Source: Cokeromyces recurvatus
Lineage: Eukaryota; Mucoromycota; Mucoromycetes; Mucorales; Mucoraceae
Reading direction: 5' to 3'
DNA length: 64,000 bases
Assembly (NCBI RefSeq): GCF_025118155.1
Contig: NW_026251428.1
Location: 124,001-188,000, forward strand
In this document: positions 1 through 64,000 of the stretch, piece after piece
Numbering within the stretch: the first letter of the stretch is position 1
Layout: each line of letters starts with the position of its first letter
Notes under the pieces: generated by a model
Told to the model about the DNA's origin: nothing
Databases searched by the model: none
What the model saw: only the letters and a program-made list of their open reading frames with translations
Made by a program: the position numbers and the translations under genes

Positions 1-13
1 CAAAATTGTCAAT

Positions 14-331
14 TTATCCGAAATGGATAAAGATAATAAAACCATCAGTAGCCGATATGATCACTTGATAAGTATTTTGTTTTTTCCAAACTTCGGACTC
101 CTCATCCTCCAAAACGCAGTCGCAAGACCTTTCTTTAGGAATGGTGAGATATCTCGTACAAAGATTGGGAAGGTTTCCATAAATGTAGTACTTTTTAATT
201 ATAGGGGTAATGTTATTTCCTCTCCACCTCTTCCTATGTAGACAGATATTCTCTTTTTTTTTTTTTTTCTTTTTGCTTCCCTGCTCACATTTGAGATTAC
301 TCTTTCTTCCTTCTTTTCTACCTCTTGTATC
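14..331 (-). pseudogene. Unrecognised coding-like remnant
   Basis: On the minus strand the frame ending at the TAA at 14-16 stays open up to about 331, roughly 105 codons, with no ATG. Below about 250 the composition looks like protein rather than random AT-rich DNA: it contains ERSCDCVLEDEESEVWKK and then YQVIISATDGFIIF. A second coding-like minus-strand stretch (VFEESCTWKVFAYVEAEN) lies near 455-560 in another frame. I recognise no family. It may be the last exon of a gene, or a decayed gene or transposon piece. The plus-strand ATG frame at 23-241 over the same DNA looks less protein-like. Confidence 0.3.
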
Positions 332-1975
332 TTAAGAGTGTTTTTTTTAGTTCCTTTTCTCCTTTTTGAACTGATGTAGGCAATGTAATAAAATTTATTA
401 CTGTGTGCTCATTTGAGTCGCTTTATTTTATTTTCATGAATAAGAATATAGATTAAAAACTGTTAATGTAACCATGACAATTTTGTAACTCAATTCTGTT
501 CTCCGCTTCTACATAAGCAAACACTTTCCAGGTACAACTTTCCTCGAATACCTTGTCAACCGATCATATGCTAAGCACCAAATGAATCGAATAAATATTT
601 CCATAACAAAAGATTCGTCCCTCAAGCTCAAACAGTTGAGGTTCCTCTACCTTTTTTTTTATATTAACGTTTAACGTTTCTTGTAAAATACTATAATATT
701 GCTTTCAAAAGTATTGTTTAGCCCCATTCCCTTTTTTTTTTCTTATATCTTGTCTCACTATAGGATATTTATCATCTATACAATTGCATCCATCTAACAA
801 ATTTTTATTAATCAAGTCATAGATTCTCAAATTTGAGAATTCAACAAAGATAGTATATAATATTTAATCATTTTTAATAACTATCGATCGTACTTTCATC
901 TACATTTGTTGTTCCAATTTTCTACATGTCATAAAAAAAAAAGTGCTACTTAAATGTAACAATTTTGTTCTAGCCAAAATAAATAAAAACGTACAAAGTT
1001 TGGGGCAAAGTAAAATAAACCCTGCTGACAAATTTCATTTTTTTTTTTTCTTTTGCAATTAATTTAACATTAAAGACTTAATAATGTCCCAGAGGGGAAT
1101 AAAACTTAGAGGGACTTACATAGCAAATTTTAAATTAAATTCCTTAATACTTTTCTTTAAAGAGTATAATGAATTGGGTTACTATTATCTTTTTTTTTTT
1201 TTGATATGTAGTATGAAATACAAATCTGAATGTAAGCACATACAAAAAGAAGAAAGATAGTAATTACTTTAATGTTGTTTTAAAGACTTTGATGCTCTCC
1301 GTCCTTACCATATGCATCTAGAACTTGTCTAATTTCAATATTATACAGTAATATTTTCTTACAATAGTTCTTATACTCTAATGAAGTTCATAGTATTTAT
1401 TAGATTTATTTACACTGTCCACAGCTAAATTAATAGATAAAATATATATTTCTGAACAAGTACAATCGGTATGTTATAATTACATGGTGCGTTGACTGTA
1501 AATCTAGAGTTGTTGTAAGGAAAAGTGTATACAAATTTTCAGCCTTGTTGAATTCTATTGTAAGCTTTAGAATTGTATATATTTGTATAAAAAAAAACGA
1601 TTGTTGAATAATCTTTGTAGTCCACCTTTAAGAATGAGGTTTTTCTAGACTGATTACTCATAAATATCTTTTATCAACATAGTCATATTATGAATAAGCG
1701 ATATTGTACTTTGTTTTTCTCTTTAACTAAGTTTCTCATCTTATAGATAAAGGTTATACAAATACCGTCTTTGCTGTGGTAAATAGACGACCATCTTATT
1801 TTCATTTACAAAGTAGGCCAAATATAATACTAAAATTTACTTATTTATGATGGTATTATAGGTTTATTAAATATCTCTCTATATTAAATATGATATGCTG
1901 GTAATTTCCCTACATATACACATCTATATTTATGTATATATTTATCTTTCTTTTCTTTTTAAAAAATAAATAAAT
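332..1975. other. Intergenic, AT-rich
   Basis: Apart from the short coding-like stretch near 455-560, I see no gene, RNA or repeat family here. It holds short T runs and presumably the 3' flank of the dynein light intermediate chain gene. Confidence 0.5.
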
Positions 1976-4294
1976 TTAAGGTTTATTAACATATTGTCGC
2001 ATACGATCTAATTCCTTATGAACATCTTTTCTACTAACTGTAGGTCTCCTTGCCATACCTGATGATATCGTAGTAGGTGATGAGACATCATCATTACCTC
2101 CATTGCCTAATATAGAAGTAGGGGAAGAAGAGGCTGAAGCCTTTTTAACCAATAAAGATTGAAAGAAGTTGGCCAGAACTTCATGTGATGGGCCTCCAGG
2201 TTGATTAACACTTGTATCAATTGCTGGTAAACTGGAACCTGATGACATATTGCTTATATTTGTTGGTGAGTTTGAAGATAACTAAAAATTTAAATGCGAA
2301 TTTAAGCATAACATTCTGTTTTATTATTATTATGTATATGTGTATATTATTTACCTTTAGAGAATCATCTAATGAAGAATCCTATATTGATATTAAAAGA
2401 TTATTATTGACAGTACTTGATTAGTTATATATATATATATATATGCATGTATGTATGTATGTATATATACCTTGTGACGACGGTCATCACTAGATCGCAT
2501 TAACTCAACAGTTGCAGAGGAAACACCAAGTGGTCCAACAACACTAGGTCTAGTTGAGGGTATTGATCCTGTGCCTTTTCGATTAAGTAATTCAACACCA
2601 TGTTGCAAAGTTTCGTAATGTCTTTCCAAAAATGATTGTTCATCTTCACAAGTAACAGGAGGAGGGATACTAGTTAGAGGCTAAATAAAACAACAAGTAA
2701 TTATGTTAACAATCAATATACATACATATACATTATTGTCCCTACTTACCTGTTCTTTAGAATTAGGATTTTGAATAATTTCTTCGTAATTTCCTCTTGC
2801 TCCATGAGGCCCGGGTTGTTGTTTATCTATGATAGCATCTATATCGGTATCCCAACCTTGATTTATACCTTCACAATCAAATCCTTCTCTTAGAACTCTA
2901 ATTTTTCCCCATGAATCCCAACCTGCAGGTACAAGCACAGAATCACGTTCAACAACCTGTGCCTTTAATTTGAATGGATAAGTCTTTGATGGACTTGTTA
3001 ATAAACGATGGAGAATATATTGACGTAAATTATGAAAGGTATAGGGTTGAAGAGTTGAGGTATAGAATAATGCGGCGCCAACTAATAAAGAAGTAAGTTG
3101 CATATATCCATATAGTATAATAGTGTTGAAACTTACATTTCATACAAATACAACGTAAATTCTGCTGAATAAAATCAAATTGCTCGTCTTTATAATCTAA
3201 TGTTTGTTCAAGTGTGTTCTGAGCATCACTCTATTATTTATATATATAAACGTGTATATTAAATTAATTCTATTCTTCTTCTTTTTTTTTCTTTTAATTT
3301 AAAGCAGCATAAATTACCTTGCAGCAAACAACAATAATAGGAATACCTAAATTATTAGTTAAACATCCCTGAGTCAAAGGTAATGTTACTTGATCTGCTG
3401 AGGTTGTTGTCGTAACTAAAGGAGTGGACTGGAGTGAACCAGTTGAGGTAGATGCAGTCATATTAAATGCTGTGTTTAAAGAAACAGGCTCGGTATATGT
3501 TTGAAGATAATGCTCAACTGCAAAGAATTGTTAGGAAGAAATTATGTTATTTAATAATTCACTTACTCTTTTCTCTAAGGTCATCGACTACTACTTTTCC
3601 TCTGCTCCATAATTCACCTGCACTTCCTTCTTTACAAATCTCATCTATACGATGCTGTAATACATCCATCCATCTTTCAAGTGTTTCTAAAAATCTCCAT
3701 GGACGCGTCCAGTCTAATACGATAATGACGGCTGAATCAGCTAAAGTATCTGTGCTAAGTGCGAATTTCAATAAAGGCAAATATGCGTCAGCTGAAAGAC
3801 CAAGTTGGTATACACCTAAACGTGCAATGGCTATACAAAATGGCATAAATTTTACAAGTAAGTACAGGTATTATATTTATAAAATACCTTCATTATCTTC
3901 ATCTTGTACATTAATAAAGTTATAACTCAAAGCGAGTGTATTCGTAGTATTGTCATCTACAGGAATTGGTGTATAATTATTTGTAATACCAAAAGAAGGA
4001 TTACTAGTTGTAGATGCTTGTTCATTTTCATTTTGGATTATTTGTGGACCAGGATCGTTTTTTAAGTAATGAATAAGTGTTGATTTACCACTTCCGGGAT
4101 CACCTAAAAGTACAGTTATTTAACTGTAAAATATAATTTAATGTTTAAATACCTAATATAAGAACTTTCTTAGTGGGTACCATTTTAGATGAAGCTACAC
4201 CTGTCAAGATAGTAGACCAAATCTCATCTTTTTCATTCGCTGTTGTTGTTGCTGCTGTTGTTGTTGTTGTTGCTGTTGTTGCTGTTGTACTCAT
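1976..4294 (-). CDS. Dynein light intermediate chain (cytoplasmic dynein 1)
   Basis: This is the dynein subunit that binds the heavy chain through a Ras-like G domain and recruits activating adaptors through its C-terminus. Eight exons join in frame: 4153-4294, 3888-4103, 3567-3830, 3318-3517, 3137-3230, 2750-3081, 2471-2680 and 1976-2281, about 587 residues. After a Thr/Ala-rich N-terminus there is a P-loop, GDPGSGKST, split by intron 1, and then ARLGVYQLGL and the family block IIVLDWTRPWRFLETLERW. The C-terminal region is Ser/Pro-rich and carries EVLANFFQSLLVKK at about 2141-2190, matching the adaptor-binding helix 1 of animal LIC (VLANFFNSLLSKK). I chose the ATG at 4292-4294 because the frame upstream is not coding. 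Family assignment is firm; the exact N-terminus is less so. Confidence 0.92.
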
Positions 4295-4424
4295 TTATTG
4301 TTAAAAATAAGTTTTAAACAAAATATAAATTAATTTATGAAAGTATAAATATGAAAATAATTTTCACGTTGTTTGTAATTGGATAATTTTTTTAACACGA
4401 AATTTTTCAGGGCCATTTGCAGTG

Positions 4425-4455
<31 letters not shown>

Positions 4456-5150
4456 CTTTAAAGCTTGTCTTCAACAGTTAATAGTAAAGAAATATTGATA
4501 TGTTGCGCTTAAATATCATTCAATCTGCTTGAAAATAATACTCTTGTCTTTATTTTAATAAGAGTTTGAAACTATAAATGAGTATTTGTTGCCATATTTT
4601 ATCAGGGAAACTATTCAAATAGACTATATTGATCTATTAAAGATATGTCACAAAATTTCTTTACTTTAGCTAACTAATATATAAATAACTAGTTATTAAT
4701 AATCGTATAAATTAATTACTTTGTTTGATTGTCTTATGCTTGAATATTCATTTCAATACGTTTACACATACTTTCTACATGTTTATACATAATTCTGACA
4801 TTAATTTGTTATATGAAGTATCCGATACTCACTTCTGCAGCTTATTCACTGCTGAGTACTGTAATCAGTAGCAAGTTTACATATCAAATAGAACTAAAGA
4901 TTTTCGATTAAATTAAGCTTTTGTGAATATGCTAGCCGATTTTGAACGTTAACCCTTTTCTTTTTTTTTTTTTTTTTCTCTTTGTTAAATTTTTATATAC
5001 TTGGAGTTATTATCCTACTATAAAATAGCACTTTTTTTTTCCAAAAGATCAAAAATCTATGGAGCCAGTAACAAGTAGACTGTGACCCCGAAACTTTATT
5101 TTCCCAGCCATACATCTTTTTCAAATGGCTTCATTTCCTGCAGAAAGAAG
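4295..5150. other. Intergenic with poly(T)27
   Basis: It contains a T run at 4425-4451 and AT-rich DNA. I see no gene. Near 5060-5150 the sequence becomes more mixed and may be the decayed 5' end of the Fanzor-like pseudogene that follows. Confidence 0.5.
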
Positions 5151-5154
5151 TTGA

Positions 5155-6123
5155 AAAAAAAAAGTACATACAACTAAAGAAATCCCCGAAACCGTTGCTT
5201 CCAAAGCATATGTTCATCGAAAGTTAAAAGAGCTACAGTTTGCGGCGTCATTGAATAGACGAAAATTCGAATCATTGAAAGAAGCAGTTTTGAGTTCGAT
5301 TAACGGTAACGCGCCTCTTATTTTTGGAAAGAAGCTTCAAAGTATTCAAGAACACAAACCAATGGTGTCAACTTTCGTAAGCACTGTGAAATCAAGGATA
5401 AAGGATAAAATATTTTGCCCCACAAAATACACCGATAAACGTGGGTATCGTTTTTTCTCTCTGTTACCATTGTATTCAACGCAAAGAAAATCAATTCAGA
5501 TTGACGCATAAGCTTTCTCGAGACTGGTCAGAGTTTCAACTATTGATGGTTATACTACAGGAACTAAAAATGAAGAGCAACTGTCTGCATTTTATTACAA
5601 ACTTTTTGATTTTTCTAAAATTGGATTTAAAACAAAAGATAAACTCTACAATGGGAAGAGGGTCTTTAAGTAAGTTTATATAGTTTTAATTTAGTAATGC
5701 CTTAGGGCTTATCAAGTTATATTAGGAATGTTATCTACGCGAATGGATATTCAGTTTCTTGTCTTTTCTCGAGAATTACAGAGAAGGATAATATAGACTC
5801 TCCTCCTGTAAGACCATCTGACCTGAAAAAAGACATTGACAATGGGTGCCAAGTGTGGGCGGTAGACCCTGGAATTAGCACGGTTTTTACTATTGTTGAT
5901 CAAACTGGTAGAGTGAGATCATTTAGTCAAGAGGAGTATTACCACTTGTGTGGGTTTAATGATGCAGCTCACATTCGAAAGATTCATCAACCGAAGCACG
6001 CAGAAACACATAAAATGATAACAGAACTGGATTCATTAAAACCGGAGAAATTTCAAAATTCTTGATTGCTTGCAGAAAGCGTATACAATCCTACGATACG
6101 ATGTATGAATTTTATAACAGAGG
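5155..6123 (+). pseudogene. Decayed TnpB/Fanzor-like RuvC nuclease gene
   Basis: The protein can be traced in pieces. Frame 1 runs from about 5158 (ETVASKAYVHRKLKELQF) through YRFFSLLPLYSTQ to a TAA at 5509-5511, and then continues in the same frame to RVFK at 5669. An intron at 5670-5725 (GTAAGT..TTAG) joins it in frame to NVIYANGYSVSCLFSR. Next comes VWAVDPGISTVFTIVD, with a DPG that fits the RuvC-I aspartate of TnpB/Fanzor proteins, then FSQEEYYHLCGF and a stop at 6063-6065. A +1 shift picks up SYDTMYEFYNRGLW, ending at 6123. Motifs RuvC-II and RuvC-III are absent. TnpB-like Fanzor proteins are known from Mucorales; assigning this copy to them is inference from motifs. It lies alone between the dynein and RRP5 genes. 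Confidence 0.55.
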
Positions 6124-6889
6124 CCTTTGGTAAGTGTAGCACACTCTTGTACACATTTTAAAAAAGGTGAGCGAAACATTTAAAATAACTTTTATTGGCC
6201 TAGAAAAGAAACTAACATTGCGTCTCAATTTATTTTTTTTCCACTTTGACCCAATTTGATTTGGAAATGACCAAATTTTATTCTATTGACCCAACCTAGT
6301 TTTGTCGACTATAACCCAGAGCAAAAATTAAAAAAAGGGGGGTAGGTCTTTCCTTAAGAGAGGCTGATTCATTTTTCGTTGATAGTCTATTATGTTAATT
6401 AATAAACTCATATAGAAGTGAGCTTCTAACACATGTGGCAATGACGTATTTCCCCTTTTAATACATAGAGAAGTAGATGTTTAGTATACTAATACTTTAC
6501 AGTAAAAGTACAATATCGACAAGCAACTGCATGATCTTATTTCATGTAAGGCGCTTTAAAATATACCTTCAAATTCCCAAAACAGAAGGATTTTTTAAAT
6601 ATTAAAGTATTATGCATTTCTTTCTATTTATCATGTCGTTATTATACTCTCATCTTTGTTATTTTCATTTCTAAGTTTTTATGTTAACTCTTTACTCCTA
6701 AAGTTTAGTATTTCTATTTAGGTACTTTAGCATATTTGGTGGTGCTTTTTTGGCTATTACACTGTAAAGCATATTACTGAGGAAGTATTTGTAAGAATGC
6801 AGTTTGTAAATTACATAGAATGATTATTTAGTTAATAGTAGAAATTTGTTTTGAAAAATGTGTAAAATGAGCTTTCATCGTTGCGCATT

Positions 6890-6927
<38 letters not shown>

Positions 6928-7073
6928 CGTTGTTTAAAAATTGTATTAAGCATTAAAAAAATAAAGATAAAAATAAAAGCCATTGTGACTTTTTATCATT
7001 TCTATATTTTAAAAGTCCTTTAACAAAAAAAAAAAAAAAAAAGTCTTTAATAGCTTCTTTTAATATTGTTAAT
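6124..7073. other. Intergenic with poly(A)32
   Basis: It has an A run at 6893-6924 and a stretch at 6246-6310 where variants of TTGACCCAA occur several times; I could not tie these to a transposon end. The last 100 bp is the probable RRP5 promoter and leader. Confidence 0.4.
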
Positions 7074-10000
7074 ATGGTGAAGAGAAAATCTAGTGCCGAA
7101 ACAGAGAAGAATGCCACAGCAGTTAGTATTACTGCACCAACTGAAGAAAATTTTCCTCGTGGAGGTGCTAGTGCATTAACACCCCTTGAACATCGAGAAA
7201 TTTCAAATAAAGTTGCTAAAGATCTTTTTACGGTAAAACAAAATAAATGATATATTTTATGTAACTTATATTGACTATATTATATAGACTAGTGATGCTT
7301 CAGAACCTGCTAAAAAGAAAAGAAAAGCTCAGTCTACTAAAAAATCCAAAAAGGCAACCACATCTGTAAAGGAAAAAAAGAAATCAGATAGTATTTACAT
7401 TGAACAATTAAATTTCAAGGTAATTTGACTAAAATATAATGGCTATATAAGGTACTAACGTACTATTAAAGAAACTTATGGTTGGCACATGTCTTATGGG
7501 TTGTGTATCTCGTATCAATGAACTTGACTTGATTATTTCATTACCTCATCATCTTGTGGGGGTTGTACCTATTACAGAAATTTCAGAATCACTTAGTACG
7601 ATTGTTGAAAAAGTTGCAGATGAAGATGACGAAGATGAAAATATGGATGAAACTACCGGTTTACCTAACTTGAATGATATGTTCTATATTGGTCAATGGG
7701 TTCGTTGCAAGATCATCAATCTTCAAACAGATGATAAAAAAATTATTGAATTAACCTTGAAACCTAATCTTGTTCACGAAGATCTTGCAAAAGTTGATGT
7801 TACACCTGGCCTTGTAAGTAGATTTGAAATGAAAAGAAAAGTAAATTAAAGTCTAACGACTCGACTAATAAATATTGATATGTGTTTAATAGACTTTAGG
7901 CGCTGCCATCAAAAGCGTTGAAGATCATGGTTATATTTTAGATTTGGGTGTAAAAGAATTAACTGGCTTTTTGCCTCTTAAAGAATCAAAGAGTTTTATT
8001 GAAAAATACAACCGCAATCAAGAACTCATTGTTGGACAATATGTTGAATGTGCAGTTGAGAGTGTTAAAGGTCGTACGGCTAATGTTACAATTGATCGCA
8101 GCAAGGTAGGCCGTGCTCTTGTCGCCGATCCATTCTCTCGTATTATCTCAATCCTTCCTGGTCAATTAGTTACAGGTGTTATTGATGCTGTTCAAAATAA
8201 TGGTTTAAGTGTCAAAATGCAAGGCCTTTATCGTACAACAATTGATCAATCACATATTCCCATATCTATTGAAATTGAAAAGAGCTTTAAAATTGGTCAG
8301 ACGATTACTTTCCGTACCCTATTTACTATGCTTAATATTGATGATAAGAAAATTGGTGGCACACTCTTACAACACGCATTAGAATTGGATGTTCCCACAC
8401 TCTCCAATAAACAAAAATCTGAAAAATTCGTTGGCGATATTTTCCCTCCTGGCTCTTTCTTAGACAATGTTAAAATTGCTCGTTACAGCAATAAGACTGG
8501 TGTTTGGGTTAGTTTGGATGGCGTTGAAGGCGTATCTGGCTTTGTCCATATTTCACGTCTTTCTGATGAACATATTTCTACATTTAATGGCACAGCAGGC
8601 AAATTCAAGGTTGGAAGCACACATCGTGCCCGTGTCTTATCCTATAATCCTATTGATGCACTTCTTGTCTTAACCTTACAGCCTAGTGTCTTAGCTGAAA
8701 AGTATATGCATATCGCCGATATAGAAGTTGGTTCAACAATTGAATGTGAAGTTGAAAAGATTGTTCCTGCAGGTATTATTGTTAAGGTTTCAAAGTCAAT
8801 CAGCGGTCTTGTTCCCACAATACATATGGCTGATGTTAAGCTCACCCACCCTGAGCTTAAATTCAAGGCTGGCAAAAAGATTTCATGCCGCGTCCTTCGC
8901 CTTGATCTTATGAAACAAAGGGTATATTTAACCCTAAAGAAATCACTAATTAATAGCGAATATCCTATCTTTACTGACCTTCGTAATATTAAAGAAGATG
9001 ATGTAAGTCATGGTGTAATCGTGTCTATTAAACACAACGGTTGTGTTGTTGCCTATTACAACAATATTAGTGCATTTGTACCTGGAAGTGAGATGACAGA
9101 AACACATGTTGAAAACTTTAATGATGTTTTCCATATTGGTCAAACAGTAAAAACAACTGTAATGAGCGTTAATCCAGAAGAAAATCGTTTATTAGTCTCT
9201 TTGATTAACTCTAAGAAGAAAGCAGAAAAGAAGGCAGAAAAGAAGGCCCAATTGGAAGCTAAGCACGAGGCTAAAGATGACATGCTTGCTCCTGGAAAGA
9301 TTGTTACCGCAACTATCAAAGCTGTCAAGAAGTTGCATTTGAACCTTATGCTTCCAAATAATATCGAAGGTCGTCTTCACGTCTCGGAAATATACAATTC
9401 ATTTGAGGATATTAAGAATCCTAAGGCTCCCTTGAGTCAATTCAGAACCAAACAAGAAATTCAAGTTAAGATTTTGGGTATTCGTAATACAAGAGCTAAG
9501 ACCTATTTACCTCTCAGCCATGCAGGTAAAACAAAGCAACATATCGATTGCTCTCTTCGTCTCGAAGCTGATGATGAAGGTACTCGTGAGCTTCGCAATT
9601 TGAAGGTAGGCAGCCATTTTATTGGTTTCCTTTCCGATATCCATTCAGGTTTTGCACTTGTTCATATTGGTAGTCATACCTCGGGTATACTTCGCAAGCA
9701 TATGGTGTCTTCTGATCCCAATATCTGCAACAATCTTGATAAACACCTTGTCAGTGGCCAAGCCATTCGTGTTACTGTAGTTGCTGTTGATGAAAATAAG
9801 GAAACTATTGAATTTATGAATGCCCAAGATGAAACTGCTCCTATTATAACCTCTTTTGCTGATTTAGAAAAGGGACAAGTGTTGAATGCAACCATCAAGC
9901 AGATAAATAAAAATACTGGAGTTACTCTTAATATCACCCACAAGATTACCGCTAAGGCTTATTTAACCGACATTGTTGATGTTTTAACCGAAGACCCAAC

Positions 10001-11584
10001 AGCCTCTCTTAAAGAAGGACAAGTAGTTCGTGTTGTAGTCACTAATGTCAACAGTGAAAAACGACAAGTAGATGTCTCTATGAGACCTTCTCGTATCTAT
10101 CCTGATATTGATTCTAATGAAATCAAGTGTTTTGAAGATGTAAAGCGTGGTCAAGTTTATGAGGGTTATGTCTTTAATGTTTCTTCAGTTGGCGTCTTTG
10201 TTAAGTTGAGTCAATCTGTTACAGTTCGTGTTAAGATTGCTAATTTGTCTGATTCATTTGTTAAAGAATGGAAGGGAATCTATCACGTTGGTCAGCTTGT
10301 AAAGTTGAAGATTATTTATATTGACTATGAAAAACAACAATTAGAAGGCTCACTTAAAAAGAGTGTTGTAGAGGGCACATTGACTTCTAGCACTAAAAGT
10401 AATGACGCACAGGAGGCATCCGAAACAATAGAATCAGATAGTGATGAAGAAATGCCTGAAGTAGATGAATCAGAAGATGAAGAAATGAAGGATGTTTCTG
10501 ACGTTAATGAAGATGAAGAAGAATCCGATAATGAAGAAGAAGAATCGACACCTGCACCCGCATTAAATATTGACAGCTTTGATTGGACAGGTATAAATAA
10601 CAGACCTGATTCTAGCGATGAAGAAGAGGAATCTGGTTCTGAAGATGAGGATGATACTAGCACTAAGAAAAAGAAGAACAAGAAACAAGAAGTTGAAGAT
10701 TTAACTGCCCAATTAAATGCAAATGCTCCACAAACTGCTAATGATTATGAACGTCTCTTAGTTGGATCACCTAATTCATCTTATCTTTGGATTAACTACA
10801 TGGCTTATCAACTTCAATTATCAGAAATTGGTAAAGCTCGTGACATTGGTGAACGTGCCTTAAAGACTATTAATTTCCGTGAAGAACAAGAAAAGATGAA
10901 CGTTTGGGTTGCGTTACTAAACTTGGAAAACAACTTTGGTACAGAAGAAACGCTTCAAGAGCTTTTCAAACGTGCTTTGGTTTATTGCGAGCCCATCAAG
11001 GTATACCTTCAATTAGTTAAGATTTATGAACGTAGTGAGAAATTGGATAAAGCTGAGGGACTTTGGCAAGAAATGACAAAGAAGTTTGGCCAATCTCCTG
11101 AAGTTTGGACTGGATTTGCTCTTTATTATATTCAACACGATAAAGCTGATGAAGCTCGTGAATTGTTACAAAAGAGCTTAAAGGTCTTACCCAAACATGA
11201 ACATGTTCAAACTATTGTTAAATTCGCACAATTAGAATTCAAGCATGGTGAAGCTGAACGAGGTCGTACTATTCTAGAAGGTGTAATGAGCAATTATCCT
11301 AAACGTTTAGATTTATGGAATGTATATCTTGACATGGAAATTAAGGCTGGCGATAAAGAATTAACTAGGTATATATTTAATAATTTATATAAGAAATAGA
11401 TATTTATACAAATATATATTATAGACGTCTATTTGAGCGTGTTGCATCAATGAAGTTTTCTTCAAAAAAGATGAAGTTTTTATTCAAGAAATGGCTTCAA
11501 TTTGAAAAGGTTCACGGTACAGAAGATGATGTTCAAAAAGTTAAAGAAAGAACACTTGCATACGTTGAACGTTTGACAGAATAA
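7074..11584 (+). CDS. RRP5: rRNA biogenesis protein Rrp5 (S1 repeats plus HAT repeats)
   Basis: This nucleolar scaffold is needed for both 18S and 5.8S/25S pre-rRNA processing. Five exons join in frame: 7074-7232, 7288-7419, 7472-7813, 7893-11368 and 11425-11584, giving 1422 residues. The intron before exon 3 has a clear GTACTAACG branch site. The protein starts with a Lys-rich tail (KKKRK), then a long series of S1 RNA-binding repeats (for example GVEGVSGFVHISRLSDEHIS), then an acidic Asp/Glu/Ser linker at about 10430-10660, then C-terminal HAT/TPR-like helices (YERLLVGSPNSSYLWINYM and VWTGFALYYIQHDKADEAR). This order is the Rrp5 architecture, and its length is in the range I would expect for the family. 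The ATG at 7074 opens the first exon. Confidence 0.95.
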
Positions 11585-11686
11585 AAAGAGTCTACAAGAC
11601 TCAGAATCCCTCAAAGTTTATATTATGACATATACACATTTTCTCTTTTTTTTTTCACTTGTAATTAGATAAATAAACATTTTTTA

Positions 11687-13377
11687 TTACTTTTTTAATA
11701 TTTTTTTGGGTCGTTCGTCCATACTTTCATTCACGTTTTTGTTCTTTTTCAATATCTTTTTCTTTACTGTTTTCTTTACTGATTTTTTGGCAAATTCTTC
11801 ATCACTACTTATTTCATCATTATCTTCCATATTTAAAGTAGGCAAATAAAGGACTTGTTCCTCTTTATCTTCTTCATTATCGTCTGAGTCAATGTAAGCC
11901 TGAATTGTATCACATGTTGTTATATCAACTATAATATCTTCATCTTCCTCTTTTTGTTTTGATTTTTCTTTTTCAGGTACCACATCAAATTCATCCTCTT
12001 TTTCTTCATATTCCAAATTCTCTTCCAGTTCAATGAAATCAGGCGCAAATGCGCTCCAATTAGCCTCGTGTTTTGTATTCCAGATATAGATGTTACCAAA
12101 GCTACTTACTGAAGCTATAATAGGCTTCACAGGATGCCACTATGAATGAATGTCAAATTAATAAAATATTCATATGTAAGAGCATCTTCCTTACAGATAT
12201 ATCATCTAATGGTTCTTTTGGTCCTTCTAAAATCTTTACAAGGTTTCCCATATTTTTATCCCAAATATATATATTATGCTCTGCTTTATGACCTGAACCA
12301 CCAATAACAAATTCACCGTCTGAACTAAAGCAGCTCTTACTCCATTGAATTCTATTAACCAAGTCCTGAAATTTGTTACGTAATTCTGGAATGCCACTCT
12401 CTTCATCCACATGAAAATATCTTATAACACGATCATTGGCATTAATTAACATATCTCTGTTGATATCATAAATAATATTAATATTATAGAATACAATCTC
12501 TTTAATTAGTATAGTAAATAATCTACCTTCCATTTCTACTAAACTGGATATCTTTTATTGTTGTATTTGTAATTCTTGTTGTATAAACAATCTAAATATT
12601 TATTAGTTATAACATTTGTGCATAGCGGGATTATCTTACTTTATTCTTTTCCACGTCTATGATATTTAAATATCCTTTTGATGTTCCGGTATATATTCGA
12701 TTGCCAGTTTTATTCCACGTTATTGCAGTTACAAGAAATGATGTTCTACATAGTACGTTAAGTAAGTGTATATGTGTATATATAAATTAACTTTACGACT
12801 TTATAGATTCTTCTTTATTTTCTGGTTCTGTAGGTAATACTGTCTTTATAACATCACTTCCGTTTATGTCTACTATTACTGGATTTACTTGAAATAAGGC
12901 TGCCACAAATCGATTACTAACAACAATATAGTTTAAAAAAAAACTTTTAACAAATCGCTTTTTTCTTTTTCACTCTTACTTATTTTTTGGATGCATATGC
13001 GCCATAATAAGTGAGGTATCAAATCTAATCTTTGTTTTCTTTGTACCCGACACTAAATCCCAATAAATACATGTCCAATCTTTTGATGCAGTTAATAAAT
13101 ACCTTCCATTATGTGACCAACTATTTCATGTTATTATCAAAATATATGAACTTTGTTTTCATCATTACCTTACATTGGATATTGATTTCACATGACCAAT
13201 TAGATTACGTGAGATGCCTTTTGTATCAAAATCCCATACGACGCATCGTCCATCTAAACAACCAGCTGCTATTAAGGTTCCACGTCGATTAAATTTACAA
13301 TTAAGTACGTAACCATCTTCTAATATTTCTTCTATTATTTGCGGATACTCCTGTTCCCAAGGATCTACAAATAACAT
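11687..13377 (-). CDS. swd1: Set1/COMPASS WD40 subunit Swd1 (RBBP5 homologue)
   Basis: Swd1 is a beta-propeller subunit of the COMPASS histone H3K4 methyltransferase. Seven exons join in frame: 13169-13377, 12980-13120, 12797-12916, 12640-12745, 12527-12591, 12195-12456 and 11687-12139, giving 451 residues. Diagnostic family blocks are CKFNRRGTLIAAGCLDGRCV, QDLVNRIQWSKSCFSSDGEF, WDKNMGNLVKILEGP and NWSAFAPDFIELEENLEYEE, the last being the hinge after the propeller. The tail is acidic and then Lys-rich. The start is uncertain: the M at 13377 reads straight into the first WD repeat, but TTTGTAG just after it could be an acceptor for an upstream first exon that I could not find. Confidence 0.9.
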
Positions 13378-14266
13378 GTATTAATTGTTTGTTTGTGTTT
13401 TTTTGGTGTTAGTAGTAATTTGGCATGCCTAATAATTCTAAATTCATTTAGTTGAATGAAAAAACAAAAAAAAAAAAAAATCCAGCAGCATTGTTAAAAA
13501 TTTATATAAATTTTGGCCAATTAAATAAGTTTTTTTTGTTTTGTTTTGAAAAAAAAAGATGGTCAAAAGGAGGAATAAAAAAAATCGATTACTTGCTACT
13601 CCATGAACTGAGACAGATCGATTGAATGATGGGTCAAAGCGTATATTAAATAATATAATAGAATATGATTTTGTTAAGTGAACTGAATAACTGAAGTAAA
13701 ATTGGAAAGTGCAAGAATGTTTTAGTCGCGTTAATAATCTATTTTATTACAGAGATAACTGTATCAATAATAATAATATAACTTATCATGTTGTAAAGAT
13801 ATCAAAATGATTCAATTTATTTTTTAGTTTTGCAGTTAGACTCTTGACAATACTAAAATTGTTATTTAGAAACACTATACATATTTTTTAATCTATTTGG
13901 TCAAACCAGCACTAAATTTTACAAATCTTCCTAATTCTTCTTCTTTACGACAAGTAGACAATAGGCTATAACAATATTGCCAAGTAAAGCAAATTAAAAT
14001 GATAACAAGCATTTAATAAAAATATGTAAAAATTATAGTCGTTTATTCCTTAGTTGTTGTTGTTTTTACAATGTACTTAATAAACTAATGAATTTATTAC
14101 TTAGAAAATAGATAAATAATCAAAAAATATTGAGCTTTCTTTATAACAAAGCAATGCTAAAGGAAATACTCAATTCAGGATATTTTGACATTAATAACAC
14201 ATAGAAGGTTGGAAAATCTTTACAAAGGTTTTTTTAAGAGGATGCTTTATAATCGTATACACAAGT
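13378..14266. other. Intergenic; possible small minus-strand exon
   Basis: Mostly AT-rich. On the minus strand at about 13880-13950 an acceptor-like TTGTTATAG is followed by a short open stretch reading LLSTCRKEEELGRFVKF and ending SAGLTK and a stop. It looks protein-like but I could not find convincing upstream exons. It could also be read from an in-frame ATG near 14013 as a 39-residue peptide. Confidence 0.25.
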
Positions 14267-14709
14267 CTATTGCTTGTTAAGAAGCTTTTCCAGAGTTCCA
14301 TTACTATTTGCGTTTAATAAATCGTCACATCCACCTACATGTTGTTGATTAATAAAGATATTAGGAACTGTACGCTGGCCTGTCTTTTCGAAAAGATATT
14401 CTTGAATTTGTTTCCCATCAGCTAAAAAAAAATAAAAATAAAAAATAAGTAAATACACAAACTTAGCTATTAGATATTATGTGATCACGTACGATGTAAA
14501 TCTATTTCTATATCAACAAACTCAATACCGAGGTCTTTTAAGAGAGCTTTTGCTCTTTTACAATATGCTATATTTGTATATATGTCAATGAGTACAGATA
14601 ATATATGTATATAAAAAAATGATATATATTTACGACAATAGCTTTTTCCAAAAATAACAACTGCATTATTTTTAATAAACTCTTCAACGATTTGCTGAGC
14701 AACAGACAT
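14267..14709 (-). CDS. Dithiol glutaredoxin
   Basis: This is a small thiol-disulfide oxidoreductase using glutathione. Three exons (14634-14709, 14493-14567, 14267-14421) give 101 residues. The active site CPYC is created across the first splice junction (the codon for Pro is split), which supports the intron call. Later family features are the TVPNIFINQQHVGGCDDL block, that is, the TVP cis-proline loop and the GGCDD glutathione-binding motif. There is no obvious targeting sequence, so a cytosolic class I enzyme is likely. Confidence 0.95.
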
Positions 14710-16065
14710 TATTATTAAAGTTGTATAGAATATATGTAGGAAATATATGAATGTATACTTTAGTAGTAACAAGCGAAAATATACGTTTATATATTAATTT
14801 TTTGCATTAAATCTGATTAATAATACAAAAAAAATCGCCAATTAAATTAACTATCCGAATTTCCTCGAACTGTGAATATTATTAATAATATCGATAACAT
14901 CAGTTTCTAGTTTGCTCTTACATAATATATGACTTTATATATACATATATATATATATATATACTCCTGAAACCAAAGGGTTAAAGAATAATATAAGAAA
15001 TCACGATATATTTCTCTTCTGTCATCAAAAGGCTTTAGTAATCAGGTTATAAATGTAGCTAATAACTGTTTTGATAGATATGCTGAAATGTAATAAATTT
15101 GTGCATAAGAAAAAAAAATACTTACTTCGCTTGTATAGTGTTTGAAAGTGAGTTACTATTATGCTTTATCAATAAAGTTTATGCCGAAAAACCTTTGAAT
15201 ATATATATCTTTTATTTAAGTAGTTTAAGTTATACTATTTTATTTGAAGTTGACGATATATGTTGTATTTGTACATAATATAAAGATATAACAACATATA
15301 AATATTAAATATCTAATTATACAATAGTGTTGTATAAACAATATCATCATGTCAAACATAAATTATGTAATTAAGAAATGTAAAATCTCCAAATGAAACC
15401 CTTATTAAATTAGCAATCTGTCAAATATAATACAAGATCATGATTGTTGATAATATCATGAAGAGGTTAATATTTAACACAATACTAATGAAATAGTATC
15501 CATAAATATCATCTATAGCCATAAGAAAAATATAAATAGCCAAATAGTTTGTATAAGAAGAATAGACAGTTTTATATATATAATTTTTTCCTAGTAGAAT
15601 TATTCTCACTTGTGCCTGTGTCTCACGATTTATTTTGTCTTTTTAATATTCTTAAATCATACAACAAAGGATAAATATTATACAACAAGTCTTAAAATGT
15701 TTCTTTCTTTTTTTTTTTTTTTTTTTTATATATTAACTTACCTAAACCACAACAAGAAGAATAAGATATATATACATATATACATGTCATTTAATATGAT
15801 GTTTTATTGCCTTTTTTTTTTCTTACAGGAATAACAATTACATATATACAATAAGAGACTATAATTTATATGCACATAGTTTATTATTATTATTATCTAT
15901 TTCAATTGAATTATTAGTCACAGCAATAATAATTGTGTCAAATTTGATAGGTTTTGATATTGTCATTATGAAATTCGATTCCATGTATTCTCTTCTAAAT
16001 ATTAATTTAATCAAGGCATCAAGAAAATATAATTAGAGGTGACAACAAGTTCGAATTCAACAACG

Positions 16066-16102
<37 letters not shown>

Positions 16103-16269
16103 ATAACAAATAAAGTACTAAATGCAATCAAGGTGAAACTTCGGTGTAAGTAGGAGATTTGCAGTGAAAAATTACAAAATCCGACATTTAGAGATATATT
16201 ATTGGTTACTGAGTTTAAATTAATTGAATTAATGATTATAATATACTCCACAAAAAAATTAAACAAATA
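14710..16269. other. Intergenic, AT-rich with poly(A)36
   Basis: It holds TA repeats around 14940-14962, a T run near 15710-15727 and an A run at 16066-16101. I see no protein gene. The last 100 bp lies directly upstream of the tRNA gene. Confidence 0.5.
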
Positions 16270-16343
16270 GCTTCTATGGCGCAATTGGCTAGCGCGTCTG
16301 ACTGTTAATCAGGAGGTTGGTGGTTCGAGCCCACCTAGGAGCG
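16270..16343 (+). tRNA. tRNA-Asn (anticodon GTT)
   Basis: A 74-nt cloverleaf with no intron. The acceptor stem GCTTCTA pairs with TAGGAGC with one G-T pair, and the discriminator base is G as usual for tRNA-Asn. The D arm carries the A box TGGCGCAATTGG, the anticodon arm is CTGACTGTTAATCAG with GTT in the loop, and the T arm has the B box GGTTCGAGCCC. T-rich DNA at 16344-16360 provides a polymerase III terminator. Confidence 0.96.
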
Positions 16344-16767
16344 TTTATTTTTTATTTTTAATCTTTTGTTAAATCTTGTTTTGTATTTATCTTTTTTTTT
16401 TTTTTTTTTTTTTTTTTATGCTTTATGGCTTACAATCTTGGATCTGAGCCTTTTTATATATTGTCATGATATGATAAGACAGCTCGGATATAATATTATA
16501 AATGCAAATATAATGTAAAAATAATAATAATAAAAAAATAAGAGCAGCATGCTTCTTCTTTTTCTCTATCATTCATTATAATAAAGAACAAAAAAAAAAT
16601 AAAATAAAATAAAATAATAATGCATATAACGATTAGCGTCTATTATATTATTATTTATAATAATTAATAGGAAACTACGGTTGTCTTGTTGTAAAGAGCA
16701 CGACAAAAATATGTATAGTTAAAACCTTTCTTTAAATAATGATGATTATAGACATATATAAATTGTT
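16344..16767. other. Intergenic: tRNA terminator and 3' flank
   Basis: It contains the T-rich Pol III stop, a T run near 16391-16417 and the likely 3' UTR of the minus-strand carotenoid oxygenase. No gene seen. Confidence 0.5.
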
Positions 16768-18673
16768 TTAATTAATGTTAACAGATTTGAATTCATGATC
16801 TACAAAGGAACCATGGAAAGTAATAGCAGTAAAATCACCAATTTTGATACGAGCTAATTCCTTCATATCCTTGGCATTAATTACAATAAAGTAACAACAC
16901 TTGAAGTCACTGACAAAAGTTAACAGGACGCCATCATCTTCTTCTTCTTCTTCAGTTTTACTATAATTTGGTGGTCTTGAAACGAAGATGGGTTCAGAAC
17001 AGGTCAAACCCTCTTGTTCATCACCGTACAGTGTCGTAGAGAGATCATTCAGGTCAATCTTGATTAAACATATACTTTCATCTCTCTTTTCTGTAAATCT
17101 TGACAATTGACAGCCATACATGTATCGATGCTTAGCTGTCATACTAAAATTTTGATTAAAACGCGGGAATTCGATATTTTCAGCTAACGTTTTTGTGGAT
17201 ACTAGTGCCATTTGATTTAAATTCAATTGATATTGCATTAGATCTCCAAAGCTAGTTTGATATTTGGGAGGATAGGCAAAGCCATTTAAATAAGTTTGTT
17301 GTTGTTGTTGATCAGGGCCTTTACTATGTGGTACACCAAATGTATGAAGCTGATGTAAGATATCACCATTTGAAAATGATACACAATTTAAGGTAAGCAA
17401 CTTATCTCCTGTATTTGAACAAGTAGATTCAAATCCGTTCCCTACATGAAATGTATAAAACCCTGGTGCAGGGATCGAGGCTACTAGTCCATTTTGATCC
17501 ACTGAATTACGATCAATAACATGAAGATAGGTAGGAGCATTTGAGTCCCATTTCATACCAGATATAAAGGATCCATGCATTAATATATCAACACCCCGAT
17601 TTTTTATGATCATGGGAGATTCAGGGATAATGATATATTCTTTTGTTAGCCAAAAGGAATGAATATAAGAAGGACAAATAGGGGATCCATCATAACGATG
17701 TGTGATATTAGCTAAAATAGTAGTTTTCTCACCGTCTTTTGAGATTTTAAATACTATCAGTCTAGGATAAGGAATGATAGCTAATGTAAAATTATAAGTT
17801 TCCTTTGTAAAGTGATCCGTTTGATGGTGTGCTGCCGAAAATTGTCCATTTAAATGTTTATCAAAAGCAGAATAATCAAAAACGTGTTGGGGTTCTATTA
17901 TTATTTTTTTATTTTTTGAAAAAAAAAAAAGTTGATGTTATTATTATTATTTTGATTATTTACTTCTATTTATTTATTCTTACTTAGTGTCTCAGCATGA
18001 ATCTTTTGTAATAGATTGGCATCTGTTTTAGCTACAAGTATATTTTTGTTATTCCCTTTCACGGAGGACGGAAGAGGCAGATTAGGTGTAGCCGTCACAC
18101 CGACCATGTGCCCGTCAGCGGGAAGTCCGTCGTTTAGTTCAGAAAGGAAGACAAGCTTATAGAACCGAATACAAAAATGAGAGAGCCATTGAAAGAAGCT
18201 CAAGCAAGGTTGATGCCCAAAGAATAGCATGCCTTTATAAGATTTATTTGAAATGTTTGTTTCCACACTTTTGGCCAAAAGACGAGAATTATATTTTAAT
18301 GTTTGGGTTCTCCCACAAACTTCAAATCGATGCATAAACGGGAGCCCATCAAAGGCATGACGGATAGAGAATAGAGACCCATCATTTTGCTGAATATTGA
18401 ATTTACCAGGACCTAATAAATAAATAAATAAATGATAAGTATAATATATTTGTAAGAAGAAGATTTACCTATACGATACATGATGCCATTCAACCAAGTA
18501 GGTATACTACCATTTTCAATATTTAAAAGAATAGGATCTTGAATTTCAATTGAATCAGGAACATAGTTTGCTTTGATTACTTGAAAAAAGTGATTATAAA
18601 CTTTATTATAGTAATAATAAAGAGTAAATAGAAGACATCCAGGTAATAAAACAAATGTTATTACAAGAAACAT
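16768..18673 (-). CDS. Carotenoid cleavage oxygenase, paralogue 1
   Basis: A member of the Fe(II)-dependent carotenoid oxygenase (CCD/RPE65) family, which cleaves carotenoid or apocarotenoid double bonds. Three exons (18469-18673, 17984-18412, 16768-17894) give 586 residues. The N-terminus has a hydrophobic segment followed by LLNIENGSIPTWLNGIMYRI, the family entry motif (PxWLxGxxYRxGPG, with GPG made at the first splice). The four iron-ligand histidine contexts are visible: SAAHHQTD, YIHSFWLT, YTFHVGNGFES and a C-terminal FHGSFVDHEF. The substrate cannot be read from sequence. In Mucorales such enzymes act in the beta-carotene to trisporoid/apocarotenoid route. The gene lies head-to-tail with its paralogue at 18999-20940 and has the same intron positions. 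Confidence 0.92.
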
Positions 18674-18998
18674 ATTATTTTTATCAAAGAAAGAAAGTAA
18701 AAAAAAAAAAAAATGAAAGAAAAAAAAAAACCCTTTTTTATATATGCTTTATTTTCTATTCCCTCCTTATTTACTTTATATTCATTGTCTTTTGAATATA
18801 TGGTATATGAGTGTAACATGGTTAAGAAGTTGAAGCATTAGTGTTATTAAATTAATACAGAAAGAAGGGTGGGGGGGGGAAGAGAGGAGGGGTAGCAAAA
18901 ATGTCTATAATACATGGCATAATAACTATGAACGAGCTCTAATTCATAGTATTATTATGACTACTTCTATATCCTCCCTTTTTGTTTTTAGTAAAGTG
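18674..18998 (-). promoter_or_regulatory. Spacer between the two carotenoid oxygenase genes
   Basis: This 325-bp spacer must hold the promoter of paralogue 1 and the 3' end of paralogue 2. I see A runs, a G-rich stretch GGGTGGGGGGGGAAG near 18866 and no further gene. I identified no specific operator. Confidence 0.4.
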
Positions 18999-20940
18999 TC
19001 AGTTAACATTAACAGATTTAAATTCATGATCTACAAAGGAACCATGGAAAGTAATAGCAGTGAATCCACCAACGTTGATACGAGCTATTTCCTTCATATC
19101 CTTGGCATCAATAATCACTAAATAACAATTACCTCGTGATGATGATGAATGATGATTGACAAGACTTAGAAGAACACCATCGTCCTCTTCTTTATCCTGC
19201 GTAGGTTTTGGCACAAAGATAGGTTCAGAGCATGACGTATACTGACTTCCCTCATCATACACTTTTATAGACAAAGTGTTTAGATCTACCTTAACTAAGC
19301 AGTTTGCCTCAGTCGAGTCTTTCAAACGACATCCGTAAATATATCGATGTTCAGGCTTCATGCTATAACTTTGATTGAATCGAAGAAAATCGATATTCTT
19401 TGCTAAGGTCTTGCTAGATACCATCTTCACCTTGTTTATATTTAGTTTATATCGAATGAGATCACCATATTCCAATGGAGAATGAGCAATGCCATCATTG
19501 ACGTATGTCTCCTTTCCATTTGAGGATGATGTACCAAACCTATACAGTTGATGAATAATATTTCCATTTGAAAAGGAAGCACAGTCCAAAACAAGCAGCG
19601 TATCACCTGTCGTCGGACATTGTGTCTCAAAGGCGTTCCCAACATGAAAGCAAAAGAAGGCAGGAATAGGTATAGAAGCTATAAGGCCACCACCACCACC
19701 ATCACCCTTTTCCGTTGAGTATTCATGATCACGACGAACGATATGACAATAAGTAGTTGAAGCATCATTTTTATCCCAATGCATACTAGAGACGACAGAT
19801 CCAGTCATCAATAAATTTCGACCTCCATCTTTAAATGCCAACGGTGCCTCAGGGATAATGATATAATTTTTAGTTAACCAGAATGAATGAATATAGGAAG
19901 CTCTAACAGATCCTTTATCATTATCATGTCGTTGAGTTATGTCAGCCAAGATGGTCACTTTCCCATCCTCTGATGTCTTGAATACAGTTAAACATGGAAA
20001 TGGAACAATTCTTACAATAACATTAAAGACCTCTTTAGTAATTGGATCTTGTTGGTGGTGTGCTGATGTGAGTTGACCCCATAAATGTTTATTAAATGTA
20101 CTATAATCAAAAAGATACTGTGGCTCTATAAAGAACGAGAGAGAGATTTTTTTAAATTGTTACTATATACATATATATATAAAGGATATTATAGTTTTTT
20201 TTTTCTTACCTAATGTTTCTGCATGGATCTTTTGTAAGGCATTTGCATCTGTTTTGGTAACAAGAACATGTTCATCTTTCGATCTTTGGATATCTCTTGA
20301 TGATGGTAAAGGAAAGTTTGGTGTAACCGTAACACCTATAACCTGACCATCGGGCGAATCGCAAGCTCTTCCTAATAGCATGAATCTAATTTGATTTACT
20401 ACTCGAGCCATAAAATGATATATCCATTGAAAGAAGTTCATGTCAACTATGATATGACCAAAGAATAGGACACCCTTAAAGGAATGATTTTGAATTCTCG
20501 ACTCAAACAGCTTTGCTATGCAACGTGAATTATATTTAACTGTTCGTTCCTTGCCATTTATTTCGAATCTATGTATAAAGGGGAGACCATCAAATACGTG
20601 TCTAATAGAGAAAGTGGATCCATTATTTTGTTGAATATTAAATCTACCTGGTCCTATTCATATATAATAAATACATATTCAATTGTATACATACTATCAA
20701 TATAAAAGACCAAAAAAAAAAAAGCTTACCTATTTGATACATGACTCCATTTAACCAAGATGGAATTTGATTACTTTGGTGTTTTAATAGGACTGGAACA
20801 TGAACTTCGGGTAGATTATTAGGTAATTCTTTCAATAAGGCTATCTTTTTAATACATTTGGAATAAAGGTCATTATAAAGATAGTAAAATATGCAAAAAA
20901 CTAGACACAACGACACTGTTATCAAGAATAAAAAACCCAT
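18999..20940 (-). CDS. Carotenoid cleavage oxygenase, paralogue 2
   Basis: Second tandem carotenoid oxygenase. Three exons (20730-20940, 20210-20653, 18999-20125) give 593 residues; the third exon is 1127 nt, exactly as in paralogue 1. Iron-ligand contexts are conserved: TSAHHQQD, YIHSFWLTKN, FFCFHVGNAFETQ and TAITFHGSFVDHEFK. The N-terminus has one hydrophobic segment (FLFLITVSLCLVFCIFYYLY), which suggests a membrane anchor, then PSWLNGVMYQIG. Differences from paralogue 1 are a Gly-rich insert (GDGGGGG) and a diverged middle region, so substrates or regulation may differ. The assignment to the family is firm and the reaction is open. Confidence 0.92.
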
Positions 20941-21779
20941 TTAAAAGAAGAAAATATGGAAAAAAGAAGAAGAAGAAGCATTTACCTTTTTTAGTAGAAC
21001 TTTTTATAATTTTACTCGCAAAAAAAAAAAAAAAAAAAAAAAAAAAGATAAAAATGACGAAATATATCTTACATGAAAAAAAAAAGGTTTGTTACATGAA
21101 AAGATTTTTATTATTATTATTAATATCTATAAGGGGGAGGGAGAAAGAGAAGTGTATTTATATATATATATTGTTTGCTTCTATTCTTTTTTGTTCTTTT
21201 ATTGATAGGATGTAGTGTAATATATAGGCTGTATATCGCTGTAGTCGTTGTCATATAATATATATATATATATATATAGAATAGAAAGGAAGTGAATATG
21301 GCGAGTCAAATTATAAGCATTTAAAGAGGAGTATCATGCTTATTAAGGAATCGTTATGTATGTACACGAAAGAAAAAAAAAGAAATTGGCCCATCAAGTT
21401 TTAGTTTTTATTGTAGCGACACCAAAATTCATGACTTGATAATACTAAATATTAAAATACAATCAAGTACATGTGTATAATAAAATGATTACCTAAATCT
21501 TGCAACATCAACACCACAGCAGGAACAGAAATTTGCAGCAGAAGAGTTTATAGGTAAATTTCTTTTTTTTGATTTAAAGATTGTATTGAAATGCATATTA
21601 AGAAAACTAATAGAAAAACAGAAAAACAGAAAAAAAGAAAAAAAAAAGGAGAAAAGACAAAAAGCTTCTTTATCCGATTTATATTATTATTTTTATAAAG
21701 CAAATAACGTCATAAAGATAATTCTTACTTTCAGGATCTGTTACACAACATGTGGGATAAAGAGCTATAATTCAAGGCT
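20941..21779. other. Intergenic with poly(A)27
   Basis: It contains an A run at 21020-21046, TA repeats at 21258-21278 and the promoter side of paralogue 2. The plus-strand Lys-rich frame near 21586 is low-complexity and I do not call it. Confidence 0.5.
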
Positions 21780-23182
21780 TTATGAACATACTTTATTTTG
21801 ATCTTCTTCAGGAATAGGAGTCAAAGAATATTCATTCCCATTATTTTCTTTCATCACAGGTAGTGAATTATTATTTTGGGTTACATCATTTACGAATATT
21901 TGTTTAATAAGCGCTTTATCCTTTTCTTGTCTTTGCTTTTCAATAGCCTCTGCACCACCTGTCTTTTTTAATTTTCTTAATTCAACAAAACCTGTTAATT
22001 CTCTTTCAAACGCATCAATTCTTTGTGATAATTCTTTAGCACGTAATTTTTCTGCTTCAGCTAATGCCTTTACACGACGAGAATGATCTACATGAATGGT
22101 AGAGACTTGTTTCATTACACCCGCCATACCACCTTCTTCATCTACTGTAGATGGTATCATTCTATATTCACGTCCTAACTGTTTCTTGCGTTCATGAATT
22201 TCAGAAATTTTCTCAAGTTGTTCAAGGACTTGAAGTAAGGCATTACGATCATCTTTCAAATCTGTTAAAAGGGCTTCTTGTTCTTTGAGGAATTGCTGTT
22301 CCTTTACAATACGTTGTAATTCTACTTCCCATGTCTTTTTCCAAATAGGTTTAAATTCTTTAATACGTTGCTGAAGTTCATTCATTTCGATCTCTAATTT
22401 TTTAGATTCTTCTTGACAATAATGAAGCTGATTTTTAGGTGGACGACGACGACGCTGTGTGACATCAATTTTAAGTTGATCAATCATATCTTGTAATTCC
22501 TCAAGTCGGTTTGTAATCAACATGGCAGCCTTTTGTGTTACTTCTCTACTTTCATTCATCTCTGCACGAGTCCTTTCATCCAGCATGACGACAAGTGATT
22601 TTGTACTCGTCACTTTTGTACTCTTTTCTTTTAGTTCATCAATCACTTTTTCCGTTTCCTTTTTGTACTCTTCATATATTTGACGCACATTTGCAAGTTC
22701 ATGACGTAATGTATTTAATTCCTTTCTAATCGTCGTCTCATCACTCATTCGTGGTTTTTTATTTGCAATATTTTCTATCACTTGTTGCATTACATCTTTA
22801 AATAAAATTTCCAATTTTTTTGTCATGGAAGGATCTAAAGAATGAAAGTCATTGTCCTCATTTTCTACAAGTATAAAACTTGATAAGTAATGAATGTATG
22901 AATATATATTTATTTTACCTTTCATGATTAAGATAGAATAAGGCTTGATATCAGATATATCTTCTAATTCATATTCAATATTAGAGATAGGATCCAAGAT
23001 ATAAATAAAGGTCGTATTATTTGAATCAAGGTTAAATGATTTATAGAATAATTGTCGTATTTCATGTAAAGATACATCTTTTTGATGAATAAAGGATTTC
23101 TTGACATGAGCCCCCTTTTTTAAATAAATATCCATTATCTCTAAGATAAAACATAGATGAATAAATAAACACACAAAAAATC

Positions 23183-23213
<31 letters not shown>

Positions 23214-23841
23214 CAGGATTCAATGGAATATGTTCATAAGATGGATAATAAGATGTTCTTCGTACAGAAGAGCGATTAGCTAAATTACCTTGTAATGCAA
23301 GTTTAGACATAGCATCTTTTGTAGAAGGATCATCTAGATCTACTTCATCAATAGAAGAGGATGTACTACTACTGTTACGAATAGGTGAAATAGGTGACTG
23401 TGGAACAGAATTTCTTTTCCCTTCAAATAAATGTGATAAGGGTTCAGTAGTAGTAGTAGTAGCAGTAGTAGTAGTAGTGGTAGCAGCAGTAGCAGTAGTA
23501 GCAGTAGTAAAAGAAGCAGAGGGTGAAGGTAAGGGTATAATAGGTGATACTATATTTTTTTGTACGGTTATATCTAATGGTTGTTGTTGTTGTTGTTGAG
23601 TAAGAGATGATATGTTTGAATTTGTAGTAGGTTCAAAACGTTCTCTTAGTAAAGATTGTTTTCTTTTTAATCCTTGTAATAATTTCAAGATAACATCTCG
23701 AATAGCAGGTAAATGATGTTCTAATATACTTGGAGAAGGTTCTTTACTCACTGTATCTTTTAAACAACTATATAAATCATCAGGCAAATAAAGCATATCA
23801 CTATAAAAATAACAAGAATAAATTATTTTATTTCATTTTAT

Positions 23842-23878
<37 letters not shown>

Positions 23879-24213
23879 TTTAGAATCATTCGTTACTTAC
23901 TCCATCGATAATGAGGCACTTTCAAATGCTTTTATTGCACTTGCAAAATAACTTTCTAACGAATTATATTCATTATACACCTGATTATTAGTTACTTCAC
24001 CAGAAGACCATAAAGTTAAAGTTTCTAATAATTTTTTAGTTGATAAAAGTAATTTAGAAACACTTTGTTCAATCGTAATCATCTAATTGATTGAATTTAG
24101 TTTGAATAATTTTTTTTTTTTAAAAAAAGAAGTATGTATATTCTTACAGGAGATGTTAGATTGTCTTGTTGTTGTCCAATATTATTTAAAGAAATTGATG
24201 ATGTAGTAAACAT
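21780..24213 (-). CDS. Bud6/Aip3-like actin and formin regulator
   Basis: Bud6 acts with formins at polarity sites to nucleate actin. The ATG at 24211-24213 opens a short exon; an intron at about 24090-24160 leads to MITIEQSVSKLLLSTKKLLE, and another, containing T34, to the PSPSILEHHLPAIRDVILKL segment. A Ser/Thr/Gln-rich linker follows, encoded partly by triplet repeats at 23440-23520. The AIP3 domain begins at VKKSFIHQKDVSLHEIRQLF, with the diagnostic YILDPISNIEYELEDISD, and ends in long coiled coils (ELQDMIDQLKID and onward) to a stop at 21780-21782. The last intron of this part falls at about 22870-22918. Family call is based on the AIP3 block and the coiled-coil tail. Confidence 0.85.
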
Positions 24214-25328
24214 GTTATATAAAGGAAGAAGAACAAAATAAAATTAAATAAAATTAAAATAAAATTAAAAAAAAAAGAAAAACGGAAAGAAAGAGAAACA
24301 AAAAAAAAAAAAAAAAAAAAAAAAATAAAAAAAAAAATTAAAACTCCTTCTTAGATAACAAAACAATAAACAAACAAAGAATGTAATCTACAGTTTATAA
24401 ATAATGGAGAGAAATTAAACTTATTTTGACAATATAAGCTTATTAAGCAATATATATTAAATCTATCAACCTATTCTTTCTTGGACGTTACTTTAATGAC
24501 ATGCATAATTTTTTTTTAAGTGAAACCATTATTTTTTTTATAAGGGCGCACGGACCAGTAGCAACAAATTTGACAACAGCAACAACACAGCATATTAATG
24601 AAATCAAGGCATTCATCTATATTTGAACTAACAGCGTCATTTATTGTTTATTAAAGAGAAAGCAAATTCATACTAATAACCCATCTTTATTCTTGTAGTA
24701 TTTAATCATTCTCTATATACTCATCTTGACTAATTCCTCTGGGGCCCAACAATTGAAACATAGCTTAATTTTTACTTACTTGATTGAATAAAAGATCCAA
24801 TTGTCCTTGTAAATTCAAGAAGATTTGAACATGTCACGCTTATTATTATGACATGGAAATATTGATTTTATTTAATAGTTAAGAAGAGAGGGATAGATCA
24901 TGTTATTGAAATAGATAAACAACAAATATAGGGGGGATACGTCCTGGAAGAGCTAATATTATATGTGTCAATAATGCAGTAAAAAAAAAGTCACATTCAT
25001 AAAACCAGTTATGAATGTAAATTATTGATAAAAGATCCATTGTATTGTGAGATAGACAAAGATGAATGATGTCGTTTCTTATTGGGGACACATGTTTATA
25101 AAAATAGGTCGTTCACTTCTTTTTTATTATTTACTTGCCATTTGCAACATTTCGTGACTTGTTTTTAATTGTCCTCTCACTTACACACACACTTTTTATT
25201 TTATTTTATTTTTCCTGCTGCTGCTGCTGCTGTGAATGATCTTATCAGGTGAGTGCATATCGCATATAAATAAATAGTTGTTATTTTATTCGTAGTTTAT
25301 TTTATTTTATATCATTTAATAGATTAAT
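24214..25328. promoter_or_regulatory. Divergent promoter region of Bud6-like and ATG9
   Basis: A 1.1-kb space between divergent starts. It has an A-rich run at 24300-24325. Just upstream of ATG9, CAGGTGAGTG at 25248-25257 and TTTAATAG ending at 25322 could bound a 5' UTR intron. A CTG/CTGCTG run lies at about 25217-25231. No other gene seen. Confidence 0.4.
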
Positions 25329-27947
25329 ATGTCGAAATCAAGGTTATTATTTTCTCATTATTCAGATGATGACGATGATGAATTCACTTTGAATCCTATT
25401 CATGAACCACTCCATCATTCCTATTTTAATACTAATCATAATGCTAGTTCACAAGCTGAGGATGAAAATAGCGACGATGATGAAGAGAATAGACTAGAGG
25501 CACCGCCATCACTGATAATAGAACAGACTCAAACAACGACAAAACCTATTTCAACAAGAGAGCATGTTACTGTATATGATAGAACAATGTGGAGATGGGC
25601 TAATGTTGAAAATATGGATGACTTTTTTCAAAGAGTATATGAATACTATCAAGGAAAGGGAATTTATTGTATATTATTAGCTAGATTTTTAAACTTGTTG
25701 TAAGCTATATACATGTATATATTTTACAAGCTATTGTATTTATTTTGTATCATTAAAAAGGACCTTGGCTTTTATCATTCTATTTTCAACGTTTCTCATC
25801 GGCTGCATAAATTACTCCGATATTACGTCTCATCATACATTAGGGGAAGTAATTGAACCTCAATGCTTATCAAAGTCAGTATCTCTCTCTCTCTCTCTCT
25901 CTTTTCTATTTATTTATAGTGTATACTAAAGACTTTATGAAATAGATTATCGTCTACAAAAGTCTTGTTCATTTCAATCTTCATTATTTGGTGGATATGG
26001 CAAGCTATTCGATTTATAACAGATTTACCTATGCTTCGAGAAATGCATAATTTTTATATTCATTTACTACTTATTCCAGATGTAAATTAGTATCAATAAG
26101 AAATAAGTGAATTTTTTATTTAATCGTATTTTTGTTTTGTTTAGGAGGACATGCAAACAGTTTCATGGCAGACAGTTTTAGAAAGAATTATTCATATACG
26201 TGAAAGTAATCCAAATACAAATGATATTCGTTTAACAGAACATGATGTTGCAAGTAGAATTATGCGAAAAGAAAATTATCTCATTGCTTTATTCAACAAG
26301 GATATATTAGATATTCAAATCCCTTTACCTTATTTACGTAATCGATCTATATTAACTAAAGATCTTGAATGGAATCTTTCTTTTTGCTTATTAGGATTCA
26401 TATTTGATAATCGAGGTCAAGTAAGGAAAAGATGTCTAAAGGAACGAAATAAATCTTTCCTAGTAGCTAGCTTAAAGAGAAGGTTCATCTTTATGGGTTT
26501 ATTAAATCTTGCTTTATCTCCTTTTATCTTTGTTTATCTTCTCTTGCATTTCTTTTTTCGATATTTTGAAGTAAAAAAAAAAAAAGGCTTAAAATAGAAA
26601 TAATATAAATAGATAACTGACCTGATCTTTGTATATTATGTAGGAATATCATAAAAATCCTAGTGAGATTGGTTCAAGAGCGTATACTCCTTTTGCAAAA
26701 TGGAAGTTTCGTGAATTCAATGAATTACCTCATTTATTCCGTAATCGTATAAGCCAAAGTTATGAGCATGCCAATCTCTATATCAATCAATTTCCAAAAG
26801 AAAAGACACTCTTATTAGCCAGGTAATAGACATATATATATATATATATACATGTATACACATATACACTTGTCACTCATTGTTTTAATCTACTTTAGAT
26901 TTATATCTTTTTTAGCTGGTTCAATAGCTGGTGTTTTGGCTTTGTTATCTTTAATTGACTCTGAAGCACTGTTGAATTTCGAAATTACACCTAATGGTAC
27001 TGTTTTGTTTTATTTAGGTTTAACAGGTACTTTATTTGCTATTACACGTAATATGATTCCAGATGAAAACCAAGTATTTGAACCTGAAAATGTGTTAAGA
27101 AAAGTAATTGAACATACGCATCATTTACCTCCAGAATGGAAACATAAATTACATACTGACCAAGTAAAAGAAACGTAACAAATAGATACATATAATGTGT
27201 ATACGGGAGATGTGGAATGAAAGAGAGATATCTAACTAGAATACATCATTTAGGTTCGTGCTGAATTTTGTAAATTATTTGATTATAAAGTGAATTTATT
27301 CTTTCAAGAATTGTTAAGTGTCATCTTTGCACCTCTTGTCTTGTGCTTATCATTACCAAAGAGTGCAGATCAAATTGTTGACTTTTTTAGAGAATTTACA
27401 GTTCATGTGAACGAATTAGGCTATGTATGTAGTTTTGCTCAATTTGATTTTACACGACATGGTAATGTTAAATATGGTGTTCAAGATGCTATGATAGAAA
27501 ATGACTATTATTTAAGCAAACAAGGAAAGATGGAAAAGAGTTTTCTTAATTTCAAGGTAATATAAATATATATAAAAGCTTGCTGTATATATAAAATAAA
27601 GAATTCAATAGGCAAACAATCCTAAATGGATACCTAACGATCTATCTGGTTCAATGTATCTATCAAGATTAACAGAAATCACAAATCAAAAAGAAACAGA
27701 CTCGAGTGACGAAAGGAGAGTTCAATTCAGTCAAAAAGGACGCCATCCTGCAGAACCTATTCAATTAAATCAGTATGGTATTCCAAGTAACTTGGGCGAA
27801 TCTTTTGTCCAAAGTCAACCATGGAAATATCATGTTGAGGATAGAAGAAACGAAGAAGAAGAAGAAGAAAACGAAGGGAGAAGAAATAAAGGCGTAGTTG
27901 GTTTATTAAATCAATTTTACGATTTAAATAATAATCCTACAATTTAA
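25329..27947 (+). CDS. ATG9: Autophagy scramblase Atg9
   Basis: Atg9 is the multispanning lipid scramblase of autophagosome precursor vesicles. The start is [19 protein letters not shown], an acidic N-terminus, followed by [20 protein letters not shown], the conserved entry to the first membrane segment. Exons follow at about 25763, 25944, 26145, 26644, 26899, 27255 and 27612, with small introns between. Family blocks include [70 protein letters not shown] and [16 protein letters not shown]. The C-terminus ends with [13 protein letters not shown], also a family feature. A poly-Glu stretch lies just before it. Several hydrophobic segments fit the known membrane core. Confidence 0.95.
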
Positions 27948-28570
27948 CATTGGATTTTATATAATAAAAGTATTCAATGCTTGTAAAACGTATGTATAAT
28001 ATAACAAGGGAGGAGGGGGGAGAAAATAAAAATAAATTCTCACGGTTATTGTACAAAAAAAAAAAAAAGAAATACAGAGAAAAATAGACAGTGAGAAAGA
28101 GAGAAATAGACAGCGGGAAATAGACAGAAACTTGCTTCTATTCACACTCATAAAATGTTATTATTTCTTATATAATAAATCACATTATTCGTTTGTTTAT
28201 TTACTTGCAAAAGAGTCTGTGTTTATTTAAAAAATTACTGTTAAAAAAGAAAAAAAAGGAAAATAAACAGACCTAAATCGCATAGTTTCTTTCTTTCTTT
28301 AAAGTAGACAAAGTAACTTATTCAAGGGAAAATAAGAAAAGAGTTGACTACAAGCAGTGGCTAGTTCTTATTTATTCAATTGGCGTCGGAAATATTCGGA
28401 CAAATAATAAAAAAGGTGGGGAAAGAGTAATTCATACTACCTTGGAACATGACGTTTTATTTGGAGCCAATCACTCTTTAACAGTAAAATAATAAAAATA
28501 GAATATAAAAAAAGGACTTTACAATGTTATTCTTATTCCCTTTCTTTTTATTATTATTATAAAAATAAAC
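27948..28570. other. Intergenic between ATG9 and PUT2
   Basis: It holds the ATG9 3' end and the PUT2 promoter. I see A runs and GACAG-like repeats at 28087-28135, no gene. Confidence 0.5.
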
Positions 28571-30363
28571 ATGTCTATTCCTACTCTTGCTCACTTCAAG
28601 TTACCTGAAATCGATAATGAGCCTATGGTAAGATTAACAAATAATAATCAAGCATTCATAATATTTATTATCTCCTTTTTTTTTTTCCTCTTTTCCTTTA
28701 GCGTCATTATGCTCCTGGTTCTGATGAAAGACTTAAGCTTGAAGCTGCTCTTCAAGATTTAATTGCTAAAGGTACAGTTGAGGTTCCTGTTATCATTAAT
28801 GGTGAAAAGATTTATACCGGTAAAACAGCTGAACAATATAACCCTTCAAATCATAAGTCAGTTGTTGCCAAATTTCATCAAGCAGATGCTGTTCTCACTC
28901 AAAAGGCTATTGATGGTGCATTAGCTGTAAAAGATCAATGGGAATCCCTTCCTTTTAATGATCGTGTTGCTGTCTTCTTGAAGGCTGCTGATTTGTTATC
29001 TTCTAAATACAGGTAAAGAAAGGCATTTTTTATTTTATATGTATATATAACTCATGCTCATATCTAATTATCAATTAGATATCAACTTATGGCTGCTACT
29101 ATGTTGGGCCAAGGTAAAAATAGCTGGCAAGCTGAAATTGATGCTGCTGCTGAACTTTGTGATTTCTTACGTTTCAATTGCAAGTATGCAGAGGAAATTT
29201 ATTCTCAGCAACCTCCTAAGAATGCTCCTGGTACCTGGAATAGAACTGAATTCCGTGGTTTAGAAGGTTTCGTCTTGGCTATCTCTCCTTTTAACTTTAC
29301 CGCTATCGGTGGTAATTTACCTGCTGCTCCGGCTTTAATGGGTAATGTCGTCCTCTGGAAACCTTCTCCAAGTGCTGTTCTTTCTAATTATTTATTCTAT
29401 GAAATCTTGGTTGAGGCTGGTCTCCCCGCAGGTGTCATTCAATTTATTCCCGGTCCTGCTGAGGAGATCTGTGGTCATGCGATCGAAAGCCGTGATTTTG
29501 CCTCTCTTCATTTTACTGGCTCTACTCATGTCTTCCGTCATCTTTGGAAACAAATTGGTGATAACATTCATCGTTATAAAGCCTATCCTCGTATCGTCGG
29601 TGAGACGGGCGGTAAGAATTATCATTTATTGCATCCAAGTCTTGATGAGGCGGGTGTTCATCATGCTGCATTACAAACTATTCGTGCTGCATTCGAATAT
29701 CAAGGTCAAAAATGCTCTGCTTGTTCTCGTGTCTATGTGCCTAGTTCTCTCTTTGCTCAATTTAAAAAGGATTTATTGATCGAACATGCTAAAATCACAC
29801 AAGGTCCTGTTACTGAATTTCAACATTTCTGTGGTCCTGTCATCAATAGAATGGCATTTGATAAGATCAAGAGTTATATTGAACACGCTGCGGTTGATGA
29901 CAATTGTGAAATTTTAGCTGGTGGTAAATGGGACGATAGTGTAGGTTATTTTATTGAACCTACTATTATTCTTACAAAGGATAAATTTGCAAAGACAATG
30001 AAAGAAGAAATCTTTGGTCCTGTAGTGACGATCTATGTCTATGAAGATGTTGATCTTGAAGCTACTTGCCAACTTATTGGTGAGACCACTGAATATGGTT
30101 TAACGGGGGCTTTATTTGCTAAAGATCGTGCTGCTATTGTATCTGGTGCTAATATGCTTCGTAATACTGCGGGTAACTTTTATATTAATGATAAATGTAC
30201 AGGTGCTGTTGTAGGTCAACAACCCTTTGGTGGTGCTCGTGCTTCAGGTACAAATGACAAGGCAGGTTCTTGGTCTCTTTTAGTTCGCTTCATTTCTACT
30301 CGTACTATTAAGGAAAATTTTATTCCTATTGAAAGCTTTACATATCCTTCTAATGCTATTTAA
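28571..30363 (+). CDS. PUT2: Delta-1-pyrroline-5-carboxylate dehydrogenase
   Basis: This mitochondrial aldehyde dehydrogenase oxidises P5C (glutamate semialdehyde) to glutamate in proline catabolism. Three exons (28571-28627, 28702-29012, 29079-30363) give 550 residues. Visible family features are ATMLGQGKNSWQAEIDAAAE, the catalytic-region block AISPFNFTAIGGNLPAAPAL, the NAD-site FTGST, the conserved VGETGGKNYH and the nucleophile context FEYQGQKCSACSRVYVP with Cys. The tail has QQPFGGARASGTNDKAG, specific to P5CDH. The N-terminus shows only a weak presequence, so import is inferred from the family. Confidence 0.97.
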
Positions 30364-30604
30364 AAGAAAAAGAAAAAAAAAAAAAAAAAGAAAAACTAAC
30401 CAAAGAAGAAGAAGAAGAGAGGGAAGTTTTCTTAAATTATAAATTAAGCATACATAAATACATACACACACACACACACACACAATCCCTATTATACACA
30501 TATATATTTCCTTAAAAGAATATAGATTCCATTTGTATGTAAATAGATTCTAAATAAATGATTCTTAAAATAAAGAATTTATTATTATATTGCCCCTCAC
30601 TTTA
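30364..30604. repeat. CA-type microsatellite in 3' flank
   Basis: A run of about eleven AC units lies at 30463-30484 between the convergent ends of PUT2 and the deaminase gene. Confidence 0.8.
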
Positions 30605-31090
30605 TTATTTCTTCTTTGATAAAATATGTTGATTAGGTGCTAAACAAGCTTCTTCTACATTGGGGACAATCAATACTTGGATACCTTCTTTTTCCAAAAG
30701 TTGAATTCCTTCACAATTCACTAGATTAGGCGGTTCTCGTACACCCAACACGACCCGCTTCAATTTAGCCTCGATAATTCGACTTGTACAGGATCTGTTA
30801 CCTGATAATCGAATTGAACAGGGCTCCATGGTTGTGTACAGGGTCGCATGGGTTAAATCCATCGAATTAGTGTCCAATTTGGCTAATGCACATTCCTCTG
30901 CATGTGTGTTCCCCATGATCTCCCGTGAATAGCCTGTGCTCAATACCTTTCCTTCTCCACTCACAAGTACAGCACCTACACAGTACGCTTGTGGCGCAGG
31001 TATGGACTTGTTGGCTTCTTCAATAGCAAGCTGCATGTACTTTAGATCATTTGCATCATTCGTATATGGTGTTCCAAATGCATCTTTCAT
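30605..31090 (-). CDS. Rib2-type pyrimidine deaminase (DRAP deaminase family)
   Basis: A single-exon, 161-residue cytidine-deaminase-fold protein. It contains the zinc and proton-transfer motif HAEECA and the second zinc motif TTMEPCSIRLSGNRSC. The surrounding pattern (VLSTGYSREIMGNTHAEE, then RVVLGVREPPNLVNCEG) is like the riboflavin-pathway DRAP deaminase domain at the C-terminus of yeast Rib2, but without the N-terminal pseudouridine synthase part. Deamination of the ribitylaminopyrimidine intermediate is therefore the most likely reaction; a general nucleotide deaminase is the alternative. Confidence 0.75.
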   Translation of the reverse strand: MKDAFGTPYTNDANDLKYMQLAIEEANKSIPAPQAYCVGAVLVSGEGKVLSTGYSREIMGNTHAEECALAKLDTNSMDLTHATLYTTMEPCSIRLSGNRSCTSRIIEAKLKRVVLGVREPPNLVNCEGIQLLEKEGIQVLIVPNVEEACLAPNQHILSKKK

Positions 31091-31398
31091 CTTGAGTTAA
31101 AAAAAAAAAAAAAAAAAAGACAAATAATTGCTGAGTTTTAATAATATACATACACATTTATACATTTTTTTTTTTTTTTTTGCAAACTAAAGGCAAACAA
31201 GCATACTTTAATAATAATAAAAAAAAAAAAGAATGAGAGAGAACAATTACAATAAAATTTATATATATATAAGAAAAAGGGTGTAACTAGGTGTGTGTTT
31301 GTGTGCGTGTGTGTGTGTCTGTTGTAAATATCTAAATTAGAGTTGAAATAAAAAAGAGATGCATAAAAGAGATGAATGAATATAGAACAGTCTTCCTT
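31091..31398. other. Intergenic between deaminase and NOP7
   Basis: A short spacer holding the deaminase promoter and the NOP7 3' end. There is a GT-rich stretch at 31291-31320 and A/T runs, with no gene seen. Confidence 0.5.
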
Positions 31399-33030
31399 TT
31401 AATTTTTTGCCTTCTTCTTGAGTGCCTTCTTTTTCTTTTCTAATTTGGCCTTTTCTTCTGCCTTCTTTTGAATGCCATATTGCATCTTTGTATAAAGTTT
31501 TCTTTGTTTGTTGGTCATCATGACAGTTGCCATTTCCTTTTGTTCCTCTTCTTCGATTTCTGCAGCTGTACGCTTCTTTGGTTTCTTTTCTTCTTCTTCT
31601 TCTTCCTCTTCTTCCTTTTCATTTTCCTCTTCCTTTTCACTTTCTACTCCTGTTTCAGGAACATAATCACCTTCTCTCACCTCAACAAATGGAGATAAAT
31701 GAGGAGGTAATACTTTACCAGGTTCATAAAGACTTGGCTTCAAAATCTTACGAGCATTAATACAATCTGCAATCCATTGAGGCTGAACATAAGTACGAGA
31801 TAAAACACGGTTTCTGACTGTAGGACGATCTGTGATTTGGTAATGGATAGTTTCATCTGATTCAGGGAAAGGAGGATTCAAACCTACAGAAGGATCCCAA
31901 CTTACTTGTCCACCACAAGAACGAATCATGAATTCAAGAGCATATCGTGGTGTTTCACGAGACAAATAGAATTTCTGATCCTTAAAGAGATTTTGAAGAT
32001 CAGAGGTAGCATTAGAAGCAGCTTGAATCTTAGCAAGTGTTACTGTACCATCATCATCGTCATCATCATCGTCATCATTCCCTTTGTTTGATTTAGTCAC
32101 TGTCTTGAATTCATCGACTGCTGTTGTTGCTGTTGATTCCTCCTCTTCTTCATCATTATTCTTTTGGATTGCATTTGGCATATTTTCATCTAAATGAAAA
32201 CCACCTGTTTCATCTATCTTGGGTGGATAAGTCATATTGATTTCATTGTATAGCTTGAAATTAACAAATCCAACCAGGGTACGATAAAATTCTAAAAAGG
32301 TCAACATAACACGGAAATCGACATCGGTAGGGATCTCTTGAGAGAATTGATAAGGAACGATCCAAGTAATCGTCTGTCCCTTAATTTCAGCTTGATAATA
32401 GATACCCTTGATTGAAAAGAAAACCTTACGGAGACTCTTTGTTTTCATCACATAAGCTTGGAATTCAGAGATAAGTTGTTGTGATTCAGCCACGATATCA
32501 GCTTTGATTTTATTATCGGCAGGTAACTTGGAGAACAAATAAAGCATGGAAAGGGCATCATCAAGATCACGAAGAGCATCAATAAAACTAGGGTATCTTT
32601 CTTTGACGATGTGATCAAGATTATAGATGGGTCTGTTATTTTCTTCCAACGATTTAGCAAGTGCAAATTCACCCTTGTGAAGTACTTTATTGAGCTTCTT
32701 TGCAAATGCTTTATATTCACGGAACTTGGCAAGTAAAGGTTCGTGAAGGAGGTATTTAATATCTTTAATGTAGTAAAAAGTGGCGGGTGCTGTACTGCCC
32801 TTGTTGGCCTTCTTTTTATTTTTGGGTTCACGAGGATAAATACCCTTTAAAATACAAAGACGTCTTTTATGACATTTTTATTAGCAGCGATGTCATAGAT
32901 CTAAATAAATAAATAAATAAATAACTTACCTAAAATCTGCAAGTGAGATCTGAAGCTTATTCAAAGCTTGTTGTCTAGTAATGAAATTGGAGGCAGCACC
33001 CTTGACTCCCTTTTTGATGATCTTGCCCAT
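31399..33030 (-). CDS. NOP7: Pescadillo (Nop7), 60S ribosome biogenesis
   Basis: Nop7 forms the PeBoW complex with Erb1 and Ytm1 and is needed for ITS2 processing. Two exons (32930-33030, 31399-32863) give 521 residues. The start [20 protein letters not shown] and [18 protein letters not shown] are diagnostic of the pescadillo N-domain. A BRCT domain follows the acidic linker, from [20 protein letters not shown] to [20 protein letters not shown]. The C-terminus is Glu-rich and then Lys-rich coiled coil. It is divergent from the RPS22 gene, so the two share a 520-bp promoter region. Confidence 0.97.
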
Positions 33031-33551
33031 TATGCGATTATTGTATTCAAGAAAAAAAAAAAAAAAAAAGAAACTGACAAATTTACCAAAATATAAAAAA
33101 AAATTGTGACTCTAAACACTTTCACTCACATAAAAAAAAAAAGGGTGGCTTATAATTTTATTAGAGAGAGAAAAAAAAAAAAGGGACAAAAGTGACCGTC
33201 GCTGCTGATGATAAAAAATAAAATTGAACAAGCCAATTTTGGGAGTTCTTTCCTTTCTTTCATCTTTAATCGAATTAAAGGTAAATATATTTTATCCATC
33301 CATCCATCCATCCATTTATATTTGATGCAGATAAAAGGGAAACCTATTGTCATGTTACAAAGCCCAAAGGGGAGCTACTGTACATGATACTAGCAACCAC
33401 TTTTATGAATCGCATTTCTTTTATTGTTTGCGACACTCATTTAAGTATGTATTGCTTTGTTTTACTTATTTTTATTACTTTTTTTTTCTTTTGTTTCTTG
33501 GATGGAAACTAGTATACACATATTTTATTTTACTTTATTCTTTAAAAAAAA
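33031..33551. promoter_or_regulatory. Divergent promoter of NOP7 and RPS22
   Basis: This 521-bp region separates two ribosome-related genes on opposite strands. It contains A runs and six CATC units at 33296-33318. A shared control is plausible from the layout only; I recognise no specific site. Confidence 0.45.
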
Positions 33552-34199
33552 ATGGTCAGAGTTTCCGTCTTGAACGATTGTTTGAACAATATCAACAATG
33601 CTGAAAAGCGTGGTAAGAGACAAGTTCTCGTTCGTCCTTCTTCTAAGGTTATTGTCAAGTTCTTGACTGTTATGCAAAAGCATGGTAAGTGTCTTTTTTT
33701 ATTTATTATATATGCACACACACACACACATACATACATGTACAAATATACTCCGTAGTATAACTGGTTATATATTGCCCTTTTTTTTTCCACAATATTT
33801 AATTTTTAAATCTACGGAAGAATGATATCCTATTTATTTGTCTTGTCTTTTTATTTTATACACATTATTATAAAATATTTTTTTTTCACAAATATTGGAA
33901 ACATGTTTTATTGATAAATCTCTTTATTAACAAAATTAGGTTATATTGGTGAATTTGAACTTATTGATGACCATCGTTCTGGTAAAATCGTGATCCAACT
34001 TCTTGGCCGCATCAATAAATGTGGTGTCATTTCTCCTCGTTTCAATATTAAACTTACTGAACTCGAGAAATGGACTGCTAACTTATTACCTGCCCGTCAA
34101 TTTGGTTACTTGGTCTTGACCACCTCTGCTGGTATTATGGATCACGAAGAAGCTCGTCAAAAGCATGCTGGTGGTAAGATCCTTGGTTTCTTCTACTAA
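33552..34199 (+). CDS. RPS22: 40S ribosomal protein uS8 (S22/S15a)
   Basis: A small-subunit ribosomal protein. Two exons (33552-33684, 33940-34199) give 130 residues, the usual length. The start [20 protein letters not shown] and the end [20 protein letters not shown] with ILGFFY are near-universal in the family. The 255-nt intron is long for this window and contains a CA microsatellite and an inverted repeat, described separately. Confidence 0.98.
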
Positions 34200-34355
34200 G
34201 AGGGAGGATTTTTTTTCATTTATTAGCTAGTCCCATTTTTCTTAATATCATACCAAACTTTTTTTTTTTTTTATAAAAAAATAAAAGAAAAGAAAAAAGA
34301 CTCTATAATAGATTTGTTTGTACATAGAATAGAATAATAAATAGAATCATTTTTA

Positions 34356-35675
34356 TTAAGTAATAGAGGATGATGATGTCTTCTCTTGCTCTTCTTGAGC
34401 GACTTGTTTATTTAGGATAATGAAACCTAGTAAAATAAACAAACTACCTATGATGGTTGACATCGGTACCATCACTCCTGTAACAAAAATATCCGTAACG
34501 GCCACAGCGGGTATAGTTAACATGACGCCTACAGCAGCGAAAACAGGATTAACAAGTGCGATAACGGCCATAAAGGTTGCGTTATAGATGACACTCATGG
34601 AAGCAATAGCCAAGATAGAACCCATCGTCACTCTATCTGGCCATTCAAATTCCTCTATACCTGATAGATGTAAAAGAGGGAAAGGTAACCAAAGAAATAA
34701 GAAAGTGACGATACCGATGATACCCGTGATTGTGTTTGCAAATAAGATGGTTGAATGTGAGGGAGAAGGGGAAGCATATTTCTTATAAAAGACTTCATAG
34801 AACCCATATAGAGCAGCACCTATAGAGGCCACAACAATTCCCACACATTCCCTTATCGTGCTACCACTACGATCCTCTTCCTCCGAATCTGTTGTTGACC
34901 AAAGAGCCATCGTAAGGACACCAATCAAACAGAGTATAACAGCCCCAACTTTTACAGGGACAATTCGATCATGCAACATGAGAATACTAAATAGGTAAGC
35001 AAAGAAACAGCCAGTGTTATAGATGGCTGTTAAATTTGACATGGACGTCAGGTTGACACTAAGGTACCATATATAAGAAGGTAACGTGAGCAATGCAGAT
35101 AAATAGAGGCTCATTTTAAGAATGAAGAAAAGGGGAGAAGGATTGGTCTCTGGTTGATATAACAACAAATCATGAAGAGAACTCTGAAACGATAACTTGT
35201 AGTTCTCAAAGGTCTTTACTAATCGTTGGTTTATTGACAATGGTTCATTACTTGAACAATACCATTGTTGTTGAATGTATTCACCTACGAATTGTATTGG
35301 AATCATAAAGATATAACAAGAATGACTTATATACCTGAAACAATGTATCAAAAAAGGAGAAGAAGAAAAAGAAAAAAAGACAGACAGAGAGAGAGAGAGA
35401 GTAGAAAATAAATAGATAAATAAATAAACAAATCAACAACAAACTACACATATTTACAATATAAAGTAAGGCTTTGAATAACTTGTTGTCTTTTGAACAT
35501 ATTGAGTTAACTCGGTTTGAAGAACAAAAGTAATTACACATATAGTTAACATTAAAGTGGCCAAGATAGACCGAGATTTTCTCTTTCTTTTTGCCATTAT
35601 TTGAATTGAAGTTTCTCTTTCAATGGGTAATGTTGATGACAGTTCTTCAATAGGAACGGAATGATAAGTTGTCAT
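34356..35675 (-). CDS. Drug/metabolite transporter superfamily protein (EamA/SLC35-like)
   Basis: A membrane transporter of two exons (35458-35675, 34356-35334), 398 residues. About ten hydrophobic segments alternate with short loops, starting with a Lys/Arg-rich cytosolic N-terminus and ILATLMLTICVITFVLQ. A typical DMT half is NLTAIYNTGCFFAYLFSILM followed by KVGAVILCLIGVLTMALW. The second half repeats the fold (ASIGAALYGFYEVFYKKY and GSLFILLGFIILNK). Relatives include SLC35F and vacuolar YML018C-like proteins. Substrate cannot be read; a nucleotide sugar or vitamin is possible. Confidence 0.75.
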
Positions 35676-35885
35676 TGAAAAACCTTTGTGTTTTTAAATA
35701 ATTGTGTAAAGAGAAAAGGAGACTTTTTTTTTTTTTCTTGATACAATGTTTTAACCTAAAATGAATGACTAAGGAAAAAAAAAAAAGATAAGGCACTATA
35801 AATAATTTGTTTAGACATGTGCCAGAAAATTTGTGTACAATTTGTACTTTCATCGGCGTAACTCATCACTTTCTTGTCTCTTAAG

Positions 35886-35931
<46 letters not shown>

Positions 35932-36114
35932 TTTGTTTTCTTCTGTAAAAATTCATTGCTATTCTGTGCTCATTTTGGGGAGTGAGGGTTGTTTGAATTT
36001 TATTTTTATTAATAATAGCATGATGAATAACAGCAATAAGAATGATAATTAAGATTTATAAGGGTAAAATTCTATTGGCTAAATAAAAAACAAATTGATT
36101 CTTATTGTTATTCG
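35676..36114. other. Intergenic with poly(T)41
   Basis: This is the promoter side of the transporter and the 3' side of the small gene. A T run spans 35889-35929. Nothing else seen. Confidence 0.5.
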
Positions 36115-36504
36115 CTATCCACGAGAGCCACTACCACCTGCAAAATCTAAAGGCTTCCTTCTATTAAAAATATCCTTTGGTAATTCTGGTGGCAAATTGG
36201 TTAAAATACTTTTATTACATATTAGTCGTGTATGTCATAAAGCATTTATTTTATTTTTCTCCTTCTTCTTACCGCATCATGTTTAACCTCGTCTTTGCTG
36301 GATTCTAATCATAACATGTTAAATTGTATTTTCTTCAATTTATATAGTTAACATGTTATTTTTTTTTACTTGTTCTTCTTTAAGTGACAATAAAGCTAAC
36401 AATGAATATTGTTGAAGTATATTAGCAGCAGCTTGTCTTTCATTTTTGGTTTCATTGTCTTGTCTTTTTGAATGCGGTACTAATTCATTATCATTTAATG
36501 ACAT
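36115..36504 (-). CDS. Small three-exon protein, family not recognised
   Basis: A gene too broken by introns to show as a long frame. Exons 36370-36504, 36273-36304 and 36115-36208 have clean GT..AG boundaries and add up to 87 codons, so 86 residues plus a stop. It begins MSLNDNELVPHSKRQDNETK, has an amphipathic middle (AAANILQQYSLLALLSLKEE) and ends with ILTNLPPELPKDIFNRRKPL and a Gly/Ser tail, FAGGSGSRG. The three phases agree without adjustment, which is unlikely by chance. I do not recognise a family. It is divergent from the hydrolase gene, with 98 bp between start codons. Confidence 0.7.
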
Positions 36505-36602
36505 TTTGTATAGTTAACAGGAAAAAAAAAAAAGAAAAAAATGTTTTTATTTTTTTTTTTCTTTTCTTTTTTTTTTTTTTTTGTTGTTTTACTTGTCTTT
36601 CC

Positions 36603-37340
36603 ATGATTCCTAAAAAAATTATTCAAACAACAACAGATGATAGAAAAATAATATTTGCATATAAAAAACCACCTCCTCATACAAACATTATTCTTTGTTT
36701 CATACCAGGATTTAAATCTGATTTCATTACTTCAAAAAAGGCACAAGTTGTCTACAATTTAGCAGAAGAACTCAAGGTTGGATTCTTGTCTTGGAATCAT
36801 CATCAAGACATGACATCAGTGGTAGACTGGTATCGAGATGGGGTATCATTATTATGTAATGATTACGACTATTATTTGATTGGCGCAAGTATGGGATTAT
36901 GGATATCACTTTTAATTGCTACTACAACGAAAAGGATAAGAGGTATTGTAGGTATTGGGGGTAGTATTGATTTCACTGAGAGATGGCTATCAGAGGAAGC
37001 ACCGAGTCATGATGCCAATGTGATATGGAAAAGGCCAAGTGAATATGCAGTAGAAGGATATTATGAAATACCCGTTTCATTTCTATTAAATTCTAGACCT
37101 GCATTATTATTACAAGGAGAAGAAGATATGATTGTCATTCCTTGTCCGATCTATTTAATACATGGTGAACAAGACAAGGACGTAAGATTTGAAGAAGCTA
37201 AAGAGTTTGCCAATCATTTGTTAAAAGGCAGAAATCATGTTTATTTTTATCAAGTGAAAGACGGTGATCATAGACTTTCTAAATCTTCTGATTTAGATTA
37301 TATTCGTCACAAATTACTAGAAATAATAAAAAAACAATAA
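36603..37340 (+). CDS. Alpha/beta hydrolase, ABHD10-like
   Basis: A single-exon serine hydrolase of 245 residues. The nucleophile elbow is LIGASMGLW, the acid is in IYLIHGEQDKDVRFEEA and the histidine in VKDGDHRLSK. The block FIPGFKSDFITSKKAQVVYN and WKRPSEYAVEGYYEIPVSFL resemble ABHD10, a mitochondrial acyl-protein thioesterase/esterase in animals. The frame stays open upstream to 36468, but that part reads through poly(A) and poly(T) leader DNA, so I take the ATG at 36603. Confidence 0.85.
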   Translation: MIPKKIIQTTTDDRKIIFAYKKPPPHTNIILCFIPGFKSDFITSKKAQVVYNLAEELKVGFLSWNHHQDMTSVVDWYRDGVSLLCNDYDYYLIGASMGLWISLLIATTTKRIRGIVGIGGSIDFTERWLSEEAPSHDANVIWKRPSEYAVEGYYEIPVSFLLNSRPALLLQGEEDMIVIPCPIYLIHGEQDKDVRFEEAKEFANHLLKGRNHVYFYQVKDGDHRLSKSSDLDYIRHKLLEIIKKQ

Positions 37341-37486
37341 GGTGTATTTTTTCCTTTTTTTTTTCTTCTTCTTCTTCTTCTTCCTATTTTCTATTCTTTT
37401 TTTTTCCTTTTCCTTTTCCCTTTTCCCTTTTTACCCTTCTTACCCTTCTTACCCTTTTTACCCTTTTAATAAATTATACAGTAGTA
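37341..37486 (+). promoter_or_regulatory. Pyrimidine-rich leader with CCCTT repeats
   Basis: A C/T-rich region upstream of the Yippee gene. At 37408-37467 units such as TTTTCCC and then TTACCCTTC repeat about eight times. It is probably a promoter pyrimidine tract; the units are not exact telomere repeats. Confidence 0.45.
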
Positions 37487-38144
37487 ATGGGTGTCAAGTA
37501 TAGGATCTACTTGGATAATAACAATAATATGAATAGTCGAGCTTATAGAATCTATGCTTGTTCAAATTGTAAAAATCATTTAAGTGCAACTAATCTTTTA
37601 ATATCAAAAGTAATTTTATATTAGCTCTCCACACAATCCATCTTCGTATTTACCATAAAGTTTATACTACAGGATTTTCATGGCTTACATGGAAGTGCTT
37701 ATTTATTTGAAAAAGTGTACTTTTTTTTATTTTTATTATTATTATTATTTGCATAAATATAAATTTATCATATCCATTCATCACCTACTACTTGTTATAT
37801 AGTGTGAATATAAAAGTAGCCCAGGAAACTCAAGAACGGTAATATAATATAATATAAGTTTTCCGATATACCCCACTTATATTTATTATTAGTATGATGA
37901 CAACGGGGAAACATTGCATTAGTTACATTTCATGTAGTAATTGTGGAGAGAATTTAGGTTGGAAATATGCAAGTATTATTTTATTACATTAGCCCCATTT
38001 TAACAATAATAACAATACTTTTTTTTTTTTTTTTAGATTAAAGCATATGATACTACGCAGAAATATAAAGAAGGAAAATATATATTGGAAAGAAGTAATC
38101 TTCAAACATTAAATAATAACAATTATAAAGAATATTTAATATAA
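37487..38144 (+). CDS. Yippee-like zinc-binding protein
   Basis: A small CULT/Yippee-fold zinc protein (yeast Moh1 relative). Five exons join in frame: 37487-37609, 37673-37716, 37803-37838, 37893-37968 and 38037-38144, giving 128 residues. The two zinc CxxC motifs are YACSNCKNH and SCSNCGENLGWKY. Family blocks HGLHGSAYLFEKVVNIK, MMTTGKH and QKYKEGKYILE are complete. The last intron begins with GC rather than GT; with it the protein reads LGWKYIKAYDTTQKYKEGK, as the family requires. The family's cellular role is poorly defined; yeast and animal members are linked to stress and growth control. Confidence 0.93.
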
Positions 38145-38267
38145 TAAGATATATAAAGCGTTAAATAAAAAAAATCAAAAAAATCAAAAAAAAAAAATCT
38201 AATACACAAATATTTTTTTCTTTTCTTTTTTTTTTTTATTATTATTATTAAGAAAAAAAGGCATACA

Positions 38268-38472
38268 ATGTGGCAAGAAGCAAAGGCCAATGACAAAAGA
38301 GTACTAATCACAAAAGACATATATATTTGTTTATTTACCTAAATAATAAAGTAAAAAAAAAAAATGAATTATATTTTATCCTGTTAAAAATTACTAGATT
38401 CGTGAATTGATGGCAGATCATCGAAAAAGGGCTGAAAGAAGACGCGCCTATTATGAATCAAAAGTAAAAGGA

Positions 38473-38509
<37 letters not shown>

Positions 38510-39298
38510 CGTATATAGTTTACTAAATTTGCTATTTATTAGCTTGGTGATCCTCAACAATTAATTCGTGTCATTGGTTCTTCATCCAAATTATATCCTG
38601 ATGCTGAACAGTTTTATTATCATGAGAATCCTGATAATCTGTAAAGTATACAATTCAATTATAATGTTATACATGTTTATTTATCATCATCAAATAGCAT
38701 GCCTTGGCAAGGGAATCCAGATATTAAAATTGATCGGTAAAAAAATAAATAAATATTACCTAACAGACAGTCAATAAACTGATTTCCTTCATGTATAGTT
38801 TTGATGGTCGATCTTTATTAGATTACATACCCGATTCAACTAAAAATAGCTATCAAGATTTCTCTAAAGATGATAAAGAAATATCAGATGAATTAAACTT
38901 TGAAAGATATCATGATCTAATAGAAGCAGAACGATTAAATGGTATGTACAAGCATACTATATATTTTACTATGTCTTTTTTTCTTTCTTTCTTTCTAATC
39001 ACTTTTCGCTATATAGTAAGTGAGACGGAAAGATTGGCGGAAGTAGAAGAAGAATGGACAAAGTTATTAGATCGACACCAAGCAAAGCTTGCTTTACTTA
39101 AAAATCAAGAGTAAGTACGAAATTAGATATGCATTATGTATAGTTAATAAACTTAACATGAATCTATAATAGGAGAACACATAGTAAGAACCATACATTT
39201 GGTTATGATTATGGTACAGGAAAAGTAAATAATGAAGATCTTTATCAAGATAATCATGACGAAAAAGCATCTAGATTGCTTAAAGATATCCTTTAAAT

Positions 39299-39337
<39 letters not shown>

Positions 39338-40670
39338 ATCTATATCTATACATATGAATATCCTTAACTGCTTCTTTTCTCTCTTTTTTTTAAAATATCT
39401 ACAAGTCGATATTTTACAGTATGTAGATGATTTAACTGATAAAGATAAACAGATTTTGAATGAAATGTCGGGAAAATATGGTATTCGCAGTTATGCTCGA
39501 CTCTTACGTCTTGCAAAAAAAGATCGTGATGATGAACTACGATCATTAAAACGGCAACAAGAAGAAGGGAAACCAAAGGATGGACTTAGTAAGAGTGAGA
39601 GACGAAAGAGGAGACGAAGAAGAAGAAGAAGACATAGAAGAAGAAGAAGTAGAAGTAGAGAGGATAACGATCATTCTTATAGACGTCGCCATAGTCCAAC
39701 GTATGAACCTTATTATAATCAGGACGATGAATCAGGCTCATCTTATAGTTCATGGGATGATTCAGATGATGATGATGATGATTCTAATCATAGTGATTCT
39801 TCCTCTGATAATGCTATTGAGTTTGGATCAACAAGTACACCTGAAGAACATATCATGGATCGACCACAAAAAGAAGAAGAAGAAATAAAAAAGAATAAAT
39901 CAGTGGAAGTATTGAAATCAGTTCCTACTATAGAAAGGAAATTAACGCCTATGGAAAAATTAAAATTAAAGATGAGAGAAGGTTTAGAGAAACAAATTGT
40001 ATCTGATGAAAGAGACAGGAGAAGAAAAGAAAGAGAAAAAGAAATAGAGCAATTACAAGAATTGGCAAAAAGTCAGGGACTTCCCATCGATGCTTATTTA
40101 CGACCTGAACCACCGACACGAGAAAGGATTGAAAAGGAAGAAGAGAAAGAAGATAGAAAAAGATATTATTCGCCCTCTTCTTCAGATAATGAAGAAGAAG
40201 AAAAGAAACTGAATAATGATAAAAAAGGATATGACTCATCATCGTCTAATGAAATGAAGGAGAGTAGAAAAAGATATCATTCACCTTCATCATCATCTGA
40301 AAAGGGAACAGAAGAAGATTCCACAAAAAATAAAAGGCGATATAGATCTCCCTCAACAAGCAGGAGTCGAAGTAGAGATAATGATGGGAAGAATAAAAGA
40401 GAAAGATATAGATCCCCTTCAACTGATTCTGATGATAATAGAAGAAAGGAACGAAAAAGGGACGTTTCTTATAAACGATATACATCACCTTCAACAAGTA
40501 ATAGGAAATATACATCGTCAAGGAATAGTAGTAGATCCTATTCATCTAGAAATCATAGTAGTAGAAAAGAAAGTGATTATAGGCGATATAAGCAACGATC
40601 AAGATCCCCTTCACCACCAAGAAAAAGTAGACATAGTAGTTATTCACGTTATAGATCACCTTCTTTTTAG
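38268..40670 (+). CDS. CLASRP/SWAP-family SR-rich splicing factor
   Basis: Homologue of CLASRP (CLK4-associating SR protein, suppressor-of-white-apricot N-domain). Exons: 38268-38300, 38398-38463, 38543-38640, 38698-38736, 38799-38941, 39017-39110, 39173-39285 and 39403-40670. The first exon encodes only 11 residues, MWQEAKANDKR, and joins IRELMADHRKRAERRRAYYE, exactly as the family needs. Next come MPWQGNPDIKIDRFDGR and LDYIP. The C-terminal half has RRHSPTYEPYYN, LTPMEKLKLKMREGLEKQI and long RS/SR repeats. The intron at 39286-39402 appears to be U12-type (AT..AC). An SR-protein splicing regulator with a minor intron could itself be controlled by minor splicing efficiency; that is inference. 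Confidence 0.9.
39286..39402 (+). other. Probable U12-type AT-AC intron in CLASRP homologue
   Basis: The 5' end is ATATCCTTT, the exact minor-spliceosome consensus. A TCCTTAAC branch-site match lies at 39361-39368, and the intron can end at TCTAC (39402) or CTACAAG (39405); both keep the frame. No GT donor in the preceding exon end gives an open join: the frame runs into TAA at 39294-39296. Confidence 0.8.
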
Positions 40671-40752
40671 TGACGATAAAAGAAAGATATATAAATAAGG
40701 ATTAGTGTTCAAGATATAATAAGTATTAAACATAGAAGCATTGTATACTATT

Positions 40753-40753
<1 letters not shown>

Positions 40754-40792
<39 letters not shown>
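40754..40792. repeat. Poly(T)39 between convergent genes
   Basis: A homopolymer in the short space between the convergent 3' ends of the CLASRP and seipin genes. On the minus strand it reads as poly(A). Confidence 0.95.
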
Positions 40793-40799
<7 letters not shown>

Positions 40800-40858
40800 A
40801 GTGGGTAATAGTAGTACTATAAGTTTATTATATAAATAAGTTTCATATCATAAATATC

Positions 40859-41707
40859 TTAATCTTCAGTCAAATAGTTATCATCGTCGTCATCATCATC
40901 TTCTTCTTCAATTATTGGTACAGTAACAAATTCATTTGTTGGAAGTAGTACTTTATTCAATTTATACCACAGCTTTTTCCCAAACACATTCCAAGCACCT
41001 ATTGCAAAAATGGCTTCAAGTAGAGTGAATAGAACAATAAAGATGATAGCAGTTAAGATTCTTCTGTGGTACATATAATATCTAATGACATGATGATGTG
41101 TTTAATTCCCATGATATTATTTAAATTTTATAATTTAACCTGTACCTTAAACCATGAAAATCAGCTATAACACTTATTTGAGCATTGTAAACTTGTAATT
41201 TTGGAGTTGAAAGTGTAACATGAGCTTGAGTGATTGGAGTTGCCTGAATAGAAAAAAAACTAAAATTAGTTTTCTTTTTCCTATTTTTTTTTTTTTTTAA
41301 TTGTGCCTTTTACTTTTTTCTCGATATAGCTTTCGATTAAAGGAATGTGAATATGTTGGCTTTCATCTGTCCAACCGATTAATAAGGGAATTGATTTTGC
41401 TAATACACGAAGTATTCGTTGAGAATAAGATTGATATCGAAGAATAGCCTTGATTATTAAAAAATATAAATATATGCATGTATATTAAAGAAAAAAAAAA
41501 GGGCTTTTCTATTCTTTTAAATGCTTACAGGTCTACTAGATTCAATCAATACGGTACCATCAAGTGTTTGTAATTGTGCATATACCATAAAGTTTCCTAA
41601 ATTGAAATTGATATCTGAGGTAGGTACATGAAGTTGAATTGAGATATCATAGGCTTGTTCATCTCTTAAAAGCTGAATAAGTATGTAAATACAAATAGAA
41701 TAGATAT

Positions 41708-41741
<34 letters not shown>

Positions 41742-42324
41742 CCGTTTCTACTGATTGATGGCGAGAATCTACAAAATGAACATGGCCTTGTGGAGTATGA
41801 AAACTAGCATCTGGATATTGAAAGTAAATAGGCTCAATATGAGCTAGTTGGGGTATATAACGTTGATAAAAAGTTAAATAAGCTGTAAAGCTTGTTAAAA
41901 GAATCCATGCAATTCCAAAGGCTAATACAAGGCTTTGAACTACAGTTTGCTGTGCATAGGGTGCAAATAAGACCCGAAAAATAGGAAGTAAGATTAAATT
42001 ATTGATGAGTTTAACTATTGTAGTAATGATAGGATGCCATTTTATAACATGATGATGAGATGGATGTTGCTGTTCCTCTTCTAGTTCTTTCAGTTCATCT
42101 ACATCGTCTTCATCAGGTAATGGTGGCAAAGACGAAAGATCTTCTTCATAATAATTTTGCTTGTATTGTGGTGATGATGATGGTAGAAATCTAAGGTCAG
42201 ACTTTAATAGTATTAATAAAAAAAAAAAAAAGGGAGGGGAAAGGAACGAAAATATTTTTATACTCCTTACGTTTAATAATTCTTGATCTGAAAAATCGTC
42301 TATATCTGAATATGATTTTGGCAT
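40859..42324 (-). CDS. Seipin (lipid droplet biogenesis)
   Basis: Seipin forms ER rings where lipid droplets bud. The gene starts MPKSYSDIDDFSDQELLN (exon ending in GTAAGG near 42270) and runs through at least four more exons to 40859. An acidic cytosolic N-terminus is followed by TVVQSLVLAFGIAWILLTSF, the first membrane helix. The luminal domain shows the family pattern LLRDEQAYDISIQLHVPTS, then FNLGNFMVYAQL and SSRPAILRYQS, followed by LLIGWTDESQHIHIPLIE. The second helix is RILTAIIFIVLFTLLEAIFA, with a short acidic tail. The N-terminus is longer than in yeast. Confidence 0.9.
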
Positions 42325-42463
42325 TTTTATATGATGTATTAAAGGAGAGGGAAGGGAAAAAAAAAAAGAAAGAGAAAGAGAAAGAGAGAGAGATAAAGTG
42401 TATATAAAAAAAAAAGCATGTGAAATACATAGAATAAAAAAACTATTATGTAATTTTATTGTA

Positions 42464-43134
42464 CTACAACAATGTATAAAGTGAATCGACGTGATAGAAT
42501 TCGCAACGACTGTTTAACCATTCTTGCTCTTTACCAGAATTGATAAAATAATCAAAATTCCATTCTTTCCAAGATAAGAGGTCAAGGTTACCAACATAAA
42601 TATAAGCCTCTGTAGGAGTTATTACCAAATCAGCCTCTTCTTCTATTACTTTGACTGGCTTACGTTCATATTCCTACATGTTAAATATTTTGTATACATA
42701 TTATTTGCCACTGTAAATATATAATTTAATTACATTTCCTTCAAAAATATCTAATGCTTGGAGATCGTTTGCTGTTAGATTTTCACAAAGAATACCTTGA
42801 ACGACATCATCCTTATTACCAGTATAGATCATTGCTGGATATTCTTCACCTTTCAGTGCAGATCTCCCGTACTCCTTTTTTATACATCTTATTAACAAAA
42901 GAAAAAAAAAGGGGGAGGGGAGGAAGGAATTAAAACATAAATTCTACCTTTAACCATGTCGGTTTTAACCGAATTGAATTATATTTTAAAAGTCTTTCAT
43001 CATCTGAAGCATCAGGACCACATAAAACTAATAAAATATCATAAATAGATCGTAATTCAGTCTTTATAAATATGTTTATGTATATTTGTAAATTATAATT
43101 AGTCTCAACCTCTTAAAAGTACATTTTTTGACAT
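42464..43134 (-). CDS. Gamma-glutamylcyclotransferase-like (AIG2) protein
   Basis: A small AIG2/GGCT-fold protein. Exon 1 (43110-43134) and exon 2 (42948-43027) give MSKNVLLRVLCGPDASDDER, and then exons from 42874 and about 42672 follow. Family features are the block LKGEEYPAMIYTG and the LDIFEGNEYERKPVKV pattern, where the Glu before Gly is the expected catalytic acid. Odd points are a non-consensus GTTGAG donor in intron 1 and a changed first strand (LCGPDAS instead of the usual VYGTL), so activity is not certain. The function could be gamma-glutamylamine cyclotransferase or another AIG2-type reaction. Confidence 0.7.
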
Positions 43135-43510
43135 AAGAGAGCCATAGAAAAAAATCGAATAACTCATAGAGAAAGATACAAGTAAAATAGAATAAAAAAA
43201 AAAAAGGGAATCTAAAACGACTCATATAAAAGATGCAATTTGTGTAGTTTTTTTCTACAATTCACGTGGTGCAAACTTTTAAGCAAAATGCAGGTAAACT
43301 TCGGGATTCAATTTGCAACTATAATTATTTTTGAAGTGACATCTAGTTATATGAAAGAAGGAGGAAGGATATTTTTTTTCTTTTCCAGGAATTGATAATA
43401 AGTACTATATCTTTCGTCACTATACTAGATTAAAGTATGTATATATAAATGCTTTTCTTCTTTTTTTTTCTTTTTCTTTTTTTTCTCTCTCTTTTTACAA
43501 AAAAAAGAAA
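43135..43510. promoter_or_regulatory. Divergent promoter region
   Basis: A 376-bp region between the AIG2-like and coiled-coil genes. A TATATATAA at 43440 lies about 70 bp upstream of the plus-strand ATG; the rest is T-rich. No gene seen. Confidence 0.45.
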
Positions 43511-44749
43511 ATGTCAGTTAATATTGAAAGGGCAGAAGAAATTATAAATTATGGATTCTTAAAAACTCATCATAAAAAGAATCATAGTATACAAAAGAAA
43601 CTTTTAAATCAAGTCATTAAACAAGTAAAAGAGAAGCAAAAAACGATTCAAATCTATTTTCAGACTGTCAAAATACTATCTGACAGATATAAAGAGAAAA
43701 GAAAACAATTACAAGATTTATTCCATCAACTTGATGAACGAGAGCATAGCTTGAATCATTCCTTGACGAAGATACAATATCAGCAAAAGGAGCTTGAACA
43801 TCATAGAAAGGAAGTTGAAGATGAATTACAGAATCTTCGAAGTAGAGCAGAGGTATGTCGTGAGAAACGAGCCAGGTATGAGCATAATTATCATACCGTT
43901 GCTTCCGTTCCCTTTTTTGCCTCACAATCAAAGAAGCGCTACATCAAGGCTCGTGATAAAAATTCAGAGATAGAGCAACAGATTTCAGAGAAACGTCAAA
44001 CATTAGATAAGTGTCGAGAACATCTTAAACTTATCTCTAAGGCAGTAGCAGCACAACAGGCAGAAAGGAGTCAATTATTAACAGAAAGAGAGAGATCCTT
44101 AAATGCCCTTCACTCCTCTCAGCAACAATTAAACGAGTTAAAAGAAGGTTGTGAGTTTTGGTCGAACTTTGACAGCTATCAAGCACAAGTCGTATTGGAA
44201 TCAGCCATCTATTTACGAGATCTTTTAGAAGGTGATAATACTATCAAAGAGAAGAAAAAGAAGAAGAAAGGCAAGAAGGATGCTGCTTCAGAGGATAATG
44301 TATTGGATATCAACGAAGTTTGGATAAAAACTTTCAGGTTAGCTTGCTTTGAATATGGCGATCATGAATTATATGGTGATATGCACTGGAGTCTTACAAG
44401 TTTACAAATTTATTTTGATTGTGGTTTATGTGAAATTTATCAAGTAGGCTGGCCAAAGATGATGACACTAAATCATATTACAGAACTGGCTTGTGAGTTA
44501 TGTTATAGTACTATTTTAAATAAACAACAACATCATCATCTCTCTACTGCTATTGTTGACACGGCCACAACGACTACAGCTGTTGCTACAGCTATTGCTA
44601 CCACACATAATGGGTCTCTTATCTCTAGTAATACTTTATTAAAAACTCAAAAGGTCCTTCAGAGTCATAATGGCCATAGTAAAATGAAGAAAATGATGAG
44701 CGTTTTATTTAATTATAATCCTAGTAAAATAAACCCTATTATTATGTAA
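43511..44749 (+). CDS. Coiled-coil protein, family not recognised
   Basis: A single-exon, 412-residue protein. Residues about 30-230 form long coiled coil (QIYFQTVKILSDRYKEKRKQ, ERSQLLTERERSLNALHSSQ). A basic patch, KEKKKKKKGKKD, follows at about residue 245-258 and could be a nuclear signal. After it comes a folded-looking segment with DINEVWIKTFRLACFEYGDH and LYGDMHWSLTSLQIYFDCGL. The C-terminus is Thr/Ala-rich. I know no family for it. An open frame with few rare features suggests a real gene. Confidence 0.7.
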   Translation: MSVNIERAEEIINYGFLKTHHKKNHSIQKKLLNQVIKQVKEKQKTIQIYFQTVKILSDRYKEKRKQLQDLFHQLDEREHSLNHSLTKIQYQQKELEHHRKEVEDELQNLRSRAEVCREKRARYEHNYHTVASVPFFASQSKKRYIKARDKNSEIEQQISEKRQTLDKCREHLKLISKAVAAQQAERSQLLTERERSLNALHSSQQQLNELKEGCEFWSNFDSYQAQVVLESAIYLRDLLEGDNTIKEKKKKKKGKKDAASEDNVLDINEVWIKTFRLACFEYGDHELYGDMHWSLTSLQIYFDCGLCEIYQVGWPKMMTLNHITELACELCYSTILNKQQHHHLSTAIVDTATTTTAVATAIATTHNGSLISSNTLLKTQKVLQSHNGHSKMKKMMSVLFNYNPSKINPIIM

Positions 44750-45114
44750 ATGAATGATGTTTTTCAGCCTAATTTATTATTTGTTTCATACAAATCTCGG
44801 TAAAGTGGCTGCATTGGATATAATTCAAATAGATTAAACACTATATATGACCATGCATGCACACATTTCCATCTTTTTACTGCTCATAGTAAGTAGCAAT
44901 AGTAGTCATATGGACATGATTTGCACTATAAACACGTCACTTTATTTATTTTTTTTATTTATTTATTTTTTTTTTCTTTCGGTTTTCTAAAATCGCATTT
45001 CGTGAGCTTTTGTTTCCTTCTTTTTTCCTTTTTTACTTCTTAAAAATATTCCCCCCTCCCCTCCCAACCCCCTTTTTCGTTTAATAATATTTAAAATAAA
45101 TCATAACCTAGGAT
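44750..45114. other. Intergenic
   Basis: T-rich DNA with C-rich blocks at 45051-45070; it includes the promoter of the Vps3844-like gene. No gene seen. Confidence 0.5.
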
Positions 45115-45229
45115 ATGAAGATATTATCATTAACAACCCTTGTTGCAACTTTATTAACAAGCGTTTTTGGTAATTAATTAAAAAAAAAAAAAAAAGAAAA
45201 TTTAAATGCAATTAATACTAAATCAAAAT

Positions 45230-45263
<34 letters not shown>

Positions 45264-46748
45264 TTCGCTCTCTTAAATTAATAGCACGTTCTTCTGTTCA
45301 TGTTATATCTAATGAAGAAAAGTTTTCACCAAACCAACCTGAAGTTTCATTAAATGCTTTTTCCATGTTTTATTCACATGTGATGGACAGTTCTTCTAGT
45401 CAACCTGCTTATTTACGTTTACAAGATAAGACTGCACAGATGGAAGAAATTGATACTATTTCAACATTCTTTCCTCAATCGAATAATGTATTTGAAAAAA
45501 AGGTGAATGGTAATTTGGTTATTATTATTTCTGGCGTTAAAGCACCTGAAGGTAATATATACACATATATCTACATATATTTTTTGGTACCTTAATTTTT
45601 TTTTTTTTTTTTCATTTCATTTCATTTCATACTTATTTATTTGTTTATTTATTTATTTATATAGACTATGAAGCTTCCTTTTATGTTTCTGATGATAAAG
45701 CTAAAAATTATGCTTCTTTGATTAAAGAAACTGTTAATCAAGTAATTGAAAATAATCATGATATTGCTGCTACTCTATATAAGAATCAAGAGGTAAGAAA
45801 AAGTAAATCATTCGTATATTCTAAAGCAGAAAAAAAAAATAATCTGAAACGCGTTTCTATATTAGGCTGTAGTGAAGTATAGTACAAAACCTAATAAAAT
45901 GGTTACGTCCCAATTTGATAATGAAGATCTTTCTTATTATTTCAATAAAGACTTTTCTGACTTTTATACTGAAATTTTTGATATCAAAAAAGAGGTAAAG
46001 ATAAATAGACATAGGTATATCCACTGTAGAAGTAGAATATTCATCTATTTTTTTTTGAAGGCTGATAGAAAGTTTATGACTGAAGTCGAGATGATTAAAG
46101 AGTTATCTTCAAATGAATCAAGCAATATGATAAAAGTGTTTGAAGTGGATAGCTTGCAAGTAAAGTATCGGAATATATACTGACGTAAAATAGAATATAG
46201 ACATTCATACCCTTCTATCTATTTAGGCTCTTGCTCATGAATATGGTATAAATTCGAAACAATATAAAGAAGGAGAAATGATGATGAAGGAACTTGTTGA
46301 AAAAATGGTTGTACCCAATTTTCAACACACAATGACTCGCGGTATGACGATCTTGATTTTAACTCCTTATAACAACGACAAACAGGAGAAAAATAGTAAG
46401 CGTGACATTAGATTGTCTCTCCTTGCTGTTGAAGAAGGAGCTTCCTGTTACAAGACATTGGAATCATGCAAAAATAGTACTTCTGACTGTAATGGTCATG
46501 GTCAGTGCGTCAAAGTTCAGGAGAAGGAAGAGTGTTATGCCTGTCAATGTCAACAAGCATCAGCTACTAAGAAATACATAGGTGATTCATGTCAATTTAT
46601 TGATGCTGTTGGTGACTTTCAATTATTATTTTGGACAAGTGTTTTATTAATCGTCATTACTGCTAGCGTTGTTGTTTGCGTTTATCAAAGTGGAAATATT
46701 ATTGATGGTGGTATTATCATGACTCAGTCTATTCCAAAGCAAGATTAG
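45115..46748 (+). CDS. ER/vacuolar type I membrane protein with Vps3844 (DUF3844) domain
   Basis: The first exon (45115-45169) encodes a signal peptide, MKILSLTTLVATLLTSVF, and joins ARSSVHVISNEEKFSPNQP. Further exons follow near 45287, 45665, 45868, 46062 and 46226. The C-terminal part holds the Cys-rich EGF-like module CKNSTSDCNGHGQCVKVQEK and CYACQCQQA, then one membrane helix LLFWTSVLLIVITASVVVCV and a short tail. This is the Vps3844/DUF3844 arrangement known from fungi, linked to vacuolar sorting. The luminal domain may bind a partner not yet known. Confidence 0.75.
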
Positions 46749-47143
46749 TAACAACGTCTTTATACAAATAAACAAATAAAAAAGTATATGTTATATATTA
46801 TAATATTTTATTTTTTGAATGTGTCGTTTTATAAATATTAAAATAATACTAAGAAAAAAAAAGAAAAGAAAACAAGTGAAAGGAAAAAAGGGGAAGGAGG
46901 GGGGGGGTAAAGATTAAGGATAAATCAAATATTAGGGTAAAGATTCCTCTATTTTTTTTTAACGGAATGAAAGGAGATGATGGAAGAGGGGGTTATCTAG
47001 AACCAAAGATAAAAGGCTTTATTTTATTTTATTTTAATTGCTAACAAAGAAAAGAAAGTGATTGATTATTAGTGATTAAAAGCATGAGTTTTTGTTCTGT
47101 TTTTAATAAATAAAAAAGAAAAGAAAGATCAAACATAGAATAT
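46749..47143. other. Convergent 3' flank
   Basis: Space between the Vps3844-like and Myb-like 3' ends. It has a G/A-rich stretch at 46880-46912 and short ATTTT repeats at 47020-47036. No gene seen. Confidence 0.5.
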
Positions 47144-47812
47144 TTATGGTCTTGCATATGAATAAGGTAAAGGAAGTCTTGTGGGTAGAGGTGCAACTAA
47201 GGCTGGTAATTGATGACGGTGAAGATAAGAATTAGGATGACGATGAGACAGATGTAAACTACTTCGACGATGTACATTATCCTCTGATAATCTGATAGAA
47301 GAGGAAGGTGGCGAAGAAGGTAACCAAGCAGAAGAATTAGGCGGTGTGATAGGTGGTGATAGCATCATTATATTATTATTATGAGATTTCATATTAGTAC
47401 CTGGAGGAGGCAAATTCTTAATTGCAGTGATCTGCTTATCAGTACTAGTAGAAGAATTATTTCGAGATTTACGAATTCCCTGAAGGGTACGATATCTGTT
47501 GAAGCAAGTGGCACGTTTACGATGTGGTAATTGACTGGAGATTTGACCCCACGTTAGTCCTCTCGCTACTCCTTCACATATAATTGAATCTTCAATATCT
47601 GAAAAACGACTACGTGGTTTACCACCATTATTGTTTATACTCGTAGAGGTACTATTGTTACGTTTTGTTTTAATGATTGGCTGGCGGTCGTAATGATCTT
47701 CCTTTCGTTGTTGTTGTTGTGGTGAAAGTGGTGGAGAGGTAAGTTGACCAATAGCAGTTGGATTAAGCATATCAGCGACTAGAAACAAATTAAGTTGAAA
47801 CCAATGAATAAA

Positions 47813-47855
<43 letters not shown>

Positions 47856-47882
47856 TTACAATGAAATAAGCTTACCCTTCAT
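47144..47882 (-). CDS. Myb/SANT-like DNA-binding protein
   Basis: A short protein with one Myb-like helix-turn-helix: SRFSDIEDSIICEGVARGLT, then WGQISSQLPHRKRATCFNRY. A 7-nt first exon (ATGAAGG at 47876-47882) can splice over an intron containing T36 to VADMLNPTAIGQLTSPPLSP. An internal M at 47770 is the alternative start. Flanks are Ser/Pro/Gln/Asn-rich, with SPPITPPNSSAW and SPPSSS motifs. A transcription factor role is likely; the target is not known. Confidence 0.7.
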
Positions 47883-49486
47883 TTTATTTATTTATTTGTT
47901 TAATGCTGCTTTCTTTTCTTTGTGTGTGTTTTTTAGTTATACTTTATATTGTTGTTATTTGTTTAAAATAATCGTTGCTTGTTATAAATAATCAAAAGTA
48001 AAGTAAGGAAAAAAAAAAGAAATATTTATAGATGTATTGAGATGAGTAAAACGCTTTATTTTATATATTCATATAAATCAAGGGGTTAGAAAGAATAAGT
48101 TAAAATAACTTCCGCATTTAGGTAAATGTATATATCTGTGATAAATTTTTATATCTTTATTTGACAGCATGCTTAGAGGATAGGAAAACAGACAAAATGA
48201 TAAAGCCTAAAATCCTAATAAACAATAATTTACAATTTTTAACCCTTTTAGGAGTCTGTTTGTACATGCACAAGACTCAGACTTAAACGTATGTATATGA
48301 ATGTAAGGCCTTTTTTTTTATCTTCTTTCTTTTCTTTTTTTTAGGGGAACAAAAAGAAAAGAAAAAAAAAAGGCAGAAAGGGGTTTACTAGAAATATAAA
48401 ATCAATAAATATTACATTATTTCTTTTTAATTGCATTTATACAAATTCGGTTTCTATTAATATGACAATTAGAGCCTTAATCGTATCTAGAGCTAGTAAG
48501 CAGTCTACAGTCTATTATTAAGACTAAAAAGTATCATATATACTCTAGATACATTTTTATTATCTTGTTTATTTGTGTATATTTATATGTGTATACATAT
48601 AATACAATTTATGTACCATTTGTAAACGAAATTATACTTTTTTATTTACATGTAACGAATATCATGTTTATTGGTTGAAATAACATAATTTGAAATAAGG
48701 AATGTAATAATTATATAACGAAAATAGTAAATATATATCTATATATTTGTTCTCTTTATCCCATTTTAGTTTACGCAAAGCCTTTAACGTTTATTAAATA
48801 TATTTCATTCTTTATAATAATACGATGATATAAGAAGCTTGAATTATAAAATACTTTCCCCTCCCCTCCCCCCCAAAAAAAAGGAAAACTAAAGGCAGTC
48901 TGTGATACTTATGCAAATAATAAAATATCCACGTATTTTTTTAAAGTTACAGTTATTTTCTTCCAGCACAAGAGATTAATTAAGGCGGTATTTTTACTTA
49001 CATATGCTTCATTTTTTTTTTTTTTTTTATTGAAATACCCCTAGCCCTCCCTTCCTTCCCCCCCCTTTTTTTTTTCTTTTTTTCTTTTTTTTTTTTTTTT
49101 TTCTTAAGAAAAAAAAGGCAGGAGTTTCTATTAAAAAAGGCCTATAGAATGTAATTTTATGTAAATAAATAGATTTATTCTTTTATATTTACTTCATATA
49201 TAAATACATACTTGATATATGTGCATATTTTAATATAATCATTTTATTATGTCATTATTATTTATTGCGTTACGATTAAAGTCAATATCTTTTTCGTTGT
49301 CATTTATTGTTACATGAATGAATGGGGTATAGGGCTTTTTATTTACTACAAGTAATATATCTATTGATTAACTAACTTACTATAATAATAAGCCCTAAAA
49401 TATATTATTACTATGAATATTGCATGTTTTATATCTTGTATATCTATTTATATGTAATGATTTTCTTTTTCTTTTTTATTATATAA
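47883..49486. other. Long intergenic, AT-rich
   Basis: I read both strands and found no coding-like stretch or RNA gene. It has poly-pyrimidine blocks at 49042-49102 and many stop codons in all frames. It would hold the Myb-like promoter and the Acl4-like 3' end. Confidence 0.5.
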
Positions 49487-50766
49487 TTATTCTTCCATTG
49501 CATCCTCTTCATCTTCAGATTCAATTTCCAATTCTCCTTCAGCTTCTTCTTCAACTTCTTCAATATTTTCAGGTACAACTTGATTAATGATTTGAATAAG
49601 CTCTTTTGAATGCTCATACATAGCTTCATCATCAGATCCAACCATATTATACAACTAATAAATACGTATACGTTGTATGTATGTAAATATAGATGTAAAT
49701 GTTTATAGGTGTATACATGTATATATGTATATACATATTTATATACACATTTATAGATAGATAGATATATATATATAGATTACCTTGACAGCTGTTTCCA
49801 AACAATCCCTTGCATCTGCCCATAAAGTGATTCTTTCTTCTTCTGTTCTTTCTTCGTCATCACCCAAGCAGTAATAAGTCCATCCATAGAGATACCATAA
49901 ATCAACTACTTCATCATTTTCCTTTTGTAAATTTTCCAACACCATAAAGGCCTGCTCAAACATGCTAACTTCAAGTAATAATTTGACTAGAGCCAATCTG
50001 GTGTCATAAATGGGTATCATAGGGTCACCAGGCTCTTTATGAATCCATAATTCCATTGACTTCATTAATGCTGAACAGGCTTCTTCGTTACGTTGTTGAC
50101 TTAATCTTACTGAGGCTAATAACTGATATGTTTCCGGATATTCTGGATCAAATTGTTGTGCCTGACTTAAATATTCTTCACATTTTTGCTCTGCTTCAGG
50201 TTCAAAACTAATAAATTATAAAATAAATATCTTTGGGAAAAGAAAAAAAAAAAAAAGGGGGGGGAGGCTTTCTCTTTACCAACAATCAGTCAAATAAATT
50301 TCTGTCATGGAACATAAAGCACTTGAAAGTTTAGAATTTAAAAGTCTCATTTCTTCGGAATCAGCAGAAAATTTACTTCTTTCTGTAATCATCAAATTAA
50401 CACCTTTTTGGAATGCTTCAATAGCCTCCTTTTCTATTGATAATTGTCCCAAATACATATATTTGCTATAACTTGTATTAGGCTCTAATTGGATGGATTC
50501 CAATAAATGCTATAATAAATGTTCAATAATAGTATGCTTTTATTTATTTATTTTTTTTTTCTTCAAAATATAATTTTTACCTGTTTGGCTAACTCAAATT
50601 GACCAAGTTCTAATTCAACCTGTCCTGTCATCTCTAGCATTTCAGCATTATGAGGCTCAAGTTCTAAAGCCTTTTGACAGAATTTATATGCTGCTTGATA
50701 CTCAAGTTTATCAATGTTTTCCAAAATTTTTGGTTTTAAATCCTCTACTGTATAATTAACCGACAT
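49487..50766 (-). CDS. Acl4-like TPR chaperone of ribosomal protein uL4
   Basis: A TPR protein with an acidic tail. Exons: about 50581-50766, 50280-50512, 49785-50210 and 49487-49655. The start MSVNYTVEDLKPKILENIDK leads to TPR units such as AAYKFCQKALELEPHNAEML, QYLGQ-type repeats and ETYQLLASVRLSQQRNEEAC. Near the C-terminus are the diagnostic VVDLWYLYGWTYYCLGDDEE and a Glu/Asp tail. Yeast Acl4 binds newly made Rpl4 in this way. I am sure of the TPR fold and fairly sure of the family. Confidence 0.78.
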
Positions 50767-51003
50767 TGAATGACAAAGAATAATATTTAAACCTTTTTTT
50801 TTTTATAAATATATCTCATCAAAAGAAAGAATTATGTAAATTAAATTGGGCGAAAACAAGTCACAATAAAGGTCCAATCATTCTAATGATTGCAAAAGCC
50901 ACGTAGTGCAAGAAGCCTACAAACATGAGTATGCCTCGGAGGATTCATTATAATAAGAATTACTAGACTTGATAGTCAACACTATTTCAATGAATAAGAA
51001 GAA

Positions 51004-51037
<34 letters not shown>

Positions 51038-52193
51038 ATTCACCATCTTGTATGTTGTATAAGGCTAACCCTTTTAAAAAAAAAAAAAAAAATAGCATAT
51101 ACGCACATACACATTACCAATAAGATTTTGAATAAAAATAATAATTTAATAGGTACTGTTTTACTGTAGATCAAGTTTCTCTATTATGTTAAGTGTAGCT
51201 TCTTCTTTTTTTTTAGATATATATATATATAGTAAATGCATAATATAACAATATATAAGATTTCAAAGTATGATGGCAAGGCAATGTTAGCATACCAAGA
51301 TAAAAAAAAAAAAGTTATAAAGCATTTAAATATAAATATATTATTGGACTGAAGCACTAGATATAATTTGTATTTACTTTTACTAACTTGAGCATATTCA
51401 ATGCGTATCATTGATACTACTTAGTTTACTAGTACACAGTAATGTACAGTGTAATATGAGTGTTAATAAATAAATTACAACCTCATAATTATCAGTTACT
51501 ATCAAAGAATGATAGTTATTTTACTATGAATTATCAATTTTAAAGCTGTATTCTTAAGTAAGTCTTTACAAAGATACTTTATCTTCAATAACTCAGCATA
51601 TTCTAATCTGTTACAATTAACTTATATATAAAGGACAAAATAAAATACAAAATACATTTATTTATTAGGCTACTAAGAATGGCTCAAGCATTATTTTTTT
51701 GTGCGCTCTGTTCCTAAATATAATATAGTTTAGTTTAGTCTTTCTCTTTCTTTCTTTCTTTCTTTTAGTAATATTTGATCTCTCCTGCATCTGTTGTTCT
51801 GTGTGCCTTTCACTTTAACAAAATTAGTTTATTGCTGCACTCTAAGTCTGTTTGAAAATATGCTAGTTAATAGAGACATTGCTCTTCTTCTCTCTTCCAT
51901 TAAGCAATTTGCAACAGCAAAATATGTTATTGTCACAAAGCAGAATATGACATTTAAAGTAAAAGTTAATAATCTCGCATGTGAAAAAGGCCAAATCTTA
52001 TCCTTAACTAACTTTTGTATAAACTGTATCTTTTTGTTAGCCATTATTATTTACTAATGAAAATAAAATAAAATAAAATAAAATAAAATAAAATAAAATA
52101 AAATAAAATAAAATAAAATAAAATAAAATAAAATAAAATAAAATAAAGGAGGAAAAAGGTAATAAGCATGTGTTTGATTCTCTGTAGAGTGTT
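50767..52193. other. Intergenic, AT-rich, with microsatellites
   Basis: It holds TA repeats at 51007-51034 and 51217-51230, and the pentanucleotide array described separately. I see no gene. The last part is the 3' flank of the Kre9-like gene. Confidence 0.5.
52060..52147. repeat. AAATA pentanucleotide microsatellite
   Basis: About 17 perfect copies of AAATA/AAAAT, just downstream of the Kre9-like stop codon. It creates an artefactual minus-strand frame of repeating FILFY. Confidence 0.95.
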
Positions 52194-52843
52194 TTAAACA
52201 GATGCAGCACTAATTTGGAATTGAGGAGAAAAGGATTCTCCACTATAAAAAAAAAAATGTCAAACTCATCTATGATATTTAAACAATAAATAATGGACTA
52301 CTTTACCTAACACCTCCAATATTATAGACATATTGGAATGCATAAGTTCCTTCAGTAAAACTTTCAGGTACCTTTAATAAATAGAATACTCTTAGAAAAC
52401 TGCATTATTATTTAAATATTATTATTATTATTTACAGTCCATGAATAGTCTCCTGCTTTACCATTAGCAGTTAACTCAACACCAGTATTTTGCATCAATT
52501 CTGGATTTGATCCTTGAAGGACATAGATTTTGAAAGGACCATCAAGACCATTACGCCACTCTAAAAAAAAAGAAGAGTAAGAATGAACACTTAATACTGA
52601 TTATGTATGATAATAGTTACTAATGCATTACTTACTTGTAATGGCGCTATTAGATAAACACATTAATAAATCTATTTATACTCTTGTTAAATAAATATAT
52701 CATATTACTTACGATGTTCCTGTTCTATAGACAGTACCATTAAGAGGAGCAGTAATATAAAAAGGAAGAGTAGAGGGATCAGCAAGGGGTAAAGCAGAAG
52801 AAACGCTAATAAGGGCAGCACAAACAATACCAAAAAGTTTCAT
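52194..52843 (-). CDS. Small secreted Kre9/Knh1-like Ig-fold protein, apparent frameshift
   Basis: The signal peptide MKLFGIVCAALISVSSALPL is followed by ITAPLNGTVYRTGT. Exon 1 is 52713-52843, then an 11-nt micro-exon at 52636-52646, then 52435-52560, which reads KWRNGLDGPFKIYVLQGSNP. Later exons read VPESFTEGTYAFQYVYNIGG and SGESFSPQFQISAASV with a stop at 52194-52196. Together they match the Kre9/Knh1-like N-terminal domain of small fungal wall proteins. The phases fit except at the end of exon 3, where one extra base at 52440-52441 turns the expected SW(T/K)V into SLDC and breaks the frame. That is a sequence error, a pseudogene, or a splice I failed to see. Confidence 0.65.
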
Positions 52844-53062
52844 TCTTATTATAAGTTAAATAAATAAAAGAGTACAATAATAAAAGAAAGAAAAAAAAAA
52901 CCTAAAAACAAAGGTAACTTCTTCTTTAATTTATACTTTTTTTTTTATTGAAATAAAAATGAATCAAATCAAAAATATCTCCTAATATGTGTACATCTTT
53001 TCTCCTTATCATATTCTATTTTGTAAAGGAAAGCTCCTTTTCTATGTTTAGTATTACTATTT

Positions 53063-53278
53063 TCAAATCTCCATAGGATGTGGTTTCCATTCCCTTTTTT
53101 GAATTTTATTTTCTTTTAATACAACATTATTTATCTGTGATTCTTCTACAGTGGAACCTAAATCAACTTCCTTGGGTATTGTAATAACCTCACAAATTTG
53201 TTTATCATTCTTCCAGGCATCAGCAGCTATAGCTAGCGATGATTTTTGCCAATGAATGTGAGTAAAGGTACTATCCAT
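53063..53278 (-). CDS. Anaphase-promoting complex subunit APC13/Swm1-like
   Basis: A 71-residue single-exon protein. The start MDSTFTHIHWQKSSLAIAAD and the following AWKNDKQ..ITIP match the Apc13 pattern, where a short N-terminal segment is followed by (D/A)DAW/EW, charged residues and a (V/I)P block. APC13 is a small scaffold subunit binding the TPR lobe of the APC/C ubiquitin ligase. The short tail KREWKPHPMEI is basic. Its ATG lies just 10 bp downstream of a 50-bp poly(A) (plus strand), so the promoter is unusual or the true start could be elsewhere. Confidence 0.65.
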   Translation of the reverse strand: MDSTFTHIHWQKSSLAIAADAWKNDKQICEVITIPKEVDLGSTVEESQINNVVLKENKIQKREWKPHPMEI

Positions 53279-53284
53279 AGGAAA

Positions 53285-53338
<54 letters not shown>

Positions 53339-54187
53339 CGAGAGAGAGAAAAGTTGTCTCCTTTATTTTTTTTTTTTTGGTTTCTTGAATAATATAATGC
53401 AAGCTGTCGGACTATCACGTGATTATCCGAACTTCTTTCTTTTTTTGCTCAAAGGTGTTTTTTTTATCCCCGACCTCTTTCCTAAAAAAAAAAGCAATAT
53501 AGTGGTAAAGTAAATGAATGATTAGAACACCCTCTTTTTCATTATAGCCAAAGGTAAAATAACCAACAGAAGAATCGAAATGATCATCTCAAAGGAATGG
53601 ATGGATAAATGCATATATATGTATAACTATTTTGTATGAATTAAGTAATGGATTATCCAGAAGTCAATTTTTTTTTTTTTGAGAAATGTCAAACAGGGCA
53701 ATTACGATTATAATTTGATTTATTTATTTTTTTTATCATCGAATCATATAAACAAGTCAAATGCAGCCGAGTTATATATATAATTCAGAACAAAAAAAAA
53801 GTAGTTCATAGTTGAAAAAAAAACTAGTTCAAGATGACAGTATTTGTATAATTCAATGTGAAGAGTAACAATTTAATAATCATCGGTATTAATCAGTTAG
53901 TATATGGTGTCGCTGATTGACAACAAGCTTATTTTTATTTTATTTTATTTTTTACTATATGCAGTAAGCAGTATGCAACAAGCAGTATGCAGTAATTTTT
54001 GGAAGCAAACAGTGATGATTTATTTATATACATATACATATATATAGATATACATATATATATATGCATTTATACACCTTTCTTATATTCGATGATCATT
54101 TTGAATGTGTTTTCAGGATAGAGTAAAGAACTGATAGAAAATTATTTCAATTTCTCTCCTTTTATATACATATATTTATAGCTACAA
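53279..54187. other. Intergenic with poly(A)50
   Basis: It begins with an A run at 53288-53337. At 53522-53614 (minus) there is a 30-codon frame with a hydrophobic core (EMIISILLLVILPLAIMKKR), which could be a membrane micropeptide, but nothing else supports it. TA-rich repeats lie at 54025-54064 before RPL6. No other gene seen. Confidence 0.4.
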
Positions 54188-55033
54188 ATGTCACACGCAC
54201 CTAGAAATAGCTTCCTCGCTCCTGGCGTTTCTCGCTTCTCCCGTTCTGTTGTCTACTCCAAGAAGGCTCAGTACAAGCGTAAGCAAACTGCTGTTGCTGC
54301 TCCTGCCAAGACTGCTGCTGCTGATAAGACTGTTGAAGTTAAGGGCGCCAAGAACGGTAACAACCGTGTCATTCCTGCTCAAAAGGCTGCTCGCTTCTAC
54401 CCCGCTGAGGATGTTCCTCAACCCAAGGTCACTCGTAAGACCGCTAAGAAGACCGCTTTGCGTTCTTCTATCACTCCTGGTACCGTTGTCATCCTCTTGG
54501 CTGGTCGCTACCGTGGTAAGCGTGTTGTTGTCTTGAAGCAACTCGACTCTGGTCTCCTCCTTGTTACTGGTCCTTTCAAGGTCAACGGTGTCCCCTTGAG
54601 ACGTGTCAACCAAGCCTACGTTATTGCCACCTCCACCAAGATTGATATGTCTGGTGTTAAGGTAAATAATATATATATAAATATATATTGTAAGTATGAT
54701 ATTTATGGGTTACTTTTAATAGGTTGATGAAAAGTTCAATGACGCTTACTTCAAGAAGTCCGCTGCTAAGGCTGAAAAGGCCTTCCTTGAAGGTGAACAG
54801 GTAAGAAATGATTGCTAGTTTTTTTTTTTCTTAAAAATGAAATGAATAGTGTAGTAACAATAAATATTATTTTATAGAAGAAGGCCGCTTTCCCTGAATC
54901 CAAGGCTGCCGATCAAAAGGCTGTTGATAAGGCTATCCTCGAAGCTGTTGCTAAGACTCCTTTCCTTCGTCAATATTTGGCTTCTACTTTCGGTTTGACT
55001 AAGGGTCAATTCCCCCATGATATGAAATTCTAA
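54188..55033 (+). CDS. RPL6: 60S ribosomal protein eL6
   Basis: A large-subunit ribosomal protein. Three exons (54188-54661, 54723-54800, 54878-55033) give 235 residues. Family features include [57 protein letters not shown] and a tail [12 protein letters not shown]. Codon use is strongly biased (GCT, GTC, AAG, CGT), so the exons are richer in G+C than the rest of the window, as expected for a highly expressed gene. Confidence 0.98.
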
Positions 55034-55362
55034 ATTCATTAAAATTTAAATAATTATTTTTTTTTTCATAAATGATTTATTTGTTTTATTATTTCATGAC
55101 TTTGGAAAGTAATACATATGATTTAACTTTCTTTATTATTATTTCACTTTCACTTTCTTTTTTTTCACATAAAAATATTGAATGATATGGTCATTATGTG
55201 CAGGGAGAAAAGAGGAGAAAATCACGGCTTTTAGAATCTTGAGATAATAATGATGATCATTTGCACTGTGACGAGAGGGAGGAAGAAAGTATAAAAGGAA
55301 GAGTGAGAGAATCCAGGAATAAGAATAGGAATAGAAAAAGAAAAAAGAAAAAAGAAAAAAAA
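55034..55362. other. Intergenic between RPL6 and esterase
   Basis: It holds the RPL6 3' end and the A/G-rich leader of the next gene. The open frame upstream of 55363 is charged low-complexity DNA and is not coding in my reading. Confidence 0.5.
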
Positions 55363-56121
55363 ATGAATAAAATAGGTCTATCTGCAATGTTGATTCTATT
55401 ATGTTGCGGTCTATTATTGATTATATTAACACAGACTTCTTTTGCTTTAAAGAGTTCATTCGATTATGAGGATATTAACACAATGATTTCCTTTGGTGAT
55501 TCTTATACAACAAGATATTTGAATATGGAATCGTTAACTTATGCTTGTAGAAATTGTACTTCAGCTGGAGGCCCTAATTGGGTTATTTATTTAACAGATA
55601 CTACAAAATGGATCAGTTGGGATTTTGCCTATAACTCAGCACCTGTCAATAATCGTTATGTAAACCAGGTCATATAAAAAAAAAAAGCACCTACGTTTGT
55701 TGTTGATAATAATGATTATTTTTAGGTTCCATCGTAAAGTGGGAGGGGTGTGTGTGTGTGTGTGTGTGTGTGATAATGTCATCACAAGTCAATGGGTCAT
55801 CTTACATAGTGGGTTTTTTTTTATTCTAAACTGTATATGATAATAGGGTCATTGATGTTAGTTTACAAATTCGTGATTTATACAAGAAAACATTTGTGAC
55901 ACCCAACAAAGCCATTTCTGACATGATTCGTTCATTTTATAATAAAGGCATAAAGCGTACGTCCAAGTCAACTTTAACGACAATTTGGGTTGGTATTAAT
56001 GATATTGATTTAACATATAACTGGAATCAAACAAATGCTCTTGATTTACACATTATGCAAGAATATGAAAGCCTTGTAGTAAAGTATACCGAGTTTATGT
56101 GTGTATGTTATTCTTATTAAA

Positions 56122-56166
<45 letters not shown>

Positions 56167-56763
56167 GAGCTAATTATAATAGGAAAAGAGAGGCAGTTTG
56201 TACTCATGAATATACCACCGCTTGATCGTGCACCAATGTGGTATCACACAGTAAATGAACAATTGATCAAGTCTCGTGTAAAAAGTGAGTTAGTCATATC
56301 AAAAGAGGCTCCTTCTATTTCCTAGTTCTCATGTCTTTATATAAATATAATAGACTATAATAAACAGTTAACAAAGATGATACAATCGTTAAGAAGAGAA
56401 CATTTAAACAAACATCTCACATTTATGGAATATGATGCTTGGACCTTTTTTAGCCAATTATTAGATAATGCAAGTCAATTTGGAATCACTGACATTGATA
56501 CATATTGTTCTGATTGGTGAGTTTATTTTATGATATAATGGTCTTCTTCATTACATAATCCATTATTGATACATTATGTTGTAAAGGTCTCATCCTATTG
56601 AAAATAACTGTAAGCCAATTGCCGAGTAAGTTAAAGAAAATGTATATAAAAGAAGATATTTAATAAACAAAAAAGGTATTTCTGGTTGAATGATCTTCAT
56701 CCTACGTTTCGAGTCCATGAGCTTTTGGCCAAAGATATTCAAAAATACCTTGTTCATGCTTAA
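55363..56763 (+). CDS. Secreted GDSL/SGNH esterase (CE16-like)
   Basis: A signal peptide or anchor (LSAMLILLCCGLLLIILTQT) precedes the block I nucleophile motif TMISFGDSYTTRYLN. An 8-nt micro-exon, 55726-55733, gives VPS and joins IDVSLQIRDLYKKTFVTPNK in frame. Block III is WVGINDIDLTYN, then QFVLMNIPPLDRAPMWYHTV. The catalytic Asp/His pair is in YFWLNDLHPTFRVHE, the last exon, ending at 56763. The order fits carbohydrate esterase family 16-type fungal esterases acting on acetylated sugars. The intron before QFVLM is unclear: its 3' half is poly(A)35 and the acceptor may be AAAG at about 56163. Confidence 0.85.
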
Positions 56764-57074
56764 TAATACAACAACATGGTTTTTATTACTGCTGTCTTCA
56801 GCATCATTGCTGAAACTAAAATAATAAACAAAAATATCCTGTAATAAAATTGTTTCAAATTTTTTTTTTTTTTTTTTTTAAATCGTCGTTGTCGTCGTCG
56901 TCGCGTCGGTTGTTTCTCTTATAAAGATTTTTTAACTTACAACATAAATAAATTTATATTTTTTTTTCTTTTATTTTTATTTTTATTTATTTATTTTTTT
57001 TTTTATAATAAATATAAAAATAAATAATCAAAAACTACTGTCTCAATAAACAAATAAAGAAAATTACTTAATCT
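56764..57074. other. Intergenic
   Basis: A T-rich spacer with a T run near 56861-56879, GTCGTC units at 56887-56903, and the PAT1 promoter. No gene seen. Confidence 0.5.
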
Positions 57075-60000
57075 ATGGGCGACACTTTCTTTGGGTAAAG
57101 ATGCAATGAATTAAATTCGAGATTACAAGATTAATTGTTATTTTTTCTTTTCTCTTCCTTTCTTTTTTTTTTTTTTTCATTATTTGTTTTAGTTTCAATA
57201 CCAATTTACCGCCTTTAACGAATGAAGAATTTCGTGCATTGGCTGAACAAGGCATAGACAAAAATAAGGATTCAAAACAGACCGAGACTTATGATAATGT
57301 AGATGCTGACGTGTATGATTTTGCTGCTTTACGTCAAGAATTCGGTGTTGATGAAGACCAAGAAGAAAATGATGGTCTCGGTGATCAACTTATCGAAGAA
57401 GGTGATGATTACAATGATTTAACTTTTGGTGATGATCCTGTTGGTAGGTAGATTATATATATCATATATATAGATATATGTATGTGTGTGTGTGTGTGTG
57501 TGAACAGATTAAAGAGGAGGGGTGGAAGGGAAATTTGAAGAGACTTGTTTTATTTATTTTCATGTTTAGGACAAGACTTTGATTTTTCTGGCAATACACA
57601 ACGTTTTACTGCCGGAATTACAGATGAAGAAGCCTTTTTCGTTAAACGTAAGCCGCAGAATGATCAACAAGGTAATAAAATTATTAAAACAATGGACGAG
57701 GACAAGGTGTTAAACTCTTTTCTTTTTTTTTTTTTTTTTGTAGCTAAACAAAGCTCTTTTCATAATTTTTGGTCAGCTACCCCAGTTCGTCATGCTGGTA
57801 TAGGAAGAGGCTTTGGAGAAGTAAATATATATTTATACATATAGATTTGTCTGGAGTGAAGGGTATATATTAACTATAATTGTTTAGGCATCTCCTATTT
57901 CATCTTCTAAATCAATTTGGGGCAATTTTACCAGTGGCCTTTCTCCTGGTAAGATTATTTATTTTCTTCTCTTTATATAAATATATATATTAACTTTTTG
58001 AATTGTAAAATAGCTGATAATACAGGATTTTCATCTTTGTCTAGCAGTCAAAGTAATTTATCGCCATTTTTGGTTGCTAACAGACAAGCCATTCGTCCTC
58101 AACAGCAACCACAGCAATCATTTATGGACGGTATGTCACCTACTATTTCTGCTGGTTTTCCTCAACAGCAGCACACACCTCAGCAACAACAACAACAACC
58201 ATCTCATCAACTCCGTCCTGTTACTCTAGAAGATATCGAAGCTGATATTCAACGTCAACAGGCTGCTAATCGTTACCGTATGAATAGCGAATCCCCCTTG
58301 ATGAATGGTAAGCCATTAAGTTTAGCTGATCTGGAAGCTGCCCTTACAGCTGGTAATCCTCGTTCTCAACAGCAAATGCAACAACAAACATCTGAACATG
58401 GTATGTCTCCCTTTGGTTTCGGTCAACCAGATCCCATACAGATTTTAGCCATGAAGCAACAACAGGAATTGAAGGAACAACTTTCTATTGCTAGAGAATT
58501 GAAGCGTAGGGAATTGCAACGCAAGGTAATAATGAAAGTTAAAGGAAAATAATAATAATAATAATAATGTGTACTTATATATTTATATACATGTATATAT
58601 AGTCTCAATATGATGGCCTCATGACACAGCATGATAAGGATCTCGTCAATCGAATTCAACTCTCTCAATTGGCATCTGGTGATCCTTATGCGGATGATTT
58701 CTATTATCAAGTTTACACTTCACTCCGTCAAAGTGCTGGCTTACCTTTGCAACCTACGATGATGACGCATAATAGTAATACAAATGAAAATGGTCGTAGT
58801 AATGGTCGTGGTCGTCGTGATGAGAATATGATGCAACGTATGCAACAACAGTTACAACGTATTGTGAATGAAGCTAAGCGTCGTCCTAAGCAAACTCAAG
58901 TTTCCTTGGAAGGCGCTTTGGGTAAGATTACTTCATTAACAGTACGTAATCCACGTCAGGTATTGCAAGTACCTCAAACTTCCGGTGGCAGCAACCATAT
59001 CTCTTCTTCTGAACCAAACACACCTAAATCTGACCATGTAACTAACTCTCTTAGTGCTTCTTCAGCTTCTCCCGGTATCATAGATAGACGTCATGTTCTT
59101 AAGATTATTGAAGATATGTACATCATTGTTCTTGAATTAGAACAAATGCGCCGTTGTGGTCCACAATTCTCTTCCTCTACTGAAGAAGAAGGAGAGGAGA
59201 AAGATGATTATAAGGATCCTGTTGATGCCTTTAATGAAAAATATGCAGCTCGTGTTGAAAAGCTTTGGAAAGCATTACGTTTAACCGAAACTGCTGAGGT
59301 CCCCTTTGTGATCTCTATGCTTGGCATTGCGAAGGGTAAAAAATTAATGCCACGTATCATACGTCAATTAAATCATGATCAAGACTTGACTCTCTTGACT
59401 ACGGTGATCGGGCATTTTACTAAATTACAAGTTTGCCGTTATGTTATCTATCCTGGTACAACTGTTGCTAATGTAGATGAAGCAAAGAAACAATTATTTG
59501 TTACATTTGAAGATGTAGAACTCTTTATGAATACAGCTGCACCCCCTCTTTTGGCATTTATTGCAGAGGCACCCTTACGTATTATAGATGGATTACTTCA
59601 ATTCATGTTGGATAAGAATGATATTCTGATGATTGCTCAAACAAAGCCAGGCTTAGCCTTCTTGACTATGCTCTTATCCCGTGCAGAAATTTTAAAACAA
59701 GGTGGAGGATCATTACAAGGCTTACCACCTCCTACACCAGAAGAAATTAGCCGTTGGCAGGAACTCTATGGCAATCTCTTCAATTCTCTTAAAGGTCGTT
59801 ATCTTGCTATATTCCCTTCATTATATTACTTGGTTCCACTTAATCCTAATACACCTATGATGCAATTATCTCTTGCTGTGGATGATATGTATGTATGGCA
59901 ATTCTTGGCTGCAATGGCTGTAGGTGCTTCAATGGATCAACAACATATTTTAGTTACAGAAGTCAGGTAAAATGCATTAGAAATAAATGAATATATTAAA

Positions 60001-60164
60001 TTATAATGCTTATACATGTATATAGGGATCGAGTCATGGATAATATTGTACTTGCAAAGAGAAATCGACTTCCTCTTGAACAAGCTAGCCATCGTATTTC
60101 TAATGTTAATTTGTTTTTGCATGCTTTGGGTCTTGATGCATCTCAAGTTTCCATTCCTTTGTAA
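57075..60164 (+). CDS. PAT1: PAT1-like mRNA decapping activator
   Basis: Pat1 bridges deadenylation and decapping in P bodies, binding Lsm1-7 and Dhh1. Exon 1 (57075-57094) encodes MGDTFFG; the intron ends at 57192 and joins FNTNLPPLTNEEFRALAEQG, the family N-terminus. DVYDFAALRQEFG and LTFGDDPVG follow. A Pro/Gln-rich region and QASPISSSKSIWGNF-type blocks come next. The conserved core includes LVNRIQLSQLASGDPYADDF (the 'N' block), GKITSLTVRNPRQVLQVP, then the alpha-helical C-domain from KYAARVEKLWKALRL to VSIPL at 60164. Introns are GT..AG and short; one near 57446-57568 carries a TG microsatellite. Confidence 0.93.
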
Positions 60165-60490
60165 ATCTTTCTTTTTTCCTTTTATACACTACATTTTTTT
60201 TTTTTTTTTTTGTATTTCTCTCTCTCTCTCTATCTCTCTCTATCTTTTTTTTTTTTTCTTGTTTTTTTTTTATGTATATATATATTTAACAGGTTATATA
60301 CATACATTTATATAAAATGAAAATAATTTATAGCAACACATAATATACAACAATTTTTATTGATATAGGGTCTATGTACTATATATAAATATCTTCCATA
60401 AATTTAAGATGTTTTCTTTTGTTCTCTATTATAGTATACCAATAATAAATGAGAAAATAAGGGTATTTTATACAAATATATAATAGAAAT
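60165..60490. other. Convergent 3' flank
   Basis: T- and CT-rich DNA between PAT1 and the PQ-loop gene, with CTCTCTCT repeats at 60218-60243. No gene seen. Confidence 0.5.
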
Positions 60491-61606
60491 TTACTTCCCA
60501 ATTGTCTTTCTATTCTTTTCATAAAAAAAGAATTGTATAAAAATCTAACAAAACAAAATTAATAATGAATTCCAAGCTTATACATCAATCACTTACAGTG
60601 AAGTCAAATAGTAAAGTACCACAACTTCCTATAATCCAAGATAGATTCATTAAAACATAAGTATAACTTGTTGACTTTAATAATATTGACTATAAATATT
60701 AAAAAAAATACACATTAGTCTTTAACATACATACAAATGTCATTTCATTTTTACCAGAGTAAATAAACAATTGCCCATGACAGCACAAAGAAACATCCCT
60801 AAACTTAATCCTTCTGTACTCTTGTTTTTCCAATTTTTTATTATTTGTGGCACACGACTCCCAACGTAAAGTATAGCACTTGCCCACCCCATCAACTGAG
60901 GAAACCATTCTAGTCCATTAGGATGATTAACAGTAGTATAATGAATTATATAATAGGCATAACAAGATATCACGGTCACCAAGACAATAGAAAATCCTGA
61001 AATTAAATTAAAGATTTGAATTCTTCTTCTATTTACTTGGTTACTATAAAGCGAGTTGGAAGATGTTGTTGAATAAGATGTCGTAGGATCTTCTGTCGTA
61101 ATCAATAATGCTCTTTCAGTTGTAAAGACTTCTTCTTCTTCTTCTTCCTCTCCATCAATGACTGATCTTAGTCTATTGTCTTGTTGTCTGTAATAAATAA
61201 CTTGCCAAATTAAACCCATATCTGCTATTGTGTAATATAAAGCGAGTACAAACTGTACAAATATGTAATGACACATATCCATATATAAACATATTTAATT
61301 ATGACAGTTTTTATATATATGTATATACAATAACAATTTCAATTTACCATTGTCACTAATAGATCTTGCATAATGACACCTATTAAATTAAAAACATCAC
61401 CAGCTAGCCAAATAACAAGAAACGTCATTGAAAGACCATCTCCACTCTTACGTCTGTAGTTTTCCCATAGTTGTCTACAAAATGGGCAAGTTTTAGAAAA
61501 TACATGGAATGTAATAATTATAACATGTCATTTACGGTGTGAAGACTATTAGCCAGCATAAGATAGATAAATAACCAGCAATGGATGAAGCTAATGAATG
61601 ATCCAT
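60491..61606 (-). CDS. PQ-loop vacuolar/lysosomal amino-acid transporter
   Basis: A seven-helix PQ-loop protein of the Ypq1/PQLC2 type, which exports cationic amino acids from the vacuole. Five exons join in frame: 61536-61606, 61348-61474, 60755-61252, 60597-60689 and 60491-60544, giving 280 residues. PQ loop 1, PQLWENYRRKSGDGLSMTFL, forms across the first splice. PQ loop 2 is VGSRVPQIIKNWKNKSTEGL. The later exons give SILLKSTSYTYVLMNLSWII and LLFDFTIFIQFFFYEKNRK. An acidic loop (EEEEEEEV) lies between the halves. The last exon is short and easily missed. Confidence 0.92.
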
Positions 61607-61620
61607 TAAATAGAAAATAA

Positions 61621-61664
<44 letters not shown>

Positions 61665-63220
61665 AAATGAATGAATAATAATAAATATGCTACATGTTTC
61701 AGAATATTAATTTTATATTGTTATCATAGACAATTACTTTTTCATCTTCTTCTTTTGCACCAGTCACTTGAAATAATTATTATTCGTCCTTGAATATAAT
61801 TGGATAATATTATAGTTCTATTTTTCTTCTTTAAAACACTTTGTATACTAGAGAGAAAATAGGATAAAGGTTCATTGTAAATCAAATACTCTTTTCTACA
61901 TTATTCCATGACTAAATTTGAACCAGTGATTTTATGATGATAATAAATCAAGCATGTCAAGTTTTTAGACAATTAAAAAAAAAAAAAAAAAAGTACTTAA
62001 ATAGGGCAAATAGTAAAGTTAAACTTATTTTAAACTATCAAAATATTGCATAATAATAATTAGGTTATATGATAATAGTCTACAGTCAATTTTAATAAAA
62101 CATAGCATAGTTTTTCTATTCATAATGCAGACTCTTATTTTATTTTATTTTATTTTAATTTCTCGCTTATGTGTATCATTATGCTACCCAATAATAATAA
62201 TAATTAGTGTGCTCGATAATACTTTCTGTATCAACTATTAGAGTGAACAATTTATTACATATTCAGTGAGGATACTGTATAACACATGTAGGAAGTATAT
62301 TGAATAAAATTTGATCCTGTAGATGGAAGCCTGGTAAAAATATACAAACTGTCGAGGCTTGCAACTTGTTAGCTTTGCAAATGAAACATGTTTAAATTCA
62401 TAAGGTCTCCCTTTCTGAAGCCTATTTAGTTCTGAGACGCTCAACCAATGTGGTAGTATAAATGAGAGCTGATCTTTACAACGTAATGTTATGGAGACAT
62501 AAATAATATTTATTTCTTCGCATTTGATGGAGCTTATGGGAGAAGGTAAGATATATAAATATATATATATATTCATTCACCTACGATTTATTGGCAAGTT
62601 CTGCACATCAATTGTATGCTATAAAATGGTCAGCATCATGTATCTAACTTGTTTAGCAGAAAAAGATCTACTAAATATTCTAGTAATACGTCTCTTGATG
62701 TGCTGAATAAAGATATTAATCCTATATCATTCGATACATGTTTAAAAATAGCTGTGATAGAGTTTTTTCCTTTTTTTTTTGGCAGAGATGGAAATTATAT
62801 TAGGTCCATAATTGCTTACTAAACACCTGTATATCTGTCTTCATGGGATATTTTAAAGCGCTCTGCCTATTTATCTTCTGCAGATTAATTGATCATATCT
62901 AATTGTGAACACTATTCTTTTAGAATTAATTGGTAAGCTTATGCATAATGTAAATATTTAATGAAATGGTTTGTTTATATGGGTTCAACTGAGAGAAAGC
63001 TTGAAAAGCCTATTAATAAAAAGATGATTAAGAAGTAATTGATACAAGTTATTATTTTTTTTATTTATTTGTTTCAGAATTCAGCCATAAACTGCTTACA
63101 CATTTTAAATAGATGTATGTTTATATGTGTATACATATGATCTCATACAATAGCGAGGTAAAAAGTTTAACGTTTTTATAAATATGAAAAAAGAAAAGAA
63201 AAAAAAAAATTAAAAACCAT
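61607..63220. other. Intergenic; possible relic near 62.2-62.6 kb
   Basis: It starts with an A run at 61626-61662. A minus-strand frame at about 62330-62470 reads WLSVSELNRLQKGRPYEF and resembles decayed coding DNA, but no family is recognisable. No intact gene seen. Confidence 0.4.
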
Positions 63221-63864
63221 TTAGAAGTAAGAAATATCGCCGAACTTCTCCTTATAACCGGGAACTGAGAATTGTCCCTTCTTAAGGTTCTCTTCAATGT
63301 CCTTAACAATTTGAGGATTGGCAGTAGTGACATCATCAACCTATTCAAATGTAAATTTAATTTGAACTCATTTAAATCAAAACAAATAATATACGTACTG
63401 TAAGTTGTTCAATGGGACGAGAGCCTTCAATGTTACTAAGTGTGGCTTGAAGATCTTTAAGTTCAGTTTCAATTTGTTGAACAGTATTTTTAGCTTTGGA
63501 AACCTATTCAAATTAACAAACATCGTTATCATCCGTATTCTTCTAACAATAAGGTACGACAAATTCAACTTACAGCTTTAGCTTCAAATTGGCTAATGGC
63601 ATTTAATTGGGCATCCAAATTATAAGCAACAGGCTTAAAACCGCTGATAGCCTTTTCGGCTTGATCGACAATGGCTTGATTCTTAAGAACTTTACGATAA
63701 TGGGCGAAATCGACAGTGGTGGGTTGTTGCTTTAATTCAGCGAGAACACGTTTAACTTCATCGTTACGCTTACGGAAAGCTTGAAGAGAAGCAACGGTCT
63801 CTTGAGGAAGACTGACACTCAACTTGGACCAGTTAATAGCGGCAGCACGGACAGAAGAAGCCAT
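63221..63864 (-). CDS. ATP7: Mitochondrial ATP synthase subunit d
   Basis: Subunit d of the peripheral stalk of F1Fo ATP synthase. Exon 1 runs from 63864 down to about 63573, then an exon at about 63402-63504 and a last exon ending at 63221-63223. The start MASSVRAAAINWSKLSVSLP matches the family, as do SLQAFRKRNDEVKRVL, VDFAHYRKVLKNQAIVD and the middle ISQFEAKAVSKAKNTVQQIE. The tail is KKGQFSVPGYKEKFGDISYF. It has no cleavable presequence, which is usual for this subunit. Confidence 0.95.
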
Positions 63865-64000
63865 GTTGAAATTCTATATATAAAAAAAAAAAAAAAATAA
63901 CAATAAGGAGAAGGGAGGGAATTAAAAAATAAAAAATAAAAATCTAAAGCGAGGCCCCCCACTGGTGACCATATTACAGCCTCCCCCGCAACACTAAACT
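63865..64000 (-). promoter_or_regulatory. Upstream region of ATP7
   Basis: The probable promoter and leader of the ATP synthase subunit d gene. It is A-rich next to the ATG and has C-rich blocks (GGCCCCCCAC and CCTCCCCCG) near 63950-63990, unusual for this AT-rich window. The window ends here. Confidence 0.4.

Follow-up and report, generated by a model that had tools for sequence, protein, structure and literature searches.

A probable U12-type AT-AC intron in a CLASRP-family gene of Cokeromyces recurvatus

Positions 39286–39402 of a 64-kb stretch of genomic DNA from the Mucorales fungus Cokeromyces recurvatus (the whole stretch is referred to as the window) very probably constitute a U12-type AT-AC intron that ends with the AC at 39402 and lies in a gene of the CLASRP family. 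An intron of this type had been proposed at this site from an earlier reading of the DNA, and the proposal stands: the 5′ splice site and the branch site are exact, the segment ends in AC, the reading frame is open across the splice, and homology extends over the junction. We infer from these features that the segment is spliced. A simple model would suggest that U11 and U11-48K recognize AUAUCCUUU at the 5′ site, that U12 pairs with UCCUUAAC and leaves one branch adenosine unpaired, and that U6atac then takes the place of U11 at the 5′ site. The AC at 39402, 35 nt past the second branch-site A and preceded by no other AC or AG after the branch site, would serve as the 3′ end, presumably selected by scanning, and splicing would join LLK to EVDILQYVDDL.

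Gene model and intron signals

The gene was modeled at 38268–40670 on the forward strand with eight coding exons and seven introns, of which the first six are GT-AG introns of 57–97 nt and the seventh is the 117-nt AT-AC intron (Table 1). Joining 39285 to 39403 produces an open frame of 617 amino acids and reads LLK-EVDILQYVDDL across the splice, whereas an unspliced transcript would run into an in-frame TAA at 39294–39296, the stop that the original prediction had described. The protein carries an N-terminal DRY_EERY domain (PF09750, E 8.8e-34). In Mucorales, related proteins are annotated as "alternative splicing regulator"; relatives from some animals are called CLK4-associating serine/arginine rich protein, and a match bearing the latter name (e.g., P0057) reaches an E value of 8.8e-30. 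The domain and the homology to animal CLASRP assign the gene, as judged from its sequence, to the CLASRP family, in keeping with the earlier identification of a CLASRP/SWAP gene in a fungal host.

Table 1. Modeled exons, the predicted intron and its splicing signals, in window coordinates.
Feature	Position	Strand	Basis or remark
Exon 1	38268..38300	+	Gene model; ATG at 38268; absent from P0004, which is fused to the upstream gene
Exon 2	38398..38463	+	Gene model; matches P0004
Exon 3	38543..38640	+	Gene model; matches P0004
Exon 4	38698..38736	+	Gene model; matches P0004
Exon 5	38799..38941	+	Gene model; matches P0004
Exon 6	39017..39110	+	Gene model; matches P0004
Exon 7	39173..39285	+	3′ end CTTAAAG; codon split after its first base (phase 1); gene model, matches P0004
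Predicted U12-type AT-AC intron, 117 nt	39286..39402	+	Sequence, frame, homologue alignment, pattern versus shuffles
Putative U12-type 5′ splice site ATATCCTTT	39286..39294	+	Exact consensus RTATCCTTT; predicted duplex with U11 5′ end
Putative U12-type branch site TCCTTAAC	39361..39368	+	Exact consensus TCCTTRAC; predicted duplex with this genome's U12
Putative 3′ splice site TAC	39400..39402	+	First AC or AG past branch site; two residues from LLK to DIL in homologues
Exon 8, EVDILQYVDDL and RS-rich tail, stop codon included	39403..40670	+	Open frame, gene model

The public Cokeromyces recurvatus protein P0004 is identical to modeled exons 2–7 over 184 of 184 residues. After exon 7, P0004 continues with DIL and then ends, which corresponds to reading into ATATCCTT, inside the U12-type intron; the DIL is spelled by GATATCCTT, the origin of the ending of the public model in the window. 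The intron itself is absent from the public annotation, and public gene models of several related molds also break at it. P0004 as a whole (window 36603–37316 and 38392–39296) is a fusion of an upstream hydrolase gene with CLASRP, in which exon 1 is missing and translation ends within the U12-type intron.

The exon end CTTAAAG, ATATCCTTT, TCCTTAAC, and the intron end TCTAC could be read directly where they had been placed. Taken singly, the motifs are not significant in a window of 69% A+T over 64 kb, with RTATCCTTT found 5 times against 2.85 expected and TCCTTRAC found 5 times against 3.70 expected. The ordered pattern TATCCTT..TCCTTRAC..YAC occurs at a single place in the window, the CLASRP intron, and in 1 of 100 shuffles (mean 0.01), a comparison that was not blind because the pattern was composed after the site was known. 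The predicted duplex of ATATCCTTT with the U11 5′ end has an energy of −5.2 kcal/mol (10 of 1000 shuffles equally good), and that of TCCTTAAC with U12 has −9.8 kcal/mol (13 of 1000). The intron ends 35 nt past the second branch-site A, after a spacer that is 81% pyrimidine.

A weaker branch-like sequence, TTTTTTAAA, had also been reported near the 3′ end; it is present there, although at 39386–39394, one base later than given. It would lie at a normal distance from the intron end, and a similar stretch, TTCTTAAAA, is found near the end of an LSM12-like intron. It is nevertheless unlikely to be the true branch point. Its pairing with U12 amounts to −2.0 kcal/mol, which 896 of 1000 shuffles equaled, against the value of TCCTTAAC given above. 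Long spacing also occurs elsewhere in this genome without a nearer branch: in the AT-AC introns of an importin-like gene (L005, 22 nt) and a channel gene (L028, 30 nt), no nearer branch is possible because the spacers contain no A before the final TAC. With TCCTTAAC as the preferred branch site, the branch adenosine would be 39366 or 39367.

Choice of the 3′ end and conservation in homologues

Whereas TCTAC finishes at 39402, an AAG finishes at 39405, and the same U12-type intron could in principle end there as an AT-AG intron, giving LLK-VDILQ. As originally noted, and as borne out in the gene model, this end also keeps the frame open and shortens the protein by one residue, and some U12-type introns can be AT-AG. 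Comparison with homologues makes the AG end very improbable. Two residues separate the LLK-like from the DIL-like motif in 32 of 73 homologous protein models, which are by themselves no proof of AT-AC introns in their genes, and a single residue separates them in 0 of 73; the AC end is favored over the AG end for this reason. In addition, AT-AG is termed disfavored in excerpts of one review of the subject (PMC3584512), and all 12 accepted AT-starting introns of this genome end in AC, although their ends were partly picked by eye.

The read-through that terminates P0004 has counterparts in other species. At the exon 7 junction, 8 of 73 homologous models, representing seven genera of Mucorales, contain LL[KR]DIL, which G|ATATCCTT would spell (Cokeromyces recurvatus, Mucor mucedo, Benjaminiella poitrasii, Apophysomyces sp., A. 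ossiformis, Phycomyces blakesleeanus, Thamnidium elegans, and Backusella circina), a signature that is strong but indirect, since it is seen in protein models only and other codons can also spell D-I-L. Three models (Mucor saturninus, Phycomyces, and A. ossiformis) contain LQ[VT]DIL, which corresponds to the translated intron end CTAC|AR and is resembled by YLQVDIL in the window's own open frame. Rhizopus models mostly have LIY where others have LLK. Because the LL[KR]DIL read-through recurs in eight models of seven genera, the AT-AC intron is probably old in Mucorales, a conclusion drawn from protein models rather than from their DNA.

That the U12-like motifs arose by chance and that a major-spliceosome GT-AG (or other) intron is used instead, for example from a GT near 39216–39227 to the AG at 39405 or 39418, is scarcely credible. 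GT and AG dinucleotides do lie close by, and in a genome this rich in A+T a motif pair taken alone is often noise (26 places, compared with 12 for its mirror). Such an intron would, however, cut away the last residues of exon 7, which many Mucorales homologues retain (ending LLK), the public model also keeps exon 7 up to LLK, and the LL[KR]DIL read-through in seven genera would be left unexplained.

Minor-spliceosome RNAs and proteins in the genome

A genome lacking all minor-spliceosome components would be hard to reconcile with a U12-type intron, and a genome-wide search of the kind originally suggested returned four minor snRNA genes or candidates and two relatives of U11/U12 proteins. Candidates for U11, U12, U4atac, and U6atac each lie at a single place, and each is the best Rfam match of its locus. 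U11, which begins AAAAAGGGC, scores 68.8 bits, and U6atac, which contains AAAGGAGAGAA, scores 63 bits, both above the Rfam cut-offs. The U4atac candidate (52.3 bits) falls 0.7 below its cut-off of 53 and the U12 candidate (44.3 bits) 8.7 below its cut-off of 53; both are full length with key elements, the U12 candidate including AUGAGUAAGGA and the Sm site AAUUUUUG. Excerpts of a paper on Lichtheimia describe the third stem of U12 as reduced and its last stem as short in all basal fungi (PMC4133162), and by analogy these reduced stems may explain the low U12 score here. The predicted U4atac/U6atac duplex is strong, at −35.9 kcal/mol, and none of 200 shuffles equaled it. The U6atac/5′ site duplex (102 of 1000 shuffles equally good) and the U12/U6atac duplex (145 of 1000) are not significant alone.

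Among proteins, a U11-48K relative matches the solved chain 8r7n_F (E 4.2e-8) and, more weakly, Gametocyte-specific factor 1, and a 25K relative matches chain 8r7n_B (E 5.2e-17). The zf-U11-48K family also matched one control, Sulfolobus acidocaldarius, and we therefore rely on the match to the solved U11-48K chain instead. The CENATAC profile (PF14968) matched neither this genome nor any of the 14 controls, and the SCNM1 zinc finger gave one partial match (18.9 bits against a cut-off of 27).

The branch-pairing element of the U12 candidate (L001 1501–1658, minus strand) has GAGUAAGGAU in place of the GGAA of the Rfam consensus, and the base 5′ of TCCTTAAC in the CLASRP intron is A. Co-evolution of U12 and the branch site, looked for in the 15 accepted introns plus L038, was not shown and is at most a lead: the branch site is preceded by A in 9 of these 16 introns and in 18 of 41 sites used as background (p 0.56), and by TA in 8 of the 16 and 9 of the 41 (p 0.054).

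Branch-to-end distances in this genome and in known systems

The original prediction had regarded the 35-nt distance as an odd point, yet long distances recur in other U12-type introns of this genome. Across the 28-Mb assembly, TATCCTT and TCCTTRAC occur in that order with 16–76 bases between them at 26 places, compared with 12 for the mirror pattern, and with 77–137 bases at 13 places against 6; relaxed patterns gave 50 places against 14 for AT and 15 against 9 for GT. By this comparison roughly half of the strict motif pairs are noise, so that the decision has to come from frame and homology; both support the CLASRP intron. The strict patterns comprised 39 places, of which 23 were translated, with L033, L036, L039, L040, L041, and L043 left out of the splicing analysis. 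In the relaxed AT set, 20 of the 50 places had no given locus (5 of these were already in the set, 3 were added, and 12 were left out), and for both relaxed patterns all given loci were scanned. L038 was dropped for lack of an assigned family, L009, L019, L031, and L035 were left out of the accepted set, and the remainder were judged by eye not to be introns.

Fifteen U12-type introns were accepted genome-wide (12 AT-AC and 3 GT-AG), namely the CLASRP intron and 14 others. Counted from the second branch-site A to the final base of the intron, their distances are 11, 12, 12, 13, 13, 17, 19, 22, 22, 27, 30, 35, 37, 40, and 53 nt, so that 8 of 15 exceed 20 nt; the spacers are often pyrimidine-rich. 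A Pfam profile, a solved-structure sequence, or a homologue alignment crosses the junction in 12 of 15, including all eight above 20 nt. Acceptance of L022 and L030, in which the Pfam match stops short of the junction, depends on the reading frame, and that of L090 on a TBC match below threshold (E 0.0054). Gap-free alignment to solved chains across the junction is seen for DCP2 (13 nt) and for prefoldin 3 (53 nt, GT-AG); the channel gene aligns to the NALCN chain 7cu3_A, likewise continuous at the junction, with one gap about ten residues upstream.

Alternative ends were scored in five genes, one each. The 27-nt end of a DNA-PKcs-like gene scores 59.5 bits against 52.3 for a 9-nt end (the DNA-PKcs-like piece found no match among solved structures), and the AC end of VPS11 scores 55.1 against 44.1 for the AG end. 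Scores were nearly equal for LSM12 (36.2 and 35.3 bits) and a CDC24-like gene (62.1 and 61.8 bits), and the DRY_EERY domain of CLASRP falls short of the junction. The end is the sole AC or AG past the branch site in 10 of 15 introns; in L007, L013, L022, and L032, one earlier AC or AG, 4–8 nt past the branch motif, is skipped, and in L023 an AC three bases upstream of the AG is skipped. This distribution fits a scan from the branch site that passes over the nearest bases, with the ends having been chosen in knowledge of the frame.

Two genes with WAC (Acf1-type) domains, L034 and L054, carry a GT-AG U12-type intron at a matching place and in the same phase, with junctions TNEIFTDY^S and TNEVFTNY^E, as if duplication followed intron gain. 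The L028 gene, with its AT-AC U12-type intron and 30-nt spacer, encodes an NALCN/Cch1-like channel. In the candidate L031, ATATCCTTT and TCCTTAAC are followed by CT repeats and a run of more than 30 T before any AG or AC.

More generally, we regard it as an evenly balanced proposition that the minor spliceosome of this fungus tolerates or uses long pyrimidine-rich stretches, of more than 20 and up to 53 nt, between branch and end, in a hybrid arrangement that couples a minor branch site to a major-like 3′ end; animal-type tight spacing would then be no general property. If RNA confirms the long spacers, the minor-spliceosome distance rule becomes testable in a natural system. Intron surveys derived from annotation can overlook such introns, as the public Cokeromyces model illustrates; intronIC is described in excerpts as taking introns from annotation (PMC7367187). 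The longest spacers would be missed by published branch scans because these, according to passages of the respective papers, stop at −40 (PMC2846911, PMC6717393). The intronIC scan reaches −55.

Minor introns are known in Mucorales, those of Rhizopus and Phycomyces from long-standing reports (excerpts of PMC2846911), and the CLASRP intron adds one more. For a genome of the Mucorales, the present data contribute an AT-AC intron with good support, together with a candidate for each of the four minor snRNAs. A literature search found no published report of the CLASRP intron as minor or U12-type, and the partial texts that it returned say nothing about how far branch site and end lie apart in the minor introns of fungi. 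According to published excerpts, minor introns number about 4 in Rhizopus oryzae, about 20 in Phycomyces blakesleeanus, and 205 in Rhizophagus irregularis (PMC10639083, PMC2846911); these are, like Cokeromyces, Mucoromycota with minor snRNAs and few minor introns, although the species and the gene differ. In Lichtheimia corymbifera, also of the Mucorales, four of five AT-AC splicing RNAs are reported in an excerpted source (PMC4133162), with U4atac undetected, whereas the genome analyzed here has the U4atac candidate described above.

The features that define U12-type introns, in excerpts of PMC3584512, are the 5′ site and the branch site. The CLASRP intron shares these with the U12-type AT-AC introns of animals and plants, together with the AT-AC ends, phase 1, and U11, U12, U4atac, and U6atac. 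It departs from them in typical but not defining features: the same excerpts give an optimal branch-to-end distance of 11–13 nt, and U12-type introns are reportedly without a pyrimidine tract (PMC3584512, PMC2846911), in contrast to the longer, pyrimidine-rich spacer found here. Long branch-to-end spacers could be a new property of fungal minor introns.
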